Of a stretch of DNA of 64,000 bases, positions 1 through 64,000 are shown in pieces (positions within the stretch are counted from its first letter, which is position 1; each line of letters starts with the position of its first letter). Source of the DNA: Roseofilum acuticapitatum BLCC-M154 (GTDB taxonomy: Bacteria > Cyanobacteriota > Cyanobacteriia > Cyanobacteriales > Desertifilaceae). Under the pieces are notes generated by a model that saw nothing but the letters and a program-made list of their open reading frames with translations, was not told the origin of the DNA and ran no database searches. Where the stretch lies: assembly GCF_030068475.1 (NCBI RefSeq), contig NZ_JAQOSP010000052.1, positions 1 through 64,000 on the forward strand. The letters are read 5' to 3'. Position numbers and translations under genes: made by a program.

Positions 1-197
1 GCGTCTCGCTCCCTATCTCCTTAATGAGCCCGCACTCCTTCCTGTTTCGGAGTGGGAGCGTCTCGCTCCCTAGCTCCTTAATTAGCCCGCACTCCTTCCT
101 GTTTCGGAGTGGGAGCGTCTCGCTCCCTAGCTCCTTAATTAGCCCGCACTCCTTCCTGTTTCGGAGTGGGAGCGTCTCGCTCCCTAGCTCCTTAATT
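1..197. repeat. 57-bp tandem repeat with internal palindrome
   Basis: Three complete 57-bp units (about 27-83, 84-140, 141-197) and one partial unit at the window edge. Each contains GGGAGCGTCTCGCTCCC, a hairpin, and a second CACTCC/GGAGTG inverted pair. The reverse complement of the unit resembles the core of the MITE-like elements at 29119 and 40141. The open frame running through it (24-281) is only the repeat read as codons. Confidence 0.9.
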
Positions 198-300
198 AGT
201 TTGCGTAGGGTGGGCAGGAGGATAAGCGAAATCATTCAACTTTTATCAACCAACCCTGCCCACCTTCATGCAATATTTTAATGGATTACCCGGACTTGAT

Positions 301-399
301 ATTCCCCATTCCCTATTCCCCATTCCCCATTACCCATTACCCATTACCCATTACCCATTCCCCATTCCCCATTCCCCATTCCCCATTCCCCATTCCCTA
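301..399. repeat. CCCCATTC/CCCATTAC minisatellite
   Basis: A run of short degenerate units (CCCCATTC, CCCATTAC, CCCTATTC) fills the space just upstream of the CNB-fold gene. A similar tract precedes the SDR gene at 24923-25015. It leaves almost no room for a conventional ribosome binding site in front of the ATG at 404. Confidence 0.85.
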
Positions 400-403
400 A
401 CTA

Positions 404-847
404 ATGAACCCCATTATCCTCCTGCAAAACCTCTCCCTGTTCCAAAGCCTGAGCTTAGACGAACTAATTTTAATCTCCCAAGAGTTAGTCCAAGAACAGT
501 ATTTAGAACATGAAATCATCCTTCCCGCCGGTAAGGTGATGAACGCTTGTTATATTGTCGGGTCGGGAACCGTCATTTCTTCTAAGCGCTCTGGAGACCA
601 GTTAATCCCGATTAAAGAAATTGCTTCCGGTTCCGGTTTTGGCTATCTTGACTTATTTGATGACTCACCCTCCCAACTACAATTTACGGCCAAAACCGAC
701 TGTCAACTGTTCAAAATTGATAAAAAACGGTTAATGAGTCTAGGCTACCAGCGCCCCCAGATTTTGATCTCCATTTGCCGCGATTTTAGTCAAACCTTGC
801 AGCAAGTGGTATATCAACAATGGATACAAGATATTCATCGCCAATAG
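404..847 (+). CDS. Single-domain cyclic-nucleotide-binding-fold (CRP N-terminal-like) protein
   Basis: 147 aa. Residues about 8-125 read as a CNB beta-roll: an LFQSLSLDEL opening helix, glycine turns and a FGYLDLF segment where the phosphate-binding cassette should be. A canonical cassette has FGE and a following Arg; here the Glu is replaced by Tyr and no Arg follows (SPSQLQFTA). Binding of cAMP is therefore doubtful. There is no C-terminal HTH, so it is not a complete Crp-type regulator. The stop codon lies inside the degenerate terminal CRISPR repeat. Possible roles are a protein-interaction module or a decayed sensor. Confidence 0.75.
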   Translation: MNPIILLQNLSLFQSLSLDELILISQELVQEQYLEHEIILPAGKVMNACYIVGSGTVISSKRSGDQLIPIKEIASGSGFGYLDLFDDSPSQLQFTAKTDCQLFKIDKKRLMSLGYQRPQILISICRDFSQTLQQVVYQQWIQDIHRQ

Positions 848-1157
848 AGATTTCGTTCCATTTAAGCTCAACTTTGGCAACTGAATATGAGCATTCTTGC
901 TTCCATTTCAAAACCTAATAGAGATTTCGATCCATTTAAGCATTAGGCGCTCCGGTCGTGGTGGATGTGCAGCCCGTTTCAAAACCTAATAGAGATTTCG
1001 ATCCATTTAAGCTGGAGAAGTGGTCTGGCTCCAGTCCCTCCGCTTTAGTTTCAAAACCTAATAGAGATTTCGATCCATTTAAGCAAGGGCAAGGGTGAGA
1101 CCGTCCGAACCATGGAAGTTGTTTCAAAACCTAATAGAGATTTCGATCCATTTAAGC
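842..1157 (-). CRISPR. CRISPR array, 37-bp repeat, 4 spacers
   Basis: Four near-identical 37-bp repeats at 905-941 (first base changed), 976-1012, 1048-1084 and 1121-1157, plus a truncated, mutated copy ending at 867. Spacers are 868-904 (37), 942-975 (34), 1013-1047 (35) and 1085-1120 (36 bp), all different. On the minus strand the repeat begins GCTTAAATGG and ends TTTTGAAAC. The GAAAC 3' end and the decay of the leftmost copy at its 3' side argue for leftward transcription, with the leader to the right of 1157. The array is short, with no cas1/cas2 nearby, so spacer acquisition must use enzymes encoded elsewhere or be inactive. Confidence 0.95.
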
Positions 1158-1424
1158 GGCTGGCTGTAGAACCCTTATTAGTCCTAGCTTTGACCCACAC
1201 TTTCCGACGCTGACCCAAAAAGAGAGGTAGATCGGATCGCTCAAGTCCTCTAAAATCGCTGAAACCCTTACACCGTAAGGCCCGACGCTGGTTTTATGTC
1301 TAGGAGCGCTATAAGTCAATCAGGGCAAAGGTTTTAGGCTATCTCGAAATCACTTCAACTTAACCCCCCCCAGTGTCGGAAATGAGAGTCTTCGTATTTA
1401 GTTGTCAAGGTTGATGAATAGATG
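1158..1424 (-). other. CRISPR leader-side intergenic region
   Basis: 267 bp between the first repeat and the anti-repeat; no gene is seen. On the minus strand there is a weak promoter candidate (TTGACT at 1319-1314, TAAAAC 17 bp on) that could serve the array. A hairpin CCTTAC-ACC-GTAAGG lies at 1266-1280. The motif CCGACGCTG occurs twice (1204-1212, 1282-1290). Short stretches matching the repeat (TCGAAATC at 1344-1351, TTTTAGG at 1332-1338) could be further anti-repeat pieces if the RNA continues this far. Confidence 0.5.
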
Positions 1425-1522
1425 ATCTCTATTAGGAATCGCCGGTCGTTCTCACCGGCAGATTGCGGCTGCCGAAGCTACACCGCCATATCCCCCGAAA
1501 CCGGGGAACATCCGAAGATGTT
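1425..1522 (-). ncRNA. Putative tracrRNA with 12-nt anti-repeat
   Basis: On the minus strand the RNA would start near 1522 and fold into four consecutive hairpins: AACAUC(UUCG)GAUGUU (1522-1507), CCCCG(GUUU)CGGGG (1506-1493), a GCGG/CCGC stem capped by GC(UUCG)GC (1486-1465), and GCCGGU/ACCGGC (1459-1441). It then contains CCUAAUAGAGAU (1436-1425), perfectly complementary to nucleotides 17-28 of the leftward-transcribed CRISPR repeat. The UUCG loops exist only on this strand. 5' stems followed by a 3' anti-repeat is the layout known for Cas12f and Cas12k tracrRNAs. The 3' end is not visible and may extend toward the array. The identification is inference from sequence. Confidence 0.72.
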
Positions 1523-1528
1523 ATAGTG

Positions 1529-1534
1529 ATTATA
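1529..1534 (-). promoter_or_regulatory. -10 box (TATAAT) of the putative tracrRNA
   Basis: The minus strand reads GGTATAATCAC here, a perfect -10 hexamer placed 6-7 nt before the first base of hairpin 1. A convincing -35 is not present; GTTAAA about 16 bp upstream is the best candidate. The box sits between the RNA and the divergently transcribed effector gene. Confidence 0.6.
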
Positions 1535-1564
1535 CCAACAAAACCCTAATTTTAACTCCCCTTC

Positions 1565-3367
1565 ATGATCTGTAAAGTTAGTGAATTTAAGGCCAATTTT
1601 ACAGCCGATCAAATCGCCACCATCCGGGAATATCAGGAAGGATTGCGGCGGCTGTGGAATTTTGCTCTAGGTGCGCTCATCAACGCCGACGAAAACTGGC
1701 ACTATGACAAACATTCTAAAACCTACGCCCCCAAATGTACCCTAGACCATCACCGAGTCTACGATCGCCTCTCCAAGACCTGGGTCAACTGCTCTCCATT
1801 AGTTGACAGTCGCTCACGCTGGATCATTGCCTCCTGCCAAGCCTATCCCACCGCCACCACTAAAGCCGGTCATGAGAGAATGGGCGATAAGGATCACGTC
1901 TTCACCCGTGCCGAGATTAAAGCCTCTGGATGGTTTGGCGGCTATGGCTACTCTTGCCCCATTCAACGCGACCACAACCCCGGACTAATCAGCAATTCAG
2001 CCATGAAGGACTCCAAACGAGGCTTAGGCATCCTTGCCAGGGCTAGAGATTTACAAGACCGGTCAATTATTACCCCCGACCTCCTCAAAGATTTAGACCG
2101 GCAACTGATCCTCAACGTGCAACAAAAATATCGCATGGGATTACTCGAACAACTAGGGGGCGCTTGGGATAAATATGTAAAAGATCGCTACAGTAAAGAA
2201 TCCCTACGTCGAGGAAAGCCGAAATTTAAGGGAACGAATACCCCTGTAACCACCATTCGCCACCCCAACCCCAATGCCGGAGCCAAAAAACCCCAATCAG
2301 CCGATGCTGTCCGCACTGTAGGAGAAAATCGGCTAAAAATCCCCGGTTTTGGCGATGTTCACCTCCCCGGACTTGACCAGCGCTGGGGAAAGAGTCGGGT
2401 AAAAGTGATGCAAATTGTCGAGAAAGCATCTGGTTTTTTTGTCCAACTCACCCGCGAAGAACCGCCCCGACGGGTGCGAAATGTGGAGCCGAGAGGCTAT
2501 GCAGGGGTTGATTGGGGATGGAAAGAAGAGAACTATTGCTCCGTAACTTGGGTGAATGAAGAGGGAAAAACCCGCAGTCAACAAATCAGTAAACCCCGAT
2601 TTTATCGAGACTCCCAAGAAAAACTGAAGAAGGCACAGCAACACCTGGATGAGAAACTTTACCGTCGGCTGATTCTGTGGATACATCACCCGGAAACGAA
2701 TCTATTGGATTATGTCTCGAAAGCAGATGCGGACATCCTTAAAACTTGCCGCACGGTTGAGGATTTGTGCGCTCATATTGGTGTTGACTTAAACGCCAGC
2801 ACGATTCAGCGCCTACGGTGGAAACAGTGCGGAGACTCCCAAGGGGTGAAAAACTGCAAGCAGAAAATCAAGCGCATCCACGAAAAGACGAAACGCAGAC
2901 GGCGATCGCATCAATACCGGATTGCTTCCTATTTAACCACCTATTCCTCCGGTATCGCCGTTGAGCATGGCTTACAGAATAAGGTAGGGAAGGCAAAAGC
3001 CAAAGCCAAAGAGGACGGGAGTGGATTTGAGAAAAACCAAGCGGCGGCTGTAGCGGGACAAAATAAGAGTAATCTGGATGCGGCGATCGGTCAACAAATC
3101 GACTTAATCGACAAGAAAGCCCAAGAATTCGGTAAAAAGATGCAGCGCCTAAAACCTGCGTCTGACTTGCCCTTATCTCGGATTTGTTGCCAATGCCTAG
3201 CCTACGATCCAGACATGGACATCAGTAAGCCTGTCTATCAGTGTACCCATTGCGGGTATGAAGGCGATCGGGATATCAACTCTTCCGAACTCATCGCCAA
3301 ACTCGGACGCGAACCCAACCTCCAAAAAACCATCAAACAAAACATCAAGAAAACCCGCAAAAAATAG
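1565..3367 (+). CDS. Miniature type V (V-U-like) CRISPR effector, TnpB-related RuvC nuclease
   Basis: 600 aa. The C-terminal half is a split RuvC fold: D316 in GYAGVDWG (RuvC-I), E467 in SGIAVEHG (RuvC-II) and D570 in GDRDINSS (RuvC-III). A four-cysteine zinc finger (C541-x2-C544, C560-x2-C563) precedes RuvC-III, as in TnpB and small Cas12 proteins. The segment between RuvC-I and RuvC-II (about 330-460) is long, helical and basic. Residues 1-300 should hold the nucleic-acid recognition domains; nothing conserved is recognised there. The size exceeds typical TnpB (about 400 aa) and is far below Cas12a. The neighbouring CRISPR array and anti-repeat RNA make an RNA-guided effector the best reading. 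All three acidic residues are present, unlike the inactivated RuvC known for Cas12k. No ribosome binding site is evident. The exact V subtype is undetermined. Confidence 0.85.
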   Translation: MICKVSEFKANFTADQIATIREYQEGLRRLWNFALGALINADENWHYDKHSKTYAPKCTLDHHRVYDRLSKTWVNCSPLVDSRSRWIIASCQAYPTATTKAGHERMGDKDHVFTRAEIKASGWFGGYGYSCPIQRDHNPGLISNSAMKDSKRGLGILARARDLQDRSIITPDLLKDLDRQLILNVQQKYRMGLLEQLGGAWDKYVKDRYSKESLRRGKPKFKGTNTPVTTIRHPNPNAGAKKPQSADAVRTVGENRLKIPGFGDVHLPGLDQRWGKSRVKVMQIVEKASGFFVQLTREEPPRRVRNVEPRGYAGVDWGWKEENYCSVTWVNEEGKTRSQQISKPRFYRDSQEKLKKAQQHLDEKLYRRLILWIHHPETNLLDYVSKADADILKTCRTVEDLCAHIGVDLNASTIQRLRWKQCGDSQGVKNCKQKIKRIHEKTKRRRRSHQYRIASYLTTYSSGIAVEHGLQNKVGKAKAKAKEDGSGFEKNQAAAVAGQNKSNLDAAIGQQIDLIDKKAQEFGKKMQRLKPASDLPLSRICCQCLAYDPDMDISKPVYQCTHCGYEGDRDINSSELIAKLGREPNLQKTIKQNIKKTRKK

Positions 3368-3371
3368 GAGA

Positions 3372-3407
3372 GAAAAAAAGTCCCCCTTCTCCCGTGAGAG
3401 AAGGGGG
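3372..3407 (-). terminator. Intrinsic terminator of the FMN-reductase gene
   Basis: Perfect 10-bp stem CCCCCTTCTC/GAGAAGGGGG (3382-3391 and 3398-3407) with a 6-nt loop, followed on the minus strand by CTTTTTTTC. It lies past the end of the leftward gene and abuts the 3' end of the effector gene. The hairpin and its GGTAGGGGGAAGAGGG tail recur at 32371-32412, so it is also a dispersed repeat. Confidence 0.75.
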
Positions 3408-3431
3408 TAGGGGGAAGAGGGCAAACGCCAC

Positions 3432-4016
3432 CTATGATAACTTCATCGCCAACTCAGCCAACTTTTGCCCCAAAGCCTTAACCGAATCCTGTTGCCGTTC
3501 ATCCTTCAGTTGATCCTCACCATCAAACTGCTCAAAGGCATTCGGAATTGTCTTCTGATCCGGCAAAACAATCACGCCAATATTTTCCAAAATTGCCCGT
3601 AAATGAACCAATCCCCTCAAACCTCCTACGCCTCCCGGAGAAATACTCATAATTCCAGCCACCTTACCCCGAAAACAACTGAGCGCTAAAGGCGGTTCAT
3701 CCGCTTCCGAACGGGACAACCAATCAATCGTATTTTTCAATAATCCCGTAATCGAGCTATTGTATTCCGGAGACGCAATTAACAACCCTTGGTGAGTCTT
3801 AAACAGCGCCTTCAAAGCCAAAACCGACTCTGGGAAGCCCTCCTTCTCTTCTAAATCCTGGTCATAAATCGGCATCGGGTAATCCCGTAAATCAATAAAC
3901 GTGACTTCTGCACCCGCTTCTGTCGCTCCTTGAGCCGCAATTTTAACCAGTTTTTTATGAAAAGATTCCTGGCGAGCGCTACCCGCAAAAGCGAGAATTT
4001 TAGTTGAATTAGACAT
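3432..4016 (-). CDS. NADPH-dependent FMN reductase family protein
   Basis: 194 aa flavodoxin-fold protein. The FMN phosphate loop is GSARQESFHKKL (residues 12-23) and the second family motif SPEYNSSITGLLKNTIDWLS spans 82-101. The family reduces FMN, quinones or azo/nitro compounds with NADPH in the cytoplasm; the substrate cannot be read from the sequence. It lies 96 bp downstream of a pirin gene on the same strand and faces an HxlR regulator, suggesting a redox/electrophile-responsive unit. Full length for the family. Confidence 0.88.
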   Translation of the reverse strand: MSNSTKILAFAGSARQESFHKKLVKIAAQGATEAGAEVTFIDLRDYPMPIYDQDLEEKEGFPESVLALKALFKTHQGLLIASPEYNSSITGLLKNTIDWLSRSEADEPPLALSCFRGKVAGIMSISPGGVGGLRGLVHLRAILENIGVIVLPDQKTIPNAFEQFDGEDQLKDERQQDSVKALGQKLAELAMKLS

Positions 4017-4112
4017 GATTTATTCAGTAAAAAAACGAGTGGTTAACTTTATTGAGGGAGAGGGCATTTTTCCCCGTGGGATAGGAAGATAAGCAGAGGA
4101 CATTAACAGAAA

Positions 4113-4838
4113 CTAAGCTAAATCAAACAGCAGAAATTCCGCAGAATCTTCAGCTTGTAAATTTAAGGTTTCCGTATGGGCGATCGCCGCCCCATCTCCA
4201 GTTTCCAATACTGTACCATTAACTGACAGTTTTCCCCGCACCATTTGTATCCATCCATAACGCTCTGGGGCAAACTCATAAGCTAACGCCACCCCTGGAT
4301 CTAACACCGAAGCAAACAACTTAGCATCTTGATGAATCACCACCGAACCCTGCTCACCATCCGGGGAAACCAACAACCGTAGTTGATTTTGTTTCGATTC
4401 TGGACTAAAATATTGTTGTTGATAACCCGGATTTAACCCCTTTTGATTCGGTAAAATCCAGATTTGCAAAAAATGCCCCCAATCTTCCTGAGAAGGATTA
4501 TACTCACTATGGGTAACCCCCGTTCCTGCACTCATAATTTGCACATCTCCCGGACGAATTACCGACCCATTGCCCATGCTATCCTGATGTTCTAAAGCGC
4601 CATCAATGACATAGGAAATAATTTCCATATCTCGGTGGGGATGGGTTCCAAAACCCGAACCGCCCTGAATTCGGTCTTCATTAATCACCAAAAGATGGCG
4701 AAATCCTTGGTAATTGGGATCGTAATAATTGGCAAAAGAAAAGCTATGATTAGACTTTAACCAGCCATGATTGGCTTGACCTCGTTCAGAGGATTTCCGA
4801 ACCGTAATTTGGGGTGTTTTTGAAGGTGCATAAACCAT
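4113..4838 (-). CDS. Pirin family (bicupin) protein
   Basis: 241 aa. The N-terminal cupin carries the pirin metal ligands H66 and H68 (THPHRDME) and H110, E112 (THSEYN). The C-terminal cupin is shorter and lacks ligands, as is usual. Bacterial pirins of the YhaK/YhhW group can act as quercetin 2,3-dioxygenase-like enzymes or redox sensors; the true substrate is unknown. It is the first gene of a leftward pair with the FMN reductase and is divergent from the HxlR gene, with 101 bp of shared control region. Confidence 0.9.
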   Translation of the reverse strand: MVYAPSKTPQITVRKSSERGQANHGWLKSNHSFSFANYYDPNYQGFRHLLVINEDRIQGGSGFGTHPHRDMEIISYVIDGALEHQDSMGNGSVIRPGDVQIMSAGTGVTHSEYNPSQEDWGHFLQIWILPNQKGLNPGYQQQYFSPESKQNQLRLLVSPDGEQGSVVIHQDAKLFASVLDPGVALAYEFAPERYGWIQMVRGKLSVNGTVLETGDGAAIAHTETLNLQAEDSAEFLLFDLA

Positions 4839-4903
4839 AATCTAAACGCTCAACTCAACCATTAATCATCAGTTTAGTCCAGCCTAACTGAGTCTGTAAA
4901 GAC

Positions 4904-4919
4904 GGCACTTCAAAGTGCC
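4904..4919. promoter_or_regulatory. Palindromic operator candidate between pirin and hxlR-type genes
   Basis: GGCACTT-CA-AAGTGCC, a perfect 7-2-7 inverted repeat, lies 20 bp before the regulator ATG in a divergent promoter region. HxlR regulators bind DNA as dimers and often control the adjacent divergent gene, so this is the most likely operator. The assignment is inference. Confidence 0.45.
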
Positions 4920-4939
4920 CTAGTACCCAAAAAGTAACA

Positions 4940-5278
4940 ATGCACAGTCCAATTGAGTCCTCAACCCGTCTAACCTGTGCCGTAGAAACCACCATTAAAG
5001 TGATTGGGGGACGCTGGAAAGTGTTAATTCTGCGCGAACTCTTCTCTGGAGTCAAGCGCTTTGGAGAACTGCAACGGGCCATTTCTGGAGTCACACAGAA
5101 AATGCTCACCCAACAACTGCGAGAAATGGAAGAAGATGGACTAATTCAGCGCGTGGTTTATGCCCAAGTGCCGCCGAAAGTTGAGTATTCTTTAACCCCT
5201 ACAGGAGAGAGTTTAGAGCCGGTTTTAACGGCTATGCATGATTGGGCAATTGAGTATATGGACATCAAGGATGGATAA
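4940..5278 (+). CDS. HxlR family winged-helix transcriptional regulator
   Basis: 112 aa, a typical HxlR length. The core IGGRWKVLILRELFSGVKRFGELQR followed by GVTQKMLTQQLREMEEDGLIQR is the winged helix; a VEYSLTPTGESL wing/helix follows. Cys13 (LTCAVE) sits where redox-sensing HxlR members such as YodB and HypR keep their reactive cysteine. Together with the divergent pirin and flavin-reductase genes, a sensor of quinones or other electrophiles is plausible. The ATG at 4940 gives the family-normal N-terminus. Confidence 0.88.
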   Translation: MHSPIESSTRLTCAVETTIKVIGGRWKVLILRELFSGVKRFGELQRAISGVTQKMLTQQLREMEEDGLIQRVVYAQVPPKVEYSLTPTGESLEPVLTAMHDWAIEYMDIKDG

Positions 5279-5311
5279 TTACAGTGCTTTGCGCTGTAAT
5301 GAAGTGCAGTA

Positions 5312-5400
5312 GTAAAAGATCCCCCTCTAACCCCCTGCTTAATAAGTGGGGGAATAAGAAAGTCCCCTTTTTTAAGGGGGATTTAGGGGGATCAAAGTGT
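5312..5400. repeat. Dispersed C/G-rich palindromic repeat (CCCCCTAAATCCCCCTT family)
   Basis: Contains GTCCCC-TTTTTTAAGGGGGATTTAGGGGGATC and a related GATCCCCCTCTAACCCCC half. The same sequence family is found at 30978-31082 and 32207-32332. No gene is seen in 5279-5457. Confidence 0.75.
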
Positions 5401-5457
5401 ACCGGATAGCAGAGAAAACAGCTGTAGGTAATGGGTAATGGGAAAACCATAAAATCT

Positions 5458-6678
5458 TCATAAATTTTCTAAGACTGCCAGAACTGACTTGGGCAATAAC
5501 TTCTCCTTAAACCAGACAATGGGAATCGGACAATCTGAAATTTTAACTCCAGCTTTTTCTAAATTCAAACGGTCAGAAATAGCCAAAATAACAGCCTTGT
5601 CATCAATAAATTTAACCTGATAAAACTTTTTCTGTAAATAGCTCGGTCGCCAATAGCCCACAATCTCTAATAAAACCGATCGCCCATCGGGATGAACAAA
5701 GCGAAAATCCGGGATCATTACACTACCGGGAACCGGGATTAAATCCACCTCTCGCTCTAAGATCCAATCGGTTTTCTGTTTTTCCCAGCGCTCGGCAAAA
5801 GCCGATTCAATCATACTATCATAGGGTTTTCCGGGGGGATAATGGCTGACTAACTGACATTGGGAATCTAAAGAAAACTTACCTTGTTTAGGCGCACCCG
5901 TATAGAAATCACGGGTTTGTAAATTCGCTTCGATGCTCCATTTGGTCACATGCAACAGAGCCGGAATCAACTTAGCCAAAGCCAGTCCATAGCGGGTACT
6001 TACCTTCAGTAAACTAGACGGCCCATCAATAGTAATCGTAAACCCATGGTCGGCATCTCCTTCAATGTATGCCATCAATTGAAACAGTTTGAGATAGCGA
6101 AATAAAAGCTTATATTCTCCGGGAACATTGCGATGGGCATTAATTTTAATATGGGTGGCGCGATAAAAGATGCCTTGAACTTGGGAGAGATTATAGCGAT
6201 GGAGCAGCGCTTCCGGTTCAGGGGGGTCAAATTGGGTGAAGATGCGATTTTCGATCAGATCACAATAGAGTCCTTGACGCAATTCATCAATGACTACTTC
6301 ACGCTTGAGTTCTTGGCTCAAACTGTGGGCCACTTGGGTTAGGGTGTTTTCTGTCCAGTCGTGTCCCGGCCGACCTTGGGCCGCTGCGGCAAAGATGCGC
6401 TGTCTGAGTAGGGGGGGGTCAAGGGGGCTGATGATTTCAAAGGTAGAAAAGGAGCTTTTCAAGAGATGAGCGAGTCCGCGCTTGATGCGAAAATCGGGAC
6501 TTTCGCCTTCAAATTCCTGTAAGCTGCGATCGAGGTCTTTTTGCGGTTGTCCGATATGGTCTTGAAAACAGGCAATTAAATCGGTGGCTATTCCTATCCA
6601 ATAGCGGTCGAGTTTGAGTCTTTTAGGAATAATAGTTTCGCCGCTATAGCGATAAATCAGTAATTCGCTCGGTAGCAT
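5458..6678 (-). CDS. DUF790 (Bax1-like) putative nuclease
   Basis: 406 aa from the ATG at 6678; an in-frame TTG two codons earlier is less likely. The opening MLPSELLIYRYSG and the C-terminal motif IPDFRFVHPDGRSVLLEIVGYW match DUF790, the family of archaeal Bax1, a partner nuclease of XPB helicase. The PDF...EIVGYW stretch has the shape of a PD-(D/E)XK active site. Cyanobacterial members are commonly thought to work with an XPB-like helicase, but none is encoded in this window. A DNA-repair or defence role is inferred. Confidence 0.72.
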   Translation of the reverse strand: MLPSELLIYRYSGETIIPKRLKLDRYWIGIATDLIACFQDHIGQPQKDLDRSLQEFEGESPDFRIKRGLAHLLKSSFSTFEIISPLDPPLLRQRIFAAAAQGRPGHDWTENTLTQVAHSLSQELKREVVIDELRQGLYCDLIENRIFTQFDPPEPEALLHRYNLSQVQGIFYRATHIKINAHRNVPGEYKLLFRYLKLFQLMAYIEGDADHGFTITIDGPSSLLKVSTRYGLALAKLIPALLHVTKWSIEANLQTRDFYTGAPKQGKFSLDSQCQLVSHYPPGKPYDSMIESAFAERWEKQKTDWILEREVDLIPVPGSVMIPDFRFVHPDGRSVLLEIVGYWRPSYLQKKFYQVKFIDDKAVILAISDRLNLEKAGVKISDCPIPIVWFKEKLLPKSVLAVLENL

Positions 6679-6682
6679 GATC

Positions 6683-6718
6683 AATTAAAAATTAAAAATT
6701 AAAAATTAAAAATTAAAC
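6683..6718. repeat. AATTAAAA microsatellite
   Basis: Four to five tandem AATTAAAA/ATTAAAA units between the gmhB-like gene end and the DUF790 start codon, upstream of DUF790 on its coding strand. Confidence 0.85.
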
Positions 6719-6721
6719 ATC

Positions 6722-7312
6722 TTATTCCCTATTCCCTAGTGAAAGAATCCAATTCACAGCATCGGCTAAGTCGGTGGCGATATAGTCGGGTTGGGTATGG
6801 TGTTGATAGTCTCCGGAGAGTACCCGCGAACCATAACCAGTTTGGACTAAAATTCCTTGACATCCGGCATTGTGGGCCATGTCTACATCGGTGGCTTTAT
6901 CGCCGACAACAAAACTAGAACTGAGGTCTAAGTCATATTCCCAAGCGGCTGCGACTAACATGCCGGTGTTGGGTTTGCGCCAGGTACTCCATCGGGCAAA
7001 TTCTGGGTCAATACCGCCTTCTGGAGGGCTGAGATAGGGACAGACGAAGAGGGCATCTAAGACGGCTCCAGCTTGGGTTTTTAGGAGGCTACGGAGGCGC
7101 TGATGGAGGGCATCTATATGATCTATTCCATAGTACGATCGCGCCGGCCCCGATTGATTGGTCACCAGGCAACAGAAGAGGTTTTGGTCATTTAAGCGGC
7201 GCACCGCTTGAGCGACACCGGGAATGAGGTTGAGGTCTTCTACTCGATGGATATAACCGACTTCTTGGTTGAGGACTCCATCGCGGTCTAGAAATACGGC
7301 GGGTTTAGTCAT
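6722..7312 (-). CDS. HAD-family histidinol/heptose-bisphosphate phosphatase, GmhB-like
   Basis: 196 aa. FLDRDGVLNQE supplies the nucleophile D9 and acid/base D11; LVTNQSG is motif II, RKPNTGM the family lysine region and VGDKATDVDMA motif IV. GmhB removes the 7-phosphate of heptose 1,7-bisphosphate for LPS core synthesis. The zinc loop of canonical GmhB (C-x-H...C-x-C) is not conserved: only one Cys remains (CPYLSPPEGG...WSTW). Substrate range may thus differ. A GT9 heptosyltransferase-like gene lies 1 kb away. Confidence 0.8.
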   Translation of the reverse strand: MTKPAVFLDRDGVLNQEVGYIHRVEDLNLIPGVAQAVRRLNDQNLFCCLVTNQSGPARSYYGIDHIDALHQRLRSLLKTQAGAVLDALFVCPYLSPPEGGIDPEFARWSTWRKPNTGMLVAAAWEYDLDLSSSFVVGDKATDVDMAHNAGCQGILVQTGYGSRVLSGDYQHHTQPDYIATDLADAVNWILSLGNRE

Positions 7313-7471
7313 GGGAGAGGGGATAGACTTGTTAATTCACTTTACCAAGGTGTACCAATCATGGTAAACGCCGCCCAAATAACATTTGAGAAACCATTTA
7401 ACCCAACCCTCGGCGATCGCCCCCTGGCGTTTGCAGAAGGTAAAATAGATACAGCACACCAGGAGCCAGAT

Positions 7472-7732
7472 ATGACACTCAATGAACTCTTGCCAGCCAT
7501 TGATCAACTCAACCCCACTGACAAACAAAAACTATTCGAGCTTCTCGATCGCGAACTGCACCCAACCCCCCCTACACCAGCCCCAGAACTCCAACCCGAA
7601 AACTTTCAAAACGAGGGCCAGTGGCTTATCGCCGTCTTTGAGCGACACTTCAGTGCGATCGAACCGGGCGAAATTCCCATAGAGCCACGGGAACCCATCC
7701 GAGTTGATGAAACCCTGTTTAACGAACCATGA
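7472..7732 (+). CDS. Putative antitoxin of a VapBC-type module
   Basis: 86 aa. The start at 7472 is chosen because AGGAG ends 6 nt upstream; a longer frame from 7361 has no such site. The N-terminus MTLNELLPAIDQLNPTDKQKL is a helix found in many cyanobacterial short antitoxin-like proteins; the C-terminal half is acidic and proline-rich, as expected for a disordered toxin-wrapping tail. No ribbon-helix-helix is clearly visible. It overlaps the PIN toxin gene by 4 bases (ATGA), indicating coupled translation. Confidence 0.7.
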   Translation: MTLNELLPAIDQLNPTDKQKLFELLDRELHPTPPTPAPELQPENFQNEGQWLIAVFERHFSAIEPGEIPIEPREPIRVDETLFNEP

Positions 7733-8157
7733 AAATCATTCTCGATACCAACGTCATTTCAGAACTCATTCAGCCCATGGGTTCTAATATGATCCGCGAA
7801 TGGTTAGTCAGCCAAAACGGTGTATCACTGTACACAACCAGCATTACCCAAGCCGAGATTCTTTACGGTATTCAAATACTCCCAGAAGGACAGCGACGAC
7901 AAAAATTACTCCATGGAGCATCGATCGTCTTTGAACATTACTTGCTAGAGCGAATTTTAGCATTCGATCAAAAAGCTGCTGAACTTTATTCCCACATAGC
8001 AGCTAACCGCAAACAACTCGGCCGCCCCATCTCGCAATTTGATGCACAAATTGCAGCCATTTGCCGAGTTCACCAGGCAACATTAGCAACCCGCAACATC
8101 CGCGACTTTGTGGATTGTGGAATTGATTTGGTTAATCCGTGGGAAGCAAAGCGATGA
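7729..8157 (+). CDS. vapC: PIN-domain ribonuclease toxin, VapC/FitB type
   Basis: 142 aa. The PIN acidic residues are all visible: D6 in ILDTNVISE, E43 in TQAEILYG, D105 in SQFDAQIAA and D126 in NIRDF. PIN toxins of this group cleave tRNA or rRNA in a Mg-dependent way and are held inactive by the upstream antitoxin. RNIRDF and the DxxIAAIC pattern place it with the FitB-like cyanobacterial VapC proteins. It forms a two-gene operon with the preceding gene. Confidence 0.88.
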   Translation: MKIILDTNVISELIQPMGSNMIREWLVSQNGVSLYTTSITQAEILYGIQILPEGQRRQKLLHGASIVFEHYLLERILAFDQKAAELYSHIAANRKQLGRPISQFDAQIAAICRVHQATLATRNIRDFVDCGIDLVNPWEAKR

Positions 8158-8296
8158 ATTTCTCCTCCATTCTTCCCTATTCCCTAGCGCGAAGCGCCTG
8201 CCCTCTCCCTTCGGCTTCCCCAGAGCAGGGTCTGCGGGAGCGTCGCTCTGAGCGAAGTCGAAGGGGGGCTGCCAGATGAGGGCAAACGATAGGGAG

Positions 8297-9256
8297 CTAA
8301 CTGCCGAGAATTTTCTCCAGTACCATTTGGGGGGTAATATCTGCTATCTTGCCCGTAGGGGAAGAAATACTGATATATTTGTCACTGGCAGGAAGAAGTT
8401 TCTGCGGGTCAGTGGGGCCAAAGAGGGCGATGGTAAAGGTTTTTACCGCTACAGACAAGTGCATGGGGGCGCTATCGGTACAGAGCATTAAGTTGGCATT
8501 GGCAATCATGGCGGCTAGTTTACCAATGTCTGGGGGTGAGGTGACTTTTAAGTTGGGACAAACTTGTATCAGTTGGCTCACCAGGGCTTCGTCTTCGGGG
8601 CCTTTCAGCACGACTAGGGGTAAGTCTGGCTGTTGCTGGTTGAGGGTTTGGACAATGGCTTGCCATTTGGCGACAGGATAGATTTTATCAATGCCTTTGG
8701 TTTGGGCTAGTTGGCTCGACCCTCCATGAATTAAAACATAACCACCTTCACCGATACCGAGTTTTTTCTGCTCTTGCTCGGCCCATTCGATGTCTTTTTT
8801 GGGGACGTTGAGGGAGAGGTCGGGACAGGGGCCGGTGATGTTGAGACCTTGGAGCAGGTCATAGTACATATGAGCGGCGTATTGCTCGGTTTTGAGGGGA
8901 ATGGGGTTGGAGAGGAAGAAAGACCCCGGCCCTTGGTAACTGATGCGGGTGGGGATACCGGTGAGCCAGAGAAGCAGACCGACGGCCCAGCGTTGACCGA
9001 GGGAGAGGGCGACTTCGTATTCGCGATCGCGTAAAATACCCAATAAATTCCCCCAGTCTGCCGGAGAGTTGCGGTCTTTGAAGTCAAAGGCAAACACATC
9101 ATTGACGGACTGACTGACGCGATAAGCTCCCTTTGAGCGGGGTTCGACAATGACATCGATTTCAGCTTTGGGATAGGATTGTTTCAGGCGATCGAGTGTC
9201 GGGAAAAACAAGATTTGATCGCCAATGCCACCAGGAACAAGGGCTACTACTTTCAT
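8297..9256 (-). CDS. Glycosyltransferase family 9 (heptosyltransferase-like)
   Basis: 319 aa from MKVVALVPGGIGDQ; a longer frame to 9325 adds 23 unlike residues and is rejected, while AGAAGG lies just before this ATG. The family signatures are the N-terminal VPGGIGDQILFFPTLDRLK, HGGSS near the middle and LCTDSAPMHLSVAV plus ALFGPTDP in the nucleotide-sugar half (GT-B fold). Such enzymes add heptose or related sugars to LPS core at the cytoplasmic face of the inner membrane. The sugar acceptor is unknown. Confidence 0.85.
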   Translation of the reverse strand: MKVVALVPGGIGDQILFFPTLDRLKQSYPKAEIDVIVEPRSKGAYRVSQSVNDVFAFDFKDRNSPADWGNLLGILRDREYEVALSLGQRWAVGLLLWLTGIPTRISYQGPGSFFLSNPIPLKTEQYAAHMYYDLLQGLNITGPCPDLSLNVPKKDIEWAEQEQKKLGIGEGGYVLIHGGSSQLAQTKGIDKIYPVAKWQAIVQTLNQQQPDLPLVVLKGPEDEALVSQLIQVCPNLKVTSPPDIGKLAAMIANANLMLCTDSAPMHLSVAVKTFTIALFGPTDPQKLLPASDKYISISSPTGKIADITPQMVLEKILGS

Positions 9257-9435
9257 GACCTTCTCTAGAATGTATGAACGATTGCATTGTATAGCGCTTT
9301 CTGGTGGTATTGGGTAATGAATCATGAATAATGAATAATTAATAACTCCTGTGATGGGGTGGGTTTACAAAGGTTATCGTTAGGTGTCATCCTCCGTTGG
9401 TTAACCCGCTCCTACAAACCCATTGTTAATTGTTA

Positions 9436-10347
9436 ATGACCATGACTCGGCAACCCCACGATCAATTCGCCAAAGCTTACCTCAAAGAACTGCTCGAACC
9501 CCTAGGAACCGTAGAAGTTAGCCGGGAAATTCCAGGAGAAACCCTACAAATTGACCTCTTTTTCGATCCCTCTCCAGAACCTCCCAGCAACCCTCCACCC
9601 TTGGGTTTACTCGGTCAACTTGCCTCTACCCCTTGCCTCTGGGAACCCTTTCGCAACTGTCCCAGTAAACGAGAGATTAGTAATTGTGTACTCAAACTCC
9701 TGTACATCCATGGAGAATTCTACCGCAAGGCAAAGCGAGACCCAAAACCCATGGAGACTCAAACCTTACCTACTCTATGGATTTTAACCCCTACCGTATC
9801 TGAAAAAGTCTTAGAACTCTGTGGCGCTCACTCAGATGCCCAGAACTGGTGTACGGGAGTTTACCGGTTTGCCGAGCTTTTCCACACCGGAATCATTGCC
9901 ATTAACCAACTGCCGGAAACTCCAGAAACTCTTTGGTTAAGACTGTTGGGAAAAGGGGGAACCCAGAGAAGAGCCATCCAACAAGTGTTAGACCTACCAG
10001 AAGATGATTCCCAACGGCGTAATATCCTAGAGTTAATTGGAGTATGGCGAATTAATGTACAAGCTAAAATAGACCTCAGTCCAGAAGACCAGGAGTTAGT
10101 TATGGAATTATCACCCGCTTACTTAAAATGGCGAGAAGATACAATTCAAGAAGGGATTCAACAAGGGGTTCAGCAGGCTAAAGGACTGACCATTGAAACT
10201 TTATTAAGGACTCGGTTTGGTTCTTTGGATGAGGAGTTAATGGCGATTATAGACAGTATTATGGAACTCTCTCCAGAAGAGTTTATTCCTATTTGTATGC
10301 AAGGGTCTCGCGAGGAGTTGTTAGCCCGGTTTAGTCGAGAGGATTAA
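9436..10347 (+). CDS. Rpn/PD-(D/E)XK-like cyanobacterial protein with DUF4351-like C-terminus
   Basis: About 303 aa; ATGs at 9436 or 9442 are both possible. DQFAKAYLKELLEPLG...EIPGETLQIDLFFDP resembles the start of Rpn/transposase-like PD-(D/E)XK proteins, with IDLFF as the acidic strand. The region 75-200 (LKLLYIHGEFYRKAKRDP, PTLWILTP) fits the multicopy cyanobacterial family. The C-terminus IQEGIQQGVQQAKGLTIETLLRTRFGSLDEEL is a helical DUF4351-like tail. Members are often linked to mobile DNA. Function unproven. Confidence 0.65.
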   Translation: MTMTRQPHDQFAKAYLKELLEPLGTVEVSREIPGETLQIDLFFDPSPEPPSNPPPLGLLGQLASTPCLWEPFRNCPSKREISNCVLKLLYIHGEFYRKAKRDPKPMETQTLPTLWILTPTVSEKVLELCGAHSDAQNWCTGVYRFAELFHTGIIAINQLPETPETLWLRLLGKGGTQRRAIQQVLDLPEDDSQRRNILELIGVWRINVQAKIDLSPEDQELVMELSPAYLKWREDTIQEGIQQGVQQAKGLTIETLLRTRFGSLDEELMAIIDSIMELSPEEFIPICMQGSREELLARFSRED

Positions 10348-10362
10348 TCTCCTTGTGTTCCC

Positions 10363-10395
10363 AGAAGCTGGGTTTCTTCATGAAACCTGGCTTCT
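10363..10395 (+). terminator. Inverted repeat downstream of the Rpn-like gene
   Basis: AGAAGCTGGGTTTC-TTCAT-GAAACCTGGCTTCT: a 14-bp stem with two G-U/wobble positions, 15 nt after the stop codon. There is no U-tract, so it may be a dispersed cyanobacterial palindrome that stabilises the 3' end rather than a strict terminator. Confidence 0.5.
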
Positions 10396-10467
10396 CGCTG
10401 GTGTATCCTCAATGGTAAAGTATGGGGAGACGGGGGCGGGTTTACAAAATTGGTGGGTGTTTTTTTT

Positions 10468-11160
10468 ATGTATGTATTGATTCCAGCAGCAGGGATGGGG
10501 AAGCGGATGGGGAGCGATCGCAATAAACTCTTATTAACGGTATTGGGCGATCCTTTGCTGGCTTGGACGCTACGATCCGCAGCAGCAGCCCAAAGGGTAC
10601 AATGGATAGGCATTATGGGACAGCCCACAGACTTTCCCTCCTTCGAGGAAATTATCAGTGGCTTAGGCTTGCAAAAACCCGTTCATTTGATTGTGGGGGG
10701 TTCGACGCGCCAAGAATCGGTTTACAACGGCTTACAGGCGCTGCCAGAGGGCGCTCAAGAGGTTTTGATCCATGATGGGGCCAGGTGTTTGGCGACTCCG
10801 GATCTATTTGACCGATGCGCGATCGCCCTTCAAGAGTGCCAAGGCTTAATTGCGGCTATCCCAGTCAAAGATACGATCAAGGTCGTCAATGGTGAGGGCT
10901 GGATCGAAAGTACCCCTAACCGCGCCGATCTTTGGGCAGCCCAAACTCCCCAAGGGTTTGCAGTCGATGCAATTAAAGCCTGTCATGAAAAGGGACGCAC
11001 CCATGGCTGGGAAGTCACCGATGATGCGGCTTTATTTGAGCAATGCCAATTACCGGTAAAAATTGTTGTGGGAGAAGAAACCAATATTAAGGTAACGACT
11101 CCCAGTGATTTGGCGATCGCCGAGCGTATTCTGCAACAGCGATCTGAATCTATCCACTAA
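10468..11160 (+). CDS. ispD: 2-C-methyl-D-erythritol 4-phosphate cytidylyltransferase
   Basis: 230 aa from the ATG at 10468; the frame opens 18 nt earlier only at a TTG. Motifs: IPAAGMGKRMGSDRNKLLL (CTP-binding loop), GGSTRQESVYNGL, HDGARC, AAQTPQGF and TDDAAL. The enzyme couples MEP with CTP to form CDP-ME in the plastid-type isoprenoid pathway that feeds carotenoids, chlorophyll phytol and quinones. It ends in a 4-base convergent overlap with the TPR gene. Confidence 0.95.
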   Translation: MYVLIPAAGMGKRMGSDRNKLLLTVLGDPLLAWTLRSAAAAQRVQWIGIMGQPTDFPSFEEIISGLGLQKPVHLIVGGSTRQESVYNGLQALPEGAQEVLIHDGARCLATPDLFDRCAIALQECQGLIAAIPVKDTIKVVNGEGWIESTPNRADLWAAQTPQGFAVDAIKACHEKGRTHGWEVTDDAALFEQCQLPVKIVVGEETNIKVTTPSDLAIAERILQQRSESIH

Positions 11161-12257
11161 TCTAACTCGTCCATCAAGGCTTTAACCTGATCGATACCCT
11201 CGCGATCGCCGGCCACCTGATACAGTTGTAGGGCACGCTCTAAAACCGAAAGGGCTTCCTGTTTGCGATCGCGCTCTTTCAGAGCTAATGCCAACTTATA
11301 GTAGCCTTGGGGATCTTGGGGAGCCAGTTGCACCACTTGACGATAGGTGGCGATCGCCAATAGGATATCATTGCGCTTCATCAGGATATCCCCCATAGCT
11401 CGATGGGCATCCACCAAATTGCGATCCAAGGATACCGCCCGTTGATAGGCTCGATAGGCTTCTGGCCAATTTTCAACGCTCTCTTGTATTTTCCCAATCG
11501 TCATATAAATCGCCGGATTGCGTGAATCCAATTGAGCCGCCTTTTCGAGAGCTTCACGGCCTAAATCTACATTACCGCGAGCTAACCAGGCACTAGCTAA
11601 TTTGACCTGAATGCTACCCGAACGAGGATTGAGTTGTTCCGCTTGTCGCAGGTGTTGAATAGCTGGATCGAGTTGCCCTTCTTTGAGGAACATGGCTCCG
11701 AGTAACTCATGGGCTTGAAAATTGCGAGGATCTGCCCTAAGTACCTGTTCATAGGTTTGTTTGGCAGCCGCAAAATTATTTTGTCGCCATTGCACTACAC
11801 CCAAACCCAGATAAGCATCTAAATTATTCCGATCGAGCTGAATAGCTTGTTGATAGGCGATCTGGGCAGAAGCATTATCACCAATCTTGGCTAAACTATG
11901 GCCGAGGGCATAGTAAAAGTCTCCATTCTGGCGATCATATATCACTGCCTGACGATAGGCTTGGGCAGATTCCGCAAAATTCCCTTGCATGGCTTGCAAA
12001 TAGCCAATACCGGAATAGAGACGAGCATTTTGGGGATCTAATCTCAGGGCTTGTTGATAGACTTGAATAGCCCTCGGATAGTCTCTCGCTTCTACAAACT
12101 GATTCCCCTGTTCCAAAAGGGCATCAAGTTGGGCATCATTGGGCGATCGCTGGGCAATCCATTCTACCCCTTCAGAAGCTTGAGAGCTGAGGGGCGCAAT
12201 CCCCTGAAAACCTCCCCAAACCAATAGAGTAGCTAAGAATAAGCTGGATTTATGCAT
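11157..12257 (-). CDS. Exported tetratricopeptide repeat protein
   Basis: 366 aa. The N-terminus (MHKSSLFLATLLVWGGFQGIAPLSSQASEG) is a signal peptide with a likely cut after SQA. From about residue 40 to the end there are roughly nine 34-residue TPR units (e.g. ARLYSGIGYLQAMQGNFAESAQAYRQA, PQGYYKLALALKERDRKQEAL). It is likely a periplasmic or lumenal scaffold; no enzymatic domain is seen. Similar exported TPR proteins are frequent in cyanobacteria and many have no known partner. Confidence 0.85.
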   Translation of the reverse strand: MHKSSLFLATLLVWGGFQGIAPLSSQASEGVEWIAQRSPNDAQLDALLEQGNQFVEARDYPRAIQVYQQALRLDPQNARLYSGIGYLQAMQGNFAESAQAYRQAVIYDRQNGDFYYALGHSLAKIGDNASAQIAYQQAIQLDRNNLDAYLGLGVVQWRQNNFAAAKQTYEQVLRADPRNFQAHELLGAMFLKEGQLDPAIQHLRQAEQLNPRSGSIQVKLASAWLARGNVDLGREALEKAAQLDSRNPAIYMTIGKIQESVENWPEAYRAYQRAVSLDRNLVDAHRAMGDILMKRNDILLAIATYRQVVQLAPQDPQGYYKLALALKERDRKQEALSVLERALQLYQVAGDREGIDQVKALMDELD

Positions 12258-12340
12258 GTTTGGTAATCAACCGATCGTGTGTGAGGGATTTGTAAAGAAA
12301 CTTTACTCTTTCTTTAGAATTCCAGCAAGGGGGGCTGTCT

Positions 12341-12727
12341 TCAAGACCCTAACTTAAAGGCTTCCACGAATAAGCTATACACTAAGCCAATTTTCAAGCC
12401 ATTAATTACATCTCGCCAGAGATTATCTTGGCTCCAAAGCTTAGAGCCATAAATGAGGCGATTGACCCCTTCGATCGCCATTACCAAAATGGCCGCCACC
12501 ACAATATCCTGTTCTGCCTTTTGACCGGCGATCGTTGACAGGGCTGTACCGAGAAAAAAACCGAATAAAAAACTAATCGTCAGCAAGGACAAACGCCGCC
12601 AAGGGTTTCGTAATACCCTCGCGATCTCCTGACTCAAAACATTGAAGAGTTCATTTAGACGAGTATTCTGCGTAACCCTATCCTCCAGATGAGAGCTATG
12701 TGCTAAAATTAAGAGTAACCCATTCAC
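12341..12727 (-). CDS. Ycf20-like (DUF565) membrane protein
   Basis: 128 aa with a GTG start. NTRLNELFNVLSQEIARVLRNPWRRLSLLTISFLFGFFLGTALSTIAGQ is the DUF565/Ycf20 signature; two or three hydrophobic helices follow (45-65, 72-90, 105-125). Plastid Ycf20 relatives affect non-photochemical quenching in algae and plants; the cyanobacterial role is unsettled. The first 18 residues may not be translated if another start is used. Confidence 0.8.
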   Translation of the reverse strand: MNGLLLILAHSSHLEDRVTQNTRLNELFNVLSQEIARVLRNPWRRLSLLTISFLFGFFLGTALSTIAGQKAEQDIVVAAILVMAIEGVNRLIYGSKLWSQDNLWRDVINGLKIGLVYSLFVEAFKLGS

Positions 12728-12786
12728 TCCATTTTTACCAAACCGTGACTAGATCGGTAGAATTTATGGTTTGAGTTTCAGGCAAC

Positions 12787-13044
12787 CTAAGTTTCCGATC
12801 GATCGAAAGGCGGATCGAGGGGTAATAAACCGCTCTGTTGGATCAGTTTTGGCCAAATGAGGATAAAATAGCTCATCCACACAAGTATGGGTAGGGAGAA
12901 GAGTAGGGAAAACCACCAGCGATGGAGAATAATCCAACTTAGGGCGATCGCCGTAACTCCAGTTAAAAGGATAGACCAGGGTTGACACCACCAGGGCTTA
13001 TAGTGCCAAACACTCACCGGTTTTGGGGGAAGGGGTTCAGACAT
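12787..13044 (-). CDS. Small two-helix membrane protein of cyanobacterial type
   Basis: 85 aa: a proline-rich start, then KPWWCQPWSILLTGVTAIALSWIILHRWWFSLLFSLPILVWMSYFILIWP, two transmembrane helices rich in Trp, and a short polar tail. It resembles small conserved cyanobacterial proteins of the DUF6737 kind, though that name is from memory and not verified. The gap to the ycf20-like gene is 59 bp on the same strand, so cotranscription is possible. Confidence 0.6.
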   Translation of the reverse strand: MSEPLPPKPVSVWHYKPWWCQPWSILLTGVTAIALSWIILHRWWFSLLFSLPILVWMSYFILIWPKLIQQSGLLPLDPPFDRSET

Positions 13045-13117
13045 GGGTAAAGGGTGAAAATTGGGTGTAATCAGGATTTAATTGTATCGGAAATATTTCT
13101 CAGAGAGAGAGGAAACC

Positions 13118-13822
13118 ATGGCAAGATCGAAATCAACCGCTCATACCCTAGCCATTGATATTGGGGGCAGTGGCATTAAGGCGATGGTGTTGGATCATAA
13201 GGGACATCCTCTGGGCGATCGCCTGCGGGTGCAGACTCCCCAACCCCCTACACCAGAGTCCGTTTTGGGGGCGATCGCCGATTTAGCCAAACAAGCAGGA
13301 GCCTTCGATCGGGTTTCTGTTGGCTTTCCCGGAGTCGTCCGCCAGGGTATCGTTTATACTGCTATTAATCTTCATCCCGATTGGGTTGAATTCGATCTGG
13401 CCTCCACCCTCTCTGAATCCCTAGCTAAACCGGTGCGAGTCGCCAATGATGCCGATATTCAAGGCTTTGGAGCCATTTCAGGTCAAGGCGTAGAACTGGC
13501 GATCACCCTGGGAACCGGCTTCGGAACAGCCTTATTTGTCGAGGGTAAACTGGTTCCCAACCTAGAAGGGGGCCATCATCCCTTCCGTAAAAAACAAACC
13601 TATGAAGAACAATTAGGACGTGCTGCCCTAGAGAAAGTAGGGACAAAAAAATGGAATAAACGCTTGAAAAAGGCGATCGTCCAACTCCAACATCTGTTTA
13701 ACACCGATCATCTCTATCTAGGGGGAGGAGAAGCGAAAAAAGTAGACTTTGAATTGCCCAAAAACGTCAGCATTGTTCCTAATATTAATGGGCTTTTAGG
13801 TGGCATTGCCCTTTGGAAGTAA
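13118..13822 (+). CDS. ppgK: Polyphosphate glucokinase (ROK family)
   Basis: 234 aa from MARSKST, preceded by AGAGAGGA; twelve upstream in-frame codons are unlike the family. LAIDIGGSGIKAMVLD is the phosphate-binding loop, VGFPGVVRQG the sugar loop, NDADIQGFG carries the catalytic Asp and ITLGTGFGTALF is the second phosphate motif. The EGGHHPF region matches PPGK proteins that phosphorylate glucose with inorganic polyphosphate (and sometimes ATP). Cytoplasmic; links polyphosphate stores to glycolysis. Confidence 0.88.
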   Translation: MARSKSTAHTLAIDIGGSGIKAMVLDHKGHPLGDRLRVQTPQPPTPESVLGAIADLAKQAGAFDRVSVGFPGVVRQGIVYTAINLHPDWVEFDLASTLSESLAKPVRVANDADIQGFGAISGQGVELAITLGTGFGTALFVEGKLVPNLEGGHHPFRKKQTYEEQLGRAALEKVGTKKWNKRLKKAIVQLQHLFNTDHLYLGGGEAKKVDFELPKNVSIVPNINGLLGGIALWK

Positions 13823-13863
13823 ATGATTGCTAAAATGTAAAGGGTTAATTCTTAAATCATTTA

Positions 13864-13911
13864 GCTTGATTAATGTACCTCATAGCAGAGGAAACTGCTG
13901 TAACGAAGTGC
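13864..13911. repeat. Dispersed palindromic repeat (GTACCTCATAGCAGAGG family)
   Basis: TTGATTAATGTACCTCATAGCAGAGGAAACTGCTGTAACGAAGTGCAG. Close copies lie at 22052-22088 and relatives at 5272-5305, 5396-5423, 32168-32255 and 32337-32371. It carries AGCAG/CTGCT pairing. It lies in the tail-to-tail gap between ppgK and the chemoreceptor. Confidence 0.75.
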
Positions 13912-13941
13912 AGGGTGGGGAGGAAGTCAAAAAATCGCAAT

Positions 13942-15423
13942 TTAGCCTACCTTAAAGAAACTAATCATTTGTTTTAATTGTTCAGCTTGATCCGCTAAGG
14001 TTTCTGATATTTTTGAGAGATCTTTTGCCAACTGAGAATTTTGTTGAGTCACTTCATCTAACTTCCCAATCGCTTGATTAATCTGATTCGAGCCTTGTAA
14101 TTGATCCTGACTAACAACATTGATTTTTTCTACTAACTGATTCGTACTTTCAATACTAGGCAAAAGTTGATCCAATAAACTTTCTGCTTTAGCAATACGG
14201 ATCATGCTCGAACTAGCTAATTGATTAATTTCTGAAGCTGCATTACGGGTGCGGGTTGCTAACCTTCGGACTTCAGCCGCAACTACACTAAAGCCCTTTT
14301 CAGATTCCTGCGATCGGGCAGCTTCAATACTTGAATTTAACGCTAAAATATTCGTTTGCAGCGCAATTTCTTCCACCACACTAATCTTGTCAACAATCAA
14401 TTTCATGATTTCTACGGCTGCTAACATAGAATCACGGGTTTCTTTAGCACTTTCTGAAGCTTGAGTGGCTAAAGTGAGGGTTTCCGAAGCATGATTTGTA
14501 TTGTGACGAATATAATTAACCATATGCTTAATAGATCTTGAAGCCTCTTCTGTTGATGCGGCTTGTTCCGTTGCCCCTGAAGTCATATTCATCGCCTTTT
14601 CTTTCATAGTTTTACTTCCCATAGCTACAGAACTACTCACCATTTGCACTCTTAAAAGAGTTTCCTTAAAAACTTCTACCATCTGTTCAACAGAAGTCAT
14701 TAATTGGCCAATCTCATCTTGTCTTTTGACTTTGATACTTGTGCTTAAATTCCCCTGAGATAATTGGTTATTTATCTCGATAGCTTTTGCTAGAGATTGG
14801 GTAATAGACTGGGTGATTATAATTCCTAAAAAAATAATAAAAAATGAAAAGATAATCAGTAAAACAAAGGTATTTCTAATGGTCTGCGATCGCGCCCGAT
14901 CTGCTTCGATCAAAAATTCCTGGGCTTTACTCTCAGCAAAATCAATAATTTCTTGGATATCAAACAATAAACTTTGTACATATTGTGCGCCTTTTTCTTG
15001 AGTAATATTCGCGGCAGCTTCCGGCTGACCTGCTTCCATCAATTGGATGACTTGATCCCGAATCGGTTTCCAATTCGTAAACTTTTGTCGAGCCAGATCG
15101 ATTTGCTCAGGATCGCCTAAAAATTGACGAGTAATTTGATCGAATTCTGCATAAACTTGCTGTTCATACCGATCCACTTGGACACGAGCATTCTCAAGAC
15201 TCTGTGGATTCTTAGCTAACGCAACATCTTTCATGGAGCGATGCATTTTTACAATCCCTGACTCCACGCGCAACACTGAGGTACTCACAGTGTAAGGATG
15301 ATTATAAAGTTTATTGGTTAACTGAGCGAGACGGTTGATGCTCACTAGGTTATACAGACTCGTACCGATCGCTAAACCAGTCATTAATCCATAACTTACA
15401 ATTAGGCGAGTGCTAATTTTCAT
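13942..15423 (-). CDS. Methyl-accepting chemotaxis protein
   Basis: 493 aa. TM1 about 8-28, a periplasmic four-helix-bundle ligand domain (MCP-type, about 30-185) and TM2 about 188-210. HAMP follows (QSLAKAIEINNQLSQGNLSTSIKVKRQDEIGQLM), then a signalling coil with the conserved hairpin tip KISVVEEIALQTNILALNSSIEAARSQESEKGFSVVAAEVRRLA. It signals to CheW/CheA, in cyanobacteria usually controlling type IV pilus phototaxis or gliding. No che gene is adjacent. The ATG at 15423 is preferred over the TTG one codon upstream. Confidence 0.93.
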   Translation of the reverse strand: MKISTRLIVSYGLMTGLAIGTSLYNLVSINRLAQLTNKLYNHPYTVSTSVLRVESGIVKMHRSMKDVALAKNPQSLENARVQVDRYEQQVYAEFDQITRQFLGDPEQIDLARQKFTNWKPIRDQVIQLMEAGQPEAAANITQEKGAQYVQSLLFDIQEIIDFAESKAQEFLIEADRARSQTIRNTFVLLIIFSFFIIFLGIIITQSITQSLAKAIEINNQLSQGNLSTSIKVKRQDEIGQLMTSVEQMVEVFKETLLRVQMVSSSVAMGSKTMKEKAMNMTSGATEQAASTEEASRSIKHMVNYIRHNTNHASETLTLATQASESAKETRDSMLAAVEIMKLIVDKISVVEEIALQTNILALNSSIEAARSQESEKGFSVVAAEVRRLATRTRNAASEINQLASSSMIRIAKAESLLDQLLPSIESTNQLVEKINVVSQDQLQGSNQINQAIGKLDEVTQQNSQLAKDLSKISETLADQAEQLKQMISFFKVG

Positions 15424-15467
15424 CAATTTTTAGCTCCCATTAACATTTATGATGAGTAACGATCGGG

Positions 15468-16967
15468 TTATGCCGGAATAAACTCAGTCACTAGGGTAAG
15501 CTGAACCAATCCCAGTTTCCAGGTTTGACCCGATGACGAAATTTTTACCCCAGTTCCTGAAAAGAGCAAACCGAGGTCAGGTCTGAAGGTTTCTATGTCT
15601 ATTTTAAGCTGCTCTAAAAACCGATCGGTTTGTACAGTTAACTTAGATTCAGTTTCCCTAGAAGATAGCTCAATGATGGCATCATTCATCAAGCAAAAAT
15701 GACTAGGGGTATAGGGTTGTCCTGTGGCTAAATCAATTTGTAGGTCTTGGTCAATAGATTTGATATTTAACAGAGCAACAAGCCTTAAGGTTCCCGCATC
15801 CCATCCCCATTCCGGTTGTAGGACACAAGCAGGAACTTGACCGAGCAATTGCATCAAGTCATAGGATAAGCTGGTTAATTCCCAGAGCAAATAGGACATC
15901 CATTGGATTAAGGAAACTTGGGGATCGAGGTATAGAGCATCTTGAATTTGGAATTGCAACGGACAAGGAATGGTTTTGGGATGGGCCGTTTTACTCGATA
16001 GGTTCAGAGTATCTAAGACTTGCTCCGTAATCGCGATCGCCTTTAAGGGACTCTCAGCATCAAGCGGATCTAACATTCGCAGGCGATCGAGTGCCGGTAA
16101 CAGAGCAGTAGAGAGCAACATTTGACGATAGGCACTCATGAATAACGGATCGGTGAATCGAATCTCTATTTCCAGATCCCCCTCCTTCTCCTCTTGCACC
16201 CTTTCTTCTGGAATCCACTCCAAACCGAGGGTGACTTGTGCCGTACCAGAGCGCCAATCATTACCCGGTTCGAGGATATCCACCAACACCGGTTCAGTCC
16301 AGAATTGTAAATGGGGAGTCTGGGTATTTAGCTCCTCCTGCCAGGATTGGATCAGATCTCTAGCCGGAACAGGATCGGCGACTGATGGAATCAAAATCTG
16401 AAACTGGCTATCTGGATTGGGAAGAAGGGGAGGAGGTGCAAAAGTCCCTAAATCGATCGCCCATTGAATCGATGGCGCTTGCACCTCTAGAATGGGAACC
16501 GCACGCAAGATCCCCCTCTCTCCAGAACCATCAGCTTCCCATTTTTGTCCTACCACTCCTCCACTCAGTTGCATGAGACCATAGGAACTGGTGACAATCC
16601 TCCAGAGCAGTTGCACGCTCAGGTCTTCAATCAGCCAGTTCGAGTCTTGGGGAGATAAGTCAGCCGGATCGGGCGGTTCAATATCACTGAGACGATCTAA
16701 GACTTCATAGACTTCTTCGGTAACATAGGGCAGTAGATGGTCTGGAGTCCAAGGTAAATGTTCTGGCCAACCGCCTTGAGGCGATCGCAATTGAGCCATA
16801 AGTACCATCAACTGCTCCATCGCCCTTTGAAGGGCTTCCGAACCAGAAGGATATGCCATAGGTCGATGAGCATTCCAAGGCTGAGTTAACCGAATTAAGG
16901 TTTCACTCACCGTGTCTCGATCGAAGTTTTCTCTATTTGTGTAGTCCGACTGCCCCATTTTGGTCAT
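15468..16967 (-). CDS. Cyanobacterial protein with MazG-like N-terminal segment
   Basis: 499 aa. Residues 45-95 (ALQRAMEQLMVLMAQLRSPQGGWPEHLPWTPDHLLPYVTEEVYEVLD) resemble the NTP-pyrophosphohydrolase MazG helix pair, where LRSP.GG.PW and EE.YE are hallmarks. The rest contains two similar halves: SVQLLWRIVTSSYGLMQLSGGVVGQKWEADGSGERGILRAVPIL and WMSYLLWELTSLSYDLMQLLGQVPACVLQPEWGWDAGTLRLVALL, so an internal duplication is likely. Full metal ligands of MazG are not evident. Function not recognised. ATGs at 16967 and 16958 are both possible starts. Confidence 0.65.
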   Translation of the reverse strand: MTKMGQSDYTNRENFDRDTVSETLIRLTQPWNAHRPMAYPSGSEALQRAMEQLMVLMAQLRSPQGGWPEHLPWTPDHLLPYVTEEVYEVLDRLSDIEPPDPADLSPQDSNWLIEDLSVQLLWRIVTSSYGLMQLSGGVVGQKWEADGSGERGILRAVPILEVQAPSIQWAIDLGTFAPPPLLPNPDSQFQILIPSVADPVPARDLIQSWQEELNTQTPHLQFWTEPVLVDILEPGNDWRSGTAQVTLGLEWIPEERVQEEKEGDLEIEIRFTDPLFMSAYRQMLLSTALLPALDRLRMLDPLDAESPLKAIAITEQVLDTLNLSSKTAHPKTIPCPLQFQIQDALYLDPQVSLIQWMSYLLWELTSLSYDLMQLLGQVPACVLQPEWGWDAGTLRLVALLNIKSIDQDLQIDLATGQPYTPSHFCLMNDAIIELSSRETESKLTVQTDRFLEQLKIDIETFRPDLGLLFSGTGVKISSSGQTWKLGLVQLTLVTEFIPA

Positions 16968-16988
16968 TGAAAATTTGGGTCATCCTAT

Positions 16989-17561
16989 TCAAGTCGGACG
17001 TAATCCGATCGCTTCCACCGTTGATGGGCTACAAACCCAGGATTCTCTACTCTCTCTTTCTGTTGGGCTTTCTGTTGGGCTTTCCGGATCGCTCTGTTCA
17101 TCCGCCATGGGGTGAGTTTGCAAATGATTTAAAGTGTCCACAAAATCCCGAATCCCTTGAAATTTGCCATAGACTGAAGCAAAGCGAATATAGGCCACCT
17201 CACTCAAGGGACGCAAATAAACCAAAACCTGTTCGCCAATTTCACTACTGCTCACTTCCCGCTCAGATCTTTGCTGCAAATCGGTTTCGATGCGGTCAAC
17301 CAGTCGCTCCAATGTCGCCAAATCAATGCCTGTTTTTTCACACGATCGCACCACTCCCCTGAGCAGTTTTGAGCGATCGAATGATTCCCGTTGTCCATCC
17401 CGCTTCAAGACCGTAATTGCAACCAATTCAATCCGTTCATAGGTGGTAAAGCGGCGCTTGCAATTCAGGCATTCTCGCCGCCGTCTCACGCTTTGCCCGG
17501 CTTCGGCAGAGCGCGATTCCAAAACCCTACTATCCGTATGCTGGCAAAATGGACATCGCAT
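16989..17561 (-). CDS. nrdR: Ribonucleotide reductase transcriptional repressor NrdR
   Basis: 190 aa. Zinc ribbon C3-x2-C6...C-x2-C ([15 protein letters not shown]), then an ATP-cone ([22 protein letters not shown] through about 140). NrdR binds NrdR boxes upstream of nrd genes and senses ATP/dATP. The C-terminal 40 residues are a low-complexity tail ([18 protein letters not shown]) longer than in typical NrdR of about 150 aa. It lies 76 bp downstream of psbT on the same strand. Confidence 0.93.
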
Positions 17562-17637
17562 AATAATATTGAATCGTTAAGCCTCTTCGCGGGATGGACT
17601 GTTCCTAACTTGAGATCAAATCCCTGATGGGAGATGG

Positions 17638-17733
17638 TTATTTACCAATTTTCGGGGGATCGCGAAAGGCGATCGCGAAGAAAATGGTTCCCAAAGCTAA
17701 TGCTAGAACTAATATATAAACCGTGCTTTCCAT
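17638..17733 (-). CDS. psbT: Photosystem II reaction-centre protein PsbT
   Basis: 31 aa: one transmembrane helix ([23 protein letters not shown]) and the FRDPPKIGK tail characteristic of PsbT, a low-molecular-weight subunit at the PSII dimer interface. It follows psbB on the same strand, the conserved cyanobacterial and plastid order, but is separated from it by 149 bp with a strong hairpin. The codon usage is ordinary and it carries GCGATCGC in its coding sequence. Confidence 0.93.
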
Positions 17734-17796
17734 AGTTTAACGTCCCAATTGGGTAATGGATGAATGGCACTTATTTTATCTTACTTTGAAACCAAG

Positions 17797-17832
17797 AAAA
17801 AGTAGGAGTAGACTTACCTACTCCTACTTTTT
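17797..17832. terminator. Perfect 15-bp hairpin between psbB and psbT
   Basis: AAAAAGTAGGAGTAG-ACTTAC-CTACTCCTACTTTTT: symmetrical, with A and T tracts on both flanks, so it is an intrinsic terminator on either strand. It lies 50 bp after the psbB stop codon. It could end most psbB transcripts, protect the psbB 3' end, or attenuate read-through into psbT. Confidence 0.85.
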
Positions 17833-17882
17833 CGATTATGGACTTGGGTAGAAACCCATCCTCAAGGGATTAGCTCAGTCTC

Positions 17883-19409
17883 CTAAGCCCCTTCTTTACG
17901 GGTGGTTGTATCACCGACTTTCGCAAACAAACCGAATTCGACTTGTTCTTCTAGATCCGAATCAATACCCGCAAATACATCTCGGTATAGAGTCCGAGAA
18001 CCATGCCAGATATGACCAAAGAAGAAGAGCAGAGCAAATACGGCATGACCATAGGTAAACCAACCTCTGGTGCTGGTGCGGAATACACCATCAGAACCCA
18101 GGGTGGCGCGATCGAATTCAAACGGTTCACCCAATTGGGCTTTCCGAGCGATTTGCTTCACTTTAGCGGGGTCAGTAATCACTTGACCATTGAGTTCACC
18201 GCCATAAATCGTTGCCGTTACCCCGGTTTGCTCGAAGCTATACCGAGATTCAGCACGACGGAAGGGAATATCAGCGCGAACTACGCCATCTTCATCCGTC
18301 AGGACAACCGGGAAGGTTTCAAAGAAGTTGGGCATCCGGCGCACGCTTAAGATCCGACCTTCTTTATCTTTGAAGACGGGGTGACCTAACCAGTTTTGGG
18401 CAATGCCATCACCATCATTCATGGGCCCAACCCGGAACAAACCGCCTTTAGCTGGAGAATTTCCGACATAATCGTAGAAAGCCAGTTTTTCAGGAATTTT
18501 ATTCCAAGCTTCTGAAGGACTATCTCCATTGGCGATGTTGGCTTGAACTCGGCGTTCAATTTCTTGTTGGAAATATCCCCCATCCCACTGATAGCGAGTG
18601 GGGCCATAGAGTTCGATGGGGGTAGCGGCGCTACCGTACCACATGGTTCCAGCAACTACGAAGGCAGCAAAGAAAACAGCCGCGATACTGCTAGAGAGTA
18701 CGGTTTCGATGTTCCCCATCCGCAGGGCGCGATAGAGGCGCTCTGGGGGACGAACCGTGAGATGGAATAATCCAGCAATGATACCAACCACACCAGCAGC
18801 GATGTGGTGAGCGGCAATTCCCCCTGGGTTAAAGGGGTCGAATCCCGCCGGCCCCCATTCTGGGGCCACCGGCTGGATACTTCCGGTGAGGCCGTAGGGG
18901 TCGGATACCCAAATGCCTGGCCCAAAGAGGCCTGTGACATGGAAAGCTCCGAAGCCAAAGCACAGAAGTCCAGACAGGAACAGGTGAATACCAAACATTT
19001 TGGGCAGGTCTAGGGCAGGTTCACCGGTACGAGCATCGGTGAAGAGTTCCAGATCCCAGTAGACCCAGTGCCAACAAGCGGCTAGGAATAATAGACCCGA
19101 TAGAATGATGTGGGCTGCGGCTACCCCTTCAAAGGACCAGAAGCCAACATTGGATACGGATTCACCTGTAACGCTCCATCCTCCCCAGGAATCGGTGACT
19201 CCTAGACGGGCCATGAAGGGCATGACAAACATGCCTTGCCGCCACATGGGATTGAGGATGGGATCGCTAGGATCATAGATAGCTAACTCATACAAGGTCA
19301 TTGAGCCAGCCCAACCTGCAACCAGGGCAGTGTGCATCAGGTGTACAGCGATTAGACGGCCTGGATCATTCAGGACGACTGTATGTACTCGGTACCAGGG
19401 TAGTCCCAT
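17883..19409 (-). CDS. psbB: Photosystem II chlorophyll-binding protein CP47
   Basis: 508 aa, the canonical length. Begins [37 protein letters not shown] with six transmembrane helices, chlorophyll-ligating histidines in helices, and a large lumenal loop E (about 255-450). It is a core antenna of PSII in the thylakoid. AAAGGAGGAGCG precedes the ATG, a strong ribosome binding site. The gene is divergent from the ferredoxin gene, with about 330 bp between the two starts. Confidence 0.98.
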
Positions 19410-19735
19410 TGACTACGCTCCTCCTTTTAGGATTTCTAAATCGACGATCAACTCAAGTGGTTTTGCCTTGTTTTTCGTTTTTTCGGTAGACCCTTGAAGC
19501 TAGATCCTGAGTCTACCTTAATATTAAATCAGCGACTCCTATTCAGAGCAGTCAAGACTTCTGGCTAGGAGTGCTGGTTTTTTCATGAGAACGAATATAA
19601 CGAATTGTAACCAGTGATGGAACCGATTGCAAGCTGAAATCGATTACGCTAGTTTCTTGTTGATTTTGGCCATAACTATACCCAAGAGTGCAACATTTCT
19701 TTATAATTCTTAACGAGAAGAAACAAGAGGTGATC

Positions 19736-20032
19736 ATGGCTAATATCCAATTTGTCAATGAGAATAAAGAGGCGATCGCCGCCGATGGAGCTAACTTACG
19801 CTTAGAAGCTCTAGAAAAAGGGATCGATATCTACAAGCTGATCGGTAAAATGACCAATTGTGGTGGAGTGGGTCAATGCGCCACTTGTATTGTCGAGATT
19901 GTTGAGGGCATGGAAAATCTGTCGCCTAAGACTGACTTTGAACAACGAAAACTGAAGAAAAAGCCGGAAACCTACCGTTTAGCCTGTCAAACCTTAGTCA
20001 ATGGCCCCGTCAGCGTAAAAACCAAGCCGTAA
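19736..20032 (+). CDS. 2Fe-2S ferredoxin, PSII-neighbour type
   Basis: 98 aa from [14 protein letters not shown], placed after GAGGTGATC; the frame opens 48 nt earlier without a ribosome site. Cluster ligands are C-x5-C-x2-C ([15 protein letters not shown]) and the distal [10 protein letters not shown], a spacing different from photosynthetic PetF (C-x4-C-x2-C). It is thus an adrenodoxin/Isc-like or specialised ferredoxin. It is divergent from psbB and followed by psbM; the redox partner is unknown. Confidence 0.88.
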
Positions 20033-20129
20033 CCTATTCTAACAGGGGGTAAATTTGGGCGATCGCCAAAATGGGACGAAAACTCCATCCTTCCAGGACG
20101 GCTTTAAGTTAAACTAAGAAAAACCTAAA

Positions 20130-20251
20130 GTCGCCATAGGGCATTGGGAGACTCTAAACGAACGTGGATCAAGGCTAAGACTACTTCGGTAGCCCTTAGC
20201 TGGGAAGCGTTAAAGAACCCTCGCTTCTTCAGGGCGAGGAAGTATGTCAAT
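20130..20251 (+). mobile_element. Relic of a tnpB 3' end with right-end/omega-RNA-like hairpin
   Basis: The plus strand reads VAIGHWETLNERG, the conserved C-terminal tail of cyanobacterial IS1341-type TnpB, then a stop. It continues to a terminal hairpin CCTCGC-GCGAGG (20219-20239) and AAGTATGTCAAT, the usual right-end motif. There is no upstream tnpB body and no tnpA. A second relic shares about 40 nt at 54064, and a third is at 58521. Confidence 0.7.
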
Positions 20252-20302
20252 CTAGGGAACAATAACTTAACCGACTGTTAGATTAAAAGAGGGCTGTAGT
20301 TT

Positions 20303-20416
20303 ATGCAAGTAAATGATTTAGGATTTGTAGCCAGCATCCTATTCGTTCTGGTTCCGGCTGTGTTTTTGTTGATCCTTTATATTCAAACCGCTAGTCGTGA
20401 GAATAAAGGCACTTGA
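20303..20416 (+). CDS. psbM: Photosystem II reaction-centre protein PsbM
   Basis: 37 aa: MQVNDLGFVASILFVLVPAVFLLILYIQTAS, a single transmembrane helix, and a short RENKGT tail. PsbM lies at the PSII monomer interface next to PsbT and stabilises the dimer. The start is the ATG that follows GAGGGCTGTAGTTT. The gene is monocistronic, with a terminator 32 bp downstream. Confidence 0.93.
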   Translation: MQVNDLGFVASILFVLVPAVFLLILYIQTASRENKGT

Positions 20417-20447
20417 TTGTCCTGACTTTTTATGATTAGATGAACGG

Positions 20448-20482
20448 AAAATGCTGAGACCTTTTTGCTCTCAGCATTTTTT
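20448..20482 (+). terminator. Rho-independent terminator of psbM
   Basis: Stem AAAATGCTGAGA/TCTCAGCATTTT (20448-20459 and 20469-20480) with a 9-nt loop and a trailing T run. It sits just past psbM and also faces the convergent Usp gene, for which its A-tract on the other side can serve as U-tract. Confidence 0.85.
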
Positions 20483-20500
20483 ATGGACTCTCAAGAATCT

Positions 20501-21337
20501 CTAATTACTGGAATTTCTCACCAGTAAGACCGGACAGTTGGCCTTAACCCGCACATAGTCAGACAAAGAAGACCCCAATAAGCGATCGAGATCTGGTAAT
20601 CCTTTAGCAATAGAGGGCCGACGGTCTGGAGAACCCAACACCAATAAATCGGTATTCTTTTCTTCAGCAATCTCGCAAATTTTCTCCCCAGCATTCCCCA
20701 CAGCATGGAGCAGTTCTGTATTCACTCCATAGGCTTTAGCTTTCTGAGCGGCTGCCGTTAAAATTGGGTCTTGATCGGGACTGGGGATTTTCGATTCTGG
20801 ATTCACATGCAGCAGAGTTAGAGAACTACCGGAGGATTCTTGCAGGAGTTGGAGGGCAACCCGGAGACTCTCCTGAGCAGTTTCTGAGGCATCCAGAGCA
20901 ACTAACACCCGATTGATCCGTTTGACATATACATCATCTTTGACCAACAACATGGGACGGGTTGTGGTCTGGAAAACATACTGACTCACGGATTGTTGCA
21001 GGATCGATTGCAGACGACCTAGAGCGCGAGAACCCATAATAATGAGGTCAGAGTTTTCTTCTTCAGCCACATCCAGAACGGTTTGTTTGGGGTCTCCTTG
21101 TTTGAGGCGAGGGTTAATCCGGTCTTCATCGAGTTTTAGGGAGGCCACAGCTTCAGCTAGGATTTTGCCTCCTTCTTCCAAGCGGCTGGCCATCGCACTT
21201 TCGCTAGATTTCTTGGGAACGATATGGAGAACGGTCACCTCAGCTTCCCGTTGAATGGAGGGAATCTCTAGGAGCATGTTCATCATTTGTTCGCATAGGC
21301 CGCGGCCGGCAACGGCAACTAAAATTTTCTTGAACAT
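20501..21337 (-). CDS. Tandem universal stress protein (UspA family)
   Basis: 278 aa from MFKKILVAVAGRG; an upstream TTG adds nine residues. Two Usp domains: residues 1-140, ending IIMGSRALGRLQSILQQSVSQYVFQTTTRPMLLV, and 145-278, ending VLGSPDRRPSIAKGLPDLDRLLGSSLSDYVRVKANCPVLLV. The second has a modified G-2x-G-9x-G ATP loop with an insertion (GSPDRR...); the first has GSRALG...S. Cytoplasmic stress-related nucleotide-binding protein; partners unknown. Confidence 0.88.
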   Translation of the reverse strand: MFKKILVAVAGRGLCEQMMNMLLEIPSIQREAEVTVLHIVPKKSSESAMASRLEEGGKILAEAVASLKLDEDRINPRLKQGDPKQTVLDVAEEENSDLIIMGSRALGRLQSILQQSVSQYVFQTTTRPMLLVKDDVYVKRINRVLVALDASETAQESLRVALQLLQESSGSSLTLLHVNPESKIPSPDQDPILTAAAQKAKAYGVNTELLHAVGNAGEKICEIAEEKNTDLLVLGSPDRRPSIAKGLPDLDRLLGSSLSDYVRVKANCPVLLVRNSSN

Positions 21338-21419
21338 AGGGGTAATTCCACCTGTATTGAGCAAATTTTTCTTATGATTTAAGGATAATCTGAAGTTTGA
21401 ACGTAGAATCTTAAGAAAA

Positions 21420-21899
21420 GTGTCAGAAAAACCGATCCCCTCTTCTGGAATTGTACCGGTTAGTCCTAAAGTATCCGATCCTGGCGATCGCCCCTGGTTT
21501 GAATATCCTCTTTGTGTCTATCCCCATCATACGGATTATGCAGGGGTGGTTTGGCATGGAACCTATCTGCAATGGATGGAGGAGGCGCGGGTGGAGTATT
21601 TCCGCTCTATTGGCCTCGATTTTGCTGAATTGGTGGCCATCGGATGCGATTTACCGGTGGTGGATTTGTCGGTACGCTATCATCAACCCCTTCAATTAGG
21701 GATGAGGGCGATTTTGAAAACTCGTTTGGCGGAAATTACGGGGGTTCGCCAGATTCTCCAATCTCAAATTTGCTCGTTAGATGAACGGGAGCGTTATCTA
21801 ACGGCTCAAGTGACGTTGGTGGCGATCGATCGCCAACGGGGTAAGGTGATGAGAAAGTTGCCACCGATGCTTACGGATGCGCTGATGAAGTTGTCTTAA
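21420..21899 (+). CDS. Hotdog-fold acyl-CoA thioesterase (4HBT/YbgC or DHNA-CoA hydrolase type)
   Basis: 159 aa with a GTG start. YPHHTDYAGVVWHGTYLQWMEEARVEYFRSIG is the 4HBT signature, with the catalytic Asp in HTDYAG. DLSVRYHQPLQLG is the second strand motif. In cyanobacteria this subfamily includes 1,4-dihydroxy-2-naphthoyl-CoA hydrolase of the phylloquinone route; the sequence alone does not separate that from general YbgC-like activity. Divergent from the Usp gene, with an 82-bp gap. Confidence 0.82.
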   Translation: MSEKPIPSSGIVPVSPKVSDPGDRPWFEYPLCVYPHHTDYAGVVWHGTYLQWMEEARVEYFRSIGLDFAELVAIGCDLPVVDLSVRYHQPLQLGMRAILKTRLAEITGVRQILQSQICSLDERERYLTAQVTLVAIDRQRGKVMRKLPPMLTDALMKLS

Positions 21900-21951
21900 T
21901 CTCTGGTGGGAGATGGGGGGATGGGGAGATGGGGGGATAGGGGAACAAATC

Positions 21952-22056
21952 ATATCAAGTCCGGATAAAGGGTGAAGAAGGGGGCCAGATGCCCGCACTC
22001 CTCGAATTCTTTGATATGACTGGAGTGGGAGCATCTTGCTCCCTGGATTTTTAATT
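21952..22056. repeat. MITE-like element copy 1 (partial)
   Basis: Starts with ATATCAAGTCCGG and contains a GCCCGCACTCC block and GGAGTGGGAGCATCTTGCTCCC, the same modules as the fuller copies at 29119, 40141 and 40290. The terminal inverted repeat at the right side is missing; the copy runs into the GTACCTCATAG repeat. Confidence 0.7.
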
Positions 22057-22088
22057 AATGTACCTCATAGTAGAGGAAACTGCTGTAT
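22052..22088. repeat. GTACCTCATAGCAGAGG-family palindromic repeat
   Basis: TTAATTAATGTACCTCATAGTAGAGG followed by AAACTGCTGTA; near-identical to 13864-13911. It sits in the 203-bp tail-to-tail gap between the thioesterase and ictB genes. Confidence 0.75.
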
Positions 22089-22102
22089 CTCTATTCTCCT
22101 GA

Positions 22103-23473
22103 TTACTCATGGGCGATGCTTTGATAGTAACTGGAGATTATGGCCACGGTGAACCACCAGAGGGTATTGACTTGGGGACGATACCAAACGGTGTCTACTG
22201 CACCATGGGCCATCATACCGATCGCGATCGCCAATGCTGCCATGAGCCACCAGCCTTCAGGGGAAGCGATCTGTCGCAGGCGTTGGAGTTGTTTCCATCC
22301 TTGATAAAAGGTGACGGTTAAAAACCAGAGAAACACGCTTAAGCCAATGAGACCGGTTTCTACTGCTGTTTCTAGCAATACAGAATAGGAACTGAGGGCA
22401 GAATATTTCGGTTCCATAAACAGGGGATAGATTTTATTGAAGGCGCTATTTCCTGGGCCAATGCCGATGATGGGATAGGCTTCAACCATCCGTAGAGCGC
22501 CCATCCAAACGTTAATCCGGAAATTATTACTGCTATCACTACGACCGGCAAAAATAGTAGAGACGCGATCGCGCACGGGAGGCACAAATAGCACTGCACC
22601 AGCAAACAAAGCGACCAAAAGCCCGAAGGTTAAGGGAAGAGCAAACTTTTGCCAAAAGGGGGATAACTTAGCACTCCACCAATAGACTGCTAACAGACCA
22701 AAGGCCATCAACGCGACGACAAAACCAATCCATCCCCCTCGGCTATAGGTCAACACTAAGCAGGCAGAATTGACCGTGAAGGTTAGGATCGCCAACATTT
22801 TGGGAAAAAAGCCTTTCCAGATCCAAATCGCTGCCAAACCCCAAATTGCTGCCGGTAAGAGATAGCCAGCTAGGAGGTTAGGATTACCTAAATAGCTATA
22901 GACGCGGGTGACATCGGCAGAAGCAGAAGAGGGATCAACCCAAGTGGCGAGCGATCGCGCCCCAAAAAAGTATTGGCGAATGCCATAAACCGCCACTGGC
23001 AACGTGGTTAATAAATAAATAGTAATTAAACTAGAGCGAATCCGTTGATTTCGGGCTAGTCGCGCAGTGAAGGCAAAAAAGAGCAGATACAAACTCAGTT
23101 TAATTAACCCCTTGAGGGCCGCCATTTTGACCGGAGATAGAGCGGTGGCTACCAAAGAAATGACAGCAAACAGGAACACCAATCCATGAATGGGAGTAGT
23201 CAGGGGTTGGCGCTCCTGCTTGGGATCGTCGGAGAGGGTGAGTAAGATCCAGAACCCGCCACAGGCTGCTAATAGCACGCCAATTAAACTGGTGGAGACA
23301 AAGGGACTAAAGCCTAGAACCAAGGCCACTAGGGTAGCACCGATCCAGTCTGCATAGGCCATGAGGGCGCTACCGGAGCGCCAATTTCTCAGCGATCCGA
23401 CAATTCGATGCAGTAGAGATCCTTCTAGCCAAGGATCGAGGGCAAAGTTAGATAAAAGTAGAGTTTCCCACAT
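22103..23473 (-). CDS. ictB: IctB-like membrane protein (O-antigen ligase superfamily)
   Basis: 456 aa with about ten transmembrane helices. Motifs of the family are seen: YLGNPNLLAGYLLPAAIWG, LVLTYSRGGWIGFVVALMAFG and RINVWMGALRMVEAYPIIGIGPGNSAFNKIYPLFM (the Wzy_C/ligase loop). Cyanobacterial IctB was once proposed to help inorganic-carbon accumulation, but the fold is that of O-antigen ligases and the biochemical role is unsettled. Plasma membrane. The start codon lies 30 bp from the leuD end on the same strand, so leuD-ictB may be one transcript. Confidence 0.88.
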   Translation of the reverse strand: MWETLLLSNFALDPWLEGSLLHRIVGSLRNWRSGSALMAYADWIGATLVALVLGFSPFVSTSLIGVLLAACGGFWILLTLSDDPKQERQPLTTPIHGLVFLFAVISLVATALSPVKMAALKGLIKLSLYLLFFAFTARLARNQRIRSSLITIYLLTTLPVAVYGIRQYFFGARSLATWVDPSSASADVTRVYSYLGNPNLLAGYLLPAAIWGLAAIWIWKGFFPKMLAILTFTVNSACLVLTYSRGGWIGFVVALMAFGLLAVYWWSAKLSPFWQKFALPLTFGLLVALFAGAVLFVPPVRDRVSTIFAGRSDSSNNFRINVWMGALRMVEAYPIIGIGPGNSAFNKIYPLFMEPKYSALSSYSVLLETAVETGLIGLSVFLWFLTVTFYQGWKQLQRLRQIASPEGWWLMAALAIAIGMMAHGAVDTVWYRPQVNTLWWFTVAIISSYYQSIAHE

Positions 23474-23503
23474 GGTGATATTTAGGGAATAGGGAATAGC
23501 GCT

Positions 23504-24091
23504 CTAAAACTGAAGATAGGGCAATTGGGCGGCGGTGGCGCGAATGGAGTCTACCCCTTGCAGGAGTTGGCCGCAACTGTCCCATGTGCCAGAGGTAAAC
23601 ATCTGTTGCGCTCCCGATCCCAGATGGATTTCGTTGGTGTTGCCATCCCACTGTACGGTTAGGGTATTGAGATCTAGGGTAAGCTCGATTTGGGGATTAG
23701 CGGCGATCGCCCTTTGCAGGGTTTTGATCGTCTCCCTTGAAGCGGTGACACAAGGCAGTCCAATCGCAATCCCATTCCCGAAGAAAATTTCGGCAAAGCT
23801 TTCGCCAATAATGGCTTGGATTCCCCAACGGGCGATCGCCTGGGGCGCATGTTCGCGACTGGAACCACAGCCAAAATTACCATTGACCACTAAGATCCGT
23901 GCTGCTTGATACTGAGGTTGATCGAAGGGATGTTCTCCCTGCATTTGGGCGCGGTCATCCTGAAAAACCACCTCTCCCAACCCGTCAAAGGTGATACAAC
24001 GGAGAAAACGAGCAGGGATAATGCGATCGGTGTCAATATCATCACCGATCAGGGGAATTCCAGGGCCAGAAATTTGTTGAATTTGACTCAT
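23504..24091 (-). CDS. leuD: 3-isopropylmalate dehydratase small subunit
   Basis: 195 aa, full length. GDDIDTDRIIPARFL (residues 16-30) and GNFGCGSSREHAPQAIARWGIQAIIGESFAEIFFGN are the swivelling-domain motifs of LeuD/aconitase. With LeuC it isomerises 2- to 3-isopropylmalate in leucine synthesis. LeuC is not in this window. Probably first gene of a leuD-ictB unit. Confidence 0.95.
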   Translation of the reverse strand: MSQIQQISGPGIPLIGDDIDTDRIIPARFLRCITFDGLGEVVFQDDRAQMQGEHPFDQPQYQAARILVVNGNFGCGSSREHAPQAIARWGIQAIIGESFAEIFFGNGIAIGLPCVTASRETIKTLQRAIAANPQIELTLDLNTLTVQWDGNTNEIHLGSGAQQMFTSGTWDSCGQLLQGVDSIRATAAQLPYLQF

Positions 24092-24200
24092 AGTCAGGGT
24101 TTAACGGGCACTGCTATAGTATGTTACAACTTTTCGCGCTGTTGGAGTCATGAGTAATGAGTTATGATGCTTCAACTATCACCCAATCTAGTTTATATTC

Positions 24201-24422
24201 ATGAGTCTGCCTAAATCTGAGAACCGAGAACGATTAGAGCGCCTAATTTTTGACGATCAGATCCCTGAAGATTGGGCGAGGGATGTGTGGGATATGAGTC
24301 CCACGTTAGGCGAGACGGCTGCTAAGTTAGTAGACGGGTTTGCAGCCGTGATTGAATGCTGCTCAGAAGAGAAACTCGATAATTTGGTGCGATCGCTCTA
24401 TCGTAGTCAACTAGAAGAATAA
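24201..24422 (+). CDS. Small conserved-looking acidic protein
   Basis: 73 aa, acidic and helical: ENRERLERLIFDDQIPEDWARDVWDMSPTLGETAAKLVDGFAAVIECC, ending LVRSLYRSQLEE. No domain recognised. It lies 21 bp upstream of a membrane protein gene in the same direction, which supports it being expressed. A coding reading is supported by clean spacing rather than by homology. Confidence 0.55.
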   Translation: MSLPKSENRERLERLIFDDQIPEDWARDVWDMSPTLGETAAKLVDGFAAVIECCSEEKLDNLVRSLYRSQLEE

Positions 24423-24443
24423 TTACAATTGCCCTAGCCAACT

Positions 24444-24884
24444 ATGTCACCTCAACAACTCGGATTAATTATCGGCGGTTTAATTCCCGCCCTATTGTAT
24501 GGTTTTGCCGGTATATTCGCCAAAGTCAGCAGCACTGCAGGAATGCCTGTAGGCGCTCATTTGATGTGCATTGGCGTAATGGTGAGCCTAGTTGGAGCCA
24601 TTATGCAGCAAGTTTTACCTGCTCCTTTCCCTTCAACCGGGGCAATGATTTCATCCTCCATGCTTGGCTTACTCTGGGGTTTAGGAACGGGGTTTGTAGC
24701 GCTGGGGTTAATTAAATACCAAGCTCCCCTGTCTAAACTGGTTCCCCTTTACAACATGAATACCTTAATTACGGTGGTGTTGGCTTTAATTATCTTCCTG
24801 GAATGGAAAACGGTTGATCCTCTTAAACTGAGTGTGGGCGCAATTTTAGTAATTGTTGGCGGTTTGCTCGTTTCTAAAGCCTGA
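24444..24884 (+). CDS. EamA/DMT-like small membrane protein
   Basis: 146 aa with four to five hydrophobic helices: IIGGLIPALLYGFAGIFAKVS, VGAHLMCIGVMVSLVGAIM, MLGLLWGLGTGFVALGLIKY, NMNTLITVVLALIIFLEW and GAILVIVGGLLVSKA. This is one EamA half-repeat, so it would work as a dimer, like small multidrug resistance-type exporters. Substrate unknown. Confidence 0.75.
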   Translation: MSPQQLGLIIGGLIPALLYGFAGIFAKVSSTAGMPVGAHLMCIGVMVSLVGAIMQQVLPAPFPSTGAMISSSMLGLLWGLGTGFVALGLIKYQAPLSKLVPLYNMNTLITVVLALIIFLEWKTVDPLKLSVGAILVIVGGLLVSKA

Positions 24885-24922
24885 ATTAATGAACAATGAA
24901 CAATGAACAATTAACAACGAAC

Positions 24923-25015
24923 TATTTCCCCATTCCCTATTCCCTATTCCCCATTCCCTATTCCCCATTCCCCATTCCCCCACTCCCCCACTCCCCCATC
25001 TCCCCATCCCCCCAT
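24923..25015. repeat. CCCTATTC/CCCCATTC minisatellite
   Basis: Short degenerate units ending in CACTCCCCCA and ATCTCCCC steps, directly upstream of the SDR gene ATG. Same family as 301-399. Confidence 0.85.
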
Positions 25016-25023
25016 TCCCAACC

Positions 25024-25851
25024 ATGACTGAACTAAAAAACGCGACGGTATTACTGACTGGTGCATCTGGAGGTTTTGGCCAGGAGTTTATCAAACAACT
25101 GGTTGAGGCTGGAAGTCGGTTAATTTTAACAGATATTGATCAAAAGGCGATCGCCAAAATCCTGGAAACTCTGAACATTTCGTTAACCGATCAGATTATC
25201 GCCATCTTAGAAGCCAATCTCACGTCTAGCGCAGGATGCGAGCATCTCTATCAACAGGTTCAAGCCCTAAATCAACCCATTGATATTCTGATTAACAATG
25301 CTGGGATTGCCCTATTTGGTCGCATTGATGAAGTCCCGACTGAAAAATGGGAACAATTGATGGAGCTAAATTTGCTCACTCCCATGCGGTTAACGACCCG
25401 ATTTTTGCCAGAAATGATTGCCCGAAAAAAGGGCCATATTGTTAATATTTCCTCGGTTGCGGGTTGGTCAGCACCGGGAGGGTTAACCCATTATGCGACC
25501 AGTAAATTTGGGTTGCGTGGCTTTAGTGAGGGACTGCGAGATGAGCTAAAACCCTATAATATCAAGGTTACAGCCGTATATCCCTATTTTAGCCGGACTC
25601 CGATTTTGCGATCGCCCCGCTATGGTACTCTAGCCCAAACCGTCCCCGGTTTTCCCGAAAGTCAAGCCACTAACCCAGAAATGGTAATCGCCAATGTGCT
25701 GCAAGGCATTATCAAGAATCGAGCCGCAGTTTTCCCCGATCCAACCGCAAAAGCCATTCATATTATTAAACGCTATTCTCCACCCTTATTAGACTGGCTA
25801 ACTCAGCAATTAACACGGAACATTTCCCAAAGTTCAGCTCATGGTGAATAA
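25024..25851 (+). CDS. Short-chain dehydrogenase/reductase
   Basis: 275 aa classical SDR. TGASGGFGQEF (residues 13-23) binds NAD(P); NNAGIALFG is the structural motif; the catalytic set is Ser in NISSVAGWS and Y-x3-K in HYATSKFGLRGFSEGL. D/N choice after the first loop (LTDID) suggests NAD preference, though not firmly. Ketone/alcohol substrate unknown. It carries a GC-poor minisatellite instead of a normal leader. Confidence 0.88.
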   Translation: MTELKNATVLLTGASGGFGQEFIKQLVEAGSRLILTDIDQKAIAKILETLNISLTDQIIAILEANLTSSAGCEHLYQQVQALNQPIDILINNAGIALFGRIDEVPTEKWEQLMELNLLTPMRLTTRFLPEMIARKKGHIVNISSVAGWSAPGGLTHYATSKFGLRGFSEGLRDELKPYNIKVTAVYPYFSRTPILRSPRYGTLAQTVPGFPESQATNPEMVIANVLQGIIKNRAAVFPDPTAKAIHIIKRYSPPLLDWLTQQLTRNISQSSAHGE

Positions 25852-25852
25852 G

Positions 25853-25873
25853 GTATAATGAATCGAATTATAC
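25853..25873. promoter_or_regulatory. GTATAAT/ATTATAC inverted repeat before the first Uma2 gene
   Basis: Perfect 7-bp arms with a 7-nt spacer, beginning one base past the SDR stop codon. GTATAAT could be a -10 box on either strand. Could be an operator or simply an AT-rich dyad. Confidence 0.35.
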
Positions 25874-25889
25874 TTAGAACGACCAGAAG

Positions 25890-26447
25890 ATGCGATCGCC
25901 CCTACCCCTACTCACCGTTGAAGAATATTTGCACGTCGAAGAAGATAGCCCCATCCGCCATGAATACCTAGGAGGCCATATCTTTGCCATGGCAGGTGCG
26001 AGTCAAGAACACAACCTAATTGCTGGTAATCTTCTCGCCTTGTTGCGTCCCCATCTGCGCGGCAGTTCCTGTCGGGTCTTTATGTCCGATATGAAAGTTC
26101 AAATTCAAGACAATATTTTTTACTATCCTGATGTGCTGGTAACCTGCAACCCGGAAGATAATCAGCGCTACTTCAAAACACAGCCCAATCTGATTATTGA
26201 AGTCCTTTCCCAAAGTACAGAAAGCCTTGACCGGCGGGAAAAACTAATGCACTATCAAAAACTAGAAAGCCTAAAAGAATATGTTCTCGTCTCCCAAGAT
26301 AAAGTCCAAGTCCAAGTTTATCGCCAAGAGACTCCCGGTAATTGGACAGTACAAATCTTAGATACAGATAGCGAATTAAGCTTAGAATCCCTAGGGCTGA
26401 CCCTCACCATGGCCCAAATTTACGAAGATGTCTTCAACCTGGATTAA
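25890..26447 (+). CDS. Uma2 family (DUF820) putative endonuclease
   Basis: 185 aa. LTVEEYLHVEEDSPIRHEYLGGHIFAMAGAS, then FYYPDVLVTCNP (D of the PD-(D/E)XK fold) and LIIEVLSQSTESLDRREKLMHYQKLESLKEYVLV (E, and the K replaced downstream) are the Uma2 core. These proteins are very numerous in cyanobacteria; their biological role is not established, with links to mobile DNA suggested by the fold. Followed 56 bp later by a second Uma2 gene. Confidence 0.88.
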   Translation: MRSPLPLLTVEEYLHVEEDSPIRHEYLGGHIFAMAGASQEHNLIAGNLLALLRPHLRGSSCRVFMSDMKVQIQDNIFYYPDVLVTCNPEDNQRYFKTQPNLIIEVLSQSTESLDRREKLMHYQKLESLKEYVLVSQDKVQVQVYRQETPGNWTVQILDTDSELSLESLGLTLTMAQIYEDVFNLD

Positions 26448-26503
26448 ATCCCTTAAGATACAATCAAAAATAACTAAAACTAGCCGAAGATGGGGAACCC
26501 AAA

Positions 26504-27376
26504 ATGTCAGTAGAACTCACTACCCAGACTAGCCCCGAAACTGAAACCACTATGGAGCCGGAGTGGAACCCCCCGACTCCACCGACTGACCTGATTTTTG
26601 ATGATGGAGAACCATTGGAGAGCAACCGCCATCGCATTGCCATGAACGTCCTAATCCGGTCATTGCAGCAAGCTTGGAGCGAACGTAATGACTTCTACAC
26701 GGGCGGCAATATGTTTGTTTACTACAGTGACCAAGAAGTTTTCAACAAAGATTTTCGCGGCCCGGATTTCTTTGCTGTTCTTGATGTGGATGGCACGAAA
26801 GAACGACAGGGTTGGGTGGTCTGGCAAGAAGAAGGTCGCTATCCTGATGTCATTGTGGAATTAATGTCACCGAGTACCTCGAAAGTAGACACGGGAAAAA
26901 AGAAAAACATTTATGGACGGATTTTCCGCACTCCAGATTATTTTGTCTATGACCCGTTTAAACCAAAGTCCTTGCAAGGATGGCATTTAGACATTTCTAA
27001 GGGCTATCAGTCCTTAGTGGCTGATGACCGAGGTTGGTTGTGGTGCGAGAGTTTGGGCTTTTGGCTGGGAACTTGGTCAGGAACTATTGACCGAGAGGAA
27101 GCGGTTTGGCTGCGCTTTTATGATACTGAAGGCAATTTGGTACTGTTACCAGAAGAAGCTGAACGGCAAAAGGCTGAAGCAGTTCAACAACGGTTTGATG
27201 AGGCTCAACAACGGTTTGATGAGGCTCAACAACAGCTTGATGAGGCTCAACAACAGCTTGATGAGGCTCAACAGCGAGCGGAAACTGAGCGCCAGCGAGC
27301 GGAAACGGAGCGCCAGCGAGCGGAACGTATGGCAGAACAGTTGCGAGCGATGGGGCTAGATCCAGATCAGCTTTAA
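26504..27376 (+). CDS. Uma2 family protein with heptad-repeat tail
   Basis: 290 aa. Uma2 core about 20-215: GPDFFAVLDVD, PDVIVELMSPSTSKVDTGKKKNIYGRIFRTPDYFVYDP. Residues 220-280 are a coiled coil made of tandem 7-aa units, four of the QQRFDEA/QQQLDEA type then three ending in AETER-like steps. At DNA level this is a 21-bp minisatellite (27181-27264), prone to copy-number change. Same strand and 56 bp from the previous Uma2 gene, but from a different subgroup. Confidence 0.88.
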   Translation: MSVELTTQTSPETETTMEPEWNPPTPPTDLIFDDGEPLESNRHRIAMNVLIRSLQQAWSERNDFYTGGNMFVYYSDQEVFNKDFRGPDFFAVLDVDGTKERQGWVVWQEEGRYPDVIVELMSPSTSKVDTGKKKNIYGRIFRTPDYFVYDPFKPKSLQGWHLDISKGYQSLVADDRGWLWCESLGFWLGTWSGTIDREEAVWLRFYDTEGNLVLLPEEAERQKAEAVQQRFDEAQQRFDEAQQQLDEAQQQLDEAQQRAETERQRAETERQRAERMAEQLRAMGLDPDQL

Positions 27377-27394
27377 ATGAGTCAATGAGCTTGA

Positions 27395-27432
27395 AAAAAT
27401 CCGGTTGGTGGACTTGCGCCATCCGGATTTTT
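27395..27432 (+). terminator. Terminator after the Uma2 pair
   Basis: AAAAATCCGG (27395-27404) pairs with CCGGATTTTT (27423-27432), an 18-nt loop between them with further internal pairing. Begins 18 bp after the stop codon. Confidence 0.8.
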
Positions 27433-27622
27433 GGGCTGATGAGTGAAGAATAAAACTAAGTATGTAGCCAGGAATTAGGGGGCGTGAGAGGATAGGGCAA
27501 CCCTAAACCGGGCAGGATAAAGCGCTTTTTAAGATTACTGGTTATCCATGACCCATAAACAGATTAAAAGCGCCTATGATATTCTCCAATGATAGTGTGT
27601 TGTGTGTGGAGTGTTCTTGAAT

Positions 27623-29071
27623 ATGGTTCAATCTTTATCTAAACCCCAAACTCCGATCGCCAGTAGTCCAGAAATTGCGCCGCTCAATCCCCTCTGGAAT
27701 CCCCTGAATTTACCGCCCTCTCGCCTGTTTGGTACGGATGGCATTCGGGGAAAAGTCGGGGACTTGCTCAATGCTCCCTTTGCGCTTCAGTTGGGATTTT
27801 GGGCTGGACAAGTCTTGCGTCCTCCAGGAATGAGTTCGGGGATTGTGATTTTAGGCCAAGATTCGCGCAATTCTAGTGATATGTTGGCGATGTCCCTGTC
27901 GGCTGGATTGACGGCGGCGGGGTTGGAGGTGTGGAATATTGGCTTGTGTCCGACTCCTTGTGTGGCTTACCTGACGGCAGAGACAGAGGCGATCGCCGGT
28001 ATCATGATCTCAGCCAGCCATAATCCCCCCGAAGACAACGGGATTAAGTTTTTTGGCTCCGATGGTACAAAATTGTCTCAAACCGTTCAGGGGCAAATAG
28101 AAGCGGCGCTCAGAGGACAAACCCACCCCCATATCATCCCCCCCCATTGGGGCCAACACCACCATCGCCCAGAATTGCTCAAACAGTATGCCACTGCTTT
28201 ACATCAACCCTTGGTCAACACCCTGGATTTGCGGGGAATGCGGATTGTTTTAGATTTAGCTTGGGGGGCTGCGGTTCCCGTTGCGCCAGGAGTATTTAAG
28301 GATTTGGGCGCAGAAGTGATCTGTTTACACAACCGAGCAGACGGCGATCGCATTAATGTTAACTGTGGCTCAACCCATCTCGCTGCCCTGCAAATTGCCG
28401 TTCAAGAACACCACGCCGATCTTGGATTTGCCTTTGATGGCGATGCTGACCGGGTAATTGCCGTAGATTCTCAAGGAAGACCCGTAGACGGGGATTATAT
28501 TTTATATCTTTGGGGATGCACTCTCCACCATGCCCAAAAATTGCCCAACCAAACCATCATCTCTACCGTCATGGCTAATCTCGGCTTTGAACATGCCTGG
28601 GCAAAACTGGGGGGGCAACTGGTGCGGACTCCCGTCGGCGATCAGCATGTTCATGCGGAAATGGTTAAAAGTGGGGCTATGCTTGGGGGCGAACAGTCGG
28701 GTCATATTCTTTGCCACCATTACAGCTTAACCGGTGATGGTCTGCAAACCGCCCTGCACCTATCCGCCATTGTCCGTCAGTCGGGCACTAGCCTGGCTGA
28801 CTTGGTGAACCAAAGCTTCCAACCCTATCCCCAACTGCTGAAAAATGTGCGAGTGGAAGACCGCCATACTCGTTTGAATTGGCACACTTGCCAACCCCTA
28901 CAAGAGGCGATCGCCCATGCTACTGAAGCCCTCGGAAATCAAGGCAGAATCCTGGTTAGAGCCTCCGGAACTGAACCCGTCGTCCGAGTCATGGTAGAAG
29001 CCATTCAAGACAATTTGGCGATGCATTGGACAGAACACTTAGTGCAAGCGGTGCAGCGTCATTTAGTCTAG
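27623..29071 (+). CDS. glmM: Phosphoglucosamine mutase
   Basis: 482 aa from MVQSLSKP; an upstream GTG adds seven residues. Domains of the phosphohexomutase family: [14 protein letters not shown] at the start, the phospho-serine loop [16 protein letters not shown], the metal loop [14 protein letters not shown], the sugar loop GGEQSGHI and the phosphate loop [14 protein letters not shown]. Converts glucosamine-6-P to glucosamine-1-P for UDP-GlcNAc. The N-terminal 35 residues (proline-rich) exceed typical GlmM. Confidence 0.92.
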
Positions 29072-29118
29072 AAAACGTCCTAGGGGGAACCTCTCCCCCA
29101 ATGCAGCGCAAAGTGCTG

Positions 29119-29250
29119 TATCAAGTCCAGTTCAGTTAAAAACCCTAATTCAAAATCTAGGGAGCGAGACGCTCCCACTCCAGTAATATCAAGGACTGGG
29201 AGGAGTGCGGGCATCTTGCCCGCTTCCTAACCCATTCACTGGACTTGATA
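29119..29250. repeat. MITE-like element copy 2, 132 bp
   Basis: Perfect 12-bp terminal inverted repeats TATCAAGTCCAG (29119-29130) and CTGGACTTGATA (29239-29250). Inside: GGGAGCGAGACGCTCCC hairpin and GAGGAGTGCGGGC with a second ...CTTGCCCGC arm. No coding capacity of its own. It overlaps the last codons of the neighbouring permease gene. Confidence 0.85.
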
Positions 29251-30157
29251 TGATTCTCCCCTGTTGGGCTAAAATCCCGTATTTAGGGGCAAATACCATA
29301 GTCAGAATAAAGAAGATCGTCAACAGCACCACGATCGCCCCCCCTGTGGAGATATCGAGATGATAGCTGAGATAGGTTCCCAGGATGCAGGATAGCACAC
29401 TACTGGTAATGGAGAGGGCCATCATGCGATCGAAGCGATCGGTGAGTAAATAGGCTGTTGATCCCGGAGTCACAAGCATGGCAATCACCAGAATAATCCC
29501 CGCCGTTTGCAAAGCGGTAACAATGGTTAACGCCAAAACCGACAACAACGTATAATACATCAATTGAATATTTAACCCGATCGCCTTCGCATGGTTGGGA
29601 TCGAAACAGAACAACAACAAATCCTTGCGTCGCAACCCAATCACCAATAGGGTAATTATGCCCGCAATTAAAGTTTGGATAATATCACTATCAGAAATCC
29701 CCAACACATTGCCAAACAGAATATGAAACAAATCCACATTACTGGGAATTTTGGTAATCAACACCAAACCAAAGGCAAAAAAACCGGTAAAAATCACCCC
29801 AATTACGGCATCTTCTTTTAACCGCGTTTTCGATTGTACATATCCTATCGCTACCGTTGCCCCAAATCCAAACAAGAACGCTCCTATGGCAAAGGGAATA
29901 TTGAAAGCATAGGCAACCACTACCCCAGGAACCACCGCATGGGAAACCGCATCCCCCATCAGTGACCAGCCTTTGAGGGTAATATAACAGGAGAGAACAG
30001 CACAGACTAAACCGACAAAGGCACTCACCCATAATGCTCGGACTAAAAACCCATATTCTAGGGGTTCAATCAGCCAATTCCAAATGGGTAGAGTGGTGAT
30101 TAGATCCGTAGGGTGGGCAATGCCCACCCTACCAATTAGGTTAATTAAAGGATTCAA
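29189..30157 (-). CDS. mntB: Manganese/zinc ABC transporter permease (ABC-3 family)
   Basis: 322 aa with about eight transmembrane helices, e.g. ALWVSAFVGLVCAVLSCYITLKGWSLMGDAVSHAVVPG, the ABC-3 hallmark. It starts at TTG 30157, whose GGAGG site lies 7 nt upstream, overlapping the ATPase stop. Both ends look foreign: the N-terminal GRVGIAHPT is encoded by a perfect palindrome (30108-30132), and the last ~20 residues (NGLGSGQDARTPPSP) by the MITE-like repeat. The metal (Mn or Zn) cannot be decided here. Third gene of the mntCAB-like operon. Confidence 0.88.
   Translation of the reverse strand: MNPLINLIGRVGIAHPTDLITTLPIWNWLIEPLEYGFLVRALWVSAFVGLVCAVLSCYITLKGWSLMGDAVSHAVVPGVVVAYAFNIPFAIGAFLFGFGATVAIGYVQSKTRLKEDAVIGVIFTGFFAFGLVLITKIPSNVDLFHILFGNVLGISDSDIIQTLIAGIITLLVIGLRRKDLLLFCFDPNHAKAIGLNIQLMYYTLLSVLALTIVTALQTAGIILVIAMLVTPGSTAYLLTDRFDRMMALSITSSVLSCILGTYLSYHLDISTGGAIVVLLTIFFILTMVFAPKYGILAQQGRIISSPVNGLGSGQDARTPPSP
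30108..30132. repeat. Palindrome GTAGGGTGGGCA/TGCCCACCCTAC inside mntB
   Basis: 12-bp arms, 1-bp spacer. GTGGGCATTGCCCACC-type palindromes are common dispersed cyanobacterial repeats. Here it lies in frame at codons about 9-17 of the permease gene, before the conserved membrane region. Confidence 0.85.
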
Positions 30158-30936
30158 GAATCAGCCTCCAAATTGGGGGACAGGGAGCGTAAACTATTGA
30201 CGGGTAAACCCCCAAACGTCATGGCTAGGTTTTCTTGGGTAAAGGTTTCTGCTGTGGTTCCAGATGCGAGAATGGTTTGATTGATTAAAATGGTGCGATC
30301 GCAAAATGTAGAAATCGAAGCCAAATCATGGGTAGACACCAGAATCGTGTGTCCCTCATCCCGCAACTGGAGCAGCAAATCGATGATCCGCTTCTGGGTT
30401 TTCACATCTACCCCCGTAAAGGGTTCATCTAATAAAATTACTTTACCTTCTTGAGCCAGCGATCGCGCCAAAAATGCCCGTTTCTTTTGTCCCCCCGAAA
30501 GCTCCCCAATTTGCCGATTCCGAAATTCAATCATTCCCACCCGCTCCAAACTTTCCATCACCAACCGCCGATCTTTCGCCCTGGGAATGCGGAACAGATT
30601 CATATAGCCATAGCGCCCCATCATCACCACATCAAAAACGCTGACCGGAAAATTCCAATCCACCTCATCCGACTGGGGTACATACGCCATTAACTGCCGC
30701 TTTTGAGCCATTTCTATACCCATACCACCCACCCGAATTTGTCCTTCCTTCGGCGGCAAAAAGCCCATAATCGATTTAAATAAAGTTGATTTTCCACCCC
30801 CATTGGGCCCCACTAATGCCGTAATCGTTCCCGGTTTAACACGACAAGTCGCATTATAAATGGCCAGCCGAGCATTACTATAAGTCACACTCAAATTATT
30901 AACGGTTATATCAAGCGATTCAGTAAAAGATGGCAT
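30154..30936 (-). CDS. mntA: Manganese/zinc ABC transporter ATP-binding protein
   Basis: 260 aa from MPSFTESLDITV, preceded by TTGGAGAAAACC. A longer frame reaching 31017 only encodes a dispersed repeat. Walker A GPNGGGKSTLFK, signature LSGGQKKRAFLARSLA, Walker B VILLDEPFTGVD, and H-loop STHD. It is the motor of a high-affinity metal importer with the adjacent permease and binding protein. The 3' end overlaps mntB, suggesting coupled translation. Confidence 0.92.
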   Translation of the reverse strand: MPSFTESLDITVNNLSVTYSNARLAIYNATCRVKPGTITALVGPNGGGKSTLFKSIMGFLPPKEGQIRVGGMGIEMAQKRQLMAYVPQSDEVDWNFPVSVFDVVMMGRYGYMNLFRIPRAKDRRLVMESLERVGMIEFRNRQIGELSGGQKKRAFLARSLAQEGKVILLDEPFTGVDVKTQKRIIDLLLQLRDEGHTILVSTHDLASISTFCDRTILINQTILASGTTAETFTQENLAMTFGGLPVNSLRSLSPNLEADS

Positions 30937-30977
30937 GGTTTTCTCCAATTTATTGATTTGATTTATGGAATTTTTCG

Positions 30978-31082
30978 ATCCCCCTAAATCCCCCTTAAAA
31001 AGGGGGACTTTCTTCATTTCCCCCCTTAAAAAGGGGGACTTTCTTCATTTCCCCCCTTAAAAAGGGTGGGCTAGGGGGGATC
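30978..31082. repeat. Cluster of CCCCCTTAAAAAGGGGGACTTTC repeats
   Basis: Three tandem or near-tandem units (CCCCCTTAAAAAGGGGGAC...) with strong pairing, between mntC and mntA. Same family as 5312-5400 and 32207-32332. Stable hairpins here could alter mntC:mntA expression ratio. Confidence 0.85.
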
Positions 31083-31099
31083 TTCTCCAGCAAAAACCT

Positions 31100-32056
31100 C
31101 TATAACAATCCCTCCGTAATCAGTTGCACATCATATTCCAACAACTCTAAAAATGTCGGCACAGGGCCATCTGCACTAGACAGAGAATCAACATAAAGAT
31201 TGCCACCAAATTTCGCTCCCGTGGTTTGCGCTACTTGTTTTTGTCCCTTATCATTCACCGTCGTTTCACAAAAAATAACGGGGATTTGCTTACTTTTGAC
31301 TCGATCGATTACCCCTTTCACTTGTTTAGGCGTAAACTGTTGCTCCGAATTGATCGGCCAAATATAAATTTCATTCATCCCATAATCCCGTGCCAGATAA
31401 GAAAAGGCTCCTTCACAAGTCACTAAATAACGCTTATTTTCCGGAACTTTTGCGATCGCTTCGAGCAATTTTTGGTCAATGGCTTTGAGTTTTTCGCTAT
31501 AGGCTGCTGCATTGGCATTATAAGTATCTGCATTTTCTGGATCGAGATTCACAAACGCTTGGCGGATATTTTCCACATAAATCAGGGCATTTTGGGGAGA
31601 CATCCAAGCATGGGGATTCGGTTTGTCGGTGTAGGGGCCTTCCGCAATGGGGATGGGTTCAATGCCTTCAGTTAAGAGGACAGAGGGCACGTTATTGAGG
31701 TTGCCTAAAAATTGCTCGAACCAGCGCTCTAAATTCATGCCATTGTAAAGAATTAGGTCAGCATCCTGGGCTTTAGTCAGGTCACTGGGGGTGGGTTCAT
31801 AACCGTGGATTTCTGCACCAATGCGGGTAATAGACTCGACGGTTAGTTTGTCTCCGGCGATGTTTTGGGCAATGTCGGCAAGAACGGTAAAGGTAGTGAG
31901 GACTTTCTTTTTATTTTGTGCTTCTCCAGGGAGAGTGGTTGGGTTGTCAGGGGTTGGGTTGAGGGAGGTATTGCTGTCTGCACCCGCACAGCTTGTTAAG
32001 CCTAGGGTGAGGATGAGGCCAGCGGCCATGAGAGTTTGTGGATAGGAGAAAGGCAT
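31100..32056 (-). CDS. mntC: Manganese/zinc ABC transporter substrate-binding lipoprotein
   Basis: 318 aa. Lipoprotein signal GLTSC at about 19-23. A cluster A-I binding protein: metal ligands expected at H in EIHGYEPTPSD, H in KPNPHAWMSP, E in TCEGAFSYLARDYG, and D in LYVDSLS. These fit the Mn/Zn family (MntC/ZnuA/PsaA). No His-rich loop of ZnuA type is present, which favours Mn. First gene of the operon; the region upstream is filled with repeats. Confidence 0.9.
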   Translation of the reverse strand: MPFSYPQTLMAAGLILTLGLTSCAGADSNTSLNPTPDNPTTLPGEAQNKKKVLTTFTVLADIAQNIAGDKLTVESITRIGAEIHGYEPTPSDLTKAQDADLILYNGMNLERWFEQFLGNLNNVPSVLLTEGIEPIPIAEGPYTDKPNPHAWMSPQNALIYVENIRQAFVNLDPENADTYNANAAAYSEKLKAIDQKLLEAIAKVPENKRYLVTCEGAFSYLARDYGMNEIYIWPINSEQQFTPKQVKGVIDRVKSKQIPVIFCETTVNDKGQKQVAQTTGAKFGGNLYVDSLSSADGPVPTFLELLEYDVQLITEGLL

Positions 32057-32436
32057 GGAGAAATCAGTCCGGTTGATTTCATAATTGTTTCATCTTTCAT
32101 ATTTATATCATAATTTGCTGTGTGTTTAAAAAATTTGCCCTCTCCCTAAATCCCTCTCCCTTGGGAGAGGGACTTACCGCAATTTTCGCTGCTATGGGGT
32201 ACATCTAGATCCCCCTGAATCCCCCTTACAGCAGTTTTCGCTGTTATGTGGGACATCTTGATCCCCCTAAATCCCCCTTAAAAAGGGGGACTTTCCTATT
32301 CCCCCCTTTTTAAGGGGGGCAAGGGGGGATCTTTTTTGCTGTACCTCATTACCCCGCAAAACGCTGTAAAACCCCCTTCTCCTGTGGGAGAAGGGGGCAG
32401 GGGGATAAGGGCAACAGGGCTACTCTATTACCCAAA
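32057..32436. repeat. 380-bp gap filled with dispersed palindromic repeats
   Basis: In order: GCCCTCTCCC...GGGAGAGGGAC hairpin (about 32140-32172); GCTGCTATGGGGTACATC relic; ATCCCCCTAAATCCCCCTTAAAAAGGGGGACTTT (about 32261-32293) with its facing half; GCTGTACCTCATTACCCC (32338-32358); and CCCCTTCTCCTGTGGGAGAAGGGGGC (32371-32398), the same as the hairpin at 3382. No gene is seen. Confidence 0.8.
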
Positions 32437-32922
32437 TTAACCTTTGAGCTTGCGGCGCAAGAGGCCACCCCCAATACCACCAACAAGGGTTAAACCGGTG
32501 ACACCAGCGAGGATATAGCGATTGGCAATCCGGTTAGGGTTGTGGGTATGGTAGGGTTGGCCGTCAAGATAGCTCACTTTTTCAGGTTCAATTCCTTGGT
32601 CATTAACAGGAACGATGAGATTATCCCAATGACCGCCTTCCCCAATTTCTACAGACCACTCACCGGGAATGGAGGAATCGGGTTGAAAGACAAATTGACC
32701 GTTTGCATCGGTTTTGGTTTCTAGCCAGGGTTTGGTGGGGTCATTGGGAGCATAAACGACCACGGGCGCACCTTCAAAGGCTTCACCGGTGCTAAACATG
32801 GATTGGATTTCCAGGCGATCGGACATGGCTTGATAATCGGTTTCTACGGCATGGGCGAGGGCAACTTTGGGCAAGCTGACGACGCTCAGTAGCAGAGCAG
32901 ATAGGGTAAGGAAGGATTTCAT
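32437..32922 (-). CDS. NikL-like membrane-anchored periplasmic protein
   Basis: 161 aa from MKSFLTL, with AGGAGA 5 nt upstream. A signal peptide ends KVALA, leaving His as the mature N-terminus (HAVETDYQ). The middle is an Ig-like fold (APVVVYAPNDPTKPWLETKTDANGQFVFQPDSSIPGEW) and the end a transmembrane helix with LLRRKLKG. His residues (GGHWDN, PYHTHNPN) suggest metal contact. This resembles NikL/CbiL-type proteins of Ni/Co uptake systems, from motif memory. It follows an ABC-3 permease on the same strand. Confidence 0.7.
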   Translation of the reverse strand: MKSFLTLSALLLSVVSLPKVALAHAVETDYQAMSDRLEIQSMFSTGEAFEGAPVVVYAPNDPTKPWLETKTDANGQFVFQPDSSIPGEWSVEIGEGGHWDNLIVPVNDQGIEPEKVSYLDGQPYHTHNPNRIANRYILAGVTGLTLVGGIGGGLLRRKLKG

Positions 32923-33026
32923 GACTCTCCTGTTAATTCTGGCAGTTTTAGTCAATATTAAAACCAAATCCTGCAATTGGGCAGGTTCTCCGGAGACTTT
33001 CCCTACTCGCTGTAAAGCAAGTCCGG

Positions 33027-33854
33027 TTAAAGGGGTTTGAGCTGGCTAAAAGCGATCGCACTCAAGAAAAATGCTAGTTGTACGATGACTATACTGGGGC
33101 CGGAGGGTAGGTTAAAGAGGGCAGAGAGGACAATGCCACAGAACGCACCGATCGCCCCAATCAGCCCAGATGCGATCGCATAGCTGATGAAGTTGTGGCT
33201 CAGTAAGCGAGCGGAACAGGCGGGAATAACGATAAACGCGCTCACTAATAAAACTCCTATCGCCTTGATGGCAACTCCGACGACTAAGGAGAGCAGCACC
33301 ACAAAGGCGGTGCGGTGAGTCTCGACTGATACGCCACGGGCGATCGCCATTGGTTCATGGAGCGTGACCATCATCTGGGTTCGCAAGGTTAAGCCAATAA
33401 AACCAATACAAACCAATAATAAGACCGTGCTAACCATTAGATCGAAAGGTTGCAGGGCTAAAATATCGCCAAAGAGTAAGTTATTAATGCCCCCTTTATA
33501 CTCACCAATCAGGCTGAGGGTAATAATAGCAATCGCCAAAGAGGAGGAATACACAATATTGAGAACCGCATCTGTCCAGAGTTGGGTACGCTCTAGAAAA
33601 GCGTTGACCACCAGGGCAAAAATTACGGCAAAGGGCAGGATAACCCATGAAGGATTTAATCCCAATAATAATCCTAAACTTAATCCCAAGAGGGCTGAGT
33701 GTCCCAGGGCATCACTAAAAAATGAGAGTTGCCGCAAAATGGTAAAACTGCCCAACAATCCCCCCATGATGCCCATTAATATGCCTCCCATCAGTGCCCG
33801 TTGCATAAAGGCAAATTGGAAGAGTTCTATCGCCCGTGAAATTTCAGTTTGCAT
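33027..33854 (-). CDS. ABC-3 family metal permease without adjacent ATPase
   Basis: 275 aa, eight transmembrane helices. FMQRALMGGILMGIMGGLLGSFTILRQLSFFSDALGHSALLG is the ABC-3 hallmark (DAxGHS). No ATPase or binding protein precedes it; upstream is ackA (26-bp gap, same strand), downstream the NikL-like gene. It may share the mntA ATPase 2 kb downstream or an unlinked one. Distinct from mntB in sequence, so not a recent duplicate. Confidence 0.85.
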   Translation of the reverse strand: MQTEISRAIELFQFAFMQRALMGGILMGIMGGLLGSFTILRQLSFFSDALGHSALLGLSLGLLLGLNPSWVILPFAVIFALVVNAFLERTQLWTDAVLNIVYSSSLAIAIITLSLIGEYKGGINNLLFGDILALQPFDLMVSTVLLLVCIGFIGLTLRTQMMVTLHEPMAIARGVSVETHRTAFVVLLSLVVGVAIKAIGVLLVSAFIVIPACSARLLSHNFISYAIASGLIGAIGAFCGIVLSALFNLPSGPSIVIVQLAFFLSAIAFSQLKPL

Positions 33855-33880
33855 GAATTAACGATGAATAGAGCAGGATT

Positions 33881-35092
33881 TTATCGTAAACATTGCCAAG
33901 TTTGAGAGGCGATCGCCCAATCTTCTTCTGTATGAATCACATAAACGCGCACCGCAGAATCTGCTGTAGCAATATCAGTATCCATCCCAGAAGCCGCATT
34001 TTTCTCTGGGTCTAAGTGTAAACCCAAAAACTCAAAGCCTTCACAGGCTCTTTGGCGCACTGCTACTGAATTTTCGCCTACTCCAGCCGTAAACACCAGC
34101 ACATCTAAACCGCCTAAACTGGCTAACATTTCACCCATGGCACTTCGGAGACGATGGATATAGAGATCGAAGGCCAATTTTGCCCGTTCATTTTTTTCAT
34201 TCACTGCTTGTAGAATGGTTCTCAGATCCGCAGACAGTCCGGAAACCCCCTTAAAGCCTGATTCCTTATTCAGCATCCGGTCGAGACTATCCACATCAAA
34301 GCCATGGGAGCGCATCAAATAGAAGATAATCGCTGGATCGATCGAACCGCTCCGGGTTCCCATCATCAGGCCCTCTAGAGGCGTAAATCCCATGGTGGTA
34401 TTGATGCTAATGCCATCTTTAACCGCCGCTAAGGAACAGCCATTACCCAAATGACAGGTAATCATCTTCAGGGACTCTAAAGGTTTTCCCATTAACTCGG
34501 CAGTGCGTAGGGCACAATAGCGGTGACTGGTTCCATGGAACCCATAACGCCTGACCCCTTGGTTAAACCATTCGTAGGGAATGGGATAGATGGCTGCTTC
34601 TAGGGGCATCTGGCTATGAAAAGCGGTGTCAAATACTGCTACTTGGGGGACATCCGGTAAGACCGTTTCAACCGCTTGTATTCCCTGCAAATTGGCTGGA
34701 TTGTGGGAGGGTGCAAGGGGGATTAATTTCTCGATGGTGGTCTTGACTTCTGGGGTAATGGGAGTGGCTTCGGAGTATTGAGTTCCCCCATGTACCACCC
34801 GATGGCCGACCGCGTTAATCTCGGAGAGACTACTTAGAACTTGGGTATCTCCGCTTACTAGGGTTTGCAGGAGTTGAGCGATCGCCGCTTCTTTGGCATC
34901 ACTGGCTAGGTGCATTTCCTCCTTGATACCCTTGGCTTTGACTTTCATCACCCCATAGTCGTTGGATACTGTCCAGTCGATGGTGGCTTCCCAGAGGGGA
35001 TGGGGGGGATGGGCTGGGAGACTATCGCCAGTAATGTCGTATAAACAGCTTTTTTGGGAACTTGAACCCGCGTTTAAGACTAGGATTTTCAT
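33881..35092 (-). CDS. ackA: Acetate kinase
   Basis: 403 aa from MKILVLNAGSSSQKS. Motifs: NAGSSSQK (ATP loop), VFDTAFHSQMP, GFHGTSHRY, HLGNGCSLAAV and GVGENSVAVRQRA. Its ATG shares the A of the pta stop (TGATG), so translation is coupled. With Pta it converts acetyl-P to acetate and ATP; paired with the divergent phosphoketolase it gives an ATP-yielding route from sugar phosphates. Confidence 0.95.
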   Translation of the reverse strand: MKILVLNAGSSSQKSCLYDITGDSLPAHPPHPLWEATIDWTVSNDYGVMKVKAKGIKEEMHLASDAKEAAIAQLLQTLVSGDTQVLSSLSEINAVGHRVVHGGTQYSEATPITPEVKTTIEKLIPLAPSHNPANLQGIQAVETVLPDVPQVAVFDTAFHSQMPLEAAIYPIPYEWFNQGVRRYGFHGTSHRYCALRTAELMGKPLESLKMITCHLGNGCSLAAVKDGISINTTMGFTPLEGLMMGTRSGSIDPAIIFYLMRSHGFDVDSLDRMLNKESGFKGVSGLSADLRTILQAVNEKNERAKLAFDLYIHRLRSAMGEMLASLGGLDVLVFTAGVGENSVAVRQRACEGFEFLGLHLDPEKNAASGMDTDIATADSAVRVYVIHTEEDWAIASQTWQCLR

Positions 35093-37209
35093 CAGCTTGG
35101 GTGATTCAGGGGACAAATGGTTTGGGTTTGGATAGCGGTAATGGTGACCGTATTGATGATATCGGTAACGGTACAGCCGCGACTGAGGTCATTAACGGGT
35201 TTCCGCAAGCCTTGCAGAACGGGGCCAATGGCGATCGCCCCGGTTTCCCGTTGGACGGCTTTATAGGTGTTGTTGCCCGTATTTAAATCGGGGAAGACTA
35301 ATACGGTTGCTTGTCCCGCGACTTCCGAATCGGGCATTTTCTGAGCGCCCACTTCTGGATCGACGGCCGCATCATATTGAATGGGGCCTTCTATTTTCAA
35401 ATCGGGGCGTTTTTCTTGGGCTAAATGGGTGGCTTTTCGCACTTTTTCCACTTCTTCCCCTTTACCCGATTCTCCCGAAGAATAGGAGAGGAGGGCAACT
35501 CTGGGTTCAATGCCAAATCGTTTGGCCGTATCGGCAGAAGAGAGGGCGATTTCTGCTAATTGTTCGGCGGTGGGATTGGGATTAACGGCACAATCTCCAT
35601 AGACTAATACCCGGTCTTCTAAACACATTAAGAAGACGGAGGAGACGATGGAACAATCGGGTTGAGTTTTGATGATTTGTAGGGCGGGGCGGATGGTATG
35701 TTGGGTGGTGTGGACGGCTCCAGAAACCATGCCATCGGCATCTCCACTGTAAACCATGAGTGTGCCAAAGTAGGACACATCCATGGTTAGGTCTTTGGCC
35801 ATATCGAGGCTGAGGTTTTTATGCTTGCGGCATTCATAGAGGGTTTCGGCGTAGCGATCGAAGTTTTCACTAATGGCCGGGTTGATAATTTGGACTTGGT
35901 TTAAATCCAGGCGAATATTATGTTTTTTCAGGGTTTGTTCAATGCTGGAAAGACTGCCTAAGAGGGTGATTTCGACTAATTCTTGGGATAAGAGGGATGC
36001 TGTAGCATTGAGGATGCGGGGATCGTTACCTTCGGGAAGGACAATATGGCGTTTTTGGGCTTTGGCTTGTTGAACCAAGTTGTAGGTAAACATTTTCGGG
36101 GTCATTCCCTTGGTTTTTACCCCTTGAATGCGTGCTTCTAGTTGTTGTAAGTTGACGTAGTTATCGAAGGTTTCAATGCCTAGATTAATTTTTTTGCGAT
36201 CGCCGCAGGTGAGGGGAACATGCAAGTCATGAATGGCGGAAGCGGTGGTATAGGTGTCGGTTTCTACGGACAAAATTGGCGGGGGATCGGGCAATCCGTC
36301 CAGAAGTTTGGCGATCGCTCGGTGGGGTTTGATGCCACAGGAGAGGACTAAACCGGCTAAATTGGGGTAATTGATGGACTGATCTGCCTGCACAATCCCC
36401 ATAATTACATCGGCGCGATCGCCCGGAGTCACCGCTAAATTGCCCTCTTTCAAGCGCTCGATCGCATGTTGCACTTGCATCGCTGCTACCACATAATTGG
36501 TGGCTAAAGTATTCAGCCGTTTGTGTCCATATAAGACTTGGGCATTGAGTTGTTCGACTACATCTCGCATTCGGGGACTACTGAGGCGATGATCGTAGGG
36601 AATCACCGAAACTAAGCTCTCCGGCAGATCCAAAGCTTCGACTAACCTTGCTTTGAGGCTATCCACTCGATCGGGTTGGGCTAAATTGAGAACGACCCCT
36701 ACTACATCACACTCTTTTTCTCGATACACATCTAGGGGCAATTGTACGGAATTAATCGCTTCTTCTGGAGTGCGATCGCTCGCTTTGCCCACAATTAACA
36801 CCGGACAGCCTAAATTTTTGACAATTTCCACATTCAGATCGAACTCAAAAGCCGCCTCTTGACCCTTAAAATCCGACCCTTCACAGACTACAAAATCAAC
36901 TTTTTTCTCTAATTCTTTATAGCGCTCAATAATCCGATCGAGCAGATCGTCTAAATGGTGGTGACTGAGTAGATCGGTCGCTTCTTGGAGATATAACCCA
37001 AAGGAATCCTCTGGGGACTGCTTGAGATGAAAATGAGTCAGAATGAGGTTGATATCATCATCAATATCCCCAAATTCAGGCTTGCGAATGATCGGGCGAA
37101 AAAAGCCAATATTACTGGTTTTTCGGGATAGACACTCGATCGCGCCCAGAGAAATCAGTGCTTTTCCACTGGCAACTTCTGTGGTGCTAATATATAAAGA
37201 ATTGGCCAT
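35092..37209 (-). CDS. pta: Phosphate acetyltransferase, long type
   Basis: 705 aa. N-terminal P-loop-like CobB/BioD-type domain (about 1-220; ASGKALISLGAIECL lacks a full Walker A), a DRTGG domain (about 220-350, GDRADVIMGIVQAD), then the catalytic PTA_PTB domain (KAQKRHIVLPEGNDPRIL...GMVSGAVHTTQHTIRPALQIIKT, ...VLVFPDLNTGNNTYKAVQRE). Converts acetyl-P and CoA to acetyl-CoA. Operon pta-ackA; divergent from phosphoketolase. Confidence 0.94.
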   Translation of the reverse strand: MANSLYISTTEVASGKALISLGAIECLSRKTSNIGFFRPIIRKPEFGDIDDDINLILTHFHLKQSPEDSFGLYLQEATDLLSHHHLDDLLDRIIERYKELEKKVDFVVCEGSDFKGQEAAFEFDLNVEIVKNLGCPVLIVGKASDRTPEEAINSVQLPLDVYREKECDVVGVVLNLAQPDRVDSLKARLVEALDLPESLVSVIPYDHRLSSPRMRDVVEQLNAQVLYGHKRLNTLATNYVVAAMQVQHAIERLKEGNLAVTPGDRADVIMGIVQADQSINYPNLAGLVLSCGIKPHRAIAKLLDGLPDPPPILSVETDTYTTASAIHDLHVPLTCGDRKKINLGIETFDNYVNLQQLEARIQGVKTKGMTPKMFTYNLVQQAKAQKRHIVLPEGNDPRILNATASLLSQELVEITLLGSLSSIEQTLKKHNIRLDLNQVQIINPAISENFDRYAETLYECRKHKNLSLDMAKDLTMDVSYFGTLMVYSGDADGMVSGAVHTTQHTIRPALQIIKTQPDCSIVSSVFLMCLEDRVLVYGDCAVNPNPTAEQLAEIALSSADTAKRFGIEPRVALLSYSSGESGKGEEVEKVRKATHLAQEKRPDLKIEGPIQYDAAVDPEVGAQKMPDSEVAGQATVLVFPDLNTGNNTYKAVQRETGAIAIGPVLQGLRKPVNDLSRGCTVTDIINTVTITAIQTQTICPLNHPS

Positions 37210-37710
37210 GATTGGTGAACCTTAAGCATTGACAAACATTGAAGCTGAGTTTAGGTTAGATTGACAGAACTCTTCCCGTCCCGATCGCCTCCAGCACCCT
37301 AACTCGCCCAGTAGACCCTAAACGACTGTTCTGGCGATCGCCTGTTGTCTCTGACACCCGTAGGCGCTTTTTCCCCCTTAATTAGCATTCCTCTTTTCCA
37401 TCCCTAAGAAAATATAAAATTTTGCTCAATCATGGATGTTCAGAATTGACCCGATGATTACTCACACCTCTATTCAACTCTAGCAAACTTTTCGCCGATT
37501 TAATATTAATATGATATTAAATTCCTTTTAAGATGTTCATTCAGCCCATCAATCAAAAGAAAAGGTTAAGAAATATGCCTTTTGTTATTTTGACAATCCT
37601 ACCCTTGAGAGAGTTTAATAGGCCAGGAGTAAAGGGCGATCGCCTCTCACTCAACCCAGAAAAGTAAAATCAATCAATCGCTTTGCAGTTTTTGTATCTA
37701 GGGAGTCAAT
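37210..37710. promoter_or_regulatory. Divergent pta / phosphoketolase control region
   Basis: 501 bp without a gene. Contains the inverted repeat TTTAATAT-TAATATG-ATATTAAA (37499-37521), HIP1 sites and AT-rich stretches. TTTTGACAATCC near 37590 is a possible -35 element for phosphoketolase. A TGTATC and GGGAGT element precede its ATG. No known riboswitch recognised. Confidence 0.5.
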
Positions 37711-40119
37711 ATGGTCACCGTACCCGAAAAACTCAATATCAATGAAACGCCCCTATCTCCCGATGAACTCGACAAAATCCATGCCTACTGGCGAGCCTGT
37801 AACTATCTAGCCGTCGGCATGATTTATCTCAGGGATAACCCCTTACTCAAAGAATCCCTGAGATCCGAACAGATCAAATATCGGCTTCTGGGTCACTGGG
37901 GAGCCTCTCCAGCCCTGAGTTTCAGCTATATTCACCTCAATCGGCTGATCAACAAATACGACCTCAACGCCATTTACCTAGCCGGGCCCGGCCATGGCGC
38001 TCCTGGAGTCCTCGGCCCCGTTTACCTCGAAGGAACCTACTCCGAAGTCTATCCCGACAAAAGCGAAGACGAAGAAGGGATGCAAAAATTCTTCAAGCAA
38101 TTCTCCTTCCCCGGTCATATCGGTAGCCACTGCACCCCAGAAACCCCCGGCTCCATCCATGAAGGGGGAGAACTCGGTTATAGTGTCTCCCACGCCTATG
38201 GAACCGTTTACGATAACCCCGATCTGATCGCTGCGGTGGTCGTTGGCGATGGAGAAGCCGAAACCGGCCCCCTAGCCACTGCTTGGCACTCCAACAAATT
38301 CCTTAACCCCATTCGGGATGGGGCCGTACTGCCCATTCTCAACCTAAATGGCTACAAAATTGCCAACCCGACACTCCTCTCCCGTATCAGTGCAGAGGAA
38401 CTTGAGAGCCTATTTATCGGCTATGGCTATACCCCCTATGTGGTAGAAGGGGATGACCCGGCCATCATGCACCAAAAGATGGCGGGAACGATGGAAGCTT
38501 GCATTAATCAAATTCGGGCCATCCAACAAGAAGCACGCAGCACCGGAGAAGCCAAACGCCCGCGCTGGCCAATGATTATTCTGCGGACTCCCAAGGGCTG
38601 GACAGGGCCAAAAACCGTCGATGGTCACAAAGTGGAAGGCTTTTGGCGAGCGCACCAAGTGCCCATGGGGGGAATGCACAGCAACCCCGACCATGTGCGC
38701 TTGTTGGAAGAGTGGATGAAGAGCTATAAGCCGGAAGAACTCTTTGATCAGAAGGGTACACTCATACCCGAATTAAAAGCACTGGCTCCCAAAGGTAATC
38801 GCCGCATGAGCGCTAACCCCAACGCCAATGGCGGTATTCTCCGCAAAGACCTGAAAATGCCCGACTTCCGCAACTTCGCCGTCGAAATTCCCAAACCCGG
38901 CACGGTGGAAGTCGAAAACACCAAATATTTAGGTTACCTCCTGCGGGAAATCATGCGCGAAAACCCCACCAGTTTCCGTCTCTTTGGCCCCGACGAAACG
39001 GCCTCTAACCGCCTCCATCCGGTCTATGAAGTGAGCAAAAAAGCCTGGATGGCCGACTTTCTTCCTGAAGACCTCGATGGTAGCGAACTCTCCCCCGACG
39101 GTCGAGTCATGGAAATCCTCAGCGAACATACCTTGCAAGGGTGGCTCGAAGGCTATCTTTTAACCGGTCGTCATGGCCTATTCCATACCTACGAAGCCTT
39201 CGCCCATGTGGTAGACTCCATGTTTAACCAACATGCCAAATGGTTAGATATCTGTAAAAATGAAGTCTCTTGGCGGGCCCCTGTCTCCTCCCTCAACATC
39301 CTGCTGTCGTCCCTGGTTTGGCGACAAGACCACAATGGCTTTAGTCACCAAGACCCCGGCTATGTAGACCTGGTAACCAACAAAAGTCCGGATGTCGTCC
39401 GGGTTTACTTCCCCCCTGATGCCAACTGCTTACTGTCGGTTTCTGACCACTGTTTACGCAGCACCGACTATGTAAATGTGATCGTTTCAGACAAACAAAT
39501 GCACCTGCAATATCTGAATATGCAGGATGCGATTAAACATTGCACGAAAGGGATTGGAATTTGGGAATGGGCCAGTAATGATGACTGTGGCAAAGACCCG
39601 GATATGCCGGATGTGATTATGGCTTGCTGTGGCGATATTCCGACGATGGAATCCTTGGCAGCAACGGCGATTTTGCGCGATGAATTCCCCGATCTCAAAG
39701 TCCGGTTTGTTAATGTGGTGGATTTGTTTAAACTGATGTCAGAGGGAGAACATCCCCATGGTTTGAGCGATCGCGATTTTAATAGTCTGTTCACGGTCGA
39801 TAAACCCATCATCTTCAACTTCCATGGTTATCCTTGGTTAATCCATAAACTCGTTTATCGTCGCGCTAATCAAGAGCGGATTCATGTGCGCGGCTATAAG
39901 GAAAAAGGCAACATCAATACTCCCCTAGAATTAGCGATTAACAACCAAGTCGATCGCTTTAACTTGGTGATTGATGTGATTGACCGCGTGCCTAAACTCG
40001 GCTCTGCTGCTGCCTATGTCAAGGAACGGATGAAAAATGCCATTATCGAAAACCTGCAATATGCCCGCGAACAAGGCATAGATAAGGAAGAGATTGTTAA
40101 CTGGAAATGGCCCTATTAA
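37711..40119 (+). CDS. xfp: Xylulose-5-phosphate/fructose-6-phosphate phosphoketolase
   Basis: 802 aa, normal for the family. [54 protein letters not shown] and [17 protein letters not shown] bind TPP; LGPDE-like [32 protein letters not shown] and [10 protein letters not shown] are second-half motifs. Splits Xu5P (or F6P) with phosphate into acetyl-P plus GAP (or E4P). Next to pta-ackA the acetyl-P can become acetyl-CoA or acetate, a carbon-saving bypass of pyruvate decarboxylation. Confidence 0.96.
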
Positions 40120-40140
40120 TTGCCTAACTCAGTAGGGGTG

Positions 40141-40288
40141 ATATCAAGTTCGCTTATTCATGTCCGCGAAGCGGAAATACTCTAATTAAAAATCCAGGGA
40201 GCAAGATGCTCCCACTCCAGTCATATCAAAGAATTCGAGGAGTTCGGGCCTCTTGCCCGCTTCTTAACAACTGAAGCGGACTTGATAT
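40141..40288. repeat. MITE-like element copy 3, 148 bp
   Basis: 15-bp terminal inverted repeats ATATCAAGTTCGCTT and AAGCGGACTTGATAT with one mismatch. Carries GTCCGCGAAGCGGA and GGGAGCAAGATGCTCCC hairpins and the GAGGAGT..GGGC block. Directly followed by another copy. Confidence 0.85.
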
Positions 40289-40289
40289 G

Positions 40290-40455
40290 ATATCAAGGTC
40301 GCTTATTCATGTCCGCGAAGCGGAAATACCCTCATTAAAAATCCAGGGAGCAAGATGCTCCCACTCCAGTCAGATCAAAGAATTCGAGGAGTGCAGGCAT
40401 CTTGCCCGCTTCTTAACAAATTTTCATGTCCGCTTGCGGAAACCGGACTTGATAT
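40290..40455. repeat. MITE-like element copy 4, 166 bp
   Basis: Starts ATATCAAGGTCGCTT and ends CCGGACTTGATAT; the interior is nearly identical to copy 3 but has an extra CATGTCCGCTTGCGGA insert near the right end. Together with copy 3 it forms a direct tandem pair that fills most of the 432-bp gap before the adenylate cyclase gene. Confidence 0.85.
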
Positions 40456-40551
40456 GAGCCGTCTGAAATTCTCCTCTAGGGAGTGATGGAAGTCAGAGCG
40501 GGTCTTCTCAAGGGATGGGTATGATATGGTCAGTCCCTAGGGCAATCCATT

Positions 40552-43314
40552 ATGTCCACTAAACAACCTCTTCCTCTTCCCTTCAAAGACCGTTCTACCT
40601 TATCTTTGCGATTTCTATTGGTAGTTCCCTTCGTCCTGGAATTGGCTTTAGTGGTGGGATTAATTGGTTATTTGTCCTTTCGCAATGGTCAAAAATCGGT
40701 CAATCAACTCGCGACTCGTCTGAGTGGGGAAGTTACCCATCGCATTCAAGAACATCTGAAGCGCTTTGCCGATACGCCCCATTTATTCTTGAAGATGAAT
40801 GAAGCGGCGATCGCCTCCCAACGCTTTGATCCCGACAACTTCGATCAAGTCATACCCTACTTTTGGCAACAAGTGCAAATTCATCCCTGGGTGCGATCGC
40901 TCTATTACGGCAACACCCAAGGCGACTTTATCATGGTCAACCGCGATCCCACTCCCCGCGTTTATCGTCGCGATCTCAATAGCGCCCCAAACCGTAATAT
41001 CTATCACTTAGATGCACAAGGCAATCCCACCAATCAACTCATCCGCAGTGCCGAATACGATCCCCGTACCCGGCCCTGGTATCAAGCCGCAGTCCAAGCC
41101 AAAACAGCCACTTGGTCACCTATTTACCTCTTTTCTGCTTCTGAAGATTTGGGCATTACCCCGGTTTTACCCCTCTATGATGACCAAGGAACCCTCAAAG
41201 GAGTTTTGGGTGTAGATTATACGCTCACCCAAATTAGTCACTTTTTAGCCAGTTTAGAGATTAGCGACACCGGTGAAGCCTTTATTATGGAGCGATCGGG
41301 TAAACTGGTAGCCAGTTCTACGCCTGAATTACCCTTTATTGAGACTCCAGACGGTCGTCAACGGATTAAAGCCTCTGAAAGTCAAAATCCCTTAATTGTG
41401 CAAGCAGCCCAGCAAATTGCCGCCTTAGCCTCCCTAGAAGAACATCAAGAGCTGATGATGAAATGGGAAGGAGAGCGCTATTTTCTAGAGATGACCACCG
41501 TCAGCCATAATCTGCAACCCTCAGAAGAGTCCTTAAAAGGACTCGATTGGGTGGTGGTGGTGATTATTCCTGAAGCCGATTTTATGGCTCAAATTAATGC
41601 CAATACTCGCAGCACGATCGCCCTTTGTGCGGTTGCTTTAATCGGTGCATTAGGATTGGGTTTAGTCATCTGTCGTTCCATTTGTCGCCCCATTTTCCAA
41701 CTGAGTCAAGGCGTAAAGGCGATCGCCAAGGGAGAAACAGTGCCCAAAATCTACGGAGGACGGATTGAGGAATTAGACCAACTTGCCCAAGGTTTTAATC
41801 AGATGGTTCATCAACTCAACATCTCCTTCCAAGCTTGGGAAGAAATGAACCAAAACTTAGAGCTTCAAGTCCAAGAGCGCACCAAGGCTTTAGAACAAGC
41901 TCAGGAGCATTTTCAAACCGCGTTTCGCTTAAGTCCTCATCCCCTCTTTATTAGTGCGATCGCCGATGGCTGTTTACTCGAAGTCAATGATAGCTTTTGT
42001 GAAATCCTCGGCTATTCCCTAGAAAACCTGCTTCACCATCGAGAAACCGAACGCCAATTTTGGGTCAATCCTCAAGAGCATCAGCGCTTAGTCCAAGTCA
42101 TAGAAACCCAGGGAACCCTACACCATCAGCAAGTCGAACTGAAAACCGCATCTGGGGAAATTAAAACCCTTTTATTATCGGGGGCAAAAATCCAATGGGA
42201 TGGACATCCTTGTGTTCTCTATGCTGCCTATGATATCAGCGATCGCCATAGAGCCATCTTAGCCTTGCGGGAACAACAGCAATATTTAAGGCTCATTTTA
42301 GATAATATTCCCCAACAAGTTTTTTGGAAAGATACCGATTGCGTCTTTTTAGGCTGCAATCGCAACTGGTCAGAAGCCGCCGGATTAGAAAGCCCAGAAA
42401 CTGTAATTGGCAAAACCGACTATGACTTATTACCCGTTCATCTGGCCGACGAATTTCGCGCCAAAGACCGGGAAATTATGGCCAGTGATACCCCGCAACA
42501 CCACATGATCGCCAAAAAAGTCAAACCGGGACAAGATGGCGAACCCATTTGGCTCGATATTAGTAAAATTCCCATCCATGATGCCAACGATCGAGTCATT
42601 GGCTTATTAGGCGTAATTGAAGATATTACCTTACGCAAAAACGCCGAAGATTCTCTGCGTTTAGAGCAAGCCAAATCCGAACAATTACTCTTGAATATTT
42701 TCCCCCAGACGATCGCCGACCAACTCAAACAGAATGACTTCAGCCATCAGCAAGTAGGAGTCCTTATTGCTGAACATTACCCATCTGTAACTATCTTATT
42801 TGCCGATTTAGTCGGATTTACCCCCCTATCGAGCAATCTACGGGCCCATGAATTAGTTGAACTCCTCAATCGCATCTTTTCCCAATTTGACCATCTTTGC
42901 GAAAAATATCAATTAGAGAAAATAAAAACCATTGGCGATGCTTATATGGTCGCTGGAGGACTCCCCGTAGAGCGTCCAGATCATGCCCAGGCGATCGCCG
43001 ATATGGCTCTGGAAATGCAAAGCCTTATCCGTCAGTTTGAAACCCCCTTTCATCAACCCTTCCAAATTCGGATTGGCATTAATACCGGCCCCGTTGTTGC
43101 TGGAGTCATCGGCACAAGGAAATTCATTTACGATCTCTGGGGAGATGCCGTAAATGTGGCTTCCCGGATGGAGTCCCAAGGAGAACCCGGACAAATTCAG
43201 GTGACCCATCAAACTTATGAATTGTTAAGAAATAACTATCATTTTCACGAACGAGGTAAAATAGAAGTTAAGGGCAAAGGAGAAATGTTTACTTATTGGC
43301 TGTTAGGCCAATAA
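40552..43314 (+). CDS. Membrane-bound class III adenylate cyclase with dCache, HAMP and PAS domains
   Basis: 920 aa. TM1 about 22-44; dCache sensor about 45-345 (RPWYQAAVQAKTATWSPIYL); TM2 about 350-375; HAMP; coiled coil; PAS about 455-575; PAS about 580-705; cyclase homology domain about 735-915. Metal Asp D752 (LFADLVGF) and D796 (TIGDAYMV) are present. Adenine-selecting K790 (EKIKTIG) and D861 (YDLWG), and NVASRM transition-state residues, point to ATP as substrate. Produces cAMP in response to a periplasmic ligand. First gene of a four-gene signalling run. Confidence 0.93.
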   Translation: MSTKQPLPLPFKDRSTLSLRFLLVVPFVLELALVVGLIGYLSFRNGQKSVNQLATRLSGEVTHRIQEHLKRFADTPHLFLKMNEAAIASQRFDPDNFDQVIPYFWQQVQIHPWVRSLYYGNTQGDFIMVNRDPTPRVYRRDLNSAPNRNIYHLDAQGNPTNQLIRSAEYDPRTRPWYQAAVQAKTATWSPIYLFSASEDLGITPVLPLYDDQGTLKGVLGVDYTLTQISHFLASLEISDTGEAFIMERSGKLVASSTPELPFIETPDGRQRIKASESQNPLIVQAAQQIAALASLEEHQELMMKWEGERYFLEMTTVSHNLQPSEESLKGLDWVVVVIIPEADFMAQINANTRSTIALCAVALIGALGLGLVICRSICRPIFQLSQGVKAIAKGETVPKIYGGRIEELDQLAQGFNQMVHQLNISFQAWEEMNQNLELQVQERTKALEQAQEHFQTAFRLSPHPLFISAIADGCLLEVNDSFCEILGYSLENLLHHRETERQFWVNPQEHQRLVQVIETQGTLHHQQVELKTASGEIKTLLLSGAKIQWDGHPCVLYAAYDISDRHRAILALREQQQYLRLILDNIPQQVFWKDTDCVFLGCNRNWSEAAGLESPETVIGKTDYDLLPVHLADEFRAKDREIMASDTPQHHMIAKKVKPGQDGEPIWLDISKIPIHDANDRVIGLLGVIEDITLRKNAEDSLRLEQAKSEQLLLNIFPQTIADQLKQNDFSHQQVGVLIAEHYPSVTILFADLVGFTPLSSNLRAHELVELLNRIFSQFDHLCEKYQLEKIKTIGDAYMVAGGLPVERPDHAQAIADMALEMQSLIRQFETPFHQPFQIRIGINTGPVVAGVIGTRKFIYDLWGDAVNVASRMESQGEPGQIQVTHQTYELLRNNYHFHERGKIEVKGKGEMFTYWLLGQ

Positions 43315-43397
43315 ACTCAGATCCCCATACTTTTTTTTGAACCGTTGTTAAAATCTCTCTTTAATTTTTTCCGTTTATTAGTTTTTTATAAACCTTT

Positions 43398-46226
43398 ATG
43401 GCTGTTTTACATCCTCAAAATAGCTGGGATCTCAATGCCAAGATTCCTTTGAAATTGTTGCTAATTATCCCGTTTGTTCTTCAGATTGTCATGATAGTCG
43501 GTTTAACGGGATGGTTTTCTGTACGCTATGGCAAAAAAGCAGTCAATGAAGTAGCCAGCCACTTACGCTATGAAGTCAGTCAACGAATCGATCAAAAACT
43601 CTCTGAATATCTGACTATTCCCCATCAAGTCAATCAAGCAACTCTAGATGTCGTGGAATTAGGATATTTACAGATCGACAATTTTCCCCAACTCCAAAAG
43701 CATTTTCTCAAACAAATCCAACGGTTCGATCCCATTGATTCCGTATTTTTTGGTAGCGAACAAAATGAATTTATAGGGATTTCCCGTGGGACAGACCAGG
43801 AAAAACAACTTATGATCGCGGGAAAAGCCACGGGTGGTAGTATTCAATTTTACTTACTTGACCAAAATATTCCGGTTCAATTGCTCGGCGAAACCCCCAA
43901 TTTTCCCATCCGCGATCGCCCCTGGTATCAAGCCGCCCTGCAAACAGAAGGAGAAGTATGGGGGCCGATCTTTACCTATCATGCCTATCCTCGCATGGCT
44001 ATCCCCGCCAGTGTTGCGATTCGCGATGATGCAGGCAACTTGATTGGAGTCTTAGGTAATAACTTTTTTCTGACCCAAATCAGTGAGTTTCTCGCCACCC
44101 TCAAAATCGGAGAATCCGGGCAAACCTTCATTCTAGAGCGCTCCGGAGCATTAGTGGCCAGTTCCACCTTACCCCAACCCTTTGCGATCGAAAATGGAAT
44201 CGCCCAACGCATTCAGGGCCGCCAATGCAAAGATCCCATCATTCAAGCCACCACCAATCATTTATTAAATACTCTAGGCTCATTAGAGCAAATCCAACAA
44301 GCCCAACAACTCGACTTTTATATCCAGAAAGACCATCAATTTGTGCAAGTTATGCCCTATCAAGATGACTATGGTCTCGATTGGCTGATTGTGGTCGTCG
44401 TTCCTGAATCCGACTTTACAGCCCAAATAGAAGCCAATACGCACAACACCATAGTATTATGTGCCATTTCCCTGATGGTAGCGATCGCCATAGGGATACT
44501 CACCGCCGATTGGATTACCCGCCCCATTTTAACCCTAGCAGCAGTCAGCGAAGCCATTGCCCAAGGAAAACTTGATACCCTTGCCTCCCCTAAAGGATAC
44601 CCCATTAAAATAACCAGCATTCGAGAAATAGAGCAGCTCTCCAACTCCTTCAAGCAAATGGCTCGACAGCTTCAAGACTCCTTCAACACTCTAGAACAGC
44701 GAGTTCAAGAGCGCACCCTCGAACTCGAAGAAGCCAAACAAACAGCCGAACAAGCCAATCAAGCCAAAAGTCAATTCCTGGCCAACATGAGTCATGAACT
44801 CAGAACCCCCCTCAATGCCATTATTGGGTTTACTCAACTCATGTTGCGCCAGTGTCGTCAAAACCCTCAACAAAGCGAGCATCTCAATATCATTCATCGT
44901 GCCAGCGAATACCTACTCGGACTGATTAACGAAGTCCTAGAAATGTCCAAAATAGAAGCCGGTCATCAGCAACTGAATGCCAACGACTTTGACCTCAAAC
45001 ATCTGGTCGAAACCGTACAAGAATTATTTGCCCTCAGAGCCAGACTCAAAGCCATTGCCCTAGAAATCGACCTCGATCCCAGTCTGCCCTCTTACATCCG
45101 CACTGATGAAGGCAAACTGCGCCAAGTCCTCATCAACCTTCTGAGTAATGCAATTAAATTTACCTGTGAAGGTTCGGTTATCCTACGGGTAAAACCCGGC
45201 AATAGCCCCCATCAACTCCACTTTGAAGTCGAAGATACAGGTATCGGCATTGAGCCAGAAGAACTCTCTAGCCTATTTATCCCCTTTGTCCAAACCCAGT
45301 CCGGGCGCAGCTCCCAACAGGGAACTGGATTGGGTCTGACGGTTACCCATCAGTTTGTTGGATTGATGGGAGGGCAGATAACCGCTATCAGTCGCGGATA
45401 TCAATTTACTCCAGCGTTTACCCAAGCCAACAACCCACTCCAACCGGTTCCTATGGCTAACTCGCCCATCGGAACCCGATTTGAGTTTGAGATTACGGTC
45501 GAATTAGTAGAAAATCTTAGTATTGAGCGTAGCGATCCCTCTCAGAGGGTCATCGGCTTAGTTCCGGGTCAACCGACCTATCGAATTTTAGTGGTTGACG
45601 ATCGCTGGAGTAATCGGCAACTCTTATTACAATTACTCGGCCCCTTGGGATTTGAGGTGCAAGAGGCTGAAAATGGTCAAGAGGCCATTGATGTCTGGGA
45701 AAATTGGCAACCCCACTTAATTTGGATGGATATGCGAATGCCTGTCATGGATGGTTATGGGGCAACTGAGTATATTAAAAAACATATTCATGGCCAAGCT
45801 ACTGTCATCATTGCCCTAACGGCCAGCGTATTTGAGGAAGAAAAAGCCTTAGTTCTCTCTTCTGGATGCGATGATTTTGTGCGGAAACCCTTCCGAGAGT
45901 CAGTGATTTTAGAGAAAATGAAGCATTATCTTGGGGTGGATTATGTGTATGAGACCTTGGAAGAAGTCCCCGACGTTTTTAGAGAGTCAGCAGAAATTCA
46001 TCCTTTCCAATTGTCCATGATGCCCGATACATGGCTGGAGCAATTGCAGTATTTTGCCGCAGGAGCCGATGGCGAGCAAATTTTGCAACTCCTTGAGCAT
46101 CTGTCAGCAGAACAGATACAGTTGCGTGAAACCCTAGCCAGTTGTGTTAATCAGTTTAAGTTTGAAGAGCTGGTAGAAATTTCTCAAGAAGCATTGCGAC
46201 TCAATAATCAAGTATCGAGAACTTAG
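43398..46226 (+). CDS. Hybrid histidine kinase with dCache sensor
   Basis: 942 aa. TM1 about 20-40; dCache about 42-340, similar to the cyclase sensor ([21 protein letters not shown]); TM2 about 350-372; HAMP; coil. HisKA with H466 (SHELRTPLN), HATPase ([21 protein letters not shown]), then REC with phosphoacceptor D778 ([11 protein letters not shown]). The C-terminal ~90 residues form a helical tail seen also in the next kinase. 10 bp from the next gene. Confidence 0.93.
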
Positions 46227-46236
46227 GTAGGGGAAA

Positions 46237-49200
46237 ATGAAGCGGGGGAAAAGACAAGGACATATAGGGTTACAGGTGCTGGGGTGGTCTTCCAGTCTGC
46301 TCCTGATTTTAGGGTTGGCTGTTGCACTGCAATGCTTACCGGTTAAGTCATCTTCTGGTAAAGAGCGCCCATTGAGTCCATTGGAAACCGGTTTTGAGTG
46401 TCATCTTTGCTTAGTTCTAAGTAGTCTAGTCACAATCGTCACTGGAAGTCTGATCGCGGGCTATGGTTATCTCCGACTCCAGCGACAGAAGATCAAGGTT
46501 CAAAAAAATCTCTTAGAGTTATTAATACTACATACTCCAGGGGCGATCGCCATTTTCGATCGTCAGATGCACTATCTCCAGGTCTCCCAGCAATGGCTGG
46601 AGATGTATAACTTACAAGAAACAGACATCATCGGCAAGTCCCACTACGAAGTCTTTCCAGACATTCCCCAACACTGGAAAGACATTCATCAATATTGTTT
46701 AACCGGGCAAATCCAAGAGTGTGAAGAAGACCCCTTTTATCGGGCTGATGGCTCTCTCGATTGGGTTAGTTGGAAAATTCACCCTTGGTATACTTATTCT
46801 GGAGCAGTTGGCGGTATTATTCTCTTTACACAAGTGCTAACCCCCTACAAAAAAACCACAGAGCAACTGCGGGAAGTCGAAGCTCGATGGGAAACCCTAA
46901 TTAACAGTACCTCCGATGGCATGATGATTGTTGACCAAGAGGGAAAAGTCTTATTTGCCAATCCATCAGCCGAGAGCATTCTCCACAAACCCCTGTCTGA
47001 ATTAATCGATTATCCCTTGGGATTGCCCATGGTGGTTGGACAAACGGCAGAAATCGAAATTACCCATGGGGGAGAAGTATTAGGAGTGAGTGAAATTAGT
47101 GTCGCTCCGGTGCAATGGGATGGAGTAGAAGCCTTAGTGGTATCTTTGCGGGACATTAGTGAACGGCGACAGGCTCAGTTAAATTTATGGGAGCGGGACG
47201 AGCGATTACAAGCTATTTTTGACCAAGCTGCCGTGGGAATTGCCTTCGGTCTTCCTTCAGGACAATTGGTACAGGTGAATCAACGGTATTGTCAATTATC
47301 AGGATACACCGAAGCTGAGTTGCTTACCATGACCTTTCGTCAATTGACTCATCCAGAGGACTTGGCAATTGAGGAAGCTTATGTTCAAGACCTCTTAAGC
47401 GGTAATAGTCAGACCTATAACCTCGAAAAGCGCTATCTCCGCAAAGATGGACAAGTGCAATGGGTGTATTTAGCGGTTTCAATTATACGAGATTGGATGG
47501 GAGAACCTACTCAGTTTATTGGCATTATTTCTGATATTCAGGAGCGCAAGCAAATGGAAGTGGCGCTGCAACAGGCAAATCAGGAGAGGGAAAAGGAAAT
47601 TCAACGGCAGCTAAAGCAGCAAGCCGAGACTGAGCGGGCAGTAGATACAGTCGTGGATAAAACCAGGGCATTTCTAGATGTGGATACGATTTTTAGCACC
47701 GTGACTTATGAGGCCAGACAGTTATTGAAGTGCGATCGCACCGTTGTCTATCGGTTTAATTCTGATTGGAGCGGCCAATTTGTAGCCGAGTCATTAGGGC
47801 AAGATCAGCGCTCATTCGTGAAACTTCCTTATGCTTATCAAGAGTTTACTGAACACCTAAGCGATTGTTTTTTAAAGATACAGATAAAGCAAAACAATAT
47901 ATCAGAAATTTATGTAGCCAATGATATTTTTTCTCGTGGGTTTCCATCCTGTTATTTACGATTTTTTCAGCGCCATCAAATTCGATCTTATTTAATTGCA
48001 CCCATTTTACAAGGCGATCGATTTTGGGGCTTGTTAGCCGCTTATCAGACTGCTTATCCTCGCTCTTGGAAGCCCTGGGAAATCAAGGCAATGATCCGCT
48101 TAGGCAAACAACTAGGAATTGCCATCAAGCAAGCAGAATCTGTTCATGAGATTGAGCAAAAATCCCAACAGATTATTCAAGCCTTACATGCTAAAGCTCA
48201 GATGCAACAAGCTAAAGAAGCGGCGGATGCAGCAAATCAGGCGAAAAGTGAGTTTTTAGCTAACATGAGTCATGAACTACGCACTCCCTTAAATGCTATT
48301 TTGGGCTTTACTCAATTGCTCTCGCGATCGGCTGTAGCTAGTGAACAAAAAGAATTTTTGAGCATTATTAAAAACTCAGGCAGTCATTTGTTATCTTTGA
48401 TCAATGATATTTTGGATTTATCTAAGATAGAATCCGGTAAACTATCGATTAATAGGAAGGATTTTGATTTATATGAAATGCTTTTAAGACTCAGGAAAAT
48501 GTTTAGCATAAAAGCCTATCAGAAAGGATTAATAATGGAAGTTCATTGGGCAGAAAATGTACCGAAATGGATTGATGGAGATGAAGGAAGATTAAGTCAA
48601 GTTTTAATCAATCTCTTAAATAATGCTATTAAATTCACTTCCGAGGGTCAAGTTAAATTGAAGGTGAGTAAAAATTCAAATAACCAGCGATTATGTTTTG
48701 AAGTTGAAGACACGGGGCCAGGAATTCCCGCCAAAGAAAGATACAGAATTTTTGAGCCATTTGTACAAACCAGTTTAGGTCGTCGGTCAGGAGAAGGAAC
48801 CGGTTTAGGATTGTCCATTAGCCAGAAATTCGTGCAATTAATGGGCGGGAAAATTTATGTGAGTTGTCCCAGTTCTGGGGGCGCTCGTTTTTGGTTTGAT
48901 TTACCTTTTGAGGAGGTTGAGCCAACGGAAGTTGCGCCTTCACCCGATCCTTTACCCGTCATCGGTTTGGTTCCGGGTCAACCGACCTATCGTATTCTGA
49001 TCGCTGAAGATGTATGGGAAATGCGACAATTATTAGTGAAGTTACTCAGTTCTGTTGGCTTTGAGGTACGCGAAGCGTGCAATGGACAGGAAGCAGTTGA
49101 GGTATGCGAGTCTTGGAAACCCCATTTAATTTGGATAGATATGAAAATATCGGCGATCGATGGATGTAGTGTCATACAGATGATTCGTCAATCTTTGGGG

Positions 49201-49629
49201 AATCACGAGATCATCATTATTGGGTTAATGAGCCATCCCGTTACTGATGAAGGGGGCGATCGCTCTTTTGAGTGTGATGATTGGATTGTGAAGCCATTCC
49301 AAGAGAGCGCTATTTTTGAGACAATAGCAAAGTATCTCGGAGTTCGTTATCTTTATGGGCCCATAGACAGTGTAAGCACCCTTACCAATGTTCACCCCAG
49401 TTTACCGGAGAATCTATTGGAGGAGAGTAATCTTAAGGGAATTCCTGAAGATTGGGCGATCGAACTTTATCATTGTGCTGCGGGAGCTGATGCAGACGGG
49501 GTTTATCAACTCTTAGCTCAATTGCCAGAAGAGTATGGAGCAGTGAAGAAGGCGATCGCGAGTTTAGTCGATCGGTTTTGTTTTGATCGAATTATGAAAA
49601 TAGCTCAGTGTAATTTTAACCATGAATAG
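46237..49629 (+). CDS. PAS-GAF hybrid histidine kinase
   Basis: 1130 aa. Two N-terminal membrane helices (about 12-32, 57-80), three PAS domains (about 95-205, 215-310, 325-440), a GAF domain about 465-640 (phytochrome-like but with no Cys-Pro chromophore site evident), HisKA with H679, HATPase (NLLNNAIKF, GTGLGL), and a REC-like domain with D968 (IWIDMKISAIDG). The final tail resembles that of the preceding kinase. It overlaps the next gene by 8 bp. Confidence 0.92.
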   Translation: MKRGKRQGHIGLQVLGWSSSLLLILGLAVALQCLPVKSSSGKERPLSPLETGFECHLCLVLSSLVTIVTGSLIAGYGYLRLQRQKIKVQKNLLELLILHTPGAIAIFDRQMHYLQVSQQWLEMYNLQETDIIGKSHYEVFPDIPQHWKDIHQYCLTGQIQECEEDPFYRADGSLDWVSWKIHPWYTYSGAVGGIILFTQVLTPYKKTTEQLREVEARWETLINSTSDGMMIVDQEGKVLFANPSAESILHKPLSELIDYPLGLPMVVGQTAEIEITHGGEVLGVSEISVAPVQWDGVEALVVSLRDISERRQAQLNLWERDERLQAIFDQAAVGIAFGLPSGQLVQVNQRYCQLSGYTEAELLTMTFRQLTHPEDLAIEEAYVQDLLSGNSQTYNLEKRYLRKDGQVQWVYLAVSIIRDWMGEPTQFIGIISDIQERKQMEVALQQANQEREKEIQRQLKQQAETERAVDTVVDKTRAFLDVDTIFSTVTYEARQLLKCDRTVVYRFNSDWSGQFVAESLGQDQRSFVKLPYAYQEFTEHLSDCFLKIQIKQNNISEIYVANDIFSRGFPSCYLRFFQRHQIRSYLIAPILQGDRFWGLLAAYQTAYPRSWKPWEIKAMIRLGKQLGIAIKQAESVHEIEQKSQQIIQALHAKAQMQQAKEAADAANQAKSEFLANMSHELRTPLNAILGFTQLLSRSAVASEQKEFLSIIKNSGSHLLSLINDILDLSKIESGKLSINRKDFDLYEMLLRLRKMFSIKAYQKGLIMEVHWAENVPKWIDGDEGRLSQVLINLLNNAIKFTSEGQVKLKVSKNSNNQRLCFEVEDTGPGIPAKERYRIFEPFVQTSLGRRSGEGTGLGLSISQKFVQLMGGKIYVSCPSSGGARFWFDLPFEEVEPTEVAPSPDPLPVIGLVPGQPTYRILIAEDVWEMRQLLVKLLSSVGFEVREACNGQEAVEVCESWKPHLIWIDMKISAIDGCSVIQMIRQSLGNHEIIIIGLMSHPVTDEGGDRSFECDDWIVKPFQESAIFETIAKYLGVRYLYGPIDSVSTLTNVHPSLPENLLEESNLKGIPEDWAIELYHCAAGADADGVYQLLAQLPEEYGAVKKAIASLVDRFCFDRIMKIAQCNFNHE

Positions 49630-51481
49630 CCTTGGTCAAACTTCCTCTAAGGGGAATTTATTAATTGTCGATGATACTCTCAATAATTTACGTCTGTTAT
49701 CCAATAGCTTGATCGAAGAAGGCTATAAAGTACGAGGGGTGACTAATGGTCAAATGGCTATTACTGCGGCTAAAACTATTCCTCCAGATTTAATTTTATT
49801 AGATATAAAAATGCCGGACATGGATGGCTATCAAGTCTGTCAACATCTCAAGTCCGATCCTCTCACTAAGGATATTCCAGTTATTTTCTTAAGCGCTTTA
49901 GATGATGTCATTGATAAAGTCAAAGCCTTTGAAGTAGGGGGAATTGATTATATCACTAAACCCTTTCATCTTGAAGAAGTGATTGCCCGCATAGAAAATC
50001 AACTAGCCCTGACGAAAGCTAAGGCAGAAATCACTAAACTCAATAGTGAGCTAGAACAGCGCGTGCAAGTGCGAACAGAGCAACTGCAAGAAATGAATCA
50101 AAAATTAATTAGTGCTAATAAAAAATTAGAGTGTGAAATCTCAGAGCGACAGAAAATTCAGCAAAAGTTGCTCCATATGGCATCCCATGATGCGCTCACT
50201 GGCTTACCGAACCGAGTCTGGTTTATGGATTGTCTGATTCAAGCTTTGGAGCGGTTTAAATTAGATCAAACTTATAAGTTTGCTATTTTATTTATGGATT
50301 GCGATCGCTTTAAGATGGTTAATGACTCTTTAGGTCATTTAGTCGGCGATCATGTACTGATTTCCGTTGCCCGTCGCTTACAATCTTGTTTGCGCTCTAG
50401 TGAGGTTTTAGCTCGGTTTGGCGGTGATGAATTTGCTATTATGATGGATAACATTGAAGATGTTAAAATTGCTATTAATCTGGCACAAAAAATTCAAAAT
50501 TCTTTGACTTGGCCATTTCATTGGAATCAACAAGAAATTTTCTTAAATGCCAGCATTGGGATTGTTTTTAGTACCCCTGACTATCAAGAACCGGAGCAAC
50601 TTCTCCGGGATGCAGATATTGCTATGTATCGCGCTAAAGGTAGCCATAAAAGCTATCAAGTATTTGATGCTTTTATGCGTCAAAATACTCAAAAGAGATT
50701 TCAGATCGAAACGGATTTAAGATTGGCGATCGAGAATCAAGAATTTGTGCTTTACTATCAGCCGATTATTTCTATAAAAACTGGCTATATTTCTGGGTTT
50801 GAAGCATTGATTCGTTGGCAACATCCCCAACAGGGATTTATTTCACCTGCTGCTTTTATTCCCATTGCTGAAGAAACGGGTTTAATTGTCCCTATTGGGT
50901 TATGGGTATTACAAGAAGCTTGTACTCAGTTTCAGTATTGGCGCAAACAAGGCTGGATTAATTCAGAGGTTAAAATGAGTGTCAATTTGTCAGTCAAGCA
51001 ATTTAATCAATCGACGTTAATCGATCAAATCGATCGCATTTTATTGAGGACAACATTTGATAGCAAAAATTTGAAGCTTGAGATTACTGAAAGTGCGATT
51101 ATGGATAATCCAGAATTAGCCAATAATGCCCTTGACAAGCTTAAGCAACGCTCGATTCAGCTCAGTATTGATGATTTTGGTACGGGCTATTCTTCTTTAA
51201 GTTATTTACACCGTTTTCCAATCGATACCCTAAAAATCGATCGTTCATTTATCAGTCGAATGGGAGAGCAAGGAGAAAATGCAGAAATTGTAGAAGCGAT
51301 TATTACCTTAGCTCATCATTTAAATATTACGGTGACGGGTGAAGGTGTAGAAACGGCTTCTCAACTGGCTCAACTCTCTAAAATGGGGTGTGAAGAAGTA
51401 CAAGGCTATTTTATGTCTAAGCCCTTAGATGGGGAAGCTATGGGAGAGTTATTAGCTAAAGTTCCCCATTGGCCAGTTTGA
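49622..51481 (+). CDS. Response regulator with GGDEF and EAL domains
   Basis: 619 aa. REC 12-130 with D61 (LILLDIKMPDMDG), coiled linker, GGDEF about 180-345 with intact GGDEF (267-271), EAL about 360-610 with intact EAL at 394-396 (EALIRWQHP) plus ESAIMD and DDFGTGYSSL. It could make or break c-di-GMP; both active sites look complete. It is likely the phosphorylation target of the upstream hybrid kinase, whose gene overlaps its start. Confidence 0.94.
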   Translation: MNSLGQTSSKGNLLIVDDTLNNLRLLSNSLIEEGYKVRGVTNGQMAITAAKTIPPDLILLDIKMPDMDGYQVCQHLKSDPLTKDIPVIFLSALDDVIDKVKAFEVGGIDYITKPFHLEEVIARIENQLALTKAKAEITKLNSELEQRVQVRTEQLQEMNQKLISANKKLECEISERQKIQQKLLHMASHDALTGLPNRVWFMDCLIQALERFKLDQTYKFAILFMDCDRFKMVNDSLGHLVGDHVLISVARRLQSCLRSSEVLARFGGDEFAIMMDNIEDVKIAINLAQKIQNSLTWPFHWNQQEIFLNASIGIVFSTPDYQEPEQLLRDADIAMYRAKGSHKSYQVFDAFMRQNTQKRFQIETDLRLAIENQEFVLYYQPIISIKTGYISGFEALIRWQHPQQGFISPAAFIPIAEETGLIVPIGLWVLQEACTQFQYWRKQGWINSEVKMSVNLSVKQFNQSTLIDQIDRILLRTTFDSKNLKLEITESAIMDNPELANNALDKLKQRSIQLSIDDFGTGYSSLSYLHRFPIDTLKIDRSFISRMGEQGENAEIVEAIITLAHHLNITVTGEGVETASQLAQLSKMGCEEVQGYFMSKPLDGEAMGELLAKVPHWPV

Positions 51482-51486
51482 TCGCC

Positions 51487-51969
51487 CTAATGATCGTACT
51501 CTTTGATATGGTTAAATTCCTGTTTTTGTCCAGAGAACTGATCGTAAAGGGCACGATGCTGTAAGAGTCCGTATTCGTCGGTGCGAGTTTCGTATTGTTT
51601 GACCCAATCAACTAAAACCTGAAGCATGGTTTGCTGGTCTTCGGGAGAGGCAAATTTTTCGGGTTCCCAAGGTCGTTGATAACAGTGTTGAATACAGGTT
51701 TCGATGCCTGGATTGAGAAAGCGGAGTTCGGTACAGTAGGGTAGGGCGGCTTCGATGAGATCGCCATAGCAGCCTTCAATGACCCATTCTGGATGGTTTT
51801 GAATAAAGGAGAGCAAAAGGGCGATGCTTTCTTCTAGGGGTTTGCGTTCTGGCCCTGGATTCCAGGCTATTTCATCTAAGGAGAGACGGGGAATGGGCCG
51901 ATCGCCGATTAAGCGACGGGACATGGTGCTTTTTCCTGCCCCCGCATTACCGAGAAGGATGATTTTCAT
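51487..51969 (-). CDS. P-loop kinase-like protein (FlaR/adenylate-kinase-like)
   Basis: 160 aa from MKIILLGNAG. Walker A GNAGAGKST (residues 7-15), LSLDEIAWNPG and WVIEGCYGD in the order of FlaR-type 'DNA topology modulation' kinases, which resemble nucleoside kinases. Substrate unknown. Its ATG lies inside the last codons of raf1 (ATGA overlap), so the two are translationally coupled. Confidence 0.75.
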   Translation of the reverse strand: MKIILLGNAGAGKSTMSRRLIGDRPIPRLSLDEIAWNPGPERKPLEESIALLLSFIQNHPEWVIEGCYGDLIEAALPYCTELRFLNPGIETCIQHCYQRPWEPEKFASPEDQQTMLQVLVDWVKQYETRTDEYGLLQHRALYDQFSGQKQEFNHIKEYDH

Positions 51970-53039
51970 TCTTCTACTTGCCAAAGTTCTTTGGTAAAGT
52001 CCTCATCTAAGATGCGATGGGGACGTAGAATTAAGACCAGTTGTCCTAAGATGGGACGATCGGGTTCGGTTTCCGACCATTGTAGCTCTAGTTGACCGTC
52101 TATTTCCACAAGAAAATAGCGATCGCTATCCCATTCTCGTTGATGGCGATCGACTAACATTAAAAGGGTTTCTGAACGCTCTGAGATGGATTGGGGCAAT
52201 TGGTCACTGTTGCCTAATAGGGCAACGGGATCGCCCATTCCCCGAATCATTGCCCATCCGGGAACCGCAACAAAGGCGGATGCGCCCTCGCTACGAACGA
52301 CTCCAAAGGGGTCGAGGGGTTCAATAAAGGGTACGGCCTTCCAGTCATCCAGGGTAAGGGGAAGTTGACCGACAACGGGAATGACGCGGGGAGATTCATC
52401 GGCTGATTCTAGGCGATAAACGGGTAATCTGGGGGCTGTTTTTTGGGCAATGACGGTAAAATCGGTGAGGAGATGTTCTAGGTTTTGGCGAGCTGAGGCA
52501 CTGTGGGCGTAACGTAGACCTTTGGCAATTAGACGCGATCGCTCTTGAATATCTTTGTGTTCGCGGGCACTTTTCCAACATTGATAGGCCATAATATCAC
52601 CGGGATGTTGGGAAAATCCTTGAGCCGGGGAACTGCGGGAGAAGTCTTTGATTGCTTTGGCTAGTTCATGGGCTTGATCGGCATCCAGGTTACGGTCTAG
52701 GCTAAATTCAGCAGCAGCGACCCGTTGGGGTTGGGTGAGAATACGGAATTCGTAGAGGATATCTGAGCCTTTCTGATAAAAGTGCGATCGCACGGTTTCG
52801 TTGATTTCAGCTTTGGTTAAGCTGGTATAGACTTGGGCGGCAACCATGACCTGATTTTGTTGTACGGGTTCAAATCCGGTTTCTTCAAAAATGCGATCGG
52901 GTTTATATCCCGCCTTTTGTAGTTGGCTACAGGCCTGTCCCCACTCTACCCATGTGCCTTGTTTGCGGCGCAGTTGTAGGAGCAGGGCATCTGCATCAAT
53001 GGGTTCTGCATGGGGAGCTGAATAGGGGGAATAACTCAT
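51966..53039 (-). CDS. raf1: Rubisco accumulation factor 1
   Basis: 357 aa. Raf1 architecture: N-terminal helical domain (about 20-200, WVEWGQACSQLQKAGYKPDRIFEETGFEP) and C-terminal beta-rich dimerisation domain (about 230-350, PRVIPVVGQLPLTLDDWKAVPFIEPLDPFGVV). Raf1 is a dimeric chaperone that brackets RbcL subunits during Rubisco assembly in the cytoplasm. Rubisco and chaperone genes are not in this window. Cotranscribed with a P-loop kinase gene. Confidence 0.93.
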   Translation of the reverse strand: MSYSPYSAPHAEPIDADALLLQLRRKQGTWVEWGQACSQLQKAGYKPDRIFEETGFEPVQQNQVMVAAQVYTSLTKAEINETVRSHFYQKGSDILYEFRILTQPQRVAAAEFSLDRNLDADQAHELAKAIKDFSRSSPAQGFSQHPGDIMAYQCWKSAREHKDIQERSRLIAKGLRYAHSASARQNLEHLLTDFTVIAQKTAPRLPVYRLESADESPRVIPVVGQLPLTLDDWKAVPFIEPLDPFGVVRSEGASAFVAVPGWAMIRGMGDPVALLGNSDQLPQSISERSETLLMLVDRHQREWDSDRYFLVEIDGQLELQWSETEPDRPILGQLVLILRPHRILDEDFTKELWQVEE

Positions 53040-53177
53040 AGCCGTGACTGTTCACTCAAAGATCTTGTCATTACTTTATCGCTTTCTGGGGGGCGATCGG
53101 CTCAAGTTGAAGAATTTTTTTGGATTGAGGGCTTGACAAAGTATCGGCGATCGAGGCATATTGATAAATGGACTTCA

Positions 53178-53250
53178 GGGGCTATAGCTCAGTTGGTAGA
53201 GCACCTCAATGGCATTGAGGGGGTCACCGGTTCGAGTCCGGTTAGCTCCA
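53178..53250 (+). tRNA. tRNA-Ala(GGC)
   Basis: 73 nt cloverleaf: acceptor GGGGCTA/TAGCTCC, D arm GCTC...GAGC, anticodon stem CCTCA/TGAGG around ATGGCAT with GGC at 53211-53213, T arm CCGG/CCGG with TTCGAGTC. The CCA end is not encoded. Downstream DNA looks like an integration or transposition site. Confidence 0.97.
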
Positions 53251-53283
53251 TCCCCATCCTATAAGGATTTCGAGGATTGCCCC

Positions 53284-53424
53284 TGTCCCCTTGGTTTTGG
53301 CTTGTCCCAGATTTGTACTAATATCGGCACAAAACTGGGCTTGATCTGGGTAGATTGTCCCCAGATTTAGGCGATCGCCTTTGTCCCAGTTTTGTACAAT
53401 GTGGACACAATCATTTGTCGGTTA
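53284..53424. repeat. Cluster of TTGTCCCAG-type repeats next to tRNA-Ala
   Basis: TTGTCCCAGATTTGTAC (53302-53318) and TTGTCCCAGTTTTGTAC (53381-53397) differ at one base; between them is an inverted relative, GGCACAAAACTGGG (53326-53339), and a near copy, TTGTCCCCAGATTT (53355-53368). A following TGTACAATGTGGACA and TTTGTCGG stretch resembles transposon-end sequence. The meaning is uncertain. Confidence 0.6.
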
Positions 53425-53559
53425 CATCCTTGATTTCTGCTGTCTCCTCCGGATGGCGGCCGTAAGGCATGTTTTTCTCTTTATTCTTGATAGAAGAGTT
53501 TTTCTCTACCGGGGACACTAGCCCGCTTTCCACCACCTTCCGAAACTTACGGAAATCCT
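53425..53559. other. Gap without recognisable gene
   Basis: Between the repeat cluster and the degraded open frame; carries a short CCCTTATGGG hairpin near 53563 and GC-poor stretches. Nothing else identified. Confidence 0.6.
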
Positions 53560-54055
53560 TCAGCCCTTATGGGCTTTCCAATTCCCAGTGATAGAGTCCA
53601 CTTGAAATCCCAGGGCAGTCCCCCCAGCATAGTCGTACGTTACCTCTTTCCCATAGATGTGGCTGTAACCAGTGCTTGACCCAGCTCCTATCCACCGATC
53701 TTCAATGCTTGTCAAAACATACCCCGGTAGTTCCCGGTAAGGATTCAACTTCTGACATAGACAGCTCTCCACTCCCTGAGAGCATTTTTTCTTTTATTGC
53801 TTCAATGTCAGGGGGAAATTCCTTTTTGGCTCCATCTCCCGTCGGTAAAGCGCCGGCGCTTTCTATGTCTTTCTCTGCTTCTCCTGGATTTGTCCAGGGG
53901 AGGGGGATTTTGGGGCGGGGGACGTTAGACCCGGTTAGGTCGTTGAATTGGTCAATTGGGCGGGCGAGATCTTCTATTATGTCTGGAGGAGAACTCCAGT
54001 AGTCATTATAGACCCGGCTCGATTTATCAACGAGACACCGAAAATTGGGATACAA
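53560..54055 (-). pseudogene. Degraded or frameshifted open frame of unknown origin
   Basis: Two overlapping minus-strand frames. The upstream one starts at 54055 (MYPNFRCLVDKSSRVYNDYW) and ends after DKH at 53702; the downstream one covers 53772-53560 (YGKEVTYDYAGGTALGFQVDSITGNWKAHKG). A shift between 53702 and 53772 would join them into about 160 aa. No family recognised. The upstream part overlaps a plus-strand tnpB relic only at its start. It may be non-coding. Confidence 0.35.
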
Positions 54056-54063
54056 TCAAACAA

Positions 54064-54207
54064 GTCGCCATAGGGCATTGGGAGACTTTAAACGGACGTG
54101 GAGACGCAAGTAAGACTACTATCGCCTGCGGCGACGCTGGGCGAACGGTAGCATCAGTCGGTGAAGCGTCGAGAATCACCGCTCCTTTAGGACGGTGAGT
54201 ATGTCAA
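54064..54207 (+). mobile_element. Relic of a tnpB 3' end with right-end/omega-RNA-like hairpin
   Basis: VAIGHWETLNGRGD matches the TnpB C-terminal tail and about 40 nt of the copy at 20130. It ends in CACCG...CGGTG (54177-54197) and GAGTATGTCAAC. The TnpB catalytic body is absent. Confidence 0.7.
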
Positions 54208-54239
54208 CCTAGCCGGTAGTGTTTTAGCCAGCAAACAGG

Positions 54240-55022
54240 ATGGATATTCCAGAGGTTCTCGCCCTAGATTTTGATGGGGTATTGTGTGATGGATTGGTTG
54301 AGTATTTTCAAACGGCTTGGCAAACCTATACTCAGGTTTGGAAGGTTTCTGACTCTGCCCCACTGCCAGGAATGGCAGAAGGATTCTATCGCCTACGGCC
54401 GGTGATTGAAACGGGTTGGGAAATGCCGGTATTAATTCGGGCAATGGTGGAGGGAATTTCAGAGGAGGAAATTTTAAGCAGTTGGCGCGGAATATGCCAG
54501 CAAATTATGGCTAGAGATGGACTGAAGGCTGGGGAAATTATGGATGGGGTTGATGGTAGACGCGATCGCCAAATCCAAAGGAACCGCTCAGAGTGGTTGT
54601 CTCTGCATCGATTTTATCCGGGTATTGCGCCCCAACTGCGATCGCTGCTGGCAAACCCAGATCTGGAACTGGTGATTATTACCACCAAAGAAGCTCGGTT
54701 TGTCCAGGAATTGCTACAAATGGAAACTATCGACTTTCCTGGCGATCGCATCATCGGCAAAAGCAGCAAATGTCCCAAAACCGAAACTCTGCTCACCTTC
54801 AACCCCGCAGAAAAACGGATTTGGTTCGTCGAAGATCGGTGGAAAACCCTGCTCTCTGTGGCTCAACATCCCCAATTAACCACCGTGAAACTCTTCTTGG
54901 CTACCTGGGGTTACAATACACCTGCCGAAAAACAAGCCGCCAGCATCCATCCTCGCATTCAGTCCCTATCCTTAGAAACCTTTAGCCAACCCTTAAACCA
55001 GTGGCTATTAGCGGAGAGTTAG
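54240..55022 (+). CDS. HAD-family hydrolase
   Basis: 260 aa. ALDFDGVLCDG gives nucleophile D10 and D12; VIITTK is motif II; GKSSKCPKTETL carries the motif III Lys; WFVEDRWKTLLS is motif IV. The cap (about 30-150) is helical. Cytoplasmic phosphatase-like protein; substrate unknown. Confidence 0.82.
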   Translation: MDIPEVLALDFDGVLCDGLVEYFQTAWQTYTQVWKVSDSAPLPGMAEGFYRLRPVIETGWEMPVLIRAMVEGISEEEILSSWRGICQQIMARDGLKAGEIMDGVDGRRDRQIQRNRSEWLSLHRFYPGIAPQLRSLLANPDLELVIITTKEARFVQELLQMETIDFPGDRIIGKSSKCPKTETLLTFNPAEKRIWFVEDRWKTLLSVAQHPQLTTVKLFLATWGYNTPAEKQAASIHPRIQSLSLETFSQPLNQWLLAES

Positions 55023-55129
55023 AAACCCAGTTTATAAATTTAATCAGGGGCTTGGGTCTAGCTCTTTCTCAAGGCTTTCTACTATTTCTAGTTTAAGCTA
55101 AAAGTAGGAGATTATAAGGAAACCTATTG

Positions 55130-55561
55130 ATGACTACAGAGCGCTGGGATGATGAGCGGTTAGACCGTTTAGGAGATCGGATCGAGAGACTGATCGATAT
55201 GGCTGAAAGGCACGATCGCCTGATTGAAGTTTTAGCTAATGCCTCCACAGAAGCTAAGGCAGATCTCGATCGACACGATCGCCTGATTGAAAGTAATGCT
55301 CGTGTGATTGAAGCTTTAGCTAATGCCTCCACACAAACTAGGACGGATGTCGATCGACACGATCGCCTAATTGAAAGTAATGCTCGTATCATTCAAGCTC
55401 TAGCTAATGCCGCAGCAGAGGCAGGAGAGGAGCGGCAGCAACTCTTTCAAAGAATGGATCAACGACAAGAAGAGATTCGGGGACTGCAAACGGAGAATCG
55501 CCGCATCCTGGATATCCTGCTCAATCAACAGAATCAGGAAGTTGATTCTACCGATGAGTGA
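55130..55561 (+). CDS. Coiled-coil repeat protein
   Basis: 143 aa from ATG 55130, with AAGGA 9 nt upstream. Three tandem units, two of 28 aa (HDRLIESNARVIEALANAST..., HDRLIESNARIIQALANAAA...) after a 21-aa first unit (HDRLIEVLANAST...). Predicted as a long coiled coil with an EERQQLFQRMDQRQEEIRGLQ tail. At DNA level it is an 84-bp repeat holding CGATCG sites. Function unknown. The next gene (NurA) is 31 bp downstream. Confidence 0.7.
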   Translation: MTTERWDDERLDRLGDRIERLIDMAERHDRLIEVLANASTEAKADLDRHDRLIESNARVIEALANASTQTRTDVDRHDRLIESNARIIQALANAAAEAGEERQQLFQRMDQRQEEIRGLQTENRRILDILLNQQNQEVDSTDE

Positions 55562-55592
55562 TATCGCCCATTTTTGATTTTTAATTGATGTC

Positions 55593-56780
55593 ATGCTCGA
55601 CTTTAATAAACTCGCCCGTCAGATGGAAGGCATCAGCCAGCATCTGCAAGACGAAGCCACCGCTACTCAGAAACGCCTCAACCGGGCTAGAGAAACCTTA
55701 GCTCAAGCGGGCGATCGCCTTGATGAGTTAATCTCGTCCTATGAGCAATGGTCGAGTCACTTTAGCTTTAATGCTGCCTTTCCCATCGAACCCTTAGATA
55801 CAGTCGTTGATATTCAGAGCGCCGAGCCAGTCCATACCGTGATCTCTACCGACGGCTCTCAGATGGCTCCCTCCCACCATGAAATTGCCTATTGCTATCT
55901 GATTAATACGGGACGAGTCGTTTTACACTATGGCCAAAATCTTGCCCCTCTTCTCGATAGTCTCCCTGAAGCCTTTTATCGCCCAGAAGATCTTTATGTC
56001 TCTCGCCAATGGGGAATTCGCACGGATGAATGGATGGCTTATCGGCGCACGGTATCGGAGGCGGTGGTATTGGCGGAATTGGGGGTAAGTGTCGCTTCTG
56101 AAGAGGGGGGAAAATTGCCCAAACTGGCGATGGTGGATGGTTCTCTGATTTATTGGCATTTAGATCCCCTACCGGTTGAGGCTCGCGATCGCATTTTGCC
56201 CCCCATTTTAGAGGCTTGGGAAACCCTCCAACAGCATCGTATTCCCCTGGTGGGGTATCTGAGTTCTTCCCGCAGTGGTGAGGCGCTGAATTTTCTCCGT
56301 CTTGCCCATTGTCCTTATCCTGAACCCAATTGTGGGAGTCATTGCGGTGGACAAACGGATAAGGCTCCTTGTCAAGTTTTACAGCCTCTGCGGGATAGTT
56401 CGGTTTGGGGAAGTTTGCTGCAACCGTCACAGCGTAGTGGATTGTGGCGCTCTTCGGCACGAATTTTAGAGCAGTATCGAGAACAAGTCGTGTATTTTTG
56501 TTATCTCCATGTGGGGGCAGAGATTGCCCGTGTGGAGGTTCCCGAATGGGTGGTTAAAGACGCTCAGTTGTTGGAGCAAGCCTTAAGTGTGACTCTCTCT
56601 CAAGTGGCTAAAGGCTATGGTTATCCGGTAGCCTTGGCGGAAGCTCATAATCAAGCCGTGGTGCGAGGAGGCGATCGCCATCGTTTTTTTGTTTTGTTGG
56701 AGCAACAGATGATTAAGTCCGGTTTGAAAAATATTGGGACATCCTATAAAGAAGCGCGTAAGCGGGGTTCGATCGCCTAA
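55593..56780 (+). CDS. NurA-domain nuclease
   Basis: 395 aa. The NurA core is recognised from STDGSQM (about 85-91) with the conserved Asp, and MVDGSLIYW (about 182-190), plus C-terminal GYPVALAEAHNQAVV. NurA is a 5'-3' nuclease that acts with HerA helicase in archaeal end resection; cyanobacterial members are less studied. The stretch CPYPEPNCGSHCGGQTDKAPC could hold a metal or Fe-S centre. No HerA gene nearby. A possible distant link to the Bax1-like gene at 5458 is only functional. Confidence 0.8.
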   Translation: MLDFNKLARQMEGISQHLQDEATATQKRLNRARETLAQAGDRLDELISSYEQWSSHFSFNAAFPIEPLDTVVDIQSAEPVHTVISTDGSQMAPSHHEIAYCYLINTGRVVLHYGQNLAPLLDSLPEAFYRPEDLYVSRQWGIRTDEWMAYRRTVSEAVVLAELGVSVASEEGGKLPKLAMVDGSLIYWHLDPLPVEARDRILPPILEAWETLQQHRIPLVGYLSSSRSGEALNFLRLAHCPYPEPNCGSHCGGQTDKAPCQVLQPLRDSSVWGSLLQPSQRSGLWRSSARILEQYREQVVYFCYLHVGAEIARVEVPEWVVKDAQLLEQALSVTLSQVAKGYGYPVALAEAHNQAVVRGGDRHRFFVLLEQQMIKSGLKNIGTSYKEARKRGSIA

Positions 56781-56787
56781 ATTAGGA

Positions 56788-57027
56788 TCAAAACTCTGGC
56801 TCTTCGCTTAAGGTTTCAATCATCAGATCCATTTGCGATCGCTTTTGAGCAAGAAATCGTTCACATTCTTTGAGATATTCTACCGCCAGAGTAAATTGAT
56901 CGAAGACTTCAGCTAAGTCCAGATCTCCGGTTTCCATTTGACTGATAATGGCTTCGACTTGGGCAACCGTTTCTTCATAGTTCCACTCCGGTTGTGCTGT
57001 AGAGTTACGTTTGGAAGATTTAGGCAT
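56788..57027 (-). CDS. xseB: Exodeoxyribonuclease VII small subunit
   Basis: 79 aa. WNYEETVAQVEAIISQMETGDLDLAEVFDQFTLAVEYLKECERFL is the XseB helical motif. Forms Exo VII with XseA. The gap to xseA is 157 bp and includes a short low-complexity run, so the two genes are probably one operon with xseA first. Confidence 0.92.
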   Translation of the reverse strand: MPKSSKRNSTAQPEWNYEETVAQVEAIISQMETGDLDLAEVFDQFTLAVEYLKECERFLAQKRSQMDLMIETLSEEPEF

Positions 57028-57184
57028 AATAAACCTGAAGGGTTGAGGAGAGGGTGAATAGGGGGACAGGGAACCGGGAGAGAGTAGGTTGTTAAAGGTG
57101 AAAAGGTTGCTCTATTGGGGCCGTCACGCCTATAAATAGCTTAGGATGCTTAATGCCTTTGAATAGGTAATAGGGAATACACTC

Positions 57185-58438
57185 CTAAGTTCCTAAGCTA
57201 GATCCCTGACCCAGGGTTTCTATAATTTTGACTTTGACTTTACCTTCACCCAACTCAATCGATAACTCCTGTTCTGATTTTAGGGAACTGACAGAGCGGA
57301 TAATTTCCCCATTTTCGCTACGGACGAGAGCATATCCCCGTTTTAAGACATTATGAGGATCGAGGGTGGCTAGTTTTTGGCGCAAATAGTCACATTTTTG
57401 GGTTTGTTGTTGCAAGGTTTGTAGAGTCAGTTGAATCAGTTGACGGCGCTTCCAGTCTAGGGTTTGCTCTTCTCGTGCAATTTGGCGATCGGGTTGTAGA
57501 CGACGCAGACGATTTTGCAGGAGGTTCAGTTGATGTTGATGTTGGTTGAAGGAGTTTTGAGTGACATCGATCAGGGTTAGAGTGCGCTCTTGATGTTCGT
57601 TCTCTAGGGTAGAGAGTTCGGGGACGGCACGATCTGCCGCAGCAGTTGGGGTATGAACATGGAGATCGGCGGCTAAGTCGGCGAGGGATTCGTCGCGCTG
57701 GTGACCGATGCCGGAGATAATGGGAATGGAACAGTTGGCGATCGCCTTGACCACTCGTTCATCATTAAATGCGGCTAAATCTTCCGTTGCTCCTCCACCT
57801 CTGGCGATAATCATCACTTCGGCTCGACCATCGGTTTCTACCCGTTGAATGGCTTTGATAATGGAATTGGGGGATTGCTCACCTTGTACTAGAGCAGGAG
57901 AAAAGAGGACATGCAAGCCGGGATAACGGCGTTTGAGGGTACGTTGAATATCTCCCCAGGCGGCGGCTTGAGGTGAGGTAATCACGGCGACAATTTGGGG
58001 ATGGGAAGGAATGGGTTGTTTGCGATCGCTATCAAAATAGCCTTCCTCTGCTAGGCGATCGCGCAATTGCCGATAGCGCAGCGCTTGTAATCCCTCTCCC
58101 CCTGGAAGCACTTGATTAACCATTAATTGATATTGGCCCCTAGGGGGATAGATTCGCAGGGTTCCCAACACCACAATTTTAGCACCCGCAGTCGGTTGAG
58201 TCATCAGTCGAGATAGGGCAGAGTTCCAGACTACACAATTTAGACTGGCTTTTGCTTCTGGGTCTTGTAGGGTGAAAAATAATCCACTATTGTATTGACT
58301 AGCGCTGGAGACTTCACCCGTAATCCAAATTTGCTGAAGCTGTTCATCACCTTCCAAGCGCATTTGTAAATATCGAGTGAATTCACTCACAGACAGCGCT
58401 CTTTCAGGCACTAATAAATTGGGTAAAGGAAAACTCAT
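57185..58438 (-). CDS. xseA: Exodeoxyribonuclease VII large subunit
   Basis: 417 aa. N-terminal OB fold (about 15-110, IWITGEVSSASQYNSGLFFTLQD) and catalytic ExoVII_large domain (about 130-380, AVITSPQAAAWGDIQRTLKRRYPGLHVLFSPALVQGE; RGGGATEDLAAFNDERVVKAI; GIGHQRDESLADLAADLHVHTPTAAAD), with a coiled coil in the middle. Degrades single-stranded DNA in repair. Confidence 0.94.
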   Translation of the reverse strand: MSFPLPNLLVPERALSVSEFTRYLQMRLEGDEQLQQIWITGEVSSASQYNSGLFFTLQDPEAKASLNCVVWNSALSRLMTQPTAGAKIVVLGTLRIYPPRGQYQLMVNQVLPGGEGLQALRYRQLRDRLAEEGYFDSDRKQPIPSHPQIVAVITSPQAAAWGDIQRTLKRRYPGLHVLFSPALVQGEQSPNSIIKAIQRVETDGRAEVMIIARGGGATEDLAAFNDERVVKAIANCSIPIISGIGHQRDESLADLAADLHVHTPTAAADRAVPELSTLENEHQERTLTLIDVTQNSFNQHQHQLNLLQNRLRRLQPDRQIAREEQTLDWKRRQLIQLTLQTLQQQTQKCDYLRQKLATLDPHNVLKRGYALVRSENGEIIRSVSSLKSEQELSIELGEGKVKVKIIETLGQGSSLGT

Positions 58439-58520
58439 TATCTTTGTTTTAAGCGAAGTTTAAGAGAAGCTAGGTGTTCTTTTTACAAGATAACAGATAG
58501 TAAACTTTTCTTTACTTTAT

Positions 58521-58577
58521 GGGAACGTGGACAGCCTAATGTAGGACTATACCCCCAAGCTTCGGGGAGTTTGTCAA
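58521..58577 (+). mobile_element. Short relic of a tnpB right end
   Basis: GGGAACGTGGACAGCC followed by ACTATACCCCC-AAGCTTC-GGGG hairpin and AGTTTGTCAAT, the same final layout as the relics at 20130 and 54064. Only about 57 bp remains; it abuts the stop codon of the leftward coiled-coil gene. Its identity is less certain than the other two. Confidence 0.5.
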
Positions 58578-59338
58578 TCTTCGGCGCTCTGTTTTGGGTT
58601 TTCGATTACGGGGTTTAAAATGTCGCACAACTGTTGATAATAGCGATTGGCATAGTACCAGCGAGGATTGGTTTTTAAGTTAACCGATTGGAGTTTGGTT
58701 CCCAGTTCATGGACGACTTGGGTGAGGCTCTTAAGTTGCTCTTGATACTCTTCTCGCTCGGCAATCAGGTGTTCAATGGTGGCTTGGAGTTCTTGATTAA
58801 TTTTGAGGCTCTGGCTCTGTTGCTGCCAGAGTTGTTCGCGATCGAGTTTTAGTTTTTGGTTATCTTGCCAGAGTTGCTCTAACTGTTGCTGTAGGTCTTC
58901 GATTTCTAGAAGGAGTTGATAGTATAAGGCTTGATTGAATTTGGGTTTGCGAGTTTGCACAATGGGATCTGCTGGTGCTTCGGATTCAGGGGGTAAGGTG
59001 GGGAGGATCATTTGAGGGTCTGGACATAACCATTGGACGGCTTCGATGAGTTTGGCGGTGTTGAGGTGCTTGGTTTTTCCTAATTCATGTTGTTTGAAAA
59101 TGCCGCCGATACATTTGGAGGCATACCAAGAGCGATCGGAGCGTAAATAACAAGTGATCCGATAAATGACTGAATAGTTTAAGGGTTGCCAATGGAGGTG
59201 AAATTTGAATTTTTTGTGCTGGAGTATCCAAGCTGCAAATTCTGGGCTACCCACCTCTAAACCCGAATCAGATTGAGCTTTGCTTTCGCTTCTAGAACGA
59301 GGGTTAAGGTGACAGGTAATGAGGGGATAGGCGTTCAT
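58574..59338 (-). CDS. Coiled-coil protein downstream of the dCache receptors
   Basis: 254 aa, no signal peptide or membrane helix. N-terminal 100 residues (PLITCHLNPRSRSES..., YSVIYRITCYLRSDRSWYASKCIGGIF) are uncharacterised; residues 130-220 form a coiled coil (LYYQLLLEIEDLQQQLEQLWQDNQKLKLDREQLW). Starts 14 bp after the receptor stop codon, so it probably belongs to the same operon and could be a cytoplasmic partner. Function not recognised. Confidence 0.6.
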   Translation of the reverse strand: MNAYPLITCHLNPRSRSESKAQSDSGLEVGSPEFAAWILQHKKFKFHLHWQPLNYSVIYRITCYLRSDRSWYASKCIGGIFKQHELGKTKHLNTAKLIEAVQWLCPDPQMILPTLPPESEAPADPIVQTRKPKFNQALYYQLLLEIEDLQQQLEQLWQDNQKLKLDREQLWQQQSQSLKINQELQATIEHLIAEREEYQEQLKSLTQVVHELGTKLQSVNLKTNPRWYYANRYYQQLCDILNPVIENPKQSAED

Positions 59339-59352
59339 GGTGATGGCTGGAG

Positions 59353-61230
59353 CTAGAGATTAAAGAGGGTTTTCATCCGAGATTTAATTTGCTGTAAGAG
59401 GTCGGTTTCTCCATCTTCGAGTAGACCATATTCTGCGAGCAGTTGTTTGCGTTCTTGGAGTTCAATTTGGTGACGATGGAGATCTTGGGCAATTTGTTCG
59501 GCCATTTGGGGATATTGGTGGAGGACTTTGCCAAAGTTGGGGCGATTGATGGAGAAGAGGATGGTTTCTTCGATCGCGATCGCCGTTGCAGTTCGATTTC
59601 CCCCAAGCATGAGAGCCAGTTCTCCAAAGGATTTTCCCGCCGTGAGGGTGACTAAGGGCTTATTGATTTTCTCAACAAAGATGCGAACTGAACCGGTAAG
59701 GATGATATAAAACTCATCTCCGGGTTCGTTTTCCCGACAGATATAGTCTCCGACATGAAAGCGTTTAATCTTGCCCTCCATGACTAACTGCCCTAACTGT
59801 TCAGCCGTGAGGTGTTGATAGTAGGGGACTTGGGCGAGAAGTTGGGGGAGATGGGGGTGGTAGTCATAAACAGCGCGAATACAGGAGGCTTTTTTCTGCC
59901 ATTTTTTCAAAGCCGTGAGTTCATAGGGGTTTTCTTTGGATTGACCAATCTGAAAATTGAGGAGGTTGAGTTGTTCTTGGAGGCTTTGTTGGCGATCGCC
60001 CGTTTCCAGCGCCATATCGACAAACACTCTAGCTAATTCCCCCACCTCATCCTCACGTTGAGTTAAATTCTCTAGGGTTTGCGGAGCAAACGATTGGGAT
60101 TTAATGTCATCCGCCGCTTGACTAAATTGAAAAATGGGTTGTAGAATCCAGCGACTGACCCCTAAACCCACTCCTACAGCAGCACACAAAATCACGATTT
60201 CTAAAAGCAGAGTAATCCGAGCTTGAAGTTGTACTTGCTTCATGAAATCTGATTCAGGAATAATGACTATAATCAGCCAATCTAAGCCGAGCTGATCTCG
60301 AAATGTTTTAACTTGAAAAAAGTTTTTTTTCCTTTGCCAGCGAAACGATGAATTCAGGGTACTGTCCACTTCAGAAAAGCTGCCAAATTCTGCTAATAAG
60401 TTTTCGGCGATCGCCCCAATTAACGGATTTTCAGTCGCGGCCATATTTAAGCGATTAGCATGACTCTCTAATTCTGCAACGACTTGAGGATTAGAACTGG
60501 CAATTAATAAGCCTTCGCGATCGATAATTAAAGCTTGTCCCGTCTTACCAATCGTTAAAGTTTGCAGAAACTCATTAATCTGCCGAAACAGCAGATCGAC
60601 CCCCAAAACCCCCCTAACTTCTCCTTGAGCATCCTTCACCACTTGTGCCACAGTAATCCCTAATTCTTGGGTATCAAAATCTCGATAAACATTACTCCAA
60701 ATCGGTTGATCGGAGTTCAGAGCTGCTTGATACCAAGGGCGAAGACGCGGATCGTGATTTGAGGTTTGCTGAACGATTTCAGTGGCTTTGCCATCCGGAG
60801 TGGTTGCATAAGTCATTAAATTAGAATTAGTAGATTTTCCAGCTCTTGTAATTCCTACTTCTCCTGATTCAAGAAGCGTTCCACCTCTAAATTCACCTTC
60901 AGGATTAGCAAAGTATAGATGGGTAACACCCTCAAACATTTGAATTTGCTGCCAAAAGTAAGATTCTAAGCCGCCTAAATTATCAGGATTCAGAGTGCCT
61001 AAGTCAATACTTTCAAGATTGAGTTGATTGATGCTATGGGGAACAGACAAATAATCCCGAAGTTTATCGTCCACATGATCCGTTATAGTATGGGCTAACT
61101 CAATAGAAACAAGATTAATATTTTTCCGGTTTTTTTGAAATCGAACGACCGCAATTAATCCTACCATCAAAACAGATGGTGCAACAATCATAATCGGCAA
61201 ACGATATTTAATAGATAGTCCTTTAATCAT
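59353..61230 (-). CDS. dCache-HAMP receptor with C-terminal cyclic-nucleotide-binding domain
   Basis: 625 aa. TM1 about 10-30; dCache about 30-330 ([21 protein letters not shown]); TM2 about 335-355; HAMP about 358-410; then ALKKWQKKASCIR; CNB domain about 470-600. The phosphate-binding cassette is complete: FGELALMLGGNRTATAI, so cAMP or cGMP binding is plausible. No catalytic output domain follows. Overlaps the upstream gene by 8 bp. A membrane receptor that combines a periplasmic ligand with a cytoplasmic cyclic nucleotide would be unusual. Confidence 0.9.
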   Translation of the reverse strand: MIKGLSIKYRLPIMIVAPSVLMVGLIAVVRFQKNRKNINLVSIELAHTITDHVDDKLRDYLSVPHSINQLNLESIDLGTLNPDNLGGLESYFWQQIQMFEGVTHLYFANPEGEFRGGTLLESGEVGITRAGKSTNSNLMTYATTPDGKATEIVQQTSNHDPRLRPWYQAALNSDQPIWSNVYRDFDTQELGITVAQVVKDAQGEVRGVLGVDLLFRQINEFLQTLTIGKTGQALIIDREGLLIASSNPQVVAELESHANRLNMAATENPLIGAIAENLLAEFGSFSEVDSTLNSSFRWQRKKNFFQVKTFRDQLGLDWLIIVIIPESDFMKQVQLQARITLLLEIVILCAAVGVGLGVSRWILQPIFQFSQAADDIKSQSFAPQTLENLTQREDEVGELARVFVDMALETGDRQQSLQEQLNLLNFQIGQSKENPYELTALKKWQKKASCIRAVYDYHPHLPQLLAQVPYYQHLTAEQLGQLVMEGKIKRFHVGDYICRENEPGDEFYIILTGSVRIFVEKINKPLVTLTAGKSFGELALMLGGNRTATAIAIEETILFSINRPNFGKVLHQYPQMAEQIAQDLHRHQIELQERKQLLAEYGLLEDGETDLLQQIKSRMKTLFNL

Positions 61231-62620
61231 TTTTCTTGATCGTGTTACTTTGGCGAATTTGCCGAGATTTTTCTTTTAAGTAGTCCCAGTAGCTTAAAGT
61301 TATTTCAGGAGATTTATGTTCTTCCTCAGAATCCGTGATTTTGGTTTTATAGGTGCTTAAGTTTTCTATTCTTTTTTCCAAGTTGCTTTGCTGCTCTTGA
61401 ATCAACAAGACCATTTCTTCAAAGACACGACTAAAGTGACCAATTTCATCATTCCGTTTGACTAAACCAGCAATTTTGTTAGGATTAAATTTTTGAGATT
61501 TGATTTGTCTTGCAGTTTTATTTAACTGCAAGAGTGGAGATACAACCAATTGATGCATACTCCATCCAGCGAAAATGCTACCAATAATCGCAGTCAAAAA
61601 CAAAAAAAATAGAATCGAATTTTTATCGGCAGAATTAAAGACATCCGACTCTGACAAAATGATAATCGCAATCCAGTGTAGATCCCAATCATTTTCGATC
61701 GGTTCAACCCAAGTAAAATATTTGTGATTATCATGCCAAAAAACAAACTGTTTTGCTTCCTGAATGAGACTCGTATCACTAAATTGGTTAATCAATCTGT
61801 TTCCAACTTCTTGAATGATAGGATCTGGACTTTCCGCAATCATCCAATGAGTTTCTGATTCTGGATCGAGTATGGTTAAAGGATCGGGATCGGAACTGGC
61901 AATCAATTGACCATTGTCTTGAATAATTAATACTTTTGCTGCTTTACTAATCGATACATCTCGAAGAAATTCATGGAGCGTATTGAGAAAGTAGTCAACA
62001 CCAAAAACTCCAACTAAATTTCCTTGTCGATCTCGTACTGCTTGAGCTGCGGTAATTGCTAATTGGCGAGTCGTAAAATCTGGATAGACTGGACTCCAAA
62101 CCAGATTGTTGGCTTTTTCTGCTTTTTGATACCAAGGTTGATGGGTAGCATGAAATACTGGATTTTTGCTGATGATTTGACCCCGTTTACCTTCCCGATT
62201 AAGCGTATAACTCGTTAATTCATGATTTGTTTCTTTGCCCGCATAAGATTGTGTAATTTGTCCGCTATCATTAAGTTTAACGCCAATAAAATCTCCATTT
62301 ACATCCCCAAAATAAATATTATTTATGGATGTAAATAGTCGAACTTTATTATACAATATAAGTGTTAAATTTTGTGGATTATTATATATGGATGGATTAG
62401 ATCGATAATGATTTAAGCTCAGTTCATAGATAATCTCAGGTTGCCGCAGATTCATGTGGATATTACTTTCAATTTGGTTGACCGATTCCCGAATCCAATA
62501 TTGGGAGAGTTCATCTACTGTTTTACGCTCATTATAATTAGCTAAAATCCAAGTAAATGTTAATGTTGCCATTAACGGAGTTACCGTTAATATAGGAATT
62601 ATTTTTTTGAGAGAAACCAT
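61223..62620 (-). CDS. dCache-HAMP receptor without output domain
   Basis: 465 aa. TM1 about 8-28; dCache about 30-330 (HQPWYQKAEKANNLVWSPVY, GVFGVDYF, LIIQDNGQLIASSD); TM2 about 335-355; HAMP and coil to about 420; then WDYLKEKSRQIR and a short polar end. No kinase, cyclase or MCP domain. Lies 20 bp after the preceding receptor gene in the same direction. Confidence 0.88.
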   Translation of the reverse strand: MVSLKKIIPILTVTPLMATLTFTWILANYNERKTVDELSQYWIRESVNQIESNIHMNLRQPEIIYELSLNHYRSNPSIYNNPQNLTLILYNKVRLFTSINNIYFGDVNGDFIGVKLNDSGQITQSYAGKETNHELTSYTLNREGKRGQIISKNPVFHATHQPWYQKAEKANNLVWSPVYPDFTTRQLAITAAQAVRDRQGNLVGVFGVDYFLNTLHEFLRDVSISKAAKVLIIQDNGQLIASSDPDPLTILDPESETHWMIAESPDPIIQEVGNRLINQFSDTSLIQEAKQFVFWHDNHKYFTWVEPIENDWDLHWIAIIILSESDVFNSADKNSILFFLFLTAIIGSIFAGWSMHQLVVSPLLQLNKTARQIKSQKFNPNKIAGLVKRNDEIGHFSRVFEEMVLLIQEQQSNLEKRIENLSTYKTKITDSEEEHKSPEITLSYWDYLKEKSRQIRQSNTIKKND

Positions 62621-62640
62621 AAATAAACCTGTGTTACTTA

Positions 62641-63879
62641 TTATTTATTTCTAATACATTGAGCTTTACGTTTTAGGGCTTTGAAGTAAGCCATTTCTAA
62701 TTCCTGAGCTTGATTTAAATTAGCACCTTGCATTCTAAGTTTCCGTACTTGCTCGGCTAAATTTTGCTGGCGAGAATCAACTACTTTAATCATCTCATCA
62801 AATCCCCGTGCTAATTGTCCAATTTCGTCTCCTCGACGACTGACTTTCTCTAAATCTTGAGATTTTACAGTTAAGCTTCCCTCGGTCACTTGATTAACAT
62901 TTTTGGCGATTATTAAAATAGGTTGAGTCACTTTGCGGGATAAAATATAGACAACCAACAGCAAAATAGCGGAAACCAAACACCCCCACAGGAGTAAATT
63001 TTTGGCAATGGTTCCCGACACTTGAAAAGCTTCTTCTCGTGTGATTTCTACTAAAATTGCTAAGTTTTTATCTTCTAGCCATCGGTAACTTCCAATCACT
63101 TCTACTTGTTGGTGATTAGTATAAAAATCAAGACCATCTTGACCCGACATGACAGCATCAATTCCTGCGCTTCGTATCCATTGATCGGCTAAGTCTGTGT
63201 TTTGGGTGTCTACAAAGCGATTTTCTTGTCCCTGTTTGCGGATTAAATAGGCTTCATCGGTTTCTCCTAGTCCAGTCGCTTCTTGCATGATTTCATGGAT
63301 TTTTTCTAGGGATAAATCAACGGATAAAACCCCTATTCTTTCCCCTCGATCGTTGAGTAAGGGGGTTGCGAATGTCATGGCTGTTTCTCTGGTTACTGGA
63401 GAAGTGTATAAGGTAGGGCGAACAGTCGTTAAGTTTTCTTTTGTAAAGTAAGTAACGGTATTTCCCAACGGTTGATAGTTTCCTTCTTCTTCTCCTTGAG
63501 TGGAGATAGAGACAATGCCGCTATTGGTGGAGATGGATAAGGATTGAATCGTATTTTCGGTTTCTAAAATGGTGTTAAAGTAATTTTTCAGCACTTGATA
63601 GGATTGCCGATCGCTGGTATTGAGATAGTTTTGATAGGAGTTCACAATGGTGGGAGTTTGTGAAATTAATAAGATGGTTTTATGCTGTTGGGAAAACCAG
63701 TTATCAATCTGATTTTCTTTGATGGAGATCACGACTTCCATTTGACTGGTAATGGATTTTTTGAGCAGCTCAACGGATTGATAATAAATGACGATCGCCA
63801 ATCCCACTACGGTAACTAGGGACAAGAGAGAAAAATATCCTACATGCTGGATCAGTAAACTATTATGCCAACGTTTCAT
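62641..63879 (-). CDS. dCache-HAMP receptor without output domain
   Basis: 412 aa. TM1 about 12-34; dCache about 38-300 with a sequence less close to the other receptors (LYTSPVTRETAMTFATPLLNDRGERIGVLSVDLSLE); TM2 about 300-322; HAMP (LSRKVTQPILIIAKNVNQVTEG); coil; end FKALKRKAQCIRNK. No output domain. First complete gene of the leftward operon; 42 bp after the partial gene at the edge. Confidence 0.87.
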   Translation of the reverse strand: MKRWHNSLLIQHVGYFSLLSLVTVVGLAIVIYYQSVELLKKSITSQMEVVISIKENQIDNWFSQQHKTILLISQTPTIVNSYQNYLNTSDRQSYQVLKNYFNTILETENTIQSLSISTNSGIVSISTQGEEEGNYQPLGNTVTYFTKENLTTVRPTLYTSPVTRETAMTFATPLLNDRGERIGVLSVDLSLEKIHEIMQEATGLGETDEAYLIRKQGQENRFVDTQNTDLADQWIRSAGIDAVMSGQDGLDFYTNHQQVEVIGSYRWLEDKNLAILVEITREEAFQVSGTIAKNLLLWGCLVSAILLLVVYILSRKVTQPILIIAKNVNQVTEGSLTVKSQDLEKVSRRGDEIGQLARGFDEMIKVVDSRQQNLAEQVRKLRMQGANLNQAQELEMAYFKALKRKAQCIRNK

Positions 63880-63921
63880 TCGGGTTGCCTCATGATGTCT
63901 TTTCCTTCTTGTCCTCTGAAC

Positions 63922-64000
63922 CTACTGTTGCAGTTGGGTTAAGTGTCTTCTGCGCCAGGCAAAATGCAAGAGATTAATCCCCAGTTCTTGGGCGTTGCGG
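63922..64000 (-). CDS. C-terminal end of a gene cut by the window edge
   Basis: 25 codons to a TAG: RNAQELGINLLHFAWRRRHL..., ending QLQQ. The gene lies on the same strand and 42 bp upstream of the receptor operon. Too short to identify. Confidence 0.45.
   Translation of the reverse strand, partial: RNAQELGINLLHFAWRRRHLTQLQQ

What the first reader, a model, noticed from the sequence alone, without database searches (positions are those of the whole stretch)
59353..63879. Receptors without output share a short C-terminal motif
Three receptors end their coil with the pattern L/W-(K/Q)-x-K-(A/S)-x-(C/Q)-I-R (ALKRKAQCIR; YLKEKSRQIR; KWQKKASCIR). In the CNB-bearing one it lies just before the CNB domain. 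With no enzyme domain and no MCP tip, this motif may dock a partner, and the coiled-coil protein encoded at 58574 is a candidate. This could be an undescribed membrane signalling complex.
Basis: partly seen in the sequence, partly recalled or inferred. Interest (0 to 1): 0.6.

Follow-up and report, generated by a model that had tools for sequence, protein, structure and literature searches.

The report
Injection-system receptors with shared docking tail
Three membrane sensors that end in the same short tail turn out to be the last genes of an operon for a phage-tail-like injection machine, and the tail belongs to a widespread family of sensor tails that elsewhere goes hand in hand with one uncharacterised MinD-like ATPase, so these sensors probably signal by docking a machine rather than through an enzyme.

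Summary
The motif is real. Two unreported associations explain the motif better.

(1) The three receptors follow two contractile injection system (CIS) baseplate genes, CIS12-like and CIS13-like, just past the window edge. In 13 of 40 sampled cyanobacterial CIS clusters a Cache- or Tll0287-HAMP receptor, with or without a CNB domain, follows CIS13. Receptor C matches the one in L262 end to end. All 14 such receptors carry the same coil-end motif, C-terminal if they lack an output and just before the CNB otherwise.

(2) The motif is a divergent form of a 36-residue C-terminal tail on many output-less cyanobacterial sensors. That tail co-occurs with one MinD/ParA-like ATPase: 117 both, 5 and 5 alone, 164 neither of 291 genomes. 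The two genes are often adjacent, fused three times, and paired in Chloroflexi.

The window genome lacks that ATPase, so its receptors most likely act on the CIS. Docking is inferred, not shown.

The parts
62641..63879 (-). Receptor A: dCache-HAMP receptor without output domain (412 aa)
   Evidence: conserved in 6/6 same-genus genomes
62650..62688 (-). Coil-end motif of receptor A, YFKALKRKAQCIR, 2 residues from the C-terminus
   Evidence: 15.0 bits to the tail model built without this genus, 0 of 2000 shuffles
61223..62620 (-). Receptor B: dCache-HAMP receptor without output domain (465 aa)
   Evidence: (HAMP sub-threshold)
61253..61294 (-). Coil-end motif of receptor B, SYWDYLKEKSRQIR
   Evidence: 6.3 bits to the tail model (orthologues up to 8.8), p <= 0.001; 80% identity against 44% in the linker
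59353..61230 (-). Receptor C: dCache-HAMP-CNB receptor (625 aa), end-to-end homologue of the CIS-cluster receptor in L262
   Evidence: blastp E 8.6e-111 to L262 receptor, alignment
59875..59913 (-). Motif of receptor C, ALKKWQKKASCIR, between coil and CNB
   Evidence: positional homology only; sequence score not significant
63922..64000 (-). 3' end of the CIS13-like/DUF4159 gene; the gene runs to contig position 65319, with the CIS12-like Tail_P2_I gene upstream of it at 65427-66527 (outside the window)
58574..59338 (-).

Best explanation
A, B and C are the membrane receptors of a contractile injection system. The Cache domain senses a ligand outside the cytoplasm, the signal passes through the membrane and HAMP to the coil, and the short basic motif at the coil's end docks onto a partner instead of driving an attached enzyme. 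In this operon the most likely partner is the CIS baseplate, with CIS13-like/DUF4159 or CIS12-like as first candidates, so that the receptors recruit the particle to the membrane and/or gate its firing; cyclic-nucleotide binding by the CNB of C may add a second input. Shown here: operon position, homology of C to other CIS-cluster receptors along its whole length, and conservation of the motif in CIS receptors. Inferred: direct docking, the identity of the docked protein, and control of recruitment or firing.
For: CIS13-like and CIS12-like genes lie directly upstream on the same strand, 42 bp from A. The pair is conserved next to the receptors in five of the six genomes, with CIS13 alone visible at the contig edge of the sixth, and with the TIGR02243-type baseplate gene in G003. 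Sheath, tubes and a spike-like gene are elsewhere in the window genome. In 13 of 40 CIS clusters sampled, a Cache/Tll0287-HAMP receptor follows CIS13, against about 0.3 expected from 33 HAMP genes per genome. All 14 of these receptors carry the motif, and a model of it places them within the top 15 of 2075 proteins, with one canonical-tail protein among them. They come in the window's two forms: output-less with the motif at the C-terminus, and CNB-bearing with the motif before the CNB. Nine of the 13 genomes lack the MinD-like ATPase, so that protein is not required. Precedents: Anabaena tCIS anchors to the thylakoid membrane through Cis12 and Cis13 (PMC8894136); Streptomyces CIS needs the membrane protein CisA to contract (PMC12237407).
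Against: Gene order does not prove contact. Most CIS clusters read (27 of 40) have no such receptor beside CIS13. The 13 come mainly from clusters with window-like CIS13 (12 of 20 against 1 of 20), and phylogeny was not controlled. Window A and C score weakly with the CIS-receptor motif model (p 0.06 and 0.35); A fits the ATPase-linked tail better. No structural model of the interface could be made.
Confidence: 0.5

Rival explanations
1. The tail is the docking or ATPase-activating peptide for a MinD/ParA-like ATPase that collects signals from many sensors or positions them in the cell. The window receptors are divergent members of that system.
For: Tail and ATPase presence agree in 281 of 291 genomes (117/5/5/164; genera 62/2/2/65). 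44 of 150 listed tails lie within 10 kb of an ATPase gene against 0.94 expected. Three natural fusions place the tail just N-terminal of the ATPase. 57 of 80 ATPase-selected loci hold a tail gene. The pair also occurs in two Chloroflexi genomes. Known activators of ParA/MinD ATPases are short basic peptides grafted onto varied domains (PMC7993993). Receptor A tail matches the tail model.
Against: The window genome and three congeners lack the ATPase, yet A/B/C and their motifs are kept. CIS-linked receptors do not track the ATPase (9 of 13 genomes lack it; CIS13 with ATPase 37 seen, 34.4 expected). Known activator peptides are N-terminal, this one is C-terminal.
Confidence: 0.12
2. The motif is a structural cap of the post-HAMP coil (dimer stabilisation), not a docking site.
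For: It always sits at the end of a coil and is short; in C and other CNB receptors it is an interdomain linker.
Against: In the wider family it ends proteins without HAMP (CHASE2, GAF, FHA-GAF) and tracks a separate ATPase gene with near-perfect fidelity. In B it is far more conserved than the coil before it.
Confidence: 0.22
3. The three receptors signal by hetero-oligomerisation: A and B pair with C through the coil-end motif and C reads out through its CNB domain, with no CIS contact.
For: A, B and C are always adjacent in the genus and share the motif.
Against: Single CIS-linked receptors without partner receptors carry the same motif (L269, L271, L273, L275, L276, L300).
Confidence: 0.1
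4. The coiled-coil protein encoded at 58574 is the docking partner.
For: Same operon in five of six same-genus genomes.
Against: No homologue outside the genus, missing beside the receptors in G004 where the tails remain, while the motif is present in many genomes without it.
Confidence: 0.06

Closest known systems
Thylakoid-anchored CIS of Anabaena (tCIS; PMC8894136)
   Same: Cyanobacterial CIS whose Cis12 and Cis13 link it to a membrane; the window operon carries CIS12- and CIS13-like genes.
   Different: In tCIS Cis13 itself has a transmembrane helix. Here CIS13-like carries a DUF4159 region with no clear transmembrane helix (maximum hydropathy 1.28), and separate sensory receptors follow in the operon.
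CisA of Streptomyces coelicolor CIS (PMC12237407)
   Same: A membrane protein encoded with a cytoplasmic CIS, proposed to recruit it to the membrane and needed for contraction.
   Different: CisA is a bitopic protein; no Cache, HAMP or CNB domain is mentioned in the passages read. Homology was not tested.
ATPase-activating peptides of ParA/MinD systems (PomX, MinE, ParB, TlpT, McdB; PMC7993993)
   Same: Short basic peptide grafted onto unrelated domains, partnered with a MinD/ParA-type ATPase; compares with the canonical tail.
   Different: Those peptides are N-terminal; the tail is C-terminal, about 36 residues with its own conserved sequence, and activation is untested.
Signalling helix (S-helix; PMC1592074)
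   Same: Helical element after sensory domains.
   Different: The S-helix sits between domains and bears an ERT signature; the tail ends proteins and its consensus lacks ERT.

Membership tests
Receptors of cyanobacterial CIS gene clusters | Gene directly downstream of CIS13 on the same strand | tested here: met
   window genus; 13 of 40 clusters
Receptors of cyanobacterial CIS gene clusters | Cache or Tll0287 sensor plus HAMP, output-less or with CNB | tested here: met
Receptors of cyanobacterial CIS gene clusters | Coil-end motif at the aligned position | tested here: inconclusive
   Aligned in all; model score p 0.06 (A), 0.004 (B), 0.35 (C)
Receptors of cyanobacterial CIS gene clusters | Physical contact with the CIS or effect on its firing | not testable with these tools
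   needs experiment
Tail family linked to the MinD-like ATPase | Match to the 36-position tail model built without this genus | tested here: inconclusive
   A 15.0 bits, B 6.3 bits, C -0.1 bits; none reached E 0.01 in the whole-genome search
Tail family linked to the MinD-like ATPase | ATPase in the same genome | tested here: not met
   absent from G000-G003, present in G004 and G005
MinD / ParA (for the tail-linked ATPase) | Curated family score and deviant Walker A signature lysine | tested here: not met
   minD_arch 75-86 of 201.75 bits; RGGTGKS with Arg in place of the signature Lys in all aligned sequences; nearest solved relatives 1hyq, 4v03
S-helix | ERT signature and position between two domains | tested here: not met
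   tail consensus has no ERT and is C-terminal
Chemoreceptor (MCP) | MCP signalling tip | tested here: not met
   no MCPsignal match in A/B/C

The most novel reading that the evidence does not exclude
Bacteria use a common C-terminal docking tail that turns almost any sensor (Cache, Tll0287, CHASE2, GAF, PAS, FHA, receiver, CNB) into an input of one hub: usually a MinD/ParA-like ATPase with an arginine in place of the signature lysine, and in a derived branch the baseplate of an intracellular contractile injection system. This would be a sensor-to-machine coupling without kinase, cyclase or chemotaxis output, present in more than a third of the cyanobacteria sampled and in Chloroflexi.
Probability: 0.4. 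Interest if true: 0.9.

Novelty: new variant of a known kind. Interest (0 to 1): 0.74.

Why it matters
How cytoplasmic contractile injection systems in multicellular bacteria learn when and where to fire is open. Dedicated ligand-sensing membrane receptors in the same operon make that question directly testable in cyanobacteria. The wider tail/ATPase pair would explain what large numbers of output-less cyanobacterial sensor proteins talk to.

Tried and rejected
Coiled-coil 58574 as general partner: rejected, genus-restricted. The window receptors as plain members of the ATPase system: not accepted, since their genome lacks the ATPase. CIS and ATPase as one system: no co-occurrence beyond chance. 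The idea that receptor-bearing clusters lack a transmembrane helix in CIS13, so that the receptor supplies the anchor: hydropathy peaks overlap between the two groups, no clear difference. S-helix: no ERT signature. PADLOC: only weak coiled-coil or ATPase hits. Literature searches in the held library found no report of HAMP receptors in CIS clusters or of the tail/ATPase pair; the library is incomplete. Structure prediction was not used because it returns no interface.

Full report
Observation. The three genes are on the minus strand, nearly contiguous, and encode dCache-HAMP receptors; the third adds a CNB domain (HAMP of B is below the Pfam cut-off). Across six genomes of the same genus the receptors and motifs are kept: A is YF(K/R)ALKRKAQx(I/L)R, B is SYWDxLKxK(S/A)xx(I/V)R, C is LK(K/R)(W/L)QKKA(S/T)xIR. 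In B the motif averages 80% pairwise identity while the linker before it has 44%. The exact pattern was found in 8 of 694 ORFs, all A/B/C orthologues.

A wider tail family. Receptor A's relatives in other genera included output-less receptors ending in ...EIVETDFFQDLENKAQSLRKR (G020) and ...EITESDYFQELQKKAKHLRKR (G046). A profile of this tail found matches in 111 of 291 cyanobacterial genomes, and a refined one (A7) in 122. The consensus is LxIEIDQxKRxxQVAEITETDYFQxLQxKAxxLRxR, mostly at the extreme C-terminus (49 of 59 tails within 40 residues of the end). It is attached to very different sensors: dCache-HAMP, Tll0287-HAMP, CHASE2, GAF, PAS, FHA-GAF, receiver, HisKA-receiver without a catalytic domain, CNB, and a Ser/Thr kinase.

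The tail has a partner gene. A MinD/ParA-like ATPase (H-S-F/Y-R-G-G-T-G-K-S-N) recurs beside tail genes. Over the same 291 genomes both are present in 117, tail only in 5, ATPase only in 5, neither in 164; by genus 62/2/2/65 (Fisher p values 5e-68 and 2e-32 ignore shared ancestry). 44 of 150 listed tails lie within 10 kb of an ATPase gene against 0.94 expected, in 11 families. Three genomes encode fusions with the tail just N-terminal of the ATPase (L104, L105, L106). A search that started from the ATPase found a tail gene in 57 of 80 named loci. Both Chloroflexi genomes reached have HAMP receptors (Cache-type in L219) with a canonical tail immediately upstream of the ATPase, 10 and about 100 bp away. 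The nearest solved relatives are MinD (1hyq) and FlhG (4v03), but the curated MinD models are far from met and the signature lysine is arginine in every aligned sequence. Published activators of ParA/MinD ATPases are short basic peptides grafted onto varied domains (PMC7993993), which makes an ATPase-docking role for this tail plausible. Direct binding is not shown.

Do the window receptors belong to it? With a profile holding no sequence of this genus, A scores 15.0 bits (0 of 2000 shuffles), its G004 orthologue 16.8, B 6.3 to 8.8 bits across orthologues (p <= 0.001), and C -0.1 (p 0.11). A and B are therefore divergent relatives. But the window genome and G001-G003 lack the ATPase, while G004 and G005 have it with canonical tails beside it. 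The A/B/C motifs are equally conserved in both groups, so they do not depend on the ATPase.

The operon context. The contig continues past the window to 70188. Directly upstream of A, 42 bp away on the same strand, is a CIS13-like gene with a DUF4159 region, preceded by a CIS12-like Tail_P2_I/TIGR02242 gene. This arrangement is kept in five of the six genomes (in G004 the contig starts at CIS13), and G003 also shows the TIGR02243-type baseplate gene next to it (the family call is from its homologue). Sheath and three tube genes are on contig C116, a fourth tube and a spike-like gene on C126. The only CIS13-like match in the genome is the one here.

CIS receptors elsewhere. Of 291 cyanobacteria, 82 have a homologue of this CIS13. 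I read 40 clusters. In 13 a Cache-HAMP or Tll0287-HAMP receptor follows CIS13 directly; otherwise, or next, comes a WD40-type gene. With about 33 HAMP genes per genome fewer than one such neighbour is expected (binomial 8e-19, again ignoring descent). Receptor C is homologous end to end, CNB included, to the receptor in L262. All 14 receptors align at a motif xxx(L/I)xx(R/K)(S/A/V)xx(A/I/V/L/S)R. It is C-terminal in the eight output-less ones and 9-10 residues before the CNB leader in the CNB-bearing ones where this was measured (8 in window C). A model of this motif ranks the CIS receptors at the top of 2075 proteins, with canonical tail proteins interleaved or next (L088 17.5, L203 12.5 bits), which ties the two families together. 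Nine of the 13 genomes lack the ATPase, and CIS13 and ATPase presence are independent.

Interpretation. Best supported: the window receptors are the sensory membrane part of a CIS, and the coil-end motif is where they hand the signal to, or hold, a cytoplasmic machine. The first candidate for that machine here is the CIS baseplate. Precedent exists for membrane attachment of CIS through Cis12/Cis13 in Anabaena (PMC8894136) and through CisA, needed for contraction, in Streptomyces (PMC12237407). What is shown: operon, homology, motif conservation, co-occurrence. What is inferred: contact, partner identity, control of recruitment or firing. A may have been recruited to the operon from an ATPase-type receptor, since it resembles the canonical tail best.

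Limits. Motif C is supported by position, not by score. The receptor-bearing clusters are concentrated among CIS13 proteins most like the window's (12 of 20 against 1 of 20), and descent was not controlled. Genomes are drafts. The literature library is partial; within it nothing I found describes either association.

Noticed in passing
L104:3325-5868, L105:4215-6398, L106:4579-6828: Natural fusions of HisKA/receiver sensor, tail and MinD-like ATPase in one polypeptide in three cyanobacterial genomes.
   Followed up: partly
L219:296-2453, L234:526-2470: In two Chloroflexi genomes a HAMP receptor with the canonical tail stands 10 to about 100 bp upstream of the MinD-like ATPase.
   Followed up: partly
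L209:1154-1507, L234:2498-2839, L110:7270-7620 and others: A small (about 100-117 aa) winged-helix-like protein recurs next to the tail/ATPase genes in cyanobacteria and Chloroflexi; a possible third component.
   Followed up: partly
L108:8158-9189, L116:9207-10253: A glutaminase (PF04960) gene is a frequent neighbour of the MinD-like ATPase and tail genes, including in two species of the window's genus.
   Followed up: no
L096:8263-10050: A CHASE2-like protein carries the tail and two further partial repeats of its end, as if to offer several docking sites.
   Followed up: no
L262:1273-3558, L265:9709-14448: Cyanobacterial CIS clusters carry a WD40-type protein (about 730 aa) and a second large protein (about 850-900 aa) after CIS13 or the receptor; their role is unknown.
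   Followed up: no
window 40552-51481 (+): A second signalling cluster: dCache-HAMP-PAS adenylate/guanylate cyclase, two hybrid histidine kinases and a receiver-GGDEF-EAL protein; the cyclase could supply the ligand of the CNB in receptor C.
   Followed up: no
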